Shown piece by piece: positions 1 through 56,854 of a DNA stretch of 56,854 nucleotides. Within the stretch, counting starts at the first letter, position 1; every line of letters begins with the position of its first letter. The position numbers and the translations under genes are program-made. The notes below the pieces were generated by a model. It saw only the letters and a list, made by a program, of their open reading frames with translations. It did no database searches and had not been told where the DNA came from. The stretch comes from Perkinsus chesapeaki (taxonomy: Eukaryota > Perkinsozoa > Perkinsida > Perkinsidae): the NCBI GenBank assembly GCA_013115145.1, contig JAAPAO010000184.1, positions 1 through 56,854 on the forward strand, written 5' to 3'.

Positions 1-387
1 CAAAAGGCAGATATACTGAAACCTACATAACTTATCATCATAGCTCGTCATGCCTAGTGGGCACACGACATCAGTAACCCAACACCGTCTTCTTTTGTGA
101 TAATAATGACAACAATGGAGGAAAAGGTAAAAATAGTTATTCTAGTTGACCATCTAATGTATGTACTTACTTCCCCTCCAACTACAATGGGAAGTGCAAG
201 TACGACAAAGAAAGTTAGTTTCCACGAACAACGACACTTCGGCCGGGGCCGAGAGGCTACGCGTCCCATGACTTCACGTCGCTACTGACAAATATCAAAT
301 GACATTTTAACGACTCTAATGACCAGATCAAGGGCAACCAATCGACGCCCGAGATCTAAAAGAGGCATTTCCTGGCGACGTGGTTGC

Positions 388-570
388 CTACATTGTACAG
401 GTACATTCAATGCTATGGTCTAGTACACAGGTGCCATGCGCGGGGGAGAGCTCGTTCACTTCGCAGAAGCGGAGTGGGCAGTCATCAGATTGGCATACCA
501 CATAGTCAGCAAGACAGCAATCCTCGAAGTACGACCACAATAAGAGAATCCAATAGATGATGCTATACAT
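388..570 (-). CDS. Possible small Cys-rich secreted protein
   Basis: A single-exon frame on the minus strand begins with MYSIIYWILLLW, which looks like a signal peptide. It continues into a short mature part with about ten cysteines (pairs and triads such as DCC, CQSDDC, CTC). The frame is open 30 nt upstream to an earlier Met, but starting at 570 puts the hydrophobic stretch at the N-terminus. Size and cysteine density fit small disulfide-rich secreted proteins of protists. I do not recognise a family. It stands alone in a gene-poor stretch, so it could be a chance ORF. Confidence 0.35.
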   Translation of the reverse strand: MYSIIYWILLLWSYFEDCCLADYVVCQSDDCPLRFCEVNELSPAHGTCVLDHSIECTCTM

Positions 571-600
571 GTTAATAGTATAACTAAAACGGCCCTGCAT

Positions 601-3002
601 TCATGACCTCTCACTGTGGACAATTCTGAGGACATAATATGCGTACATCAGTCGGACACGCTCGAAGGCTTTACACCTCCTCGGGTAGCAGAGGGTACAG
701 AGGAGAAGCTTCCATTTATTTATAGACCTTATAACACAATAGTCAGCCTTGAGAGTGTACTATAACAATGGAAGTCATACGCGCCGGGCCCAGAGTACTG
801 CGCTCTAGCTTTTATTTTGCACTCGCCCGTTAGCGCTACGTAAATTTTTTCGTTGGCGTTGTAGTCGATCCTTACTATCAGTAGACGATGGTCGACCCTG
901 TTAGTACTGCCGAAGGTGTAACAACGAAGTCGCGTTTAAAGCACCGGCAGCGCTCTGTACAAGAGGCAATGCTGAGATGCAACTAGCAGTAAAAACACAA
1001 AAACCCGCCAAATCTACCTTCGGCTCGGCGTCTCTTGTAACACTTAGTTTCGCCATTGCGTATGTATGAAGAACGGTGGATTCCGTGTGACAAGCTGACT
1101 CTTACCTTGGCTTCTACATACGAGTAAGTATACTGCAACATCTCTTTAACAAGCAACTTACGTTTGGGGCGTCTTTATATAAAGGCTCTTACTCTACTCG
1201 CTTAGCGAATCAGTGGTGCGTGCTTACTTGGCTTATCCACGCCAAACGGCTTCTTTGAGAAGGGGTGCCCAACAGGGGTTCAAGTACTCGCAGGTGAACT
1301 TGCATGCAATACATCAGACACCTAGCTAAGATGACACGGAACACATGCGGAGTGCAACTTGATAGACCCGCTGGCCTATAGGCATATAGAACGGTTCAAA
1401 GCTGACGATTGAATGCAATCGGCTGTGGTTTTCTGTAAGTAGTGTCAACTTCGCCAGGTGGAAGCTACCTTACTAGTGTGCACCAAGACTAGGATCTGCC
1501 GATACCATTGTGGATGTTTACTCGTGGACGAAAGCACGAGGACTCGTGGACGAGTTCTGTCGAGCAAGCACTATGCGTCCATTACGGGCTCCTAGGGCCT
1601 CCATTAGGGTCTCTTGTGCGCATGAATGGGGATTTTGAAGATCCTTGAAGGCGTTCGAGGGCCATGCCACGAACGAAGTAAGGTTACGTAATGCTAGCAT
1701 TCCAAGGTTCGCACCGGGAGCCTCCCAGAGCCGACAGGCACACTCCGTGTAGTTTAGAAGCTGTGAAGGATGTGGCGTACTCGTAATTTGTAAATCGTAC
1801 TCTTGAGTATAGGATCTGAACCAATGTCTCTGAATCAGGGGTGAGTTGAATCCTGCATCGAACTAAGAGGGTGAGTTAAATCAGTGCCTTTGATTTCTGA
1901 ATCAGTGTGGAGATATTCTAGGCAATAGTACATCGCGGAGAAAGTCAGGTTTCCTGCACGCACGCACAAGTATGCCGATGCGAATTGCCTGCATTAATTC
2001 CATGCGGATTGAGTCTTCTTCGTAAAGTAGCCCATGACTTGTATAATTATAGCGTATGTAACACTTCATTCCCCTTAATTCTCACTTTACGAGGAGTATT
2101 CCCCAGATTCTGTGATCGATACCAGATCATGCGCATGCGTGCAGAGCGCGTCGCTTCCGTTTTCGTGCCGAGGGCTAGTTCTTTGCTAATTGCTACTTCT
2201 TTGAGTTGGTCCGCAAGGAACGCCTCCCTTCTCCTAACGAGTTGTCGCTGCCTTATAGGTACCGTAGGGGATCCCGTCCAGAGTGAGAGGCGGAGCTGAC
2301 CTTCTCATGTCCATATTTCCATGTTTTTGACTAGGAGCTCGCTTGTTCCCTTAAGTTCAAAGATGTTCCTAGGGATGTCCGAAATACATGTTAGCCTCTT
2401 TGGGCACTACATTCGATGAGAGTAACGCTCCCACCGGATGGGTATACCAGTGAAACCATTAGAACTCCGGACCAGTGAACTTGATGTCGTGTTGGCCTGA
2501 TTAAGGGGCGTCAGTACATGGTGAGGGGTATTGATCGAGGTCGATAACCAAGCGGAGGGATAGACGAACCCTCCCTAGTAGGAAGTCAGTTTTCTTAAAA
2601 GTTTCATCACGTGGTGCATTATCTCTACAGGGAGCCATAAAAGGGCATTAGATGTTCCCAGAAAGAATGCCTCTGAAATTCTCCTCACACATTAGCAACA
2701 CTTTTCGACCTTCGAGGAACGGATTTCTGTGAAGCTAGATGACGCCTTTTGGTGGTCTGAAATTTATCGATATCACTAAAGTCCATATTCCCTATCACAC
2801 CGAAACGGGGAGCACTCGATCTAGTCATACCTATTCCCCGTCATTCCTATTTCTAGCTATAACTATTTCACTCCAACAGAGGGTGGTGATGGTGGTGGTG
2901 CAATGACATCACACGCCCCTACTGCAGCACCTCTAGCCTCCACAACCCGGTGGCCGGCTGCTTCCGCAAGATTCTCTCTGGTAGCTTCACCTTCCATCTC
3001 CC
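601..3002. other. Gene-poor stretch
   Basis: Only short scattered ORFs without recognisable domains or coherent splice chains. A short imperfect direct repeat (actcgtggacga) occurs twice near 1518-1555. A GGT/GAT simple repeat lies at about 2881-2900, just before the next gene. I see no RNA gene. Confidence 0.5.
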
Positions 3003-4485
3003 ATGCCCTCTGCAACTAAACCATTGACGAAGCTTAACAACGACATTGCTCGTGTGGTGGGTGATAGCAGTGATGATTCAGATGATTGGGTTACCGAGGA
3101 GGAACTGGAAGAGGTTCACGCTAGGTCCAAGGGGTCGCGAGGGAAGGGTAGAAAGACGACACCCAGTAGGAAAGTGAAGTGTAAGGAGGAGATATTGGCG
3201 ATTCGAGGGGTTAAGTTAGGTCCCAACAACAAGCGCCGGTCATCCAGGGAAGATGCTCAAGAGGCTGAGATGTTTATCAAGCTCATGAGTGCTATGTTAG
3301 AAGCTCAGGAAAAGGTAACCAGCAGCTGGGTTCAAAAGAGACAGATTTTGTGACACACAGGAGCGGGGATCTCGAGGCTCGCCGTCAACAGAGTCAGATC
3401 CGTCCAGAGGGTTCCCTAGAGGCGCCGATGACTACCTACCGTGGGATGATTCATTTATGATGGAGGACCCCTTTGATGACTATGATCCATTCGAGGATGA
3501 TGATATGATGTATGACGGTGGTGAGGATGATGATGATGATAGTGGAGCCAGCCCGAGGTAGGGGAAGAGACGGGCAAGAGAAGGACAGGCCTTCCTCAGA
3601 GACCTGGTCAATTGGCCAACGATGTGGTCTGTATTGGCGAACTCGCTTTCTATTCACGGTAGTAGCGTAGATGCATCGATCGATGGTCTTCTTATTAAGG
3701 GAGAGCTGGCAATGCAGACGTAAGCAAGTCCCTCCACTTGTTGAATTCCCATCACCCTTCCCATGTCCTCAGTTATAACTACTCCATGGCCCTGTCTTGT
3801 TCGGCTGCTGCTCAGTACTTGATAGCAGCCTCTGGACTCGGCTCGGAGGCCACACTCATACGAGCAAATGCTATCGAAATGATATCAGCGTACCGCAGCC
3901 CTATCTAGTGTCCTCTATTAGATGGTCCTCAGATACCAACTGGGTTCGAGATCGGCAGCGGTGAAGATAAGGGACCAGCTCATGGAAGGGTGTGATGATG
4001 GATAACTGCGGCGGCTTTACTATCAATGCTATACAGGTTTCCCGGTGACTCTATCAAGGAGGCTGGTATGATGTCAGAGTATCTTTTCAAGCGGTTCGCT
4101 GGTAGTAGCATGGTCGGGCTAGTGAGGGACTGGTCTTCTCCTGAGGATCGGAAAGCTGCAGCTGAACCACAGAAAAATGATATATCTGAGAGAGATTCGT
4201 GAAAATCCTTTTTGAGGACCTTCTAGTAGTGCGGTCTTCCAGTGTCGTATAGATGTTGCATGACGGGACCATTGGGGTTTAAAATATCAAGTGACCATCC
4301 CAAGGACTGTAGGTTACTACGCTGCTGTGGTATCCACCTATATGCTAGTGTGACACTGATAGATGACAGGTACGTGTGAGGTGTTGGAGATGATGCCACA
4401 GTTGATGGGGCTACTCAAGCAGGCAAGGGAGGAGAAGAAGGCTTCTAAAAGAGGAGGGAAAGGGAAAATTGTCGAAGTTGAATAA
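3003..4485 (+). CDS. Unidentified acidic multi-exon gene
   Basis: Exons that keep one frame across GT-AG introns of 42-53 nt: 3003-3314, 3361-3557, 3600-3719, 3773-3889, 3933-3989, 4037-4093, 4146-4198, then about 4243-4300. A final exon ends at the TAA of 4483-4485. The last junction is not resolved. The N-terminal part is acidic and Ser-rich with basic patches (GRKTTPSRK). Exon 2 is very acidic (PFDDYDPFEDDD). The middle is helical and Ala-rich (ALSCSAAAQYLIAASGLGSE). The C-terminus is Lys-rich (EEKKASKRGGKGKI). The composition resembles nuclear or retroelement-derived proteins, but no domain was recognised and the function is unknown. Confidence 0.5.
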
Positions 4486-4619
4486 TTAACGTCCGTCGAC
4501 ACGAGGACGACACAACAAGTAGATGTGTTTCAGCGTTGCCGTTTCAGAGTGTCTCATGGTCGCCATGTTGAGTTGGAAGTCGAGTCAGTAAAGTCTGAGT
4601 TCTCAGGAACTTATTTGTC

Positions 4620-6825
4620 ATGGCAGTTGCTGCTCAAAGTAACCGGGCCGAGGGTCGAACCTGCGCCTCATCATCGAGGCTTTCAACGGTTATTCGCTTT
4701 GCGGTGGTACCACTGCAGCTGGTAGTAGTATTCGCTACCTCTGTGGTGTTGGCCGTTTTCGTGAGGATATTCCCCAGACCGCAGGTGCTATCAATAGGGC
4801 TGCCCTTCACAGTACATTCGCCTTGTCATTGTCAGAAGCATGACTCCCCTACTTTAGCATATTTCTTTCATCCCGATTGCGCTTCTGGTGGAGGAGGAGA
4901 AAGGGTTCTATGGGCAGCCGTTCTGGGGCTGCTCAGGGCACACCGGAAGGGGGATATCGTTATATATACGGACGAGAAGAACAGTGTTGCCAGAGTGAGT
5001 AGAGGGTTCAGGCTCTCGCTAGTTTGTAGCCAGCTCTGTATGGGTGTCGCATGGTCAGGTGCTCCGAGGCGTATCGGAGAGGTTCGGCATTCGATTGCCT
5101 TCTGGCTCGTCTAAGAGGATCCGTTTCGTCCCTGTTCGTTTCACAAGGTTATTAAGAGTGGAGCCATGGCCTACATTAACAGTTGTTGGTAGTATAAGGG
5201 GTCCAATACAACTACGAGATAGACTAGAAGGGATATCTGCCGCCTACTGGCGTACAGAAGGACCACCATCTGAACACTGTATTTACTTCGGCGTCACGCG
5301 TCAATTTTTCCCGGAGTTTTACGCTGAAATTTTCAACATGCGCCTTCTCAATACGCGTATTGCATTTACGTGTGGATCACTCGAACCCGACTTCATAGCA
5401 CTTTTTCGGGCGGGTGCGTGAAATATTTCCCCGACTCCTGTAGTGGTAGTAGATGATCCTTTTCCTTATCATTAGGCCAGTCACTGGGGGCAGCTCTAGT
5501 GGCAATGACAGGGCTAGTCAATGAGAAACCAAAGCACGTCTTTGTTGATACTGTCGGACAGGTAGAGCAGCGGCAGCACTCCCCCCAAAACCGTGTACTT
5601 CCGCCTTCAGGCCTTTATGTTCCCTTTCGTCCGTCTAGCTTGCGGTTCGTCTGGTAAGATTGTTGCCTATGTTCATTATCCTACCATGAGCCACGACATG
5701 CTCGAACGTGTCCAAAGTGGCACCGCTATGTAACCTATCACTTATCCGCTTCTATCGGCTTCACCATTATATAGGTATAACAACTCCGCCACCGTAGCAT
5801 CCTCACCTCTGCTGACCAAGGCCAAGTCCTTCTATTACCGTGTCTTCCTGCAGGCCTATGGATTCGCTGGTCGCTTTGCGGACACGGTCATGACCAATTC
5901 GACGTGGACTGGTATGTTATTCAGCTTCCGCATGGTTGAAGTGTGTTACCTTAGATACTCGTATTAAGTCCATCTGGCATGTCCCCACAACTGTTGTATA
6001 TCCCCCTGCGGATCTCCGTAGAGGTAGCGGTGAGGGGCCTAGACGAGGCTCGGACTTGAGACCGCAGCTGGTTGTATCATTAAGTCAGTTCAGAAGGGAA
6101 AAGAACCAGGCATTACAGTTGGAGGCATTTGCTGAGGTCAGACGACGACGACGCCCACCTCTGGTAGTAGCGCACCATGGTTTCAGGTGTTGAAGCGGGT
6201 GCCTACGGCGAAGTTCACCATGATGGGTGCAGTGCGGCCGAATGTGGCGGACGATGCAGCCCTTGTCCAGGAATTGAAGAGCCGAGCTGTTAGGTAAGCG
6301 CCTTAACGTCGGAGATTGACCAATGCTTTGGACAGTTTGGGAATAGACGATAGCGTCACTTTCAAGATCAACGCTCCGTGGCCAGATGTCTCCGCGGAAC
6401 TCGGCCGTGCCAGGGTGAGTTGGGGCAGTTGGGAATGGATTTACATCGATGTGTTTAGGTAGCGATGCACACAATGAAGGACGAGCACTTCGGCATCGCC
6501 CTGCTGGAGTTCATGTCTGCCGGCTGCGTTGTTGTGGCCAACAACTCGGGAGGACCAAGAGACGATATCATCGGGACCGGACCGAACGCTGTTGGGTTCC
6601 TGGCGGATGATGCGGTGAGTTGTTGGGAAAAGTTTGGTATGACTTTGCTGCTCCTTGCAGGAAGGGTATGCTGCGGCGATTGTGAAGGTCCTGGAGGGAT
6701 GGTCGACACAGAAGATAACAGGTCTCCGTGATAAGGCCGCGAAAAAGTTGGACTCCTTCAACAACGACGCTGAATTCGGGGATGTGTTCGCAGCCAAACT
6801 GTCCGAGAGCGCTGCAGCTCATTGA
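4620..6825 (+). CDS. ALG11: ALG11: GDP-Man:Man3GlcNAc2-PP-dolichol alpha-1,2-mannosyltransferase
   Basis: ALG11 adds the fourth and fifth mannose to the dolichol-linked N-glycan precursor on the cytosolic ER face. Ten exons: 4620-4994, 5059-5191, 5476-5561, 5611-5729, 5775-5911, 5955-6136, 6187-6293, 6336-6414, 6459-6614, 6661-6825. They total 1539 nt, or 512 aa, normal for the family. An N-terminal membrane anchor (residues ~25-50, VVPLQLVVVFATSVVLAVFV) precedes the hallmark FFHPDCASGGGGERVLW. Further matches are YVHYPTMSHDML, VVYPPADL, SLSQFRREKNQALQLEAF and the GT4 donor-site motif HTMKDEHFGIALLE followed by NNSGGP. The start at 4620 puts the anchor at the N-terminus. Introns are 42-64 nt except intron 2 (5192-5475, 284 nt). 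Gene identity is very secure. Confidence 0.95.
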
Positions 6826-8021
6826 AGTTTTTATATCTTTGTTCAGAAAACGGCAATGTTGAGTTGTCATACATTTATTAAATACCTTCAAAATTACCTT
6901 CACCTTTTGAGTGCCCGACCAGCTCTGGCGTAGCGTAAACTTGAGCCATTCCCCGTAAGACAGAAAACCCCTTCCGCAAGGCAAGGTGCGCGGATTGAAA
7001 CCCCATAGTGGACGAGTTAGTCCTGCGCTGAGAAAAATGTCCGGCAGAGTGCGACCGCCGTCGTTCAGGTCTGATAGTGAGCCCATAACTCGAGTGCATC
7101 TATAAACTACTGGGGGCCTATAATGCCTCATGAACTATATCGACACAACTTCACACGATTGCCGGCTCCTCGAAATCACCGTGTACGTTCGCCCGTACAA
7201 CACCGGAAAGAGGCTGTTGATGATGGATATCTGGTTTGCAGGACTTAGCCTATTTTTATCAGCATCCAAGATGCTCCCTAGAACATTACAATTCTTTAGG
7301 ACCACGAAGATGCCACCCTGCGCTTTTCTCGCATGGAATCTGGTAGCCTTGTAACGATGTAACGTTCAACGGATATACGCTTTATTAGGTATCAATGATG
7401 AGTATCTTTAGCAATATAGTTTTATCAACGTGGTTGGCAGCGTTCGAGCCGTATGCCTCCGTGATAGCAGGACCTCTATTCGATTCCCCGGCGGCCACAG
7501 CTGCCCTGGCATCTTCTGTGAGGATCATGCTCCAAGGCTACAAGTTCCCTCTATTCTATCTCAGCTCATTTGGCAGGTACTTAGTTGTTTATATATGATA
7601 GATGTTTATGTACTGTCAAAGACAGTAAGTGAAGTGTTTCATGACACCACTGAGGGGCTGGTAAGGACGGTCGTGCTGCTCATGGCAGTCGATATCACGC
7701 AGGTCCCCCCACCGTGTTTCCAACCCAGGATTGTTGATCACCTGAGCCTCATGTCCTTGCTCGGTCATCACAGGGAAAGCCTCTATCTGGCGCATGTGCT
7801 GTAGGTTGTCAATCATAGTCACATGGATGATCACGTAGTCTCAGAGTAGTCCTTCGTATCGGCCGCCTTGTACGATACGCGTCTTGGTGGGAACGAGTGC
7901 TCCTGCTAAATACCGATACTATCAGTCATAAGCCGATCAGAATGGGGCATTTATTTTTAAGTACGTTTAAGTGCCTCGACTTCCAATTCTCACCATCGTC
8001 ATAATCATCATCAGCCTATAG
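6826..8021 (+). other. Spacer and possible 5' exons of the channel gene
   Basis: Frames at 7130-7354 and 7395-7598 encode hydrophobic segments (DIWFAGLSLFLSASKML; STWLAAFEPYASVIAGPLF). They could be S1-S3 helices of the downstream channel. No Arg-rich S4 was found and the splice chain to the pore exon is not resolved, so they are not counted as coding. Confidence 0.3.
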
Positions 8022-9883
8022 GTATGTTCTTTGCAGCTCACATGCTCGGATGTGGATGGTATCTTATTGCTAGATTGGAAGGTTACCCAGAAAACAACAA
8101 CGACTTCTTGCCTCCTCCACCATCGCGAACTAAGGACGAATCTTTAACCGTTCAGTTGCGACTGTTCCCCTTCACATGGCTAATCTTGCTCGCCGTAGGT
8201 ACTTCAAATGCCTGTTCTGGTCAATGTCCCTCATGGCTGGTAGCGAAATACACAAACCCAATACACCAGTTGAGTGAGAAGAAGCACGCAGGGAATACTG
8301 TCTCACGATATACTCAAACTACGTTCTCATTAGTGAGCGCCTAACACTCGAAGAGTTCCCCCTATTTTCACTAACTGTGTGCTCACCGTATAGACATGGT
8401 TCATCAGCACCCAGTGTAGGTATTTATTCATCTTCGGGAGCATTGGTGTTGGTATCAGCCTTTGGGCTACTATGGTCGGAGGACTATCGGCCATGCTCGA
8501 GTCTTCTAACCAAAGAGTAGATACCTTCAACTAGCTATAAGAACAAACCAAACAGGTGGACCAGTGGAGAACAGCCATGGCAGCTGCTCGCTCAATATCG
8601 GAAGAGTTCGACCTGTCAAAGTGTATGGCTCGAAGATTGAGGAGCTCGATGACTGCAACACTGCTGCTTGCTGATACACCGAACGAAAATGCGCAAGGTC
8701 CGGTTGAATTTTGACAAAAGTCAGCATTGTCATCCAATAGGTAGCCTCGCAATGGAGGCTATTGAGGCGTATCTACCAGAGTACCTTAAGAAGGAGCTCG
8801 CAGCAAGTGTACACAAAAAGCTCTTCGATAATGTCTCCATATTCAAAAACACAACTCCAGCATTCCTCGAGGCTCTGGCAAGGAGGCTCAGACCGCAGGT
8901 GTGCCTCGCTGGCGATTGCCTCATACGCGAAGGTGACATCGACAAAGAGATGTAAACAGGTTCCTCAGCACAAACTCAAACCCTTCCTCTTGAGGTACTT
9001 CGTACGCTCCGGCGAGCTACAAGTGATCGCATGGAACTCTGAGAAGGATCAGGAAATCGTTCTGCACACATTGCGTATCTTGCATCCAACGCTCATCTCT
9101 GAATGCCTAACAGGTCCGGGAAGCTTCTGTGGCGAATTAGCACTGGTCGCAGATGTGAAGCGCACAGCGACTGTTCGTGCCACTGTAATGGAACAGTCCG
9201 ATTCTGAAGCCTCCGGCTACTCCGCAGGTTCTGTCATGGTTACTTATGTTGACTGAAGAGGACATGAGGCTTGCACACGAGAGATTTCCGGACGACTTCT
9301 TGATCGTTCAAGATGTTGCCCGACTGCGATTGCAGGAGCACCGTCGAAAGACTGGTACATTACTGAATGCTCTCGTCCACTAGCATAACCTAAAAGTAGG
9401 CTACTCCGAGAAACTGAAGGCCGCAAAGCAGAAGTTGAGGCTCATCTCTGCTGGAGTAAATGGATAGGAGCCATTACCGATTTATGTCTTTGTTGCCTTT
9501 CAGAGAGTTTTGGCGCACAACGCGGCAACTAGGCGATTCCTCGGATTTAGTTCTGAAAGCAGCAGTGTTCCCGAGTCACCAGCGACTCCCCTAACACCGA
9601 CGGTGACACGGTCTAGACCGGTGAGAACTGAAATACGAAGTTCACCCCTCAACAGGGAACCGCTCCAGGAAAGAGAAACCCCCGAAGGCCACATATCGTC
9701 GCCCGATAGTAGCATAACCCAATTAACTCAAGTCACCCGTCGAAGCTACACCGATATTGAGGACCTCATCCTGGACCCTCTGGTGATTGTGAACCACCTG
9801 ACCACTACTGACCTTATGCGTTACATGGCAGGTTTCATTTGCTCGTACGCCTGCCAGCACGGCAAAATAAAATGGCTTACATG
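8022..9883 (+). CDS. Cyclic-nucleotide-gated (CNG/EAG-type) cation channel, 5' end unresolved
   Basis: A plasma-membrane-type tetrameric channel subunit. In order: S5 (MFFAAHMLGCGWYLIARLEG, ~8024), pore helix (YFKCLFWSMSLMAG, ~8200-8250), S6 (FGSIGVGISLWATMVGGLSAM, ~8430-8500), a C-linker (VDQWRTAMAAARSIS) and a cyclic-nucleotide-binding domain. The latter runs from AYLPEYLKKELAASVHKKL through LAGDCLIREGD (~8770-8950) to FVRSGELQVI and GSFCGELALVADVKRTATV (~9000-9180). The phosphate-binding-cassette pattern (GEL ... RTATV) is kept. A Ser/Pro-rich tail ends near 9883. The pore exon lacks GYGD and is closer to the CNG-type filter region, so selectivity is uncertain. Several introns of 40-50 nt. 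N-terminal exons (voltage sensor) are not identified. Confidence 0.75.
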
Positions 9884-10520
9884 AATGCACTTACAATAAC
9901 AATAAATGTCATTGCAGCGTTTATACGAATCTGTTGGGTTAGAATTACAGTTTAGTACTCACGCCACTACAAATGAGTCCGTTAGTAACGAACCATTACC
10001 ACTGCCACTGTTGAGAAAGCATTATTGTTTGCCAAACATAAGCTAGTTCGAGTATGACAATGCTCTTATATAATAACTGTGTGTATCATCGGAACAGTAC
10101 GAAAGGCATATTGGTTCACTATTCCGCACAGCTGAATAGACTCACATTTTAAGCATATCCTGAGCATATGCTAACCTAAATCGAGTTGTGGAGTCTCACC
10201 AGTCCACTATAGGGGAGATAGTGATAAGAGGTTAGTTGCCTGGTACCCCTCGAGTTCTCTCGCTCAAGCAGTAACATGCCTCGCAGCTTTATAACGCGTA
10301 ACTTGACTTAAACTCAACGCGAATTCATACTCAAAGATGATATGGGTATTTGCGACCCCTATAGAAGTTTAGGCCTTGTTGGACTTGTACACTTTTCCGA
10401 CAACGTATCTAGTTTTGGCGTAACGTAACAGTTTTGGTAGTTACATGAGGGTCAGATAAAGAGTATCTCAGTCCACACCAACCTTTGATGATAGATACAA
10501 AAAGGCAGTAAGCCGACAAC
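9884..10520. other. Intergenic, no gene seen
   Basis: AT-leaning sequence with no coherent frame or splice chain. It probably holds the 3' regions of the two convergent flanking genes. Confidence 0.4.
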
Positions 10521-10937
10521 CTAGATTAATAGACCAGGGGAGTGGTGTGTAGTATATACAGCGTTGCCTCCTTCAAGTATGAAGTGCAAAGTGTTGAAAC
10601 CCCTACCATTGCCTTCATGACGAATTTGAGTGAAAGTCAACTCCGAGAAGTCGGGAGCAGTCGGGGCAGAACCACCAGACCATTCGTACACCTCTAGCAT
10701 TTGCGTCGATTCCACTTCAGAAGTCACACGGTATTTACCAGCATAGATCACAGGTAGAGACCAACCTTCTCTGCGGAGAGTAAACTCCATATTGCAGCCA
10801 TTGATCTTCACGGCTAAGATGGTTGGCTCTTTCACCCCGGTTCTGTCAAACGGCTCATAGAAACTTGAGCGGATGCATTTACTGCCCACTCCAAAAGCGG
10901 ACATAATAACAGTTAGAATGGTGACGAGCGAGAGCAT
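10521..10937 (-). CDS. Secreted protein with signal peptide, family unknown
   Basis: One intact 138-codon frame. It starts MLSLVTILTVIMSAFGVGS, a good signal peptide with a cleavage site near residue 18-19. The mature part (~120 aa) is rich in beta-prone segments (PTILAVKINGCNMEFTLRR; GFNTLHFILEGGNAVYTTH) and has only two cysteines, which suggests a small beta-sandwich domain. I do not recognise the family. Absence of introns in an intron-rich region and presence of a signal peptide fit an expanded lineage-specific secretome family. The start is the first Met and directly opens the signal peptide. Confidence 0.65.
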   Translation of the reverse strand: MLSLVTILTVIMSAFGVGSKCIRSSFYEPFDRTGVKEPTILAVKINGCNMEFTLRREGWSLPVIYAGKYRVTSEVESTQMLEVYEWSGGSAPTAPDFSELTFTQIRHEGNGRGFNTLHFILEGGNAVYTTHHSPGLLI

Positions 10938-12610
10938 ATGGGTCAGGTAGACGGCAAAAACTTAGAAAGGATGAGGAGTGATTAAAGAGTCACACTATTG
11001 AACACAGGAGTTAGATACCGGCAGTGTAAGCAACAGCCCTGCCGAGATGAAGCCCATTCTCGGATGCAAGCCCAACAGTCGATAAGAAGGATCAAATCGT
11101 GTATCACTTCAGCGAATCATCTTCCCTTAGGATGGAAGGCTGGAATTCCTCCGGGAACGACGCGACATGTGCAAGGGTATGCGTGCCCATCACCGGTAGC
11201 TGAAAGTTCGGGTTTGAAGGTAGTATCTCGTGCGTGATCAGTCATGGAGATGGGCTTTCATAGATAGCACGGCTGAGAGAAAAGTTAACCTGAAAGTCGT
11301 GAAAGAAATTTTGACCACCAGAAGCTGCTATGCATGCATCTTAGCTTTGGTGCAAGCGCCACTTTGCCTACTGCGAGATTGGGAGAGGCATCGCCTTAGT
11401 TAATCATCATGATCATCGGAATAGTGTTATACGAGTCCGGATACTGATCCAATATGTTGATTCTCTCGCGCTATGGACAACATCGTATGATAGGACAACA
11501 TCTGCCAGGTAACCGACCAAATTGTTGCGGGTAGCTATGCCTGTACGCATGCGTCGGCTGGTGGCCCACCAGCCACCAGTGGTGGGGTGTTAGTAACAAC
11601 GTGTTACCCAGGACTCCTGGACCCAGGATTTGAGTTTCCCAGCTCCTCTTGCCCGTAGCGTGCCTTCCTAAGCGCTTCTGTGGCGTTTTGCGGTTACCCG
11701 CGGCGCCCTATCTAGGCTTCAACGCTCTCCTATTTGCTTCCCCTCGCGGTTTCGCCATTTGATATGTACGACGTACATTGCACGTTAATTGCGACGCCGC
11801 TGGCATACCAAACTTGTGAATATATCGAGGCTCTAGCCGAACCTCTCCATAATAGCTCCTATGTGGAAGTGTGCGCTTTTTGACTTGGTGGTTTCTAGGG
11901 CACATAATGCTCAGATAGTCTTATGTTTTGCGACACGCTCTACGATCTGATGCGTGCCAGGGGAAACCCACTTGTGGCCCAAAAACGGTTAATGGAATAC
12001 AACTTGACACGTACCGATGTGAGGAGGTATATAGAGGGTTTAACCAATACTCAACTCAACGACAACAATCGGCTTGTCCATTCGGATAATAGGCTACTAC
12101 TCATGCGTTCGCTAAATAGCTGAAGAAACGCCGAAGCCTCACCTAAATACACATTTTACTGTACAACCGCTTCAAAGAGGAGCATATCAACCGGCTGCTG
12201 CCCAAATGTCGACCATGCATATGAAGGTATATGATGCTGTAACAGAGGCGAGTAGACACTGGTTCACACTCATCGTAAAGTGCAGCTTCTATACCAATTA
12301 TAATGGTCGCATCGGACATCTCACCAGAAGACCTGACACAGTTTAACTTATCATCACATTTCCACACATACATGACGAAATAAGATTATGCACTCTGGAA
12401 TGGGAAGACTGGTCCACCATTAGTGTACTCCGCAGGCTGATGCCACGGCACCTACAAGTCCGAAAACACTACGCTAAATACGCTTTATCGAACGTACCAT
12501 CTGATGCCTTAATCGGCCGTCATGAAGGAGGTGAATATCGAAACCACGCGAGCATCTCTTCACCTTCGTCACGCCAAAACTAAGTGCTGACAAAAAAACA
12601 GACATACGAG
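10938..12610. other. Mostly non-coding stretch with a hairpin cluster
   Basis: No recognised gene. One plus-strand frame at 11923-12123 (66 codons, starting MFCDTLYDLMRARGN) has plausible composition but no relatives I know. The hairpin cluster at 11556-11620 is listed separately. Confidence 0.35.
11556..11620. repeat. Four adjacent perfect short inverted repeats
   Basis: Seen directly: GGCTGGTGG-c-CCACCAGCC (11556-11574), CCACC-agt-GGTGG (11573-11585), GTAACA-acg-TGTTAC (11593-11607), CCAGGA-c-TCCTGG (11608-11620). Four hairpins with loops of 1-3 nt lie within 65 bp. Function unknown. Similar clusters occur near 19927, 20463 and 43716. Confidence 0.8.
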
Positions 12611-13897
12611 TTACTCGGCTGGAAGAAGCAAGCACACTGCCGTACGTTCTTCATCAGCTATCTCATCCAGATTTGCCAGAGTTTGCCGAATCTCATCTCG
12701 TAGTACGTAAATATTAGGCTGAGTTATAAAACGTACAGCTTTACATGTACATTTGGGGAATATGTCACGAAGCTCCATAACGGCAGTTCGCTCGGCGAAA
12801 CCATCCCCAATGGATACAATGCCTAACAACACGATTTAGTCAAAGAATCACGCTAATTTAGTGAGCATCACAGTCGAAATCAGTATTATACGCACACGCC
12901 ATCTCCTGAAACTTAACCGTCTTCCACGAACTTGCCATGCACGTAGCTGCCTGGGCTGAAAGCTGACCAACGCGTAGGCAGTAGTATAGCGGACATGTTA
13001 CATTATCAGGCAGCTGCGGTCTGGCTGACACACATGGGATGGACTCCAAAACCGGAATAAGGCGAGGAAGGTAATGCTTCGCAGTGAACGGTATCCAATT
13101 CGTGGAAGAGTTGGTCACAATCGCCGTGGAACCTTGGAAACAGCAGAGCTCCGTGAGGGACGGCAATTAACTGAACTCACCTAAATCACAGCACTTCCGG
13201 AGTAGATCAAGAGCATGGTCCTCAATTACAGAAAGATCTCTACGAACTGAACTTGGTAATTTCACAGCTGAAATCGCAACATTCAACACCTGCCGATTAT
13301 TCAAGTCCTTACTTCCACCCTGCCTGGCCACAATTTGCTCCATTTGTGCAATAGAGTTGGTTAGATATTTACAGCTACCTACCAAGAAGCAGAGCAATAG
13401 AGTCGCATAGACCAGTCCTCCAATGACTCACGTAGCCAGGTAGTGGGTAGAATTGTGTCATCCCAATCAATAAAGAACAGAAGTTGACGGCCTCGACCTG
13501 TAATAGATACATCCGAACCACATCACCACTAACAACCTCACCAGCGCTGACATCACCGGCTGATATCCTTGGCGATAGTTGCGGACCTGAAACCACTCAT
13601 TTGCTACCATCACGAGCAATCTGTCCAGACTTGAACTGCTTCGGAATATCGGAGACGCGTTCGCTGAATCATCAACATCGTCCATGTCATCTGAGTCTCT
13701 ACCAATAACCTTTAACCACCACATAGCATCACCGAGTCTTATCGGACACCTACCTTAGGACCGGTAATGTAGGCTTCCGGCAGATAGTCAGACGAAAGAG
13801 GAGCCCAACCAGATCTAGTCGGTCCTTGTTCGGGAGTGGTGGCAGCTGTGTTGCTTGGAGTCTTCTTAATAATCGATGGCTTCATAAGGCCGAACAT
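12611..13897 (-). CDS. HAD-superfamily (EYA-like) protein
   Basis: Eight exons on the minus strand: 13897-13754, 13709-13631, 13586-13542, 13497-13432, 13378-13181, 13132-13002, 12962-12872, 12822-12611. They sum to 966 nt, or 321 aa. HAD motif I is LLFFIDWDDTILPTTWLR (nucleophile D, second D two residues on). Motif II is GSTAIVTNSSTNWIPF (T/S after IV), followed by PVLESIPCVSARPQL. Motif III is the Lys in SSWKTVKF. The motif IV region is CIVSIGDGFAERTAV. This layout is known from EYA-like HAD proteins of protists with unknown substrates. The first three introns are each exactly 44 nt. The last motif has IGDG rather than the more usual acidic pair, so phosphatase activity is not assured. Confidence 0.8.
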
Positions 13898-14093
13898 AAG
13901 AGACTGTCTATGAGGAATAAAACTCTAAAAAGCAACTACAACTAATCCCTAATTCCACCTGTAATGTCATAACACCCTGTGTGCTGAAATCCGTTTCAAG
14001 ATGCGCCTGCGAGAAGCGCTCGCCCAGGCATATAGCGCTCGCCCTGGGATTGATGCCGTCGACGGCCCCGCGGTCTCCTTGAACAATGTTCAG

Positions 14094-15902
14094 ATGAAAT
14101 TATTGCGGCTATTAAAATGGATTTTACTACTATTGGCAGCACAGGCTAAACCATTGGGGCGCAGATTACGACGGACGGCCCAGGAAAATGTCTCAAGGGT
14201 AGTAGTGTTGGGGTGTGGAAGAGTGGGGAAACTCATACCGCACTTTGGTCAGCAATTCCTCGGGAACGGGAACTACATCTGCGATCTGAATGGTGATATG
14301 TGCTCCATAGCGGTCCAAGCGGTTGGTATGAAAACTACCGACTCTCTAATAGTGTATGGTTCCGATGGTCTGCCTAAAGCTACGTAATGTTATTATTAAG
14401 GCCTGAGCTGTAATAGGAGTGGCCGTCCTCTTTAGATCGACCAATACTTTACACGTCCCTCGTGGGGTAGGAACATCTGGCGGAACACAGCAATTGGACA
14501 TGCCTGGTGAAGAATGGGTGCTGATGTTGTTACTGTTATCTGACCAGTATTAAAATGGACATGCTCAGGTTTTTACAATTGATGCAACATCCTTGGACCC
14601 GGGCCAATACCACCTTAAAGTCTTCACTAATAAGGAGGAAGTCCCTTTAGGCGTCCTTGCTGTAGCTGATTTAAGTAATAATAGATATACCGTATATCTC
14701 TCGCACTACTAAATTCAGCTTTCGTCGATGCTACTACTACAACAGCCATTCCTGTCATTCCTGCCGTACCCACTGAACCCTCAGTAACATCGCTACACTG
14801 TAATCTATAACCCCCCCATTCAACAGGTTACCACTGCCCTCCTCCCCACCAGCCCAGGCGGCGGAGGCGGTGCTTCTAGTGGCAATAATTCCCTGGCGAT
14901 CTACGTCGGTCTCATCGGTGGTCTTAGTGGGGCACTGCTTGGCATCATTTGCATCCTCATCGCTGGATGCGCTGTAATACCCTCTTATTTGCCCTACCGT
15001 AATGGGACCTTGTCAGTACTGTGGCTGGTCAGCTCGACGGAAGGGATTCAAGGAACTTAAAAATAGTGATGATTTGAACTTTGGTGGAGATGCATCCTCG
15101 AGGTCCAGTGTACTAAGGCGGATTGATGCCGGGGGCTACCACAGAGGGAGAGGGGTGGATATCGAGGATGCGCGGTCAGAGCTAACACTATTGTATGGCT
15201 AGCATGTCACATATTAGTAGGGCAGAATCGGTATCAGGTCTCTCGATCCTATCAGTCACCTTGCTGGGGCCAATAGTATTTTCCGGCGAGAAGCAATGGT
15301 AATACCGTAATTCTCATCGTGGAATTGATTCTGTAGGGTGGTGGTGGTGAGCCAATAGCACCGGCGCCGTCTGTCAACGATGGCAGCGTTCTTGGTAGCA
15401 TCACAAGGAACTGTACGTACTTGTCGTATGCTCGTCGTAGTGTTGTATCCGTGACTCTTATCAGCGAGCGCTATCTCTCTTGCACAATCGACCCAGTGTT
15501 CAACTGCGGCCCTGAGGCTCGATAACGGTGACGTCGGTGCTCTTCGTGCAGCAGCGCACCAAGCCTTAGCAAATTTGGTATAACGTTGTTGTCCTCCTGT
15601 TTTATTCGGTAACTTGTTTTTTTCAGGCACAAAGCCCAGTAGGGGCTTCGCCCTCTATAAGCCTAAATGGACGTGCCGCTGCTGCGTACGGCCTTAATGC
15701 CCCTCGAACAGCAGCTTCCTCCTCGTCTGCATTTGAGGGTGCTGGTGGCAATTCATTTCAACTCCCTATCGTATCCCGGGAACCCAGCAGCTGCTTGAGA
15801 GGGTCCTCCCCAGCAGCTCTGTCATCCGGGCATTCACCATTGATCTCAACGGCAGTGCCAGCAGGCTCTGGAGTGGTGTCTCATAACCCTTTTGATGGCT
15901 AA
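14094..15902 (+). CDS. Type I membrane (surface) protein, family unknown
   Basis: Multi-exon gene starting MKLLRLLKWILLLLAAQAK, a clear signal peptide; an in-frame Met at 14001 would bury it. Ectodomain pieces include GQQFLGNGNYICDLNGD and VFTIDATSLDPGQYHLKVF (beta-rich, Ig-like in style). A Gly/Ser linker then leads to a transmembrane helix at about 14899-14972 (YVGLIGGLSGALLGIICILI). The basic, Ser-rich cytoplasmic tail is built from small exons: 15015 on, 15241-15287, about 15337-15410, 15472-15580, 15630-15902. Introns between tail exons are 38-52 nt. It ends with NPFDG and TAA, and an NPF motif is a known EH-domain endocytic signal. Internal ectodomain exons between 14388 and 14800 are only partly resolved. 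Confidence 0.55.
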
Positions 15903-17159
15903 CGGTGATCCTCCGTGGCACCCGCTTGAGTTTATCGACGTACAGGATATTATTTTTGATATCCCCCCTGCAAAGGGATTTAATATAATCGGTACCTGAC
16001 GACGACAGTATCGGCTCTATTCTTGAACTGTATGATAATAGTCATTTATTACCACTAGTCCTAACAAGGCATGGTAGAACACATGACATTGCTGCTTCAG
16101 ACCGTTTCCCGACTAATACCTAGGAGGCTCTCGTCGGGTGTTAGATGATGCTTTGCTGCTACTGCTACTGTTGGTGGTTAGCCGCTTGTCGTTGCCGGCG
16201 GTGCGGATATATTTTTATTTCACATTGTCACATTTATTAGATTATCTTTGGTGATCATATTAGTTATCATTTGAGAGGCCGTAGTCCCCTCCCCCACCCA
16301 CCTTCTCATTATCACCTCATTAAAATGTTACGGTCAGTTCTGGTCGTCGTCTTCTTCTTACTCATCAACTACCATCGCTTATGCCTAGTTATCAACAAGA
16401 TACGGGTTAATGTGAAGCCTTTTCATCTTTACTAGTATGCGGCAACATTATGATGATGCTGATCCTCGGCGATTTTGCACTGAAGTAGTTACTATCACAA
16501 CTTGTTAACAACTAAAGCCACCGCCCTAGTATCATTCTACCAGTTGAGATGAGAGTATTCTTCGTTGATGATTATCGTATATGCTTCTTCTACCCCCGCC
16601 TCGCTCTCATAGCGTCGTCGGTGGCGGCGGTCAGTCGTGGTGATGGTGCAGTCCCAGTCAATATACTATTATTGTTGCGTAATAGTTGTCCAACAACAAC
16701 AACAACTTTTGAAGATGATATAGCTTCATACAGGCGATACAGTGCTGCTATTCGGGTATGCAATAGGAGTATCTTAGCTCGATGCATGCTTCAGTTCCAC
16801 CTTCTGACACTGATTGCCCCCGTGCCCAACGTGTTGTTGTTATTGCCATCCTGGTGGTAGAGATTATTAATGTCACATTAGTCTCGTCGTGACCATTCCC
16901 GTACATGCCTCTCTCCACGACAGCCAACTATCATCCACCCCTCAAGGTTTCGTTTTTCTCCGACATTGTTGAGTTTAGTAGTTCTTTTTGTGTCGTTGTG
17001 TCCGCTGTCCCCTTTTCGTGCAGCCTCCCACGACCAGAGCGAGTATCTCTTGAGCGCCTGCTCGGCTTCACAAGACAAATCCTTTCATCAGTTTCTATCT
17101 ATTTCTCCGCGAGTGCATTTTTGCCGAAGGCGGCTTACTGACCTAAAAAGTATCCAAAG
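15903..17159. other. Intergenic, no gene seen
   Basis: Many short trinucleotide-like runs (for example caacaacaacaac near 16690) and no supported coding chain. The last ~250 bp are likely the promoter and leader of the MYND-Aha1 gene. Confidence 0.4.
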
Positions 17160-18486
17160 ATGAGTGGAATCCCCGCGCCAATGCCAGTCGACTTGTCCGA
17201 TATGGACAAAGTTCGGAAAGATAGTACCGATGACAGTAGCGGCTCCGAAAGCCAGAAGGTCATTCCTAAGGTGAGCTATTGTGGGAGGCAAAGAGATTGG
17301 ACTTCCTCAGGAGTGCGCAAATTGTGGAAAGATTCCCGAGAGTCCTTTGCGGTGCGGCGTGTGTAAGAAGGTGGTCTACTGCGACCGTAACTGCCAGAAG
17401 GAGGACTGGCGGTTCCACAAGAGGATTTGCAAGAAACCCCAACCCAAGAAGGACCCCTCGGTAGCAGCAGCTGAGAAAAAGGCAGCTCAGGAAAGAGCTA
17501 CAAAGGCCGCTAAAAGTACGCCATCACCGAGTTACCACTACAACTGAACTTCGCCTTAGCCGTGGAACCGTTCCGGTCAAAGAAGGACGATGATGTCGTC
17601 GTCGAGGAGGAGAAGTTGGACTGGTAGGGTCACCGAGGGGCGCCGTCGATGCTTAGTCCATAGCAGGTACCGCCATCGGGAATGGAAGCCAGAACATAAG
17701 CAAGAATTCAAACCACATGAAATTGAAAATGCGCAGCAAAACGCAGCTGCTCCGGTGAAGATTGAGAGCACAGAGTCTGAGGGACATGCGGGCAAGAGCG
17801 TCTGGAACACCGCAAACACGTAAGAGGGCCAGAGTGATTGGTGATGTTTAGTGAGTCTCAGGTACGAGGAGCGGAATACGACGGAGTGGGCAAATGACTG
17901 GCTGAAGACCAATCTTCCAGGTTCGGTTATTATAGCTTGCATTGATGAGTGTTCTCGTTGCAGGCTCCTCATTTGATGGCCCAGAGGACTTGAATTTGAT
18001 AATTGATTCCATCGACAACCTTGAAGGAGACGCTGCTATACCAATCGTCAGAGGTCAGGCAGTATGCAATGCGTTTATCTTTACTCTTTATCATCCACTG
18101 ATGACAACTCTTGCTTTTGCTATTATTTTAACCACTACGGTATGCTTTAATATGTCCTTCCTTCCTTCCTCGGTTAGGTACAGCTCGATACGTCTACGAT
18201 TACAAGTTCAAGCTCAGCACTGATGTCAACTTCAGAGGTTGGTGATCTTGTTCAGATCTATGTGTTACCCGCTGCCTTCGATTTAGGATCTGATCTGAAG
18301 GCAGACATCACTGTAGATGACTTCGCTAACGATATGGAGCCTTACACTTACCACGTGAATGTCAAGGAGGCTAGTGGCGTCAACAGAGAGACTATTAACA
18401 CCGCGAGGAGTATCATAATAAAGTCGATCATACCGCAGATAAATAAAAAGTTGGATGAATTCGTGGCGGAGTATCATAAGCTTTAA
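17160..18486 (+). CDS. MYND zinc finger fused to Aha1 N-terminal (Hsp90 co-chaperone) domain
   Basis: Eight exons: 17160-17270, 17311-17515, 17560-17623, 17667-17819, 17862-17920, 17964-18053, 18178-18237, 18287-18486; 942 nt, 313 aa. A MYND finger spans residues ~38-75. It runs ECANCGKIPESPLRCGVCKK, then VVYCDRNCQKEDWRFHKRIC, with all seven Cys and the His. An acidic/Lys linker follows. The Aha1_N domain starts near WNTANTYEERNTTEWANDWL and continues through RYVYDYKFKLSTDVNF, KADITVDDF and YHVNVKEASG. Aha1_N binds the Hsp90 middle segment and stimulates its ATPase; the MYND finger is a protein-protein module. The usual Aha1 C-terminal domain is absent. Introns are 40-49 nt except one of 124 nt. 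The joined frame crosses three short introns, so this is one gene, not two. Confidence 0.88.
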
Positions 18487-18839
18487 GATGTTGTCGATGT
18501 GTAGCTTGGTTGTATATACTTGTTTTTACATGACGGCTACTACTTGGAGATCTGATAGGTTACTGCTGCTACTACTACTGTGATACATATACCGCAATAA
18601 ATACACCCTGTCTCGACTTTCAAATGCATTACGTGCTTGCGTTGCTGGGATAGTGTTAATTCGGTCTTCGGTGCACGGGCGATATAAAGGAGAAAAACGA
18701 TATCATATTGTCAATGTGTCGACGAAGTTCACGATGGGCCGCGGTGGAGTGTGGTGGTTTCACTTAACAGTATGATACCGGACTTGAATGCCTACGAGTC
18801 CATTTCGTTCTATAAATTGCAGTGCTTGAATGGGAAAAG

Positions 18840-20330
18840 GCAACCAATGAACCTCTCAATGTTGCTCGATATAATAGCAGAAGTAGCAAAACCATAGAAA
18901 CGCTTGTGGTAGGACTGGAGCTTCAGCATTGCAGCGAACATTCAAGCATCGAGGAGCGCCGATAAGCGGAATTGATACTGGAATCAGTACGACGATGTGT
19001 GCCAGTTTATTGACGCGCGAAAGCTTCCAATGGAACGCTTGGCTGATGAGCTCACAGACTTCGTCGGGGTATTGGTGGAATCCAAGAAACGAATTTTGCA
19101 GTTGGTAAGACAGCCTCAATCTAGCTGGCCATGAACCTTACAGGAAACTGAGATGGGGCAAATGAAGGAAACATTTCAACACGAAGAGTCAGCTAACACA
19201 GCGTTAATAGATCGAATGTATGCCTCGATAAGACCGTAACGGCAACCAGGCCCTCAAGATACCAACTGGCACTGCGAAACGTCCAACGGAGCCGCGACCT
19301 CTTTGTGCTACTCGATGAGGAGGTACAACGCTCCACAGGAAGCTCAAAGGCCTACCGATCCTGTGAAGAGGCTCTTGAGCATTGCAAGATGTGCCACTGC
19401 TACAGTGACGAATGGTTACTCTCATATACGCGTGCGGTTCGGATGGCAGAGCAGCTGAGAATGAGTGGAGCATCGGGTACGGTTTTCATCGTGGAGGTAG
19501 AAAGCCTTCCATTAGGCGGATGTGATGGAGCCGTTGACGGGCTTGAATTCCAGATTAGTAGAGAAATGAAGCGGTTCGAAGTAAGCTATTGCGGCGCACT
19601 TGCGGAGGGAGTGGTGCGAGTTAGAACTTCTCATATTGTCATATTTTGTGACACTCTTTTAAGTACTCCTGGAACTTCCACTTCACCAGTCATGTTTGCA
19701 GAATTGGTAATCCACGGTTTAACGGTTTATAGTGCATTTCGTGCCCCCGCCACTTGACGTCAGACACATCGCCCCGTTATTTTGCATGCGTACCCTCGCC
19801 TTGTTCAGAATGAGGCCAAGTCAGCCAGCATCAGGGGCTCTATCCCAGGCCAGCCACTCAGCCCTCATGCTGGTGAGACGTACTCCAATACGGAATAGAG
19901 TGTTATCGCGTTCTAGATGAACAGTATCACTAACTGAGTTAGTGAGCCTGACTAGAGTTGGTCTAACTCTGTCGGGATAATTCCAGTGAACCGAAATTGA
20001 CATCTGCTCAGAGTCTTTGGGGAACGAACTGAGGTTGGATGGCAGTGAAATTCATTCTGTGAACAGCCTCCTGCGTATGACGGCCCTCTGAATCGTGCTG
20101 GAGTTTCCTATGTTTGTTGTTTGTAGTCTCGTCTCCTATCCATGTTCGGACTGGCGGGGGATATGTTAGCCTTGACGAGATGATCGCCGAGAAGGAGAAG
20201 GCTTATCTCAGAACTAGAGGGCGTGCCAGTTCTCCCTGAAACACTTGTTTGCCAATCCAAACTCCAGGTGCGTGATGCAAACTCGCTACCTTTCTGGATA
20301 GCTCCGCTATGGTGTTGAAAATAATTAGCA
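18840..20330 (+). CDS. Unidentified gene with coiled-coil-like segments (approximate model)
   Basis: Coding-looking exons that I cannot chain completely: about 18880-18970, then 19031-19106 (MERLADELTDFVGVLVESKK) joined over a short intron to 19144-19216. Next come 19258-19317 (YQLALRNVQRSRDLFVLLDE), 19366-19480 (EEALEHCKMCHCYSDEWLLS) and a Glu/Lys-rich stretch near 20165-20240 (SLDEMIAEKEKAYLRTRG). Heptad-like hydrophobic spacing suggests coiled coil. No family recognised. The gene could be one or two genes. Confidence 0.35.
19927..19970. repeat. Two adjacent perfect inverted repeats
   Basis: TCACTAAC-tga-GTTAGTGA (19927-19945) and AGAGTT-ggtct-AACTCT (19954-19970), read directly. Confidence 0.75.
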
Positions 20331-20462
20331 GCGATGTTGCGCATAGCGTCGATACCTTATGCAACATCCCATTGAAAATGCTTCAATATCATCGACATCA
20401 GTGTAGTCTTCACGACCTAGTAGCACTGGGCGCCGTCAATAGTCCAAGAAGTCGTAGGAGGT

Positions 20463-20547
20463 TTCTCGCTCCGGTGTCCTGGACTGTCCAGGACACCGGA
20501 GCGAGAACTGAGACAAGTTTCGGAAACTGGACACCGTGTCCAGTTTC
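20463..20547. repeat. Large perfect palindrome followed by a second palindrome
   Basis: A 45-bp inverted repeat at 20463-20507 has 22-nt arms that match perfectly around one central base; the left arm begins TTCTCGCTCCGGTGTCC. It is followed at 20523-20547 by GAAACTGGACAC-c-GTGTCCAGTTTC. Both share the core GGACAC/GTGTCC. No flanking gene was resolved here. Expected to extrude as cruciforms or fold as RNA hairpins. Confidence 0.9.
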
Positions 20548-20897
20548 GCACAACTCTCCGATACCCTGCTATGGTTGCGTATGTTGATGCGTGATGAATT
20601 GTGAACGTCGGTCAGTTACAATAGACAAAGGGCTATTGGCTCCGCGTAAAATGATAGTGGCAATCTTGGCTGTATGACCACTCATTACATGATTTATGTA
20701 CTTGATTAGAATAACTCAACACTATAAAGCTGAACTGTGTGTCGATACGGACAGGTATATGCTGGACTATATTGCCACTTTCGTATAATCTCACAGAGCA
20801 CATTACTTCTGAGATTAGCTAAATGCCAAAATTCTAGATTTTACTGATTTCCACTTGATTCAAGATAGCAAGACTAAGACCAAGACTAAGACCTTAA

Positions 20898-21284
20898 ATG
20901 ATCAGGATACCAAAGGACTGGCTTGTTGGAGAGGGTCTCTCTGATGAGGACAAGTTGGAGGATTCTCCGTCACTGTGGACAGCAGGCAACATAATTAAAG
21001 GGTGATCTGCAGTATCCAGTGTTGAAATCGCAGCTGCTACCGTATAACCAACCCAACCAGCACTTATTTACGTCGCACCCGTTAACATGACTGTGAAGCG
21101 CTCTACCCTCAGCGTTAATATCGCTGTCAGGGAAGAAGCTTTCACGGAGATGCTGGGCACCGGTGATAACGATGAAGAGGTACTTGATGATGAACGTAAG
21201 CATTCACAGTGTTTGTCAACTCGACACTTATACCCGAGTGGGGAAAAACTGCTTACAATTTCTTAGTTGGTCTGAAGCTTTTCT
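20898..21284 (+). CDS. Possible small gene left of the retrotransposon
   Basis: An ATG at 20898 opens MIRIPKDWLVGEGLSDEDK followed by an acidic stretch. A second segment from about 21087 reads MTVKRSTLSVNIAVREEAF and then an acidic EMLGTGDNDEEVLDDERK. The two could be exons of one short gene, but I could not fix a junction. No family recognised. Confidence 0.3.
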
Positions 21285-21561
21285 AAGCAATAATCGATCA
21301 TGGCGCCTATCGCCTGCGTGCGGACCAACTCCCACGCATGAACATGCTACCTTTCTGTCGACAATAGAGAGACAGAATAACCCAGTCTACAAGGGCTCGA
21401 ATCAATAAAAATAGATGAATACCACCGCAAGTGTGACAGTAGCCCTACTGGCGCCACTGCGTCATCATAGCAAAGAAATAATAACGAGAAATGACCACAT
21501 AATCATCCCTGAGTGGCCTTTGTGCGGAGGGCGCCTTTCGGCGCCGCCGTAGGGTATTGAT

Positions 21562-21565
21562 GGTG
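21562..21565. repeat. Target-site duplication, left copy (GGTG)
   Basis: The four bases directly before the left LTR are GGTG and equal the four directly after the right LTR (28577-28580). Confidence 0.8.
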
Positions 21566-21961
21566 TGTGAAGTATCGGGGGTAGCCGGAATAGAACTGTA
21601 AAAGGGCTAGGTTGTCAAAGGGGTGGTTCTCGATGTGCAAGAGTCCTAGTCGGCGTCTGATCCCAATACTTGGGGAACTCAAAGTCTGCTGGTGTAGAAA
21701 GGTCGATCGAACGGGCAATATAACCAACGAAGGAGGGAATCCCACGATGGTAATCGAATCAAAGAAAGAACCTTGAGCCAAGATGGCTACAGTATCACAA
21801 TCTCAATGACTCACAATCGCAGATCAATCGTTCAATTAGTAATACTAAGCTTCAACCCCCCCAAAAAAATGAAACGGCTGGCACGCATACCCATCACTGC
21901 GCGCGCGTCTCTCATCAACAAACTAATACAGATAAGCCTCTCCAAACGGCGGTTCTTCACA
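21566..21961 (-). repeat. 3' LTR of the retrotransposon
   Basis: 396 bp, identical on reading to 28181-28576. It starts TGTGAAGTATCGGG and ends GGTTCTTCACA. It contains CCCCCCC/AAAAAAA runs. A 92-codon antisense frame is present in both LTR copies and is a by-product of identity, not a gene. Confidence 0.95.
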
Positions 21962-22137
21962 CCATAGAACCCATTATTCCGTAAGGATAATGCTTAGGGG
22001 TTTTCACTTCAATTCATCTAGCATAATCATAACTACCATATCATAATAACAGGGATATCATCATACGAATAAAGTCACAATAATTAGGCATGCTCATACG
22101 GATTACTTAATAACTACGATTACAATTACGTAGATAC

Positions 22138-25100
22138 TTATAGGCGCAATATCTCTCTCAATACTCTCTCGTCTTCATCAATACCATCAAAAATGTCATC
22201 AAAATACATATGGTCTTCGTCAGGATTAACAAGTTCTTCTTCATCATCACCTTCTTCAGGAAGTAGATAACCATAGGAGTCAATTACCTTCTGGGGATCT
22301 TCATAGCGCTTCAGGTTAAAGATAGATTCAAGATACTTAAGAGGTGTTCCATCCATCTTGCTGAGCTTGTAGACGGTGCCAGAACTGTTTACCTTCATCA
22401 CCTTGTACGGGCCAATCCATACTCCTTGCTGCTTGAGGTTACCGTGCTTGTAGCGTAACACCATATCACCAATCTTGAAGGACACGGTCGGGCCACGCTT
22501 TAGAGGGGCTTTTGCCATCCGATTACGGATCCTATCACTCCTCTCCAGCCAATAGTCAAAGTAGTCAACCATACTCTCGCACCTTCTAGAACTGACGTCT
22601 TGGCATATTTCAGTCAAGTCATCCAACAGTTTGTCCTTCTCTAACTCCATTAAACCAGGCAACCATTCGGATAACCGGCGACGTCCTTCTTGATCTTCGG
22701 AGGTGCATCCTAGTCCAGTTGGGTACCGGGGTTTCCTGCAAAAAAATAATTCATGAGGAGTAAGGCCTCCCATCTCTTGCAAGGGCAGTCGATTCATCAC
22801 CGATACCGAACTAGCTACCACTTCTTCAATAGTTACCTCTTGCTCCTTGGTCTCAGCGTCCATCAATCTCGATCGGATCTGTCGCAGCAAAATACCATGG
22901 AATCTCTCAAACAGTCCACCATAGTGTTGACAGTCACGAGGAAGAGTGGCGTAGGCGATGTTGTTGTTGTCCAGAAACCTTAGATAGTGGCTCGAATGGA
23001 AGGTAGACCCTGGATCAAAAATGACGGCGAATGGAGGACCCATGAGCGCAAATAACTTCTGCGTGGCGGCCTCCACCACTTCAGTACGGGTAGATAACAT
23101 CACTTCATAGATAGTTTGATAAGAACTTGGACACATCAGAGTTAGGACCCACTTCTTCCGACCATGGGTAGCATTAGACGAGGTCTCGAGAAAGGGGCCG
23201 GCGAAGTCCATACACCACACCTGGCCCGCATCGAACACAAGTCCACTGGGCCTCACCACTCCAAACGCTCGTCGTACACATCCTCGACGCTTTGTCCTCT
23301 GGCATGTTGAACAGGTATTCTCAATTTGGCGTACTAGGCGGCGAAGTTGAGGGGTATAATAATGCTGGGAGTAGACCGAGATGATCTTGCTTGGATCCGG
23401 GTGTCCCCAGGAGTCATGTAACTCCCAGATGAGCTTGATCACATCGTTCGACATTGGGACAACCGGAACTTGATGGCTACGCCGCTTCTCATTAACCACC
23501 GAAGTCACACCATGATAGTAGAGGATCTCACCCTCCATATGATATAGCCTTAACGATGCTGGTCGGTCAGCTTCAGGTGTGGTGTTGATGGTAGCAATCT
23601 TAGCGACGGTCTTGTGGTCAGCACTCTGCAACTCTAATATCTTCTCCACAGGGAAGTGGTCTTCTAAGTTGAGGGCCATGATGTCATCAACGTCGCCCGA
23701 AGCTCCAATGTTGGTACTTTCATCATCAGAGGCGTTGTTCTCACCGGGGGTCTCAAAGGAGAAGTCGTTCCGGATGGCTAGGTCAACTTCATCTTTCAGC
23801 TGCTCTAGGTCAATGGTGGGTGGTAGAGCTCCAGAATCAAGAGGCCTAGTGGCGATATCTGCCGGGTTAACAGCACCGGGTAGATGGAGTACTTTCACAG
23901 GGCGGCCTCCTTGCTGGGCAATTTCTCGTAGGGACTTCAGGGAGCCTCTCAGTTGCCGGTACTCGAGGGCCGAGATGGCTTTGATCTTCTTGTTCTTGTT
24001 AAGTCTTCTTAGTCTGTAGATAATCAGTTCGGAGTCTACAAATACCTTAAGGGTGATCTTGCGGTCGGCGTTGTCATGCTCCTTGATCATCTTCACGTAG
24101 TCAGCTACCATGCCTAATCCAGTGCAGTATGATAGGCTCTCCTTTTTAGGGATGGTCCAGCAGGCCTCCACCTTAGTCCACAGGTGGGTACTTCCTCGGA
24201 CTCTAGTGTAGTCACCATCATACAGGAGCTGGCAGCTTGCTTCTCCGGAGGCGTCGGTGAACAGATACAGTATTTCAGGTCGGGTCGTTCTGGGGTTCGC
24301 AGTCCTCTCTGGAGTAACCTCAATAAGAGCACGAGCAAGGCGGATTAAATTGGTGGCTACCTTCGGGTCGATGGCCATATCCCAGTCAGTAGAGGTCTCG
24401 AAGGCACGTCTAGCCAATAATCGCAAGCAGGACACCAGTTCCACTCCCAATCCGAGAGGGTCATAAAAGGCCATTACCAAGCCGAAAGCTGCCTTACGAC
24501 TCATGTTCTCAGCGGTCAGGTCTAGTGGTTCAGCCTTCGGAATGTACTTGACGGACAGCTTGTCGCGTCTCCAAAGGTATCCCAAGTAGGTAGTATCAGG
24601 ACGTTCCCAGGAACGATACTTCTTAATCTTGTTAGAGGGGAATCCATGACCTTCTAAGGCTTCATCAATCTCTTCAGAGGTAGCTTCCGCTTCCAATGAA
24701 TTCTTGCCCTTCGCCAAGGAGTCGTCCACATATACTGCCACCCTGTCGATCAGTCTAGTAGTAAGGGTAGTACTCTCAGGACCAGGGGGTGATGGAGCAG
24801 TGTTCTTGTCCAAGTCGGGGACCTCATCAGGGTTGGGGCTCGCAGTTGAGAGGGAGGTAGTCAACGAGCTCAGTGGATCGCTGATCTCGACGTCGATGTT
24901 ACTCTCTTGCTTCTTAGATCTCTGTTCACAGTAGTATAAGTAGGCATCCAACAGCTGACCTACCACCGGGTCTAGCCGCTTGGCCTCCTCGGGGTCGATC
25001 CTCCCTTTTCGGACGTCATACATGATCAGTGCAGCTCGGACGGCTTGGGTCAATCCACTAGGGGCAAAGTTGGCACCAAATATCATAGCCATCCACTGGT

Positions 25101-28100
25101 CAAAGTCGAGCTCATCAAGTTCATTCACCGTACACATCCCCAGGAAACGCTGGTCTTCTTCTCTGATCTCTATCCTGTGGAAGGCTTTCGAGAGGTCTCC
25201 CAGTACCACTTGGTCAGCAAGTCGGAAACAAGTCAAGTTACCGATCAGCGTCTGGCAGTAGAGGTCGTCGTTGGGAGGGTCGCCCTCGTAGCAGTAGTGG
25301 TTCAGCTGGGCGCTTGCGTCTAGTACCAGGCGGACTCGAGTACTTACCGCTCCAGGGCGCACCACTGGCATACTGGGGATAATGTGCTTCAGGGCACCGC
25401 GGTCGACCGGCTTGGTGAAACCTAGGTCTCGTAGCTCCTGGATAACCTTAAGGTACTCTTGACGCACTTCAGGGGTGAGCCTTCGGTTGACAGTGCGAGC
25501 GCGCCTCACAGCAGAGTCACTGCCACGATCGTCGGGTCGCTTGGAGCCTTTCCAAGGGATAGATAGCATGAACCTTCCACTGGACGATCGGGGAGTTGGT
25601 GGCTTGAGCTCCCAAGAAAAGTGACCGGGGTGACTATCATCATCATGGCCTTGATAAGGGCGAAGTACTCTGTTTACTTTCTGCTGCTGAGTCAACCCTT
25701 TGCTCTCTCCACCCTCAGGCGGATCAGTGTCAGGAGGGCATTCACTCTCAGCTAGCATAATCAGAATTTCAGCGGGCAACTCGGGGGGTTTGGTCTCGAG
25801 CTCAGCAGTGCCTTGCTCGGTGGGGGGGCGGTCAGTACCGATATAGCACAGCTCAGATAGTTGGCATTCCTCACGTGGTCGATCACAAAGCAGGGTAGTT
25901 CTGGTTGGCGGACCGCAGATGCTCTGAGTAACCTTCTGAGCTTCGTCCCCAACTAGCAGCACGTTGCGGTCGAGGAACCAGAGGGCCCCGAGGTCCTTCA
26001 ATAAATTAGTGGATAGTATCAGATCATGGGCCATCTCAGAGTCGACCACCACGAAGTCCTCAAGGGCCTCGGTACCATCTTCAAAGCGAACGGTCAGGGC
26101 GCAGGCTTTGCCGACAACCTCAGGGGCTCCACAGTTAGCAGTGCGAAGCCTTATCATAGTGTTCTCGAGGGTGCCGTGCTCGATAGTATCAAGGACGCTC
26201 TTGTGCATAACGGAGATCATAGCCCCACTATCTAGCAGGGCTGTCTTAGGTTGGCTGTCGTTGATGCTGATGTTGATCACTTGTGAAAGGCCACGATATG
26301 GAATAAGGCTGATAGCCTGGATGTCCTTGATACCGGGGACCTTACACTTGCATGCTAGGCTCGAGTGATGAAGTTTTCCACACCTACCGCACTTGGCACC
26401 GTAGGAGTCGTACTCACGAGGGCAGAAGTAAGAGCGATCATGGCATAACCCACAGAACACACACCGTTGATCCTCGAACTCTGCCGCATTCTCACACACC
26501 TCCGCAAGATGGGATACTCCCTCCCGGTCAAGACATCGACCACACCGGGCTCTTAAGATCTTCTTGTTGTTGTCGCTGTTGAGGATGGTTTGGTCATTCC
26601 TGATCTTCTTTTTAAAGTTGCCCTTAGATGGTCTAATAGTCACCGGAGGGGTAGGCTTGGCACCAGATGTAGAGACGATGGGGTCGGCGTCACATAGAAC
26701 TCCACAGACGTCCTTAGTCTTACAACTGGGATCCCAATGCACTTGGGCCCACGACTTGGCGGCCTTAACCACCTCTTGGTAGGTCATACCTTGGGTTCCT
26801 GGCAGCTTATAACCCCTCTCATCCAAGAACTTCTGACAAGCTGAAGGTAGAGCAGCATGAAGTCTACATTTCATCTCAGAGTCGGTCAGCTGGTTACCAG
26901 GCATCCGTCTGGTTCTCGCCACTTCTCTTGCAGTAGACTCAAACTCGCTCCAGAACGTTAGGAACTTAGTGCCCTTTCTTAACCACATTTGACTCCACCG
27001 AGTCTCTAAGGTATCAGCATCGGTGCCCGAGTAGATCTCGTCCAAGAACTGCCATAGAGAGTCAAGTCTCATCTTCCAATAGGAGCTATTAGTCTCATAG
27101 GCATCCTTGCCGTACTTGTCGAGGTCGTTCAAGTCTCGGTCGGCTTCATAGGTGTCTAATAGCCTCTGGATGTCCTTTGTCAAATTATGGCGTACAGTGA
27201 AGTACTTGGTGCAGTAATCACTCCAGACAAAGTCGGGCGAAGTTTGTAGCTTGTTCTTAAACTCACTGAGGGGAACCTCGTCATCTTCGCCAGACCACTG
27301 GTCGCTCAGAATGTAGTACTGTCGGCTCACTTGATAGTACACATAGCTGACATCTTTAGGGCCTTTCGGCCGGCTGCTAGAGTACCACCAATCCTTGCTC
27401 CAGTCGTTCCACCCATTCCAATCATTACTGCGGCTAGCATTATTAGGCTGGGCTTGCTCATATCGGTCAGACTGTTGGTAGGCCTCTAGTGTATTGTCGG
27501 AGGGTCGAGCGCAATCGGTAGGGTTCGGTGTAGATCTGAGTGGGGTCGTCATACTGGAGGACTCTTCACGTCTCTGGAGCATGGGCTTATGGATTACCGA
27601 TTCCTCAACCGTCCTCAGCGGGAGCACAACTTCGGTGCGGGGGTCGTAGTAGGCATAACTCACTTGTCCTCTGGGGTCATTCGCGGGGTTCACAACAGCG
27701 ACCTTAGAGGAGTCGTCAGCGGGGATGTTATCAGCATGAATCACTTGTCCTCTGGGGTCATTCGCGGGGTTCATAACAGCGACCTTAGAGGACTTGTCAG
27801 CGGGGTTGTTATCAGCATAAATCACTTGTCCTCGGGGGTCGTTCACGGGGTTCATAACCGCGACCTTAGAGGACTTGTCAGCGGGGTTTTGGTGAGACGT
27901 GGATGACCCACCACCAGCGGTCTCTAAGGGGTCATCACTGACCAAAGGGGGCTTGTGGTCATCGGTCTGCTCGGTGCCTTTCGCCTGCTTAGTGGGCGAA
28001 CTCGGCTCGGATTCACTATCAGAGCTGGTACCAGAAGGGTCGTTCTCCGATAATGGAGTCATAAATTCCTTCTGGGTACCAGAGTCAGTCTTCTTGAAAT

Positions 28101-28152
28101 CATCAGATCCCTTGCTATCATCGTCCTGAGCAACTCTGCGTCTTGGGGCCAT
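22138..28152 (-). CDS. Gag-Pol polyprotein of BEL/Pao-like retrotransposon
   Basis: 2004 codons without interruption. Order (approximate residues): Ser/Asp-rich gag N-terminus with three 27-aa tandem repeats (~85-165). Capsid-like helices follow (~250-480), then a Cys-rich zone ending in a CX2CX4HX4C knuckle (CGRCGKLHHSSLAC, ~590). Aspartic protease is TALLDSGAMISVM (~635). Reverse transcriptase has VRLVLDASAQLN (~940) and VAVYVDDSLAKG (~1138). The Pao-type segment FYDPLGLGVELVSCLRLL is next, then RNase H with LYLFTDASGEAS (~1297) and HLPGAVNPADIATRPL. Integrase has a zinc finger (H...H, CSTCQ) and the triad MDFAGP, IFDPGSTF, GGLFERFHG with 35 residues between second D and E. The C-terminus has an SH3-like GPYKVMKV segment. 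The order and the FDPLGL signature place it in BEL/Pao rather than Ty3 or Copia. Confidence 0.95.
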   Translation of the reverse strand: MAPRRRVAQDDDSKGSDDFKKTDSGTQKEFMTPLSENDPSGTSSDSESEPSSPTKQAKGTEQTDDHKPPLVSDDPLETAGGGSSTSHQNPADKSSKVAVMNPVNDPRGQVIYADNNPADKSSKVAVMNPANDPRGQVIHADNIPADDSSKVAVVNPANDPRGQVSYAYYDPRTEVVLPLRTVEESVIHKPMLQRREESSSMTTPLRSTPNPTDCARPSDNTLEAYQQSDRYEQAQPNNASRSNDWNGWNDWSKDWWYSSSRPKGPKDVSYVYYQVSRQYYILSDQWSGEDDEVPLSEFKNKLQTSPDFVWSDYCTKYFTVRHNLTKDIQRLLDTYEADRDLNDLDKYGKDAYETNSSYWKMRLDSLWQFLDEIYSGTDADTLETRWSQMWLRKGTKFLTFWSEFESTAREVARTRRMPGNQLTDSEMKCRLHAALPSACQKFLDERGYKLPGTQGMTYQEVVKAAKSWAQVHWDPSCKTKDVCGVLCDADPIVSTSGAKPTPPVTIRPSKGNFKKKIRNDQTILNSDNNKKILRARCGRCLDREGVSHLAEVCENAAEFEDQRCVFCGLCHDRSYFCPREYDSYGAKCGRCGKLHHSSLACKCKVPGIKDIQAISLIPYRGLSQVINISINDSQPKTALLDSGAMISVMHKSVLDTIEHGTLENTMIRLRTANCGAPEVVGKACALTVRFEDGTEALEDFVVVDSEMAHDLILSTNLLKDLGALWFLDRNVLLVGDEAQKVTQSICGPPTRTTLLCDRPREECQLSELCYIGTDRPPTEQGTAELETKPPELPAEILIMLAESECPPDTDPPEGGESKGLTQQQKVNRVLRPYQGHDDDSHPGHFSWELKPPTPRSSSGRFMLSIPWKGSKRPDDRGSDSAVRRARTVNRRLTPEVRQEYLKVIQELRDLGFTKPVDRGALKHIIPSMPVVRPGAVSTRVRLVLDASAQLNHYCYEGDPPNDDLYCQTLIGNLTCFRLADQVVLGDLSKAFHRIEIREEDQRFLGMCTVNELDELDFDQWMAMIFGANFAPSGLTQAVRAALIMYDVRKGRIDPEEAKRLDPVVGQLLDAYLYYCEQRSKKQESNIDVEISDPLSSLTTSLSTASPNPDEVPDLDKNTAPSPPGPESTTLTTRLIDRVAVYVDDSLAKGKNSLEAEATSEEIDEALEGHGFPSNKIKKYRSWERPDTTYLGYLWRRDKLSVKYIPKAEPLDLTAENMSRKAAFGLVMAFYDPLGLGVELVSCLRLLARRAFETSTDWDMAIDPKVATNLIRLARALIEVTPERTANPRTTRPEILYLFTDASGEASCQLLYDGDYTRVRGSTHLWTKVEACWTIPKKESLSYCTGLGMVADYVKMIKEHDNADRKITLKVFVDSELIIYRLRRLNKNKKIKAISALEYRQLRGSLKSLREIAQQGGRPVKVLHLPGAVNPADIATRPLDSGALPPTIDLEQLKDEVDLAIRNDFSFETPGENNASDDESTNIGASGDVDDIMALNLEDHFPVEKILELQSADHKTVAKIATINTTPEADRPASLRLYHMEGEILYYHGVTSVVNEKRRSHQVPVVPMSNDVIKLIWELHDSWGHPDPSKIISVYSQHYYTPQLRRLVRQIENTCSTCQRTKRRGCVRRAFGVVRPSGLVFDAGQVWCMDFAGPFLETSSNATHGRKKWVLTLMCPSSYQTIYEVMLSTRTEVVEAATQKLFALMGPPFAVIFDPGSTFHSSHYLRFLDNNNIAYATLPRDCQHYGGLFERFHGILLRQIRSRLMDAETKEQEVTIEEVVASSVSVMNRLPLQEMGGLTPHELFFCRKPRYPTGLGCTSEDQEGRRRLSEWLPGLMELEKDKLLDDLTEICQDVSSRRCESMVDYFDYWLERSDRIRNRMAKAPLKRGPTVSFKIGDMVLRYKHGNLKQQGVWIGPYKVMKVNSSGTVYKLSKMDGTPLKYLESIFNLKRYEDPQKVIDSYGYLLPEEGDDEEELVNPDEDHMYFDDIFDGIDEDERVLREILRL
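27661..27900 (-). repeat. Three 81-bp tandem repeats inside gag
   Basis: The block beginning cacttgtcctctggggtc recurs at about 27661, 27742 and 27823 (period 81 bp). It encodes the 27-aa unit SSKVAVMNPANDPRGQV plus linker. Copies differ by a few bases, so the expansion predates the last transposition. Confidence 0.85.
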
Positions 28153-28180
28153 GATCTTGAGCTGAGGGATCCCGGTAGAA

Positions 28181-28576
28181 TGTGAAGTATCGGGGGTAGC
28201 CGGAATAGAACTGTAAAAGGGCTAGGTTGTCAAAGGGGTGGTTCTCGATGTGCAAGAGTCCTAGTCGGCGTCTGATCCCAATACTTGGGGAACTCAAAGT
28301 CTGCTGGTGTAGAAAGGTCGATCGAACGGGCAATATAACCAACGAAGGAGGGAATCCCACGATGGTAATCGAATCAAAGAAAGAACCTTGAGCCAAGATG
28401 GCTACAGTATCACAATCTCAATGACTCACAATCGCAGATCAATCGTTCAATTAGTAATACTAAGCTTCAACCCCCCCAAAAAAATGAAACGGCTGGCACG
28501 CATACCCATCACTGCGCGCGCGTCTCTCATCAACAAACTAATACAGATAAGCCTCTCCAAACGGCGGTTCTTCACA
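28181..28576 (-). repeat. 5' LTR of the retrotransposon
   Basis: 396 bp and identical to the left LTR. It should carry the promoter for the minus-strand transcript; the polyprotein ATG is 28 nt downstream of its end (start codon at 28152). Confidence 0.95.
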
Positions 28577-28580
28577 GGTG
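28577..28580. repeat. Target-site duplication, right copy (GGTG)
   Basis: Matches 21562-21565 on the other side of the element. Confidence 0.8.
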
Positions 28581-28795
28581 CGCATAGTGCGCCACCGTTG
28601 TGCTGAACACAGTGCCTCTCCGAGGTTCATCATATCCGACTCGAGGATCACAGTTTAAAGAGAATGTAACAAAGGCGCTGAGGCCAGGACTCGTTCTTTA
28701 TACAATTCTCCCCATCTTTTTGGAAGAAATAGAAGACAATGAAAAAGAAAGATGAATATAGGTGGTGTTCCCACACCGTGCCTTCTTGTAGTAGT

Positions 28796-29374
28796 TTAAT
28801 TCGATACTTGCTTAGGAAGTCTACTGGGACCGGTAATATTAGCACGCATGATCAGTGAATGCCCTTCGTGGCGAGCGAGAATCATGATTTGTCTATATTG
28901 CGATGTCACAGGGAGGTGAATGTCACCCTTCACGGACCGGAAGACTGACTCAGGCGGACTTCCTAGCGACAGCCTCATTTGCGATTCTGGTAAGGAGTGC
29001 TACCAGACGGACTAGCGCCGGAATCCGTTGACGACGCCAACCTATTTATTAAATAGTATTTAAGGCTCCCTTAATCTTCCAGTAAGCTGGGCTCCATGGA
29101 ATTGAACCACGCCCTGGATCGAAGTCAGCACACCAAGGTTCGCTCAGCTCCTTCTCACAGGAGCAGAATAGCGACTCTTTACAGTGTGGTGTTCGATGAT
29201 GTTTGAGACTTCTAACACTTACAGTGAATTTCGGTTGTAACAGCTTGTTCACTGTCTTCGAGAAGAGGCTCGAATATGTGCCCAGTAAGTTCGCGTTGGC
29301 TTCTAGTTCGCCGAGTTATGAGTTCGGATCCCTCTGGGCTTTGACACTTAATACAACCAAAGATGAGCATGTTT
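28796..29374 (-). CDS. Possible small secreted or Cys-containing gene (fragmentary model)
   Basis: Minus-strand coding-looking pieces. About 29374-29215 reads MLIFGCIKCQSPEGSELIT or, in another frame, LLGTYSSLFSKTVNKLLQPK. About 29205-29049 reads ESLFCSCEKELSEPWCADFD, then GRGSIPWSPAYWKIKG. A third piece at 28978-28796 reads SVKGDIHLPVTSQYRQIMIL. They lie downstream of EB1 on the same strand. Splicing was not resolved and no family is recognised. A tRNA-like B-box match lies in the middle but no full tRNA folds. Confidence 0.3.
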
Positions 29375-29449
29375 ATAGAGAATGATATTAATTCATGGCG
29401 GGGCGTACCGCAAAAAGATGAGCAGGTTTCGCAAACCAGTGACGATACT

Positions 29450-30643
29450 TCACAGTGATGCACCGCATTCAGCAGCTGACAGTAAATTCTCATCGTCCTG
29501 CTGCGGGTCGACAAAGTCAGCACCTTCATCAAACTCCGTCTCTTCCTCGGATGCAAACCTATAGGCAAAGATATGCAACAGCTGTGTAGGAGCGATCGTA
29601 CAGGATTGCTTGAACCATCTCCTTCAATTCAGCAGCTGTCTTCTGTGATACCTAACATCACCATAATGTCCGCCAAGCAGTGCAATGCTCACGTCCACTT
29701 CTTGCAATAGTATTTCCACCTGCCTCAGCTTGCCGAAATAGAAGTCCCTCTCGCGCTCCAAGCACACAGCACTCTCCCTACATCCAATGCCGCTCGCTGA
29801 AAGCGGTCCATCAAGTGGCTTACTTAAGCTCTTCGTATTCATCAATAGTTACAAAACGTGAAGGATCGACAGCCGGCTGATGCTGTTGCTGCATCATCGT
29901 CCTTCCACCGACGTTGCCTACATACGTGGTTTCAAGGTGTTAAACTTCAAGTCGCCAGAGGACCTCTCGGTTTAACTTGTCCAGCGGCTCTCCCCGCCGG
30001 CGCCGGACGCGGTGCCCCAGCATTCCTCGGGGCATAGTTTTCCTTGTTGATGAGGCTCGGCGGAGCGGCATTGGCGGCCCAAGGTGGCAGCTGGCATCCT
30101 TGACGCCTTCCCACAGGATCGTAACTGAAGGCATTACTTCGATCTCGTCAGAGTCAAATGATTATTGCCAACCTTAGAGCCACATCTGTTGCTACAGCAC
30201 CGTCATGGAAGGCCTTCATCCACTGTAGGAACTCCAAGTTGTCCTGGAACTTCCCTCTGCCAAAGACTTTATCGGTAAAGAAGGGGCATCCGTCGGGAGG
30301 CAGAGTGTTCTCCCGCAGCCTATCATGGACCTTACTTGCATAACTTATCAACATCGATGTGCTTGGCAATGTTGCACTGGTCGAATGCTCTCTGTAAGAT
30401 CTTGTAGTTGTGTACATATTCATAATCCACCTTAGCCAACCAGTTCACTTTCTTAAGCGGCACACGCCCTGATCTGATACTCAGGGGCAGAAGCGAAGGC
30501 AACTCACCAGGAAAGGCTGAATCGATAATTTGGCAGTAGATGGCTCCAGAGGCACATTGCTCTATCTTAGTAAGAGACGTCTGTAATAACGTATTAACCC
30601 AGTCAAGTAGCTGAGACTTGGAGAGGGAGTATGCAGGGTCCAT
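29450..30643 (-). CDS. EB1: EB1 family microtubule plus-end tracking protein
   Basis: Eight exons: 30643-30508, 30468-30336, 30256-30173, 30124-29964, 29917-29824, 29777-29699, 29651-29602, 29558-29450; 846 nt, 281 aa, normal for EB proteins. The calponin-homology domain (residues ~1-115) includes LTKIEQCASGAIYCQIID, VPLKKVNWLAKVDYEYVHNY and KGKFQDNLEFLQWMKAFHD, which bind the growing microtubule end. A basic, Pro/Ala-rich linker follows. The C-terminal EB1 domain has the FYF motif in ERERDFYFGKLRQVE and a coiled coil. The acidic tail (ASEEETEFDEG) lacks the usual terminal EEY/F motif, ending GASL instead. That matters for CAP-Gly partner binding. Introns are 39-48 nt except one of 79 nt. Confidence 0.93.
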
Positions 30644-31469
30644 TTTAGGGGAAAGCAGCAACAGCTACATTCGAGAGCCTCAAGGGGGAACCAAAGACGG
30701 CTTAGGGTAGGGAGAAACACCATTGTAGACTTTGCCACACATGTTGATGCTTCATTACATGCATTTATAAAGTTGTCAGAAAGGTATCTTCACCGATCAG
30801 TAAGCTTCATCTGGTCACATCACAGCACAACAGCCCCTTTCATGACCTCCTTGAAACCACAAATCAGAATCGACTTCAGTTGACCTCGTCACATCTTCCC
30901 TCCTGGCAACGGTTCTTCCCCTGCCAGACACAGCCCGCATTCCAAATCCCAGTCCGTATGACAATCGCTCCGTTAGACAGTCTAAAGGAGAGACTTCCTA
31001 CCTTATAAAATTGCGGGGCGGCGTTTCACATTCGGCATCCTCCTTACAAATAACATATCCCTTTCTTCGGGCACGCATGGCTGACATAAAGCTACATCCG
31101 ACCAAGCGAGGGGCATCTGGTACCATTGAAGCTCAACTTCAGGGGCCAACTCGGCAGCATCATCTCGGCAGGCTCGAACCTTAGCAATACCACTCCTCGC
31201 TTCGATGACTCATCGTCCTCCATATACCTCGATAGCATTCCAAATTAAAGATGCATGCACACCATGCTCACAATGATCAGTGGCACAATTTATCCATGCC
31301 ATGATGACAAACATTTTTTCGCGAGGAAAGGAATTTTCGGACCGTATCTCCCAACAACGTGAAAAGTATCTTCCCGGATGATTCAGTGATTTATAGCCAA
31401 ACGGTGGCCCCCGCACTTATTCGAATGAGATCAGCTGTACTTCTGTACGACATAATCACTTAATCACGC
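30644..31469. other. Intergenic, no supported gene
   Basis: Only short frames, such as a minus-strand 68-codon ORF at 31210-31416 with no recognisable motif. Confidence 0.35.
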
Positions 31470-32199
31470 TTACTTCCCTTTCCCTCTTCGCCCCCCAGGT
31501 AACACTGAACGCATCTGCAACCGCGCTTTCCTCTCCTGCCGTTGCTGACGAAGCTGCTCCTGCATAGGAGGGGAACTTCGATAACATAAGGACCACGCTG
31601 AGAGTTCGTAACCACACAATCGACTGTCCCCGAATCTTCCAGGCTGTTGGCTTTAATCGACTGGCTATCGTGTACTCACGAGCGTTGTTGTTGACATCGC
31701 AGTACGATTTGCAGTGGAAGCATTAGCGAACCCAACGCCGCCGCCCTACTCTATACAACTTCGCTCTTCGCTCGTCCGACAGCACCTCATAGGCCTCCAC
31801 TATCTCCTTAAATCGTATCTTCACTTCACCAACACTCAAGCCTTCCCCAGAGCCCCTACCTCGGCAGTGGCCTTTGCCTCCTGACTCAGATGCTTATCAG
31901 GATGGCATTCTCGTGCCAGAGCGATGTAAGCCTTGCGGACCTACACCCATGAGACTCATCGGAAACCGTATCATATAATCCATTTTAATGATGTGCATTT
32001 ATTGGCAGCTCCATCTCTTCCTCACCTCCTCCGAGGTAGGATGCTCGCTGGAAAGGCCCAAGGAATGGTAGTGCGTCCGCTCCTCGAGGCCGCCATCGGA
32101 AGCCCAAGTGGAAGGCGAATGTACTCGCGACTTTCGAGATGGCGAGGCATTTCCAGGCGCTCTGTCAGGTAATGATGAATGATGGCTGGAGAAGGGCAT
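31470..32199 (-). CDS. Small J-domain (DnaJ-like) protein
   Basis: An Hsp40-type co-chaperone that should stimulate Hsp70 ATPase. The N-terminal 40 residues are Ser/Arg-rich. The J domain is split over three exons: THYHSLGLSSEHPTSEE, then VRKAYIALARECHPDKHLSQ with the essential HPD, then IRFKEIVEAYEVLSDERR with AKLY. Introns between them are about 88 and 41 nt. The C-terminus is Gln/Arg-rich (EQLRQQRQERKARLQ) and ends GRRGKGK and TAA at 31470-31472. There is no Gly/Phe region, zinc finger or client-binding domain, so it is a class C J protein. The middle exon chain after 31750 is approximate. Confidence 0.75.
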
Positions 32200-32529
32200 T
32201 TAAGGAATAAACAACAGAGGACTGGGTGATGCGGATAAGACGCAAACGGCCATTGCTAATGGGCCTCTTTATTGACCGAAGGATTTCTTTATCCTACAAT
32301 TTCGTAAATGAGTCGTATGCGTACAACACTGATACTATAGAGCCTGCTGTTCCAGCAGCATCAGCCTCATGCCCTTAAATATTCTTCCTTTTATTATCAA
32401 GCCCTGTTGCATGCACTTTACTATCAACTAACAAAGCCCCTATACCCCCCACATTATTTAACCAACACAACAACTACACAGCTCTGAATGGGTGGTGATT
32501 GTACAAGGTAAGCAGCAGCAGCTACCAGG

Positions 32530-33875
32530 CTACTTCCGACGCCTCTGATCAGCCTTCTGCTGTATACGCTAAAAAACACATCATATCTCCCACTACCCCC
32601 CTCTCTACCTCCCTCAATTGTTTCCTCATAGCCTCCTTTTTCTCCATTGTCTCTAGGTCGTCACCCTTCTTCCCCTTACTGCCTGTACTAGCATCACTCG
32701 AATCACCCGCAGCATGCCTTCGAGCATCCGCCTCCTCAGCCTCTTTCTTTTGTATCATCTCTTTATGCTAAGCGAAGAGCGATCCTCCCAACTTTCGAGC
32801 CGCCCACCCAACCTGCTCTAATCGGTAAAACTGCAGTCCCTGTGGCCAGACGTTCCTGCCAAAACCCTCCTCGGTCATTTCTGACTCCTTAACAATATCT
32901 TCCATTTCAGCATTGAAGTCCCTCTCAGCCTGCAGTACTCCTTCCCAGTACCTACCGACGCCGATCACTGCCCACTACTAGCTACCCGACTCAGCAACAT
33001 ACCCCGGCACGGTGAGACAAAAATTTCCTAGATACTTTAATCATATTTCGCCTCACTTCCGCCTATCGAAATCAACCGTATCGGGTTCTACAATCCCTCA
33101 CCGAATCCTTCTCAAAAATACATCTACTAACAAGATCCGAAATGTGCAAAGATTTTCTCCAAGTCCCCGCCCCTCCTCCACATGGCCGACATATGCTTTA
33201 TTCCTCCTTCCCATATTACTTATCCCCGACTAGCTTCTTATCCATCATCCTGGCCGCTCCAGGCTTATCCCTCTGCAATTGGGCCAAAACATATACACAA
33301 CCTATGCACCGCTTCAGCAGCAACGCCTTCAACTTGCGCTGAAACCAAACAACTAAGCCGCTGTGATTGCCTTCCCTCACCTACCCTGTCCGCATCCGGT
33401 ATCTCATGCCTTATAATTCGCGTCATCTCCGGCAGTTCAATATCGGATATAACTCTACACAACAACTGTCCCCCCCCCCTCCACCACAGCGCCTACCTGC
33501 CCTTCCCCTCCTTTACTAGAAACTCCTGTAGCACCTGTTCTTTGTAGTCCAAGTACGCATTAAGCTCTTCCTCAGGCAAATGGATTTCATACTCTCCCGT
33601 GCCACCCGTCGCCTTGAGGAATTCCGACGTCGCCGTAGATTGCTTCCGGTAGTCCTACCACCAAATGACTTCAACCAGTCAAGCCAGGACCTCACTTCAA
33701 AAATAATGGTAGCTAAATAAGCACATGCTGCCAGCACTACTGCCAGGGCTATGTACGGCCAGTACTCTGCGAAGATCTCAGTTAGCATTTGAAAACAAAA
33801 GAAGGCCGCCGCAAATAGCAGCCACGAAACAACAACTGCTAGATGGTCAAGTCCCCCCGCCGCCACCACCAGCAA
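32530..33875 (-). CDS. Sec66/Sec71-like subunit of the ER post-translational translocon
   Basis: Minus-strand gene with two hydrophobic N-terminal segments (SWLLFAAAFFCFQML; YIALAVVLAACAYLATIIF). A cytosolic domain follows: PEEELNAYLDYKEQVLQEFL, ISDIELPEMTRIIRHEIPDA, RKLKALLLKRCI, MMDKKLVG, RYWEGVLQAERDFNAEMEDI, and EEGFGRNVWPQGLQFYRLEQ. The pattern of paired helices, an LL-K-R helix, 'K-x-VG' and a Gly-phi-Gly motif (GFGRNVWPQ) matches the Sec66/Sec71 family of the Sec62/63 complex. The C-terminus is Lys/Glu-rich and ends QRRRK, TAG at 32530-32532. The open frame begins at a TTG, so the true ATG probably lies in an upstream exon. Family assignment is moderate. Confidence 0.5.
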
Positions 33876-33909
33876 CGCCTCTCCTCAATTGATAGAAACG
33901 TTGGTACAC

Positions 33910-34325
33910 TTAGCGTTGGTCTAGAGGTCGTATGGACATCGCAGGCTCAAGCACTACCATTGCCCGCCGCAAGTGGCCTCGAACGGCATTGGTCAGCTCC
34001 TCGCTAGCTGTTAGCTTCGATGAAGATTCATCAGAGGTTGATTGGGAAGCCTCTGGTGCTCCTAGTAGTCGAACTTCTCGTTCAGCAGTATTGACTTCAA
34101 TTGCCTGCTGGGGCTTAGATCCCACAATGGTGGCCTACAAGCTCACTATGAAAGATACTCCACAGGTTGATTGGGCAGCACCTTGAGGATTCCTCGATTT
34201 AAGTCTACCTCCTCTACTGGACCAACATTGTCGTGAAGTATCGTTCGAACTACCTCAACCTGATGACCAGCGGTATCACTCTCACGACGACGACGACAAA
34301 CTGACATTCCTAATTGAACTTTCAT
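33910..34325 (-). CDS. Unidentified small three-exon gene
   Basis: ATG at 34325; exons of about 34325-34263, 34214-34182 and 34134-33910, with introns of ~47-48 nt, all in frame. The protein is about 106 aa. The N-terminus is basic (MSVCRRRRESDTAGHQ). The rest is Ser/Glu-rich with one amphipathic helix (SEELTNAVRGHLRRAMVVLE). No signal peptide or TM segment. No family recognised. Confidence 0.45.
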
Positions 34326-34438
34326 GACGAGCCCTTCAGAGGATGATTCAATTGAAATTGTCAACAAGCGGAAATCACAGTCAACGCACAGTCGAAGCCC
34401 TTCCTAGGCAGCAAAGTCCTATTAAACCAGCAGTCAAG

Positions 34439-35643
34439 CTATGAGAATATGATGCTCTCCATCTCCCCCTGCATTACCATTTTCCCAAACCGTTCCCCCT
34501 CCGATTCGTTCATCTTAGCCTCCTTCTGTATCTCCACCGCAGCCGCTGCCGCGCCATTCGGGTCTTCACTTGTACCTAACCCGAGACAATCAGCAGCCTA
34601 TCCTACCCTGGCAGCTCACCATCAACAGGCGTGCAGGCCGAATCCATCAAGAGCAACAACAAAGAATCGGCAACAAGATCCGCCATGGGAGAAGCCGACC
34701 ACCGTACTGTAATGAGAGACGGATTTAGCTGAGAAGTTCACCGAAATGAAATCGACTGTGCCACTCGAAGTTCCTACATGTCCTTCATCAGAGACCTTCT
34801 TTTGATGAACATACACCAGGCCAGACACTACAATACCAGTAGATTCGCCTACCACAAAAACGTAAAACAAGAAACGCTTCGCTCCGCTCAGTTACCTTCA
34901 TGAACCTCTCGTGCTGTCTTCGCCGACATAACATCGACATCTTCAAACAGCTAAACAGGACCTCTCTTCTCTCCCCACACCAGCCCACCATCCTACCTGG
35001 GACACCGCCTCGTTTGCAAATGCTACCAGATCAAAACCCGACACCGCGTTCAGTTTAACACTCATCTGCAGCTTTGCCGTTCTTATGCCTAAACCACCCA
35101 GATGATCTATGCCCCCCTGGACGCTGCACCTCCATACTAGTGAAGTCCGGTATCTCCTCCGCGGCAGTTTCCGCCGACACCAGCAATTGGCTGTCATATC
35201 CCGACCTAAAAGGCACCATAAGAGCAATCAAATCCTGTTAAATGCTCCTACGCCGGGTCCTCCACTAACAACGCCGTCGACGAACTGCCCTTATGTCGCC
35301 GTGATCTCTGACCAGAACATGTCCATCTCCATTCCAATAATACCCACACCCACCTTATTGGACCTCTGATGAGGCTTCTCATCGGCATCTGCTACCCTAC
35401 CCACTGCCGAGGCGAACGCTCTGCCTGATCACAAGATGCTGGACAACCGGGGAGGACACCAATAGTACGAGTCATGAACTGTATCTCAACAGACTGAGTG
35501 TTAGCCGGAGTGTTACATGAAGTACCAGGAAAGTCCTGACAAAATGGCAAACATGAATCGCTTCGCTCCGCTAAAGCCGCCTTACCAGCCCAAGCTTGTC
35601 CTGCAATCTTCGCATTAATGTTTGCTCTCCATGCACCAAGCAC
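34439..35643 (-). CDS. Unidentified multi-exon gene, 5' end not found
   Basis: Exons include GYDSQLLVSAETAAEEIPDF joined by a 50-nt intron to IRTAKLQMSVKLNAVSGFDL plus VAFANEAVSQ. An exon with DVDVMSAKTAREVHE comes next. Then ADLVADSLLLLLMDSACTPV is joined over a 44-nt intron to GTSEDPNGAAAAAVEIQKEA, ending in MEMESI-type sequence and TAG at 34439-34441. The upstream frame (NINAKIAGQAW) has no ATG, so the model is partial. Two of its introns share a 14-bp motif agcggagcgaagcg near their 5' ends (34870-34890 and 35550-35570). Function unknown. Confidence 0.45.
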
Positions 35644-36318
35644 ACATGTGGGACGTTAAGAGCTTGGATGAAGTCTCTCGTCTGAACAACAGCAACTACC
35701 AGCCTTTTTCTGACACCTCTAGCCATACTTGTCCGTAGTCACTGTGAGCCGAGAAGCTGATAGACTTCGTAGAGCACCTCACAGGCAGTTTTCGGCCATC
35801 TGTGAGGGTTAGAGTGTCTGGGTCATTCTGCAGGTCATGTGCAAGCGTACCAGCAACACTATAACCGGTAATAATAACCTAACGACACCGATCACCCCCG
35901 ACTGTAGGCCTATCCACATCCTACACCATTCTTCGGATCGGGTGCCCATTGCTCGAACAGTTCCCTACTAGTACCGCTCTGAAGCATACCTAAGGGGGAG
36001 AGTTGTGGAGCAATGGAAGAGCCAAGATGGAAATGTGAGCTATAATGCCTCGGTATCAATATTAAGCAGATGTTGAAACGATATAAATAAATTTACTAAT
36101 AATAACAGTGAGACGCTATAGAAGTCCGATACTGGTACTGTACAACTGGTATGCAGTAGCTATAAATTTTGTGGAAGGCGTATTAGTAGTGGTATGATAG
36201 TGTGACGATACTATACGAAAAAAGGCCATAGGGCTGTGGGGACGAGTCAATGAGCCTTGCTCATGACGTGCAAGACCTCCACGACAAGATAACAAACGAG
36301 TATTATGTTATTTGGTAC
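35644..36318. other. Intergenic, no gene seen
   Basis: No supported coding chain, and no exon that could supply the missing CPSF73 C-terminal half. Confidence 0.4.
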
Positions 36319-36399
36319 CTATCTATGCCACACATTGTCATCCAGCTCAGCACACAGCTCTACAGTGGCATGCTCTTCGAAGGCTTTAAGAATCTCAAG
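36319..36399 (-). CDS. Possible orphan C-terminal exon of CPSF73
   Basis: A minus-strand frame reads LEILKAFEEHATVELCAELD, then DNVWHR and a stop at 36319-36321. Acidic, helical-then-strand character resembles the small C-terminal domain of CPSF73. The connection to the last good CPSF73 exon (ending 36538) would skip most of the second half of the protein. Weak assignment. Confidence 0.3.
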   Translation of the reverse strand, partial: LEILKAFEEHATVELCAELDDNVWHR

Positions 36400-36537
36400 T
36401 AGACTTATTATTATCATAAACGGTTGTAGTAATGAATAGGGACAGCTAAGATATCATATAATAAGAAAAATGCCAATGACAATCAAATCGATCAACCGTT
36501 TCATCTTAACACTGCTCGCATTGTTAATGCAGCTTAC

Positions 36538-38873
36538 CAGGTGCGGCCATGACGACACAAGGCATGCCGGGTGCCAATACGATATCCTCCCATTCTTTAC
36601 AGGAATTATCAGGCATATTTTGAACATATCTAAAAGATTCCAAACAGGTTGATTCAGAAACCTCCGCAAGATACCCACTTCATAGTCCTCCATATATTAC
36701 GGCAGTTATTAGCCTCTTCCTACAACAACCACGCACTGCTGTGTCACGCGCCACAAAACTCCACCTCCTACCTGAACTTTATCACTGCATAATGCCGTGT
36801 AGGTCTCGAAGATCCTAAGGCATTTGTTGGCCATCGGCGTGGCGTAGAATATGGGTATTCTCTGAAAAGAATACAAATTGCTGAAATATCCTATGAGTTC
36901 TTCCAGAATCGTTCTAACCCAGGATACATCAACCCCGCTTCAACCTAAGATACGTCCTTACCTGCAATTCCTCATGTTTCCCCCAATACTCTTCTAGCAA
37001 CAGTAGAAGCTCCTGAGCTCTACCCAGAGCAAAAACCGGCAGGAGGCATTTCCCGCCAGTGCGGACGATCTGATGTAATTTCGTGGCGCGTGAACTTAAT
37101 TACCGCCCTACAATACCTCATGAACACTGCTTAGGAACCGAGCTTCCCTTTCTTTTCTGAAACACAAGCGTAAAGTCACGCGCCACAAAAATACGATTCC
37201 CCAAATTGCGTTGATGATGGCGTATGTTTGATGTTTAGACTATAGTATTGCCCGTCGTTGTCAGTTTATATCACCGTCGTCGATATACCCCCCTTTGTAG
37301 TCAACAAGTGCCAATAAAGTGCTGTAGGCGACGGCTTGCCACGAAGGGGAAACCCCTTGGAGACGTGCTGGCCAGAGTAACGCAGAGGACCTCGACCATA
37401 ACACATACAGTAACCTTTTACCTTAGCTGCACTAAGATCGGTTTCCAACAATTACTTGCCCAAGATCGCGTCCCCACAGCAGCCCCCCAAGACCCATCCT
37501 TCTCAATCCTCCCTAGAGTTACCTCGGCTCATGCAGTTGTACTCCATAAGTGCTCTCAACAACCAACGCGTGAATAGGAGCTGGCACCACCTCTGCATGA
37601 GGGAGATGCCTATCGACCTAATAAAATATCTTTTGCACGCCTGCGCACGAAGATACGTTTACCTCCCGACTGAAGTCTCCTGTATAGAGTAACCTCACCC
37701 CATCAATCTCAACCACGAACATTGCAGCGCCGAGTACATGACCTATACCAAGGTATAAACTTGAGGAAAAGTCGGTATGAACTAACCTGCTCGATACGCT
37801 GTGAATGATATCGGGCCTGCAGGGGTGGATATAGTGACCTGTTAGGAATGACGATGATGAGGAGGAGGAGCGGTCTGTTCGCTGCGCAAAATACCGCAGG
37901 ATTTGCTTATTTTTTAACACGTGATTTAATCCACGATATAAAGAGATTTTATTAACGTACTTTTCAAGACCCTGTATGAAAACCGTTTTCCTGGATAATA
38001 ACTTCATAGATATTAAAACCGGGCGGAAAAATTATCGTCAACTTTTCCTGCCTGAGCTACTTATATAAGCGAGCATCACTGTCCATATATTCCACCAGTC
38101 CGAATCAACATCACGGTACCACACTAGCACCCCTCTTACTGTCTGATGAAATGTACAAGTATCGATCCTCTGCATACATTTGTCAATATCAGTCCGTCCA
38201 TACCTACACAACAACCGTCATACCGCTCTTTCCTCAAATCCTACACTTGATCCTCTGCTGCCGTTATCTTAGACACCCTAGCATAGTCCTACCGACAACA
38301 TCACCACTCCTACCCATTGGCCCTCCTCCTACTTGCCACAGCAATCGGCAAATCGGTCTGGTCGGGTGCGTCATATATGTTCGCCCTTTAAAGTCCGTCC
38401 TCCCTATCTAAACCAGCACGGCTCAACTTCCACAGCAGCGACAAGTCCCTACCAGGTACGGCACCGCACCCGAGTGGTCCAAATGGAAATGCGTGACCAA
38501 GAGGAGATCGATGTTAGTGAGCTCCGCAGTTGAAAGATGGTCGAAGAAAGGCAACGCGGTCATCCTATCACACTCCTCGTAGGTAAACGGTTTTCTCGGT
38601 AACTTCTCACCCTGTATGCGCCGGATGAATCCCACAATCGAACATAACAGTTCGGCCTCGGAACTTCAGTATCACACAACTTCGACCGACCTAAGATACG
38701 TTCACAAAGGCGTATCTTTAGGTCGGTTGACCCACCTCCTGCCCTGCTCCCAACGGCGTTATTTCTAATGTATCCATTGACGCTGCAACGCCCGGCGTCG
38801 TAGACTCACTCGGCAATACCACTACCGGAGCGGCCGCAGAGGACTTTGCCGATGTAGGAGGGAGAGGTGACAT
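36538..38873 (-). CDS. CPSF3: CPSF73 (CPSF3/Ysh1) pre-mRNA 3'-end endonuclease, C-terminally incomplete
   Basis: The metallo-beta-lactamase/beta-CASP nuclease that cleaves pre-mRNA before polyadenylation. About 14 exons follow the family in order: [50 protein letters not shown] (HxHxDH metal site), [147 protein letters not shown], and [20 protein letters not shown]. All introns are GT-AG, mostly 41-52 nt, with two large ones (~270 and ~370 nt). The model stops at 36538. The expected downstream region (SGLSREL..., the second His motifs and HGE) is not found nearby. Start at 38873; an upstream in-frame Met (38936) lies in a promoter tandem repeat. Confidence 0.88.
36743..36758. repeat. Intronic motif GTCACGCGCCACAAAA, copy 1 (CPSF73)
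   Basis: Within a 52-nt CPSF73 intron. An identical 16-mer is at 37175-37190. Confidence 0.8.
37078..37190. repeat. Intronic motif, inverted pair (CPSF73)
   Basis: TTTCGTGGCGCGTGA at 37078-37092 and GTCACGCGCCACAAAA at 37175-37190 form an inverted pair in two consecutive CPSF73 introns, with the exon [13 protein letters not shown] between them. Confidence 0.8.
38685..38727. repeat. Hairpin spanning CPSF73 intron 1 and its 3' splice site
   Basis: ACCGACCTAAGATACG (38685-38700) and CGTATCTTTAGGTCGGT (38711-38727) are inverted repeats with one bulged base around a 10-nt loop. The 45-nt intron (38735-38691, minus strand) is almost wholly within this structure, and the stem runs 6 nt into the next exon. 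Confidence 0.85.
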
Positions 38874-38897
38874 TAAAATCCTCCTATAGGCGACAAT

Positions 38898-39110
38898 CCA
38901 TACCGCTCTTTCTTCTAAAATAGCAGCCTTATACATACGATCTTAAGATTCAGAAACGCAGTGTCATTATGATATAAAAATGAATAATAGTTCATACCGC
39001 TCTTTCCTCTGAAATGGTAGCCTTATATATTCACGCATCCGCAAGATTCGGAAACACACAATTGCAATATAAAAGTAAATATTAGCTCATACCGCTCTTT
39101 CCTTACAAAA
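38898..39110. repeat. ~95-bp tandem repeat upstream of CPSF73
   Basis: Units beginning CATACCGCTCTTTC start at about 38899, 38993 and 39088 (spacing 94-95 bp). Each contains a degenerate middle and a tail (atataaaaNtgaataNtag). Two full copies plus a partial one lie between CPSF73 and the mitochondrial protein gene and may be part of the shared promoter. The core recurs in introns (38219-38240; 53091-53101, reverse). Confidence 0.8.
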
Positions 39111-39156
39111 CTGTTACACCCCCCTTCCGATATGAAAGCCTTTGTAACTCAACACA

Positions 39157-39684
39157 CTAAGTATTTATCAAAATAATAATAACCTTCCTCTTCAACATGA
39201 CCATCAAGTGTCGCCTCCTAGTTGACCTAGGATATGCTGCCGAAGCCCTAGCAATCGGCTGTATGTTAATAATACCAACACTTTCTCTAGAACCATGCAG
39301 TAGGGAAGTACGGTCCCCATACGTAGCGGTGGACACCAGTAGGCCTAACAAAAACCTCTTAATTAAAGGTAAAGATGAGGCTTACATGGTAGCGCCTGTA
39401 TAGAGACTGTCCCACACGAATACACCAGCCCAGAGGGCCATAAGGCAATAGAAGCCTAAGCCGTTCTTCTCTGTACCTTCCTTAGTGTAATCGAAAGGAT
39501 GACAGGTTTTGGGGAATGGTTCCTGAATGAGGTAGATTCGAGGATTCGCATGGTTGAAGAATCTAAGGTTAATGCGTACATCATCCTTGTAGAGTGGATT
39601 CTCTGTCTTATAGCCTCTAGCAGCCACCATACGATATGCTTGTATAGGCCTTACCATACGGTTGGCAGTCGAAGTTGCCAACAT
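39157..39684 (-). CDS. Nuclear-encoded mitochondrial inner-membrane protein, family unknown
   Basis: Three exons, 39684-39386, 39344-39294, 39247-39157; 441 nt, 146 aa. The N-terminus (MLATSTANRMVRPIQAYRMV, then AARGYKTE) is Arg/Ser/Ala-rich without acidic residues, a typical mitochondrial presequence. It is followed by DDVRINLRFFNHANPRIYL and a single TM helix (NGLGFYCLMALWAGVFVWDS). The short C-terminus includes YVWGPYFPTAW. Size and layout resemble small accessory subunits of respiratory complexes, many of which are lineage-specific in alveolates; no subunit name is claimed. It is divergent from the transporter gene, 180 bp apart. Confidence 0.65.
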
Positions 39685-39864
39685 ACGGCGAGCAAGTGTT
39701 GGAAGCACCATGTGGATAATAATAACAAGTGCGGATATCGACAACACCACAATTCTGCTAACTACGTAGAGTTCGAAAGTTTCGCGCGCGCCCATCTGAT
39801 CGATCGTCTGCGCACTTGCTACGACACCAGACGTCACGTAATTTTAGTCTTGGTATACGGCCCG
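39685..39864. promoter_or_regulatory. Shared divergent promoter region
   Basis: The 180 bp between the start codons of the mitochondrial protein (minus) and the amino-acid transporter (plus) must hold both promoters and leaders. No TATA-like box stands out. Confidence 0.4.
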
Positions 39865-42027
39865 ATGACTATAACCTCACCATGCACCACTACACCATTA
39901 TTGTCATCTAAGCTTCTTCCAGATAACCCCTTTCCTAAACCCCCTCCTGGCTTCTTTGATGCTGGCTCTGTCTTCTGCTGCAGCACACTGTTATTCACCG
40001 CCTCGGTTGGCAGTGGTGTATTAGCATTACCGTCAGCAGCCAAACAAGCAGGCCTTGGTCTCGGTATCCTATTTCTGGTATGCGCAGGGCTCATATCCGC
40101 TACTAGCAACTGGATACTATCGAATGCAGTAACGGTATCTGGTCAAAGGACATATGGTTCAGTGCTGGCCTGGGCTATATCATATATCAAGACTGGTGGT
40201 ACACGGCAAGGCTTCCCACTACAGAGGCTTCATGCCTTTGATGCTTTCATGGTTCTTAACCAGGCTGCCAGTATCGTCACTTACCTAATATTTCTGGGTG
40301 ATTTTCTGCCCTCCGTATTCCTTACATGGACCGGTATCCCAGTCAACCGCACTCTGGTCCTTGTCATCATCTCCTACGTAGTGGTTCTCCCATTCTCTAT
40401 CAGCAGCGAGATATCATCCCTAAGAGCCGTCGGGTCCTTCAGCATGTGGGTAATGTTTGCTACCGCTATCCTAGCCGTTTGCAAAACGCCTTGGGGAGCT
40501 CTAGGGGGACAGCATCACCTAGAGACCAACTCAGCAGCTTTGGAGGGAGTCACATGGCAGCATGGTAAGCATCCGTAGCTACAGCATAGTGTGCTCAGTA
40601 TAAGAATATTTCCCCTTATATAGAGGCAATAGCGAACTTGGTTTTTTGATGCCTTTGTGTAGTAATATTGGTCCCCTCAGTTCCACATAGGCTTTCCACG
40701 GTAAATACCCTCCTCAGTATTACTGAATAGGGAAAACCTGCTTGTGAACCTTTTCTAAGGTCTCTGTTAACTTATCTGCTCGATTACATGCCAATAGGAA
40801 GCTTAAGACATATAGCATAGATGTGAACCCTCCACAGCGGAACTCATATGTGATATAATGCCGTCAAAGTGATGCCATCGCTGCCTCATGCCTTACCTTT
40901 TGAAATGTAATTCCCATAATTTCCCATTCGCCTCGTTTCTCTAACTTCCGAGCTTTCTCCTTCCCTCAGCCATGCAAGCCCTATCCCTCGGCACCTTCGC
41001 CTTTATGAATCAAGTCAATGCTGTATGTATCACAGCAGAGCTACATAAGCCGACCCCAGCACGCCAAGGCATTGTGTGCATTTCGAGCTCCGCATGTCTC
41101 TTCCTCTGCTACGCCACTCTGATGGCCTGCGTGTAGGCTATCGGCGGCGTCGAATGCCTCCTCGGCACTTGAGCATCTCAGGTACCTCACATTCGGTCAG
41201 GCAACCACGTCAAATTTCCTCCAGAACTACCCGGTTGATGATTCTGCGGTGAACGCCTGCCGAGTGGTGAGGATCTATATCATTGACAGATAGTTAGTGT
41301 CCGATTCAGGCAGTGTCGCTGATGCTGATCTTCGCATGCCCACTCAACCTTTTTCCTGTGACAAGCTCATTTTTCCATGCGATCGAACGGTGTGATCTCG
41401 AGAGCAACCCCCGAGTGCGGTCGGCTTTCAACCTTGTCGTCCTCACGGTCTGCCTCGTAGCGGCCATTTGGGTAGGCACCACCCGCTTGCTCAGCTCTGC
41501 GCACACCTTCCTACCAGGTGCCTGATGTAGGCTCGTTCATTGGCTTTGTGTCGGCCTATATGTCAACGCCATTGATGATGACTCTGCCTGCTTTTATCTA
41601 CATAGTATGCTGTCGGGTAGAGGATGCTACCCTGTCCAAGGAACAGATCCCTATTAGCGCATCCAAGGCCTTGCTGAGAAGGTAAGCATATCTCGCAGAA
41701 ATGCTCATGGTCGATGTATGTGTGGTGGCGGGTCAACGAAATAACGGGCGACTCTCTGGTGATCGTGCAACACTTAGACTGGTTTACTGTAACAGTTTAA
41801 TAAAGTTTAGTGCAACACTACAGTTTAGAGCGCTATGTTCGGGTATGAAAATCGAGCAGGTTCACCCGCTGGGGAGCCCTGACGGAGTCCTTCCTACTCC
41901 TTTCTGCAGCACAGGTTTGTTATATTTCAGGTCATGTCGCCTTGCCATACCAGCGATTTTACTCGCAGTGAGCGTGCTGCTGTGGACGGCTGCGACAGTG
42001 AACCTCTTCGGTGGCAAGAAGAGCTAG
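39865..42027 (+). CDS. Amino acid transporter, AAAP/SLC38-type
   Basis: Six exons: 39865-40564, 40970-41132, 41182-41266, 41310-41471, 41518-41681, 41931-42027; 1371 nt, 456 aa, about 11 TM segments. TM1 has the family signature TASVGSGVLALPSAAKQAG, with the unwound-helix Gly pattern used for substrate and ion binding. Later helices include FMVLNQAASIVTYLIFLGDF, LVLVIISYVVVLPFSI and FGQATTSNFLQNY. It should move neutral or cationic amino acids across the plasma or vacuolar membrane; substrate cannot be told from sequence. Intron 1 (405 nt) and intron 5 (249 nt) are unusually long here. The start at 39865 gives a short Pro-rich cytosolic N-terminus (PFPKPPPGFFD). Confidence 0.88.
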
Positions 42028-42496
42028 CTTGAATGAAATTACTTTTTCCGTTGCACTGTGCGGCCTGGTCATAGGGCCTTCAGGCACCTGAGGGCAGCAT
42101 CTGCCTCCTAGCTCTCCAAGAGAGGTTTCAATGAAGAGTACTTTGCTGTTGACGTTCTTAGCTATGGTGTGGCTTGGTTTCAATTAATAGGCGCGTTGTT
42201 GCTGATCGCCAGCTCGATTCTTACGCGATTTTCGCGTATTGAATCGATAACTTGCTGCTGCTTGATTCCCTCGTCCTTTGTCGTATCTGATTGGGATTGG
42301 TAACTTGCGCGAGAGGGATGTGCGGTTCTGATAGGGATAGCGGCGTGGAACTCTAATAATGAATCCCGAACCTCGCTAAGTTCGTCTTGCATCGAGGGGC
42401 GTGGTTAAACGACACTCACGTGATTTAATCTGCCGATATCGGCTTTTATACAGCAGTCACAACACAGAACTATTGAAAAGGAGACAGTGGATAAAG

Positions 42497-42570
42497 TACT
42501 GGAACCGAGAATCGAACTCGGGACCTACTGCGTGTTAGGCAGTCGTCATAACCAACTAGACCATTCCAGC
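42497..42570 (-). tRNA. tRNA-Val (anticodon AAC)
   Basis: Minus-strand cloverleaf. The acceptor arm GCTGGAA pairs with TTCCAGT (first pair G-U), discriminator A. The D arm contains GTCTAGTTGGTTATGAC. The anticodon arm is ACTGC-CTAACAC-GCAGT with anticodon AAC. The T arm is CCGAG-TTCGATT-CTCGG. No intron and no encoded CCA, as in eukaryotes. A T-rich stop (CTTTTC) lies about 20 nt downstream for RNA polymerase III. Confidence 0.93.
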
Positions 42571-42805
42571 TCTGATCTTTTTGTGTTTTTCACGCACCCT
42601 GTTCTGGCACAATATATTCTCGCACCAGTATTGCTGTTGCTTGCTGAGGCTTACTCCGTAAGAGTATCTATCCCCAAAAAGGTATTTGAATCTCCATAAC
42701 CAGCAAGGGCCATATGCATGCACGGCTCTATTTCGCAGTGCATGCCTTTGAGAATTCCCCGCGGTAATCTCTACCGCAGTGTGTATTTTTTTGTGTCACT
42801 TTCCT

Positions 42806-43336
42806 ATGGCCACCAGCCAGGACAAGTCAGGAGGGGTAGCCTTCCCATCACAGTACGACGCAAGTGGTCTCTCTTCGTGGGACAAGGTCGAAAGTGTAAG
42901 GCGGTGCTTGCTTTTGCATAAGATAAAGCTCAGAAGTTTAGGAACTCCGTGGAGCCACCACTACTCTACGTTGTCGCCTACCTTCTGGTGAAGTTACTCA
43001 AATACAGGTTTGCGACAGCGTGCGAATACTCTATGTCATTCCATGCTTCTTTACAGGTTTCGATGGGTCAAGATGTGGCACATGCCAAAGCCATGCTATC
43101 AAAGCAGCTCGACGTACCTTATTCAGAGTTGGTATTATTCGATTTGACAACTAGTCAGGAGTCTTGCCACTGTTCCTGCAGTCCCTTCATCACGAAGGAA
43201 AGCTCATGTTCGATCCTCTTTCCTTCAACGACTTCCCTCAGTTGGACTCAGCTCGTGGAATGGACGTCGAAGTTAAGGTAATTCCCACGCAGTTACTCTA
43301 CTCGATTTGACTGTCTTCCAGATTTCGTCGAAGTAA
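42806..43336 (+). CDS. Small ubiquitin-fold protein
   Basis: Five exons: 42806-42886, 42934-42987, 43057-43131, 43182-43277, 43322-43336; 321 nt, 106 aa. After a Ser/Gly-rich N-terminus, the pattern is strand (PPLLYVVAYLLVSM), helix (QDVAHAKAMLSKQLD), strand (SELSLHHEGKLMFD), then FNDFPQLDSARGMDVEVK. This is the ubiquitin-like beta-grasp order, including the loop 'EGKLM.D' equivalent to ubiquitin AGKQLED. There is no C-terminal Gly-Gly (ends ISSK), so it is not a conjugated modifier but a ubiquitin-fold protein. All introns are 44-69 nt. It does not match a named family I can be sure of. Confidence 0.6.
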
Positions 43337-44296
43337 CCCGGAGAACTCGACAGGCCTCGTGGCGTGTACCACATGAAGTGCTTCTTCCATGTTTTGAGAG
43401 TTGCGTTTGACCAGTATTCAAATCCCACACCTTGCGACTCGCATGTTTGAGGATCAGCGCCAAACAACCTTTAGCCGAAAACTTCACGTTGAATAAGACC
43501 AGCGTCGCGTATCCTCAACGTAGAAGGTTCGAAGACACTAAGATGAGTGAGTGGCCAACCAGTCTCATGAAGTCTCTTCCTAACAATCTTATATGCTATA
43601 GGACATGTCCTAATTGGACGGCATTCACATGCCATGGTATGAGTCTCGGGTCCTAAATCGTTCGCAATAAAAGCTACGGGGAGTGGGCCCTAACTAAATG
43701 AACACCCTGTAGTCTGTCACGTCTGTGACTGTTGCATTGCAACTGACGGTCGAAAAACAGTCACAGGGCGTGCGAGTCACGCAGTGCTTCGATCGCTTGT
43801 CGTGCGATAGTTTTATATCCGCTCTCAGTATCATGTGTTCAACACCACACCTCACCGCTTATCCTCAACGTCGGTGTGTGACACTTTATAGTCACGCATA
43901 TCACGATGTATCGTTTGCACGTCTGCACAGGTCTCGGGTTCAATCCGCAGTCACGGAGTTTTTCTTGTAATTTTATCGAACACTGGCTGGTGGAAACTCT
44001 TCAACAGAGGATCATTTCCGAATAAAACCAACTCCGCGCCCTTTATACAACACCCCCAGTGAATAGCGTCTCAATCTGAGGCCCTCAACCAGCTTTACAA
44101 GTCGGTCATGGTTTTGCCGTTCAAGAAGATTACTTTGCTTATTGTGAGGCGGTTCCTTTCTGGAACCTCGAAATGGTTATCAGGCAAATTCGAGTTGAGC
44201 ACGCCGCTTCGGTCCAGCTTCAGGGATACCATTTGAACCTAGTATAAGACTCCTTGGGGAATAAAAAGCTTTCTTAAAAGAAGCACGAGAAATATT
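43337..44296. other. Intergenic with a hairpin cluster
   Basis: No supported gene. The inverted repeats at 43716-43782 are listed separately. Confidence 0.4.
43716..43782. repeat. Cluster of nested and adjacent inverted repeats
   Basis: GTCAC-gtct-GTGAC (43716-43729), GTTGCA-t-TGCAAC (43731-43743), GCGTG-cgagt-CACGC (43768-43782), and a larger stem CTGTGACTGTT (43723-43733) with AACAGTCACAG (43756-43766). Confidence 0.8.
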
Positions 44297-45367
44297 TTGA
44301 AGAAGTTTTCACTATATGGAACGCTAGATTGCGTAGCTGTTTACTGTCCAACAGCAGGAGCAGCATTGTCAGCACTGCCGTACTGCCGCATGATAGTTAT
44401 TATTCTCCCTTTAATAATAATGGGAAACCTCGGATGTAAAGAGAATGATGCATACTCGGAGTTTGTGGCCCTGATGGACCGGACGTCCCGATACACCGGT
44501 GACATGGTTGATTCAATAAGGTACTACCATTGGGAAGGACGGAGGGCCGAGACCAAAGCAAATGGCAGTTACTTGAAGGCCAATCCTGATGAGGTTTCGG
44601 CGATAGTGAACGTGCCTCTAACACGAACCATCAACCTCACAGCTATGGCATATGTCCTGTTTATGAACTACAAGGATGTTGCTATTGTGACGGGTAAGTG
44701 AGGGGTAGCGGCCATCCTCATTGAAATGTGAATATCATACCGATTACTGCTGCAACTGTTTCTGGTTTCCAAAGATTCCCGTTTCTGCCATTTGAATGTT
44801 CTATTAGTTCTTCTCGCCAATGAAGTGCCATCACGACTTATCAGGCACGATGCCTTCCCCTGTCACCATTGGTGAGGATCCAACCCCCTCCTATCAAAGA
44901 ATGGTATCTGATATCAGAGCCTCACCAGATGCCTTTGTTGAAGGCCTCATGGACCGTCGAGCGCAGGACGTCTCTTTGTGGACGCTCAATAAGTACTACC
45001 GTAGAGTTCCATTCGTCCTGTAATGTCGGGTCAGGTTGCAGTCCATTCTCATGGATCCAGACTTCGCCCCGGACGCCCTCGGACAGTGGTGCTATGCAGC
45101 GTCGGAGTTGTGTCAGTTTTTAGTGGCAGCAACGAAGGCTGCCGAGATTTACAATTCAGCTTGGCAACTTGCGACAACCAAACTTGGACCTGTAATATGC
45201 TCCACTTCCGGACCGCCGTGGAGCTACGGTGTTTCCCTCAGACTGAAAGGGACATGATCTCCGCCGGGGAAGAGAGCGATCAGCGAGTCCTGTATAATGC
45301 GACATGTTCTACGACCAGTTGTAGCAATTCAACTGCACCGGAGTCCCCTCGACCACCGACCAGGTAG
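44297..45367 (+). CDS. Free-standing dynein stalk-head (microtubule-binding) domain protein
   Basis: The gene reads, over exons 44297-44695 and 44874-45280 (approximate), a sequence laid out like the dynein heavy chain microtubule-binding domain. YLKANPDEVSAIVNVPLTRT and NLTAMAYVLFM correspond to 'DI-E-K---PP--V--VMEAV--L'. PTPSYQRMVSDIRASPDAFV corresponds to 'W--A-K-L-D--F'. LNKLQSILMDPDFAPDALGQ plus AASELCQFLVAATKAAEIY corresponds to 'I--YL-DPDFTPE----S-AA--LC-WV-A---Y'. A 42-nt intron splits LNK and LQS in frame. The rest of a dynein heavy chain (AAA modules, long coiled-coil arms) is absent on either side. The N-terminus has a hydrophobic stretch (MIVIILPLIIMGN). It may be a domesticated fragment or a relic; the kept frame over a conserved junction argues against a fresh relic. 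Confidence 0.6.
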
Positions 45368-45577
45368 GCGTTGGAGTCAGCAGTCGAGTTTGTGTTGTGA
45401 AGTGTTCGATTAGTCCCCCTTCAACCGAGATGGCTACGTTACAGGCTGCAGGCGGTCAAGGCCTCGAATGAAGTTAAACTGTCCCGTATTATGCAACATA
45501 TCTTTTTCAACTTTGGTCGTTGTTCTTGAGTTTTTAAGTTGACTGGAAAACTCAAAAGCTGTGTTGAAGAAAAGGCG

Positions 45578-47585
45578 TTAGGAAGGCAGCTGCTCCTCAT
45601 CGAGCAATAGTAAATACTCACGAGTAAGGTAAAGGGAACCGCAAACGACAATAAGGGGTTTGGATTCTGACATGGAAGGAATCACGACATAACTCTTGGG
45701 GAGCTTACTGTTGTCAGTGGGGCTAGCGCACTGCTGTAGGGCCGTCCAAAGGTCGTCCGCAGACGCTACGGTGGAGTTAAGGGATTCGAGGCATCTGCCA
45801 ATCCATGCAACAGCGCAAAATCTCTCCGGCTCACCTCCGGGCAGCCTCGGCAGCATTCTCGGGATCGACCGCTTTGACCTGTTAGGGATACGTTCAAAGA
45901 CGAAATGAATACATTGTTACCCAGGGCATTCCTGGCACTTCTCGGAAACCTGTCGTATAGACTTTGGTGATCGGCACCGAGTAGGATTGCGTTAAGAAAA
46001 CTGGCAGCATTTCGTCTGGATTTCGCCCACCAGAAAGAGCGACGATAAATCGTAGCTGAAAACGCATTGCGACCAAAAACGGTCATTCTCACGAACCTCT
46101 GTGATGTCCCCATTTGTGTCGAGCGTCTTCTGAATGGAATGTCGAAGAGACGCAAGCCCTTGGTGATTATGAGCGCCGTCGAGTATTAAAGGAAGGGCAG
46201 GATTGAGGGGGCAGGAGGTCAGTTCTTGGCGGCCATGGAGGACAGGGAGGTTCTCGACACCTGCAGAAAAGTCACATTTGCCGCGGTAATACGACCCCAC
46301 CTGAATCAGTGACATTGTCCTCGATTCCTAGCACTTTTAGAACTCCCCTCTCGAGGTCTCTGTAGTGCGCTTTGAAGTCCTCGTTGTCTTGGGGGACTCC
46401 AACTACTCGGAGCTCGGAGCCAGTGAGGGCACATCTTTGTTTGGCGATATCGATGCATGACGGAGATAGGAAGGCACCCGAGACGACAGCTGTAGAGGTT
46501 TGTGGGGTAATGATACCACATTTAACATCACATATCTGACAGAGATTGAAGCAACATGAAGAACCCATGAACATTACACAGGGATATCACGGTAAGCTGT
46601 AGAAAAGAAAGTGTGATCAACACTACAGTGGGATGAAAAATTTACTAGGTACCATGGCATGCTCCATGACGACAGGTAGTTATCGTGTAGGATGCGGTCT
46701 CAGCTACTCGGCCACTCGGTAAATTATGAGAAGCTGGTTGACGTTGATTTTATGAATCGGTGGCAAAGTGGCCCAAGAATGATAGGAAGTGTAACTGTTG
46801 GAGCTATGGAGCTCACCTTTTCTTTAGTATCCCCGAGGAAGTTCATATGGTCGAGTTCTACTCCTGTCACCACCGCTACATCGGTCTTGGGAAGGACCTA
46901 CCCAATGTCTGCCATCACAACTGAGTCATTGCCTTACGTTTGTAGCATCATCTCTGCCACCCATGCCAACCTCTATGACGACGAAGTCCAGCGGTCTAAC
47001 ACCATCATTCTCAATAGGGGAGTATATGCCCTACTTCATCCTGGAGAACCACGAGAACGCGGCGATGGTTGTGGCTTCGAAGTAGGTGAGACCAGCTTCA
47101 CCCTCGATCTTGGCCACCTCGAAGATTCGCTCCAACTCATGTTCGTATCTGGCGATCTCCGCTGCCACTCTCATCGTGCCCAATCGACTTACTCGATCGC
47201 CTCCATTATCTCCCCGTTGATCGATATCTGATCATTTGGCCATCGTTGGCAAGGGCTGGTGAACAACCCCACTCGGCAGGACGCACGCTGCAGCCGCTCT
47301 GCCAGTCCCGAGCAGACAGTCCCTTTGCCGTTAGTACCTGAAAAATAGAACACAGTATGGCTCCTTTCACCATCGAGGCATACCAGTGACATGTATGAAC
47401 CTCGAACCAGAGGCGGCGAGCTCTTCCAGGGGATCCCCTATCGCTCTGAGGATCTAACACAGCAGAGCTCGACGACAGTTGCCCGATTGGTGGCACCACT
47501 GTACATTGCGTATCCTTTGTAGAGACTCTGATGACTGGTCGATGACGCCTTTAAAAACTGGAGTAGCTTCCACGACACCTGTCAT
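45578..47585 (-). CDS. FPGS: Folylpolyglutamate / dihydrofolate synthase
   Basis: Mur-ligase-family enzyme that adds glutamate to folates. It starts MTGVVEATPVFKGVIDQSSE at 47585. After a ~51-nt intron comes ILRAIGDPLEELAASGSRFI, then HVTGTNGKG across an intron and TVCSGLAERLQRASCRVGLF (P-loop). Then NDQISINGE, LTYFEATTIAAF, EVGMGGRDDATNV, TGVELDHMNFLGDT, the CGII...P region, LPLILDGAHNHQGLASL, FIVALSGGRNPDEMLPVF and PLIVVCGSLYLTREYLLLL. All core folate-synthase motifs are present in order. Many short GT-AG introns. Whether it is mono- or bifunctional (DHFS plus FPGS) cannot be said. The end is TAA near 45578. Confidence 0.92.
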
Positions 47586-48318
47586 TCTTTACAACCCTAT
47601 CCGGAAGTGCTGAGCGAGCACGGCATTGATTGTGCAATTTGTCCCACTACTCCATGGGAGATTTTATGACTTGGTTATTGGTGGGTGATAGTGGCAACCC
47701 GGAAGACAAAGAACAGATGGGACGCATTCGTAACGTACAGTACCCTCTCCTGGACTAATCAGTAGTAGTTCATCAGTTCGGATACCGCTAATGCCGGATG
47801 CCCTCTGTGGAGGAGGAGGGCAATATTCCGACGCATACGATAATGAGGCGCTCAAATGAGGCTCATACTCGTACAGACTCCTATTACCAGGGTTTCACTT
47901 ACCAGGACAGTTTGTCTAGTGTAACCCGGTTCATAGTACACCACAATAGGTTCGGGGTGGCGGTCGGGATACTCATAACTCAACAACAATCTAGATTCAC
48001 ATAAGCACCCAGTATATTAAGTGCCAACATGCTTACTAAGCACACTCAACTACTTCAAAACGATTAATGCCGCCTTCATCCGGCAGTGGGAATCTAATGC
48101 CAAAATCAATGTTACCAGGCAGCACTGCTATGGCTAATAACAAATAGGAGGGCTACTGAGGGAATGTAACAAGAATAGCCGTGACGACACTTAACGATTT
48201 TTTTAGAATCAAAAAATAGGTAGATAACTTATGCCAGCCGAATAACACTTTAGAGTGAATTGGCGAGAGAGATGTATCTGATGATGAAAGCATATCTGCC
48301 AGCACCATGGTGAAGGCT
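47586..48318. other. Intergenic, no gene seen
   Basis: Short frames only. Confidence 0.4.
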
Positions 48319-49568
48319 TTACCCATTTTCATAACCAATACCAACAAACAGCAGGATCATCAGGAGCGCTGTCACGTGAACGAACCTGAGTGGTCTCGGG
48401 TGGATTGAGAGTCGAGCGGTGGTCGTACATGCCAGACTTGAACTTTGGGTTCGGTGGTATCTCCGTGCCGAATATCCTGTCCCACAGTCTCAGAATAGGC
48501 GCATAGTTCTTCTGACTTCTCTCAGAGTGATGGAGATCATGAATCTAAGCAAGGTGCTCCGAGGAACAACTGTGACATCACCCTCCTACCGGAGCTCCGC
48601 CGCCCAACTCGAACGGCCACAAATTGAAGGGGGACCACCTGCCATGGGGCAGCAGTTCATTACCCACAAGATGATGATGCTCCTACCAGGTGTTATGCCC
48701 GCTGTGCTGCTCCAAAAGCCAGGCTACCCAGATAAAGGCGAAAATGCAGAGTGTCAACCAATGGTGCCTCATCACTAGGGGGTACCAGTAGTACACCATC
48801 AAGCTGCAAGTCTACCATCCGGAGCTCCAAGGGATGCACCTTTGACTGACTTACGTGTTCGAAGGGGTGGATGAGAGCGCTGGTCCAGCTGTAGGGTTCG
48901 TAAAACTGGTGATGCACACTGTGGATGTTACGGTAGAGCCAGGGGATGTGAAACATACGGTGATACCAATACGTGCAGGAATCTCCGACGATCTGATCAT
49001 GAGCCGAGCTGATACCACGGTTAGTCGCTGCAGCTTACGAACGCTAGAGTGATGTCCCTGAAGGCTTCCCAGAGCGTCGGTGCCTCGCTCGGCAAATCAA
49101 TGTGGAGCGGAGTCATGTAGACTCCCAACGATATGAACAAGGTAAAACCGATAGACTGAAATGACAGGCGAAACCTCGGGCACCGTGAATTGGAAGGTGC
49201 ATCACCTGAACAACCGTGTGGAAGAGAAGTGTGCCGATGCTGGGCCATCTCGAAGGCTGAGGAAGCGGAGAGCTGCTACAGCTAGTCGGTGAGTTGGCCT
49301 TGGTTACTTGTATCTTGGTTTCCATGAACTGCGGGATATCGTAAAACAATGTGTAATACGTACAGATGGCTATGTAGGCCACTGTCGCCACAACCTGAAG
49401 TTGTTGTGACTAGGGAGGTCATCTCCTATTGACACCTACCCCAGGGAACAGAGCATTCGATACCAGACCGATGCCTCTCCACTGTTCAAGCTCCAATAGC
49501 TGATCCCACAGCGGCTGCAAGACCAGCGTAATATCCGACTGTAAGGCGAGGGAAGACGTGTCGGCCAT
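48319..49568 (-). CDS. Fatty acid / sterol hydroxylase superfamily protein, paralog A
   Basis: ER-type di-iron membrane oxygenase (FA_hydroxylase, ERG3/ERG25/ceramide-hydroxylase class). Nine exons: 49568-49440, 49394-49308, 49256-49206, 49155-49039, 48992-48855, 48811-48687, 48638-48590, 48544-48444, 48385-48319; 864 nt, 287 aa. His clusters: YHRMFH, HSVHHQFYEPYSWTSALIHP with HPFEH, EQHSGHNTWW, and IHDLHHSERSQKNYAP with WDRIFGT. Several TM helices and a C-terminal TM (VHVTALLMILLFVGIG). Exon structure and sequence match paralog B at 52463-54237. The exact substrate is not determinable. Confidence 0.88.
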
Positions 49569-49675
49569 GTTAAACGGACAAAAACAGACGACGACCACTG
49601 GCCCACGGCTGGTGAATGTTGGAATAACTCATACAGTAGGTCTTGTTCGAACATCTTAATGTTAGACACACATCT

Positions 49676-51100
49676 CTACGTAATAACAGGTACATGTCGC
49701 TTCTCTTTCCGACGTCCTTTGGTCCATGATGTGTCCATTCGATCAACCCTCCATCTGCCATCGATCAACGGCGCCGAAGGTTGCCGTCGAATAGCTATGG
49801 TTCCATCACCCGCAACTTCACCAGAATAAATAAAATGATCATCGTACCCCATAGCGCTCGGTGGGGCACGCCGTCTCCCTCGCTCAACTGGTACGGAGTT
49901 TACCGTACCCACAGTTACGAAGTGGTCCTCCCACCCCTCCTGCAGCGCATCGCCATGCCACTTGTTAGGGGAATGTCGAGGCCGTGGATTTGCCGCAGCC
50001 CCGATGTTCACCCAGTTGTCAGCCCAACCTTCTTGAACTGGTGAGCCGAAAGTCTTATGACCAGGGACGTCCTCGCGGTTCGGCGTCCCAAGTGTAGCAA
50101 AGTGATCGACTTGCATCGTGCGACTCGGTCGTGCATGTCGCTTCTCTTTCTCAACGAACGCTGGCTCGTCCGATACGCCAAGACCGAGCATGTGGTCATG
50201 CCAGCCTTCCTGTGTGGCAGAGGCATGCAGCTTCCCCCTGACCTTCGCCTCGATTCTCGGCTCCACTGCTCCCTGGAAGTGGTCATGCCATCCTTCTTGC
50301 GTCGCTCCATGATGCAGTCTGCTCACAACTCGATCTGTGTCTCTGACCTCGGCAGTTCCTATATTTTCAAAGTGGTCGTGATAGCCTTCAATTGTCGGAG
50401 AGTGATGCAATCTTCCCTCAACTTTTGGTGCAACATCAACCGTGGAGATGTCCTGGAAATGGTCATGCCATCCCTCCTGTGTCGCTGACTTATGCAGCAA
50501 GCCAGTTGGCCTCGGTCCGGTTCCCACCGTGCCTTGGTCGGTAAATTGGTCATGCCACCCTTCCCTTGTCGCCGAGGCGTGCAACATTCCGTGCGACCTG
50601 GACCCAGCTGCCACCGCCCCTTGGTGGGCAAAATGATCGCCGAGCACCTCAGGATGGTGAACCTTGCCCCGAGGGGCCTCTGCCGTGACTGCAAATGTAT
50701 CACTTGCGGTCTTTCCGATATGATCGTGCCACCCCATGACCGTCGGTCGTGCCTTGAGTTTACCCCTGGTGCGCTCGTCAACCTCAGATATCCCCATCGT
50801 GAGCATATGCCCTGCTGTCATATCAACAGCTGCGTTGTTGCCCTTCATTTTCCCCCGTGGCTTTTCCCGCGGGGATGCACTCATTCCCTCAGCCAGCATC
50901 CGACTTTCCATCCACGCCGGCAAAGCAATGTTACGGCCCCCAACTTTGGGGCATGCGTGCTCCAGGAGACTTCCCGCTTTCTTTGGGGCCAACTGGTTTC
51001 GAGACACTTCCTTGAATTCGTTCACTGTCTCGCTTGTCGGAAGCGTTTCCGTGTCCGAAGTTACCGTAACGAGCCTCGGGGGTCTCCAGAGATGAGGATG
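49676..51100 (-). CDS. Novel GWHDHF tandem-repeat protein
   Basis: One open frame of about 470 codons, the 3' exon of a gene; it begins after an acceptor (gatttag) at 51101, so an upstream exon with the start codon is expected. From residue ~95 of the Met-equivalent frame there are eleven repeats spaced 27-32 residues with consensus G-(K/R)-L-H-x-S-A-T-Q-E-G-W-H-D-H-F-x-x-x-G-T. Examples: MGWHDHI, REGWHDQFTDQGTV, TQEGWHDHFQDIS, IEGYHDHFENIGTA, TQEGWHDHMLGLG, QEGWADNWVNIG, QEGWEDHFVTVG, MGYDDHF. No signal peptide or TM. Between motifs are basic Pro/Gly linkers. I do not know this repeat. Regular short motifs with aromatic-Gly cores in basic disordered linkers resemble proteins that line microtubules or axonemes, which is only an analogy. 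It sits between two paralogous hydroxylases. Confidence 0.85.
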   Translation of the reverse strand, partial: HPHLWRPPRLVTVTSDTETLPTSETVNEFKEVSRNQLAPKKAGSLLEHACPKVGGRNIALPAWMESRMLAEGMSASPREKPRGKMKGNNAAVDMTAGHMLTMGISEVDERTRGKLKARPTVMGWHDHIGKTASDTFAVTAEAPRGKVHHPEVLGDHFAHQGAVAAGSRSHGMLHASATREGWHDQFTDQGTVGTGPRPTGLLHKSATQEGWHDHFQDISTVDVAPKVEGRLHHSPTIEGYHDHFENIGTAEVRDTDRVVSRLHHGATQEGWHDHFQGAVEPRIEAKVRGKLHASATQEGWHDHMLGLGVSDEPAFVEKEKRHARPSRTMQVDHFATLGTPNREDVPGHKTFGSPVQEGWADNWVNIGAAANPRPRHSPNKWHGDALQEGWEDHFVTVGTVNSVPVERGRRRAPPSAMGYDDHFIYSGEVAGDGTIAIRRQPSAPLIDGRWRVDRMDTSWTKGRRKEKRHVPVIT

Positions 51101-51131
51101 CTAAATCGAAGCACGAAGAATGCGTAAAAGC

Positions 51132-51591
51132 TCACAACTCGTGATAGTTTCGAAACAGCTGGTGGATTCGAAAAGTTGGTAACGCATAAAAACAGAAATT
51201 AAAGAACATATTGTTGCGGATGTAAACCTGTGAGATCGGCCTCCATTTCTCAAGCACCAAAGTCTCGCACGCTGTCCCACTGTAAAGATTACACATGCCA
51301 CAAGATTCCCAGTAACCCTCACATTCGCCTGTGGGCACAACCTGGACGGCATAGCCCAACGAGCTGTTGCGTCGTATACAGTTGCCGGATATCCAAAGTC
51401 CGCCCGGCTTCGCTTGCATAGATAGGCTTGAAGATCGATGATCCATCTGAGCAGGACATCGCTCCGGTAACAGCATCGCTTAGCTGTTCCATTTCTCTAT
51501 ACATGTTGATGAGCGCAGCAGTACGTGTAGACGATACGGTACATATATTCCAGCACAGGCGGGGCGGAAGAAGTATCAGCACACCAAACAA
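51132..51591 (-). CDS. Possible Cys-rich upstream exons
   Basis: Minus-strand pieces: a hydrophobic start (FGVLILLPPRLCWNICTV), INMYREMEQLSDAVTGAMSC, then AVQVVPTGECEGYWESCGMC plus NLYSGTACETL. They look like coding sequence for a small extracellular Cys-rich domain. They may be a separate gene or the 5' part of the GWHDHF gene; splicing was not resolved. Confidence 0.35.
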
Positions 51592-51727
51592 ATGCCTTAT
51601 AAAATAACATTTCCGGCGATATCAGCTTATTTGGTAATTGCCCGGTCGATATTCCACTGACATATCCACACACACGAACGTTTTATGAACAGGATGACTA
51701 ATGCTGAGAGCGGAAGGCGAATCGTTC

Positions 51728-52140
51728 TTACTTTATGATTTCATCTGGCCTCATAGGTATCCTCGGACACTCCACTCGCGGCTCCACCATAGCTTTCAGA
51801 TCCTTCGCTCGCTGTTGCAGCCTTGCCGTAGTTAACAGTTCGAGCTGCTCAAACCTGTAGGAGTCGGATACAAGACGATAAGGCCGTAGCATCTGCCGGC
51901 CTCTCTCAGTAGAGCCCAGAATTCACTCGCCAGGACGACTGAAGACTCTTCGACGGACGGAAGAATCAACGGAAAATTTCGTGGAATTCCCACGGAAGCT
52001 TTTGTCCTCAGCGGCATGACTTCACTCAAGCACTGCGATTTGAAGGCAACAAGAGCAAGACTCACGTCCACAGCTTCACTAAGCGCCCATTCCATATCAT
52101 TTCTGTTTCCACTCGAGTGCTCGCAGACGTTCCCTGGCAC
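51728..52140 (-). CDS. Unidentified small gene
   Basis: A helical C-terminal part, RPYRLVSDSYRFEQLELLTT followed by ARLQQRAKDLKAMVEP and RIPMRPDEIIK, ends in TAA at 51728-51730. An upstream frame (LALVAFKSQCLSEVMPLRTK) probably supplies earlier exons. The length (~110-130 aa) and basic helix content resemble a small organellar or ribosome-associated protein, but no family is recognised. Confidence 0.4.
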
Positions 52141-52462
52141 TCAGAAACTGACGCATTCGATGGAGCCATTTCTGATGGAAAAACGTCTGCCAGGAAAAAA
52201 TAGCGCCCCGTTTTGGTCAAGTTAACGAACACCAGACAGAGGAGGAGAAATCAAAACCGTGAGAATTGTATAATGGTCGAGGGGCCACACGGCCGCGAAC
52301 TCAAAATAAGCTTATTCACGTTTAATCCTTGTCGACGAAAGGCTCAACGAGGACTGTAAGGCGACACATACAACGACACCCACCCCTGCGGCGACAGAAA
52401 CCCACTTTGCCATATTAGCGGTGATGTGCCTGAGTTATATTGTTAATTGACACTACAACCAC

Positions 52463-54237
52463 TTACCCCTCCTCAAAAGCTATACCAGCCCCCAGCATGA
52501 TCAAGAACAGCAGCGTTACGTGGATGTACCTTATCACGACGAAACGTGGAAAACGATGACATGAACTGATGCTGCTGCTATTAAACTATGCAGCAAACAC
52601 ATCAGGTAAAGCAGGGATTTGCTTACTTTCCACAGCGGGAGTGCTCACTGGGCACATCCGTCCGGAAGAGTAGGTCCCATGCGTTGAAGATAAAGGCGAA
52701 GTTCTTCCTAGTGTACTTGGAATGATGCAGATCATGAACCTAAAGAGCCCAGAGGTGTTGGTGCCGACCAAGCCATGCAGCACTCGGATGCCGTAGACGA
52801 AGGTTGAACTTACATCAATCATATACGGAAAGAGCGTGATACATAATACAGTATTAACTATCATGAATACAAGTTTAATAACGATATTAGGTCACAATGG
52901 TGAGTGACAATTGGAAGGCAAACGAGCAAGTGAACGATAGAAGAAGGGAAATTCCACGCTGCAGAACAGCCGAGGATGTGAGTTACATAAACAGAGCGAA
53001 TGAGACTGGCCTTACCGCAGCACCTCCACCGAGATTAAATGGTAACAGATTATAGGGGGCCCACCTGAAATCATATCGAGTTGGCGGGAGGAGCGGTATG
53101 AAGTCACTAGCCTCACCAGACATCGTGACCGCTATGTTCCTCAATGAGATTAAGCGTCCATAAAAATGTGAATACATTTACAGTCAACCAATGACACTTG
53201 AACAGCCAGGGGTACCAAATGTTGCATACCACTACGCAAATCTAAAACGGCAAATGAACCAAGCACTCTTTAAGATCCAGAAGCTACACTTAACAGCTGC
53301 TGCCGTTATAGCCAGGCGCGCCCTTGGTGATGCAATGCGGTGTTACGTCGCCCAAAGTGAAAAGACTCGTTTGTGAATGACAACCCGGTAGGAAGTGACT
53401 TCCTATTTGCCCAACGCCAATAATAATAAATGTTCAACGATGGAGCTTTTAGCAAGCTACACTCAAAACGTGGCAACAAATACGAAATCGTTCGATCGGT
53501 TTCCATAATTTGGGGCGCGTGACAAAATCCGAGCTACAGACCGTTCGAAGCTATTACATCTTCCATCGGGTGCAAGATGCCCCCTGCCCAACTGTAAACA
53601 GCTTTATAACCATGATGAATGCTATGCACATTACGCAATAAGAACGGTACTGCATGCATCCACCTATGATACCAATAGATACAGAAATCACCAACGATCT
53701 GACAAAGAAGGCTACAGCCAGTCGACTCCGCCGCCGCCAGCCACGCCTTACCAAGCAGCCCAACAGCTCCTTTGAAAACTGCAGGAGTGATGGGGCCTCT
53801 GCCGGCAGATCCACGAAAACCTCGTAGTAGTATCGTAGGAGCCCATTGAGAACAATGTAGACGAGCATCTGATACCGGATATAAGCATATTGCGACCGAG
53901 ATGCGGACCTGTGGAATGGAGCTCACTATCAAGTCTCGGACAGTTGGCCACTTGAACGGCTAAAAAGATCGTCGATAAATGACCGATCTCCGATGCAGGC
54001 TCACCTGTATCTTAGAGCGCATGTAGTGGGGGATGTCATAGAATATAGTGAAGTATAGGCAGACGAGCAAAAATGCTACACTGGCCCACACCTGCGCAAG
54101 TTCGATCCCGGCATCCGTCGTTTTGCATTTACTGATGGGAATGTGATATGGGATACTATATGGAGGCCCTTCCACTCGTCGAAGCCCCGTATAGTATCCC
54201 AAACACCCTGCAGTACAACCGGCGATGGAGGATCCAT
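52463..54237 (-). CDS. Fatty acid / sterol hydroxylase superfamily protein, paralog B
   Basis: Paralog of 48319-49568 with the same exon order. It starts MDPPSPVVLQGVWDTIRGFD at 54237, then VWASVAFLLVCLYFTIFYDI and WPTVRDLIVSSIPQ. Next is MLVYIVLNGLLRYYYEVFVD and LPAEAPSLLQFSKELLG. The His clusters are YHRWMH, HSIHHGYKAVYSWAGGILHP, EEHSGHDVWW and VHDLHHSKYTRKNF. It ends YIHVTLLFLIMLGAGIAFEE and TAA at 52463-52465. The shared His motifs bind the di-iron centre. The intron after HPMED is long (from 53557 to about 53290) and carries the tggggcgcgtgac motif at 53511-53523. Another intron carries gagcggtatga at 53091-53101. Exons past 53290 are less exact. Confidence 0.85.
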
Positions 54238-54495
54238 AAGCGATCACTTGAAACTGCACGAAAGAGGCACCCTCCAAAGATCGGTTAATTCAAGAAAGTT
54301 TGGTATGAACATCACAAAGTCTGCTAATTCAGCATAGAACACATCGTCACCGAATTATCATATCGGCGATCCTCCCTTAACCGCCGCCGCTCGAGCCGTC
54401 CGCTGATTGTACTCTAATCGTGTTTGACAAGGTACTCCCCCTTGTACCTATACCACTAACACTAATAGTTCATCATACGCCAAACAAACAGGCTG

Positions 54496-55437
54496 TTATT
54501 CACTGTCCGCCACCGCCGCCCGCTCTCTGGCACATGCGTGCGCAGCTAATTCCCCCCTGCGAATGTAAGCTAAGTAGGAAGAGGAAGAAGCCTCTGTAGG
54601 CTTCCTTCTCGCCGTCTTGTGTTCATCCGTAAGACGAGGAACAGGCAACACAGGCACAACGTTAAGCGCTATACACCAACATCTCAGAGACCGCACCCAG
54701 GCACCCTTACCGTTAAAAAGGTGTCCTCGTTAGTTCCTGTCGGGCTGATCCTCAAACTCTTGCCCCTTATACTGTCCTTTATCGCCTGTACATTATCTTC
54801 ATATGTTACATCCATATACCTATCCTGCCCTTATCCTCCCTCCGCCTATCGTATACCTTACGTTCTATAACAGCTATTCATGTCTTGAATCTCCAACAAA
54901 GGCATGCCCTTTCGAGGACTCACCGTCGCGTAAGGACATCCTACAAGCATGAAATACATCCCCTCCGAGAGCTCTTAATAATCTTCCAGCCCACCTGCTG
55001 TGCTCGCCATCGGTGGTCGGGCGTTGGGATCCTTCCCTCGACGTCCCTCGAATGGATCTCCTTTACCTTCACCTACTCCATACCACCCACCGATCGTATC
55101 CTGAACAAACAACCACTTGAACACACAAACAAACATCAGGCGAATGTGAAGCAAAATGCACATGTTTCGTACACGTACAGTACGACTCCTCAACGGTGCT
55201 ACCGTAACATTGAGGGAGGCATGTAACAATGTTACGGATATCCAACATAACATATAAAAGGAGACCACCAAATCAATTCCCAACCCCATTGAGGACATCA
55301 ATCATCTCTCCTTTTTAGCAGCGCGCTTCAAAGACGCACCATATCAAAAGGAAGCCCCGGCTCACTCTATAAAGACTGTCCGGTGTAGCACCCAGGTCGA
55401 TGAAAGGAACCTGGCTCTCTTTGGCATCAAAACTCAT
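54496..55437 (-). CDS. Unidentified multi-exon gene
   Basis: Exon 1 (55437-55366) reads MSFDAKESQVPFIDLGATPD plus SLYR and ends at a gtgag donor. A middle exon near 55090-54975 has two plausible frames (TIGGWYGVGEGKGDPFEGRR or KEIHSRDVEGRIPTPDHRW). The last exon near 54660-54496 reads VVPVLPVPRLTDEHKTARRK, then SSSSYLAYIRRGELAAHACA and ends TAA. The chain is incomplete and the family unknown. One intron contains the hairpin at 55202-55237. Confidence 0.4.
55202..55237. repeat. Perfect 11-bp inverted repeat
   Basis: CCGTAACATTG (55202-55212) and CAATGTTACGG (55227-55237), 14-nt loop; it lies in what is probably an intron of the minus-strand gene. Confidence 0.75.
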
Positions 55438-55839
55438 GGGTATCTTTACAACCTTCGCACCCGCCACAGGCCGACCCTAAACATGACATTCACCCATTAG
55501 CGTCCGGCTCGATCAATATCAGATTTTATCCGTTGAGGCGAAAAACAGGGTGTAAAATCTCCCCCAGCCTGCGCACTGCGAATATTGTGATGAGTAGTAT
55601 CTCGGTGCATATCTTTCGACGGTTTCACGTGACACTCGCTCGACGTTTAAACCGACATAAGTGTATTAAGTTTTGTATAAGGCGCTCTCACAGCCTTGTG
55701 TCCAGTGTCTACTATCTCAGACCCTTCAGCAAGCATATTAGATGAGTAAAGTATCATACAATAGGATAGACCGAAAAAGTCGGACTGCGTTTGTAGCGGC
55801 ATGAATTCGCCACACCGACACAACAGCACGCCATCTCAC

Positions 55840-56160
55840 CTGTGAGTTCTTGCCAGTTCGTCTGACCTCCATCCAGTCCTCAAAGTCTCTTCTATAGAGT
55901 GACCTGATATCCTAAGATAACCGACTTCAACTGGTGGTTAGCCTTACGTAAGTAGATCCTTCCTCAGAGTACCAACATCGATTCCCCTGCGGCATAGAGA
56001 GCTATAGCTCGTCGACGCTGTTGATGAGGATGACCTTCGCCGGTCCCGTCTGAGGTACCGGGTTACCTTGGCGGTGAACAAGTATCTTACTTATCTCGAC
56101 AATGATCACAGCTGCTTCGTCCACTAGCATCACAGTGGCGGCATTTGGCCTATAGAGGGA
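55840..56160 (-). CDS. Unidentified gene, internal exons only
   Basis: Minus-strand exons in frame. From 56160: SLYRPNAATVMLVDEAAVII, then VEISKILVHRQGNPVPQ and GPAKVILIN. A short exon reads NRCWYSEEGSTY. A 37-nt intron leads to DIRSLYRRDFEDWMEVRRTG plus KNSQ, ending at a gtgag donor at 55840. The frames are clearly coding, but the family is not recognised and the gene must extend both ways. The intron upstream of 56160 contains the tggggcgcgtgac motif at 56193-56205. Confidence 0.5.
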
Positions 56161-56232
56161 CTGTCGAATGAAAATAACAGCAATAACCGACCTGGGGCGC
56201 GTGACTTTTGCATCGACTGGATTTGTGCTTTC

Positions 56233-56266
56233 GGTGGTGGTGATGGTGGCGGTGGTGGTGGTGATG
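56233..56266. repeat. GGT/GAT simple repeat
   Basis: (GGTGGT)n with GAT and GGC variants. In the minus frame it would encode poly-His, but it lies in an apparent intron or spacer. Confidence 0.7.
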
Positions 56267-56854
56267 GCGTCTAAACAGGTGACAGAGCACGTTATTTACC
56301 AGGTGACTATACAGCGACAGGAAAGTAGACCAACTGAATGTTGAATAATTACTGTGTATACTTATGTATCCCTTTATATGTATAAGCAGATGTAATAGCA
56401 ATTAAGTATCATTTGAGCATGCTGGTTAAACGACAAACGATAATACAAAATCAATGGTTAATACGAAATACTATGTTAAATACACCACAGCAATAAAGTC
56501 CATCATCAAGTACACATAGCAGTTCCCGGCAAATACCATCGATAGCTTATATAGCAACTACAACACCGCGGAGTAAAGATTGTACAATGCTATATATTAT
56601 TAATACTTTAATTAATGCTATTAATTTAATCCTTACTTCTCAGCAAGACTTCTACCGCCCTCAACTACACCATTAATGACCTCACATAGAGGTGGTGTCG
56701 GTGGCGGCATATCATTTATCATTCCGTTACTATCAATCAGCGATCTCATACCAATCATAGACTAATCCGTGCTGATACGACTTGTTAAGATGTTCCGTTC
56801 ATTCTCTTGACGCAACTCGTTGATGGATGCAGGCATAATGAATGAGTGAGTAGG
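56267..56854. other. Window edge, no gene seen
   Basis: AT-rich sequence with short frames only; it may hold introns or the 5' part of the gene at 55840-56160. Confidence 0.35.

What the first reader, a model, noticed from the sequence alone, without database searches (positions are those of the whole stretch)
49676..51100. New tandem-repeat protein with an EGW-H-D-H-F core
Eleven repeats of 27-32 residues with a nearly invariant Gly-Trp/Tyr-His/Asp-Asp-His-Phe core. I know no described family with this repeat. Regular 30-residue spacing, aromatic-Gly core and basic linkers suggest a filamentous or microtubule-lattice-binding role, or repeated metal binding by the His/Asp pairs.
Basis: partly seen in the sequence, partly recalled or inferred. 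Interest (0 to 1): 0.85.

Follow-up and report, generated by a model that had tools for sequence, protein, structure and literature searches.

The report
Perkinsus 29-residue EGW-DHF repeat protein
A marine shellfish parasite (Perkinsus) carries a gene whose protein repeats the same short motif about every 29 residues, perhaps so that it can lie along a regularly spaced partner such as a microtubule, though that partner has not been shown.

Summary
A minus-strand exon (49676-51100) encodes 11 repeats; the invariant Asp recur every 29 residues in 7 of 10 intervals, else 30-31. Lag-29 self-identity is 0.193; the best lag in 1000 shuffles reaches at most 0.122. The DNA shows no tandem repeat, so the array is old.

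The repeat exon is the last of four in a 591-residue gene model with three GT-AG introns. The N-terminal domain is predicted folded in the P. olseni relative and weakly resembles the Rho N-terminal fold. The repeats are predicted disordered.

The host is almost certainly Perkinsus chesapeaki. Relatives found: one in P. olseni, one from an unnamed source, one paralogue. Repeats 5-11 are shared; 1-4 are not clearly kept. No Pfam family reaches its cut-off and no solved chain matches the repeats. The Mn motif of SPM1/SAXO lumen proteins is absent, though the layout is analogous.

Best reading: an extended multivalent scaffold docking one repeat per unit of a periodic partner, microtubules favoured (0.33). 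A loose scaffold is nearly as likely; metal binding is disfavoured.

The parts
52066..52169 (-). Exon 1 (proposed): start codon chosen by similarity in length to the P. olseni protein; ends ...VKLWT
   Evidence: Exon model, GT donor; similarity to P0002 N-terminus; no transcript
51732..51854 (-). Exon 2: first half of the N-terminal domain
   Evidence: GT-AG borders; 45% match to the C117 paralogue
51323..51446 (-). Exon 3: second half of the N-terminal domain
   Evidence: GT-AG borders; 50% match to the C117 paralogue
49676..51100 (-). Exon 4: linker, 11 repeats, C-terminal segment, stop codon
   Evidence: Open frame; acceptor before 51100
49805..50776 (-). Array of 11 repeats, period 29 residues, consensus G-[RK]-L-H-x-S-[AP]-T-Q-E-G-W-H-D-H-F-x3-G-T
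   Evidence: Spacing, autocorrelation, matrix scan, column counts
50690..50776 (-). Repeat 1 (no clear counterpart in P0002/P0003)
50603..50689 (-). Repeat 2 (divergent: VLGDHF core; no clear counterpart in P0002/P0003)
50516..50602 (-). Repeat 3 (absent from P0002 and P0003)
50429..50515 (-). Repeat 4 (weakly kept: 10 of 22 aligned residues in P0002)
50342..50428 (-). Repeat 5 (23 of 29 identical in P0002)
50249..50335 (-). Repeat 6 (21 of 29 identical in P0002)
50162..50248 (-). Repeat 7 (22 of 29 identical in P0002)
50072..50158 (-). Repeat 8 (divergent: MQVDHF core)
49985..50071 (-). Repeat 9
49892..49978 (-). Repeat 10
49805..49891 (-). Repeat 11, the copy best kept between species (25 of 29 in P0002, 24 of 29 in P0003)
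49679..49804 (-). C-terminal segment, conserved (30 of 42 residues in P0002, 27 of 42 in P0003); possibly one more decayed repeat

Best explanation
It is a Perkinsus gene for a mostly disordered, extended, multivalent scaffold protein. A small folded N-terminal domain (weakly Rho/SAP-like) and a conserved C-terminal segment flank 11 copies of a short docking motif (EGW-x-DHF) carried at a 29-residue pitch. Shown: the open exon, the repeats, their pitch in this protein, the coding signature and a related paralogue. Predicted: the splice model, the folded N-domain and the disorder. Inferred: each EGW-x-DHF docks on one unit of a regularly repeating partner, the 29 residues being the ruler. Inferred with less certainty: the partner is the microtubule lattice, perhaps stable pellicular, apical or flagellar microtubules. 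The chain would run along a protofilament with about one repeat per 8-nm tubulin dimer, as SPM1 and FAP363 do, but with a motif of its own.
For: Pitch in the window protein: 7 of 10 intervals exactly 29, none outside 29-31. P0002 and P0003 also have their highest self-identity at lag 29; P0004 only just (0.110 at 29, 0.109 at 32). One of the length differences from P. olseni is a clean 29-residue unit. Core identity to P0002 is 43 of 55 against 85 of 133 for other repeat positions, and to P0003 37 of 51 against 65 of 127; only window residues from 185 of P0001 on were counted. Predicted disorder: mean pLDDT 36 for the repeat exon; about 30 over most of residues 189-550 of the P. olseni protein against blocks of 73-94 for its residues 21-100 in the same model. 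Layout like SPM1: conserved ends and 5-13 repeats, 32 residues each in Toxoplasma, one per tubulin dimer (PMC8144581: abstract, section 9, passages; PMC12905489: passages). My own arithmetic: 29 residues span 8.2 nm if about 7-8 are helical and the rest extended; the Mn unit is a helix of about 7 residues (PMC10973386 section 8).
Against: No sequence match to any solved chain. The Mn syntax [TS][TS]x4[YF] occurs 0 times in four proteins; the relaxed [ST]x5[YFW] occurs 8 times in the window protein (5 of 11 repeats in register), mean of shuffles 4.9, and 24 to 53 of 500 shuffles reach the observed count in the four proteins. The pitch is looser in relatives: 29-33 and one 58 in P0002, 25-33 in P0003, 28-32 and one 43 in P0004. 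Repeats 1-4 are not clearly kept in P0002 and P0003, and the gaps there (17, 18, 36 residues) are not multiples of 29. A SAP/Rho-like domain is commoner in nucleic-acid binders (recalled). The disorder call rests on four sequences. A repeat of 24 or more residues can be made to span 8 nm, so the arithmetic is weak. No localisation, expression or binding datum was available here.
Confidence: 0.33

Rival explanations
1. A multivalent linear-motif scaffold for a soluble or membrane-skeleton partner (for instance the pellicle), with no lattice: the repeats raise avidity and the 29-residue pitch is only inherited from duplication.
For: Disorder prediction; a conserved short core with looser linkers; spacings of 25-33, one 43 and one 58 in relatives; repeats 1-4 not clearly kept between species and length changes there not in units of 29.
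Against: In the window protein the pitch stays 29-31 although the copies have diverged beyond DNA recognition and many codons differ: linkers free of spacing constraint should have gained and lost residues more often.
Confidence: 0.32
2. A chromatin or RNA-associated protein: the N-terminal domain contacts nucleic acid and the G-R-K/R-H half of each repeat adds multivalent contacts.
Confidence: 0.2
3. A metal-binding repeat protein using the His/Asp pairs.
For: Asp 38 of 39, His(+1) 33 of 39, His(-10) 22 of 39.
Against: His(-1) is 15 of 39 and 3 of 12 in the paralogue; adjacent Asp-His rarely chelate one ion (recalled); the conserved Gly and Trp/Tyr are not explained.
Confidence: 0.08
4. A chance or decaying open frame without a product.
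For: No protein of this species came up for the window gene; no transcript was available.
Against: P0002 at E 2.3e-131, excess of third-position differences, the same N-domain split by an intron at the same place in two genes.
Confidence: 0.02

Closest known systems
SPM1 of Toxoplasma and other apicomplexans (filamentous microtubule inner protein)
   Same: Conserved N- and C-terminal parts around a variable number of tandem repeats of about 30 residues, one short conserved core per repeat; alveolate lineage (PMC8144581 section 9 and passages, PMC12905489 passages).
   Different: Toxoplasma SPM1 repeats are 32 residues and each holds a Mn motif; this one is 29 residues with EGW-x-DHF and no Mn motif. 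A Rho/SAP-like N-domain is not mentioned for SPM1 in the passages I read. I did not hold an SPM1 sequence, so no direct comparison was made.
SAXO/MAP6/FAP363 Mn-repeat proteins
   Same: Tandem short motifs at regular spacing in an extended chain.
   Different: Minimal syntax [TS]-[TS]-x4-[YF] is absent (0 in four proteins); Pfam SAXO1-2 not listed at E<=10 for P0001-P0004.
PYG, GFG, SNYG and NWE modules of ciliary inner proteins (PMC10973386, passages and section 8)
   Same: Small aromatic-plus-glycine lattice-binding motifs.
   Different: The bare strings PYG, GFG, NW-x-E and the published SNYG and NWE patterns occur 0 times in the four proteins; the full modules were not tested as profiles.
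Rho N-terminal / SAP helix-extended-helix domains
   Same: Weak resemblance of the predicted N-terminal domain.
   Different: No profile match in Pfam; here followed by a repeat array.

Membership tests
Mn-motif proteins (SPM1/SAXO/MAP6/FAP363) | Mn unit [TS]-[TS]-x4-[YF] in each repeat | tested here: not met
   0 occurrences in the window protein, P0002, P0003 and P0004; syntax from PMC10973386 section 8
Mn-motif proteins (SPM1/SAXO/MAP6/FAP363) | Sequence match to the SAXO family profile or to solved members | tested here: not met
   SAXO1-2 not listed for P0001-P0004 at E<=10, though HMMER's filters drop most matches above about 0.1; no PDB chain at E<=10
Mn-motif proteins (SPM1/SAXO/MAP6/FAP363) | Conserved ends around a variable number of about 30-residue repeats | tested here: met
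   a shared layout does not prove kinship
Mn-motif proteins (SPM1/SAXO/MAP6/FAP363) | Binding at the tubulin intradimer interface in the lumen | not testable with these tools
   No tubulin co-folding or localisation available
Rho_N / SAP helix-extended-helix domain (N-terminus) | Helix-extended-helix fold | tested here: inconclusive
Rho_N / SAP helix-extended-helix domain (N-terminus) | Pfam profile match | tested here: not met
   No family for the N-terminal 117 residues of the window model at E<=10, none for P0002
Metal-binding His/Asp repeat | Conserved set of at least three ligands per repeat | tested here: not met
   Only D0 (38 of 39) and H+1 (33 of 39) are widely kept; H-10 22 of 39, H-1 15 of 39
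Alveolin / inner membrane complex proteins | Alveolin repeat domain profile | tested here: inconclusive
   No such Pfam family listed at E<=10; that Pfam holds an alveolin model is recalled

The most novel reading that the evidence does not exclude
Perkinsids use a lattice ruler of their own: a 29-residue, non-Mn EGW-x-DHF motif strung along microtubules (one repeat per tubulin dimer), duplicated into at least two proteins, doing in this sister group of dinoflagellates what the unrelated SPM1 does in apicomplexans.
Probability: 0.23. Interest if true: 0.65.

Novelty: new variant of a known kind. Interest (0 to 1): 0.42.

Why it matters
If the lattice reading holds, microtubule rulers have arisen with a second, unrelated motif in alveolates, and the motif gives a handle for finding such proteins in perkinsids. 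If not, it is still a Perkinsus repeat family for which I found no description. No protein of the window's own species was listed for this gene, and the P. olseni relative carries an enzyme's name that its sequence does not support; that name may come from neighbouring fatty-acid hydroxylase genes (inferred).

Tried and rejected
Known families: Pfam at E<=10 gave only sub-threshold matches for P0001 and the paralogue, none for P0002 and P0003. PDB by sequence and by two whole-protein profiles gave nothing; a profile of the N-domain gave one weak match (E 0.22, a putative TBPIP family protein), set aside.

SAXO family PF05217 in the own genome: no match, but the 14 controls were silent too, so that says nothing.

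More paralogues: N-domain queries found only this gene and the C117 gene, plus one match (C664, E 0.119) in a stretch that looks repetitive in all frames. Repeat queries found the same two. All are single-protein searches of the best candidates only.

Relatives elsewhere: searches scored only the about 8000 candidates sharing most words. One search did not list the paralogue P0004, and the N-domain search (46 candidates) found P0002 alone and missed P0004, which holds that domain. So these searches are not sensitive enough to show that dinoflagellate or apicomplexan relatives are absent.

Alignment A4 was out of register because overlapping segments were aligned on their identical parts; not used. 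In one search I tested the SNYG motif with a mistyped pattern; one search repeats it correctly (0 in four proteins). The 39 copies were anchored by eye: one anchor in P0004 is two residues off (so its Asp counts as missing), and four decayed copies were left out (P0002 near 237 and 406, P0003 near 134, P0004 near 538).

Structure: Foldseek gave 12 matches, none at E<=0.001.

Literature: ten searches, open-licence library only. Motif strings: 0 papers. The others were seen as listings, except six papers: PMC8144581 (abstract, section 9, passages), PMC12905489 (passages), PMC10973386 (section 8, passages), and PMC9564825, PMC12819142, PMC5029502 (passages). 'I found no description' means no more than this.

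Full report
What is there. The minus strand of 49676-51100 is one open exon; its repeat part (49805-50776) holds 11 copies of a motif with consensus G-[RK]-L-H-x-S-[AP]-T-Q-E-G-W-H-D-H-F-x3-G-T. Asp-to-Asp spacing is 29 in 7 of 10 intervals, 30 in one and 31 in two. Identity at lag 29 is 0.193; 1000 shuffles reach at most 0.122 at any lag from 5 to 119. Tandem Repeats Finder at minimum score 30 lists nothing in 49500-51200. Identical residues in different copies use different codons in 257 of 435 pairs, and third codon positions are the least conserved. The array is therefore old and held at the protein level.

The gene. Upstream on the same strand lie three more proposed exons, with GT-AG introns of 211, 285 and 222 bases: 52169-52066, 51854-51732, 51446-51323, then 51100-49676. 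Joined, they give 591 residues. The 5' end is set by similarity with the P. olseni protein; no transcript was tested. Exons 1-3 encode an N-terminal domain shared with the P. olseni protein (55% in the alignment) and with a second gene of this genome (43%).

Whose it is. The window is contig C95 of a 35.4-Mb genome in 884 contigs. The paralogue lies on contig C117, 53,197 bases long. The protein database holds Perkinsus chesapeaki FOL47_003376 on a contig of 53,197 bases, and the C117 reading frame is contained in that protein letter for letter from its 7th of 379 residues on. The genome is thus almost certainly P. chesapeaki, an alveolate of the Perkinsea, the sister group of dinoflagellates (PMC5029502, passages).

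Relatives. P0002 (P. olseni, 550 residues, E 2.3e-131) and P0003 (420 residues, unnamed source, E 1.0e-104) are orthologue-like. P0004 is the paralogue. A matrix from the window's copies finds 7 copies in P0002, 5 in P0003 and 8 in P0004 at a score of 6 or more; the shuffle maximum is 8.1, and three of those 20 score below it. For column counts I anchored 39 copies by eye, weaker ones included: Asp 38, His(+1) 33, Trp or Tyr 30, Gly(-3) 28, His(-10) 22, His(-1) 15.

What is and is not kept between species. Repeats 5, 6, 7 and 11 are 21-25 of 29 identical to P0002, repeats 8-10 15-18; repeat 3 has no counterpart in P0002 or P0003, and repeats 1, 2 and 4 align poorly. P0002 has one clean extra 29-residue unit, but the gaps around repeats 1-4 (17, 18, 36 residues) are not multiples of 29. 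Spacings in the relatives are looser than in the window: 29-33 and one 58 (across a copy I did not anchor) in P0002, 25-33 in P0003, 28-32 and one 43 in P0004. The C-terminal segment is 30 of 42 identical to P0002.

Annotation. No protein of the window's own species came up for the window gene, so it seems unannotated, unless its model lies outside the length range searched. P. olseni calls its relative 'Cholesterol 25-hydroxylase-like', but Pfam finds no domain in that protein. In the window, fatty-acid hydroxylase coding pieces lie on both sides of the repeat gene, on the same strand (53324-53710; 48843-48992 and 48464-48553). The odd name may reflect the same neighbourhood in P. olseni; that is inferred, as the P. 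olseni contig was not available.

How it may work. A steady pitch, a short conserved core and disorder suggest an extended chain with one docking motif per unit of a periodic partner. The nearest worked example is SPM1: conserved ends, 5-13 repeats, 32 residues each in Toxoplasma, one short helix per tubulin dimer inside the microtubule (PMC8144581: abstract, section 9 and passages; PMC12905489: passages). By simple arithmetic 29 residues reach 8.2 nm if 7-8 are helical; the Mn helix has about 7 (PMC10973386 section 8). This fits but does not discriminate. Against direct kinship, the Mn syntax is absent from all four proteins, and a relaxed form, in register in 5 of 11 repeats, is reached by 24-53 of 500 shuffles. 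The protein may work like SPM1; it is not filed as a Mn protein.

Rivals. A loose multivalent scaffold without a lattice explains nearly everything except the steady pitch of the window protein, and the looser pitch of its relatives speaks for it. A nucleic-acid role is suggested by the N-domain but not by the acidic-to-neutral repeats (35 K/R, 44 D/E). Metal binding asks for ligands that the paralogue does not keep.

Verdict. A real, old repeat family found so far only in Perkinsus and one unnamed source, for which the searches named under Tried and rejected gave no description; a new variant of the tandem-short-motif scaffold kind. The partner is unknown and microtubules are the leading guess.

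Noticed in passing
window 53324-53710 (-), 48843-48992 (-), 48464-48553 (-): Fatty-acid hydroxylase (PF04116) coding pieces on both sides of the repeat gene, same strand; possible source of the name 'Cholesterol 25-hydroxylase-like' given to the P. olseni repeat protein.
   Followed up: partly
L010 / G000 contig C117, 9829-10965 (-) plus upstream exons: Paralogue P0004 (564 residues) with the same N-domain and 12 repeats anchored by eye (8 by the matrix), a looser pitch (28-32, one 43) and the -1 His in only 3 of 12.
   Followed up: yes
window 22138-28152 (-): 2004-residue open frame matching Pao retrotransposon peptidase (A17) and integrase zinc-binding domain over their cut-offs, aspartyl proteases below theirs: a BEL/Pao-like retrotransposon.
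   Followed up: no
window 4620-5114 (+) and 39499-40578 (+): Open frames matching the ALG11 mannosyltransferase N-terminus and a transmembrane amino-acid transporter.
   Followed up: no
window 50429-50776 (-): Repeats 1-4 of the array are window-specific or fast-changing: no clear counterparts in the two orthologue-like proteins, while repeats 5-11 are shared. Unexplained.
   Followed up: partly
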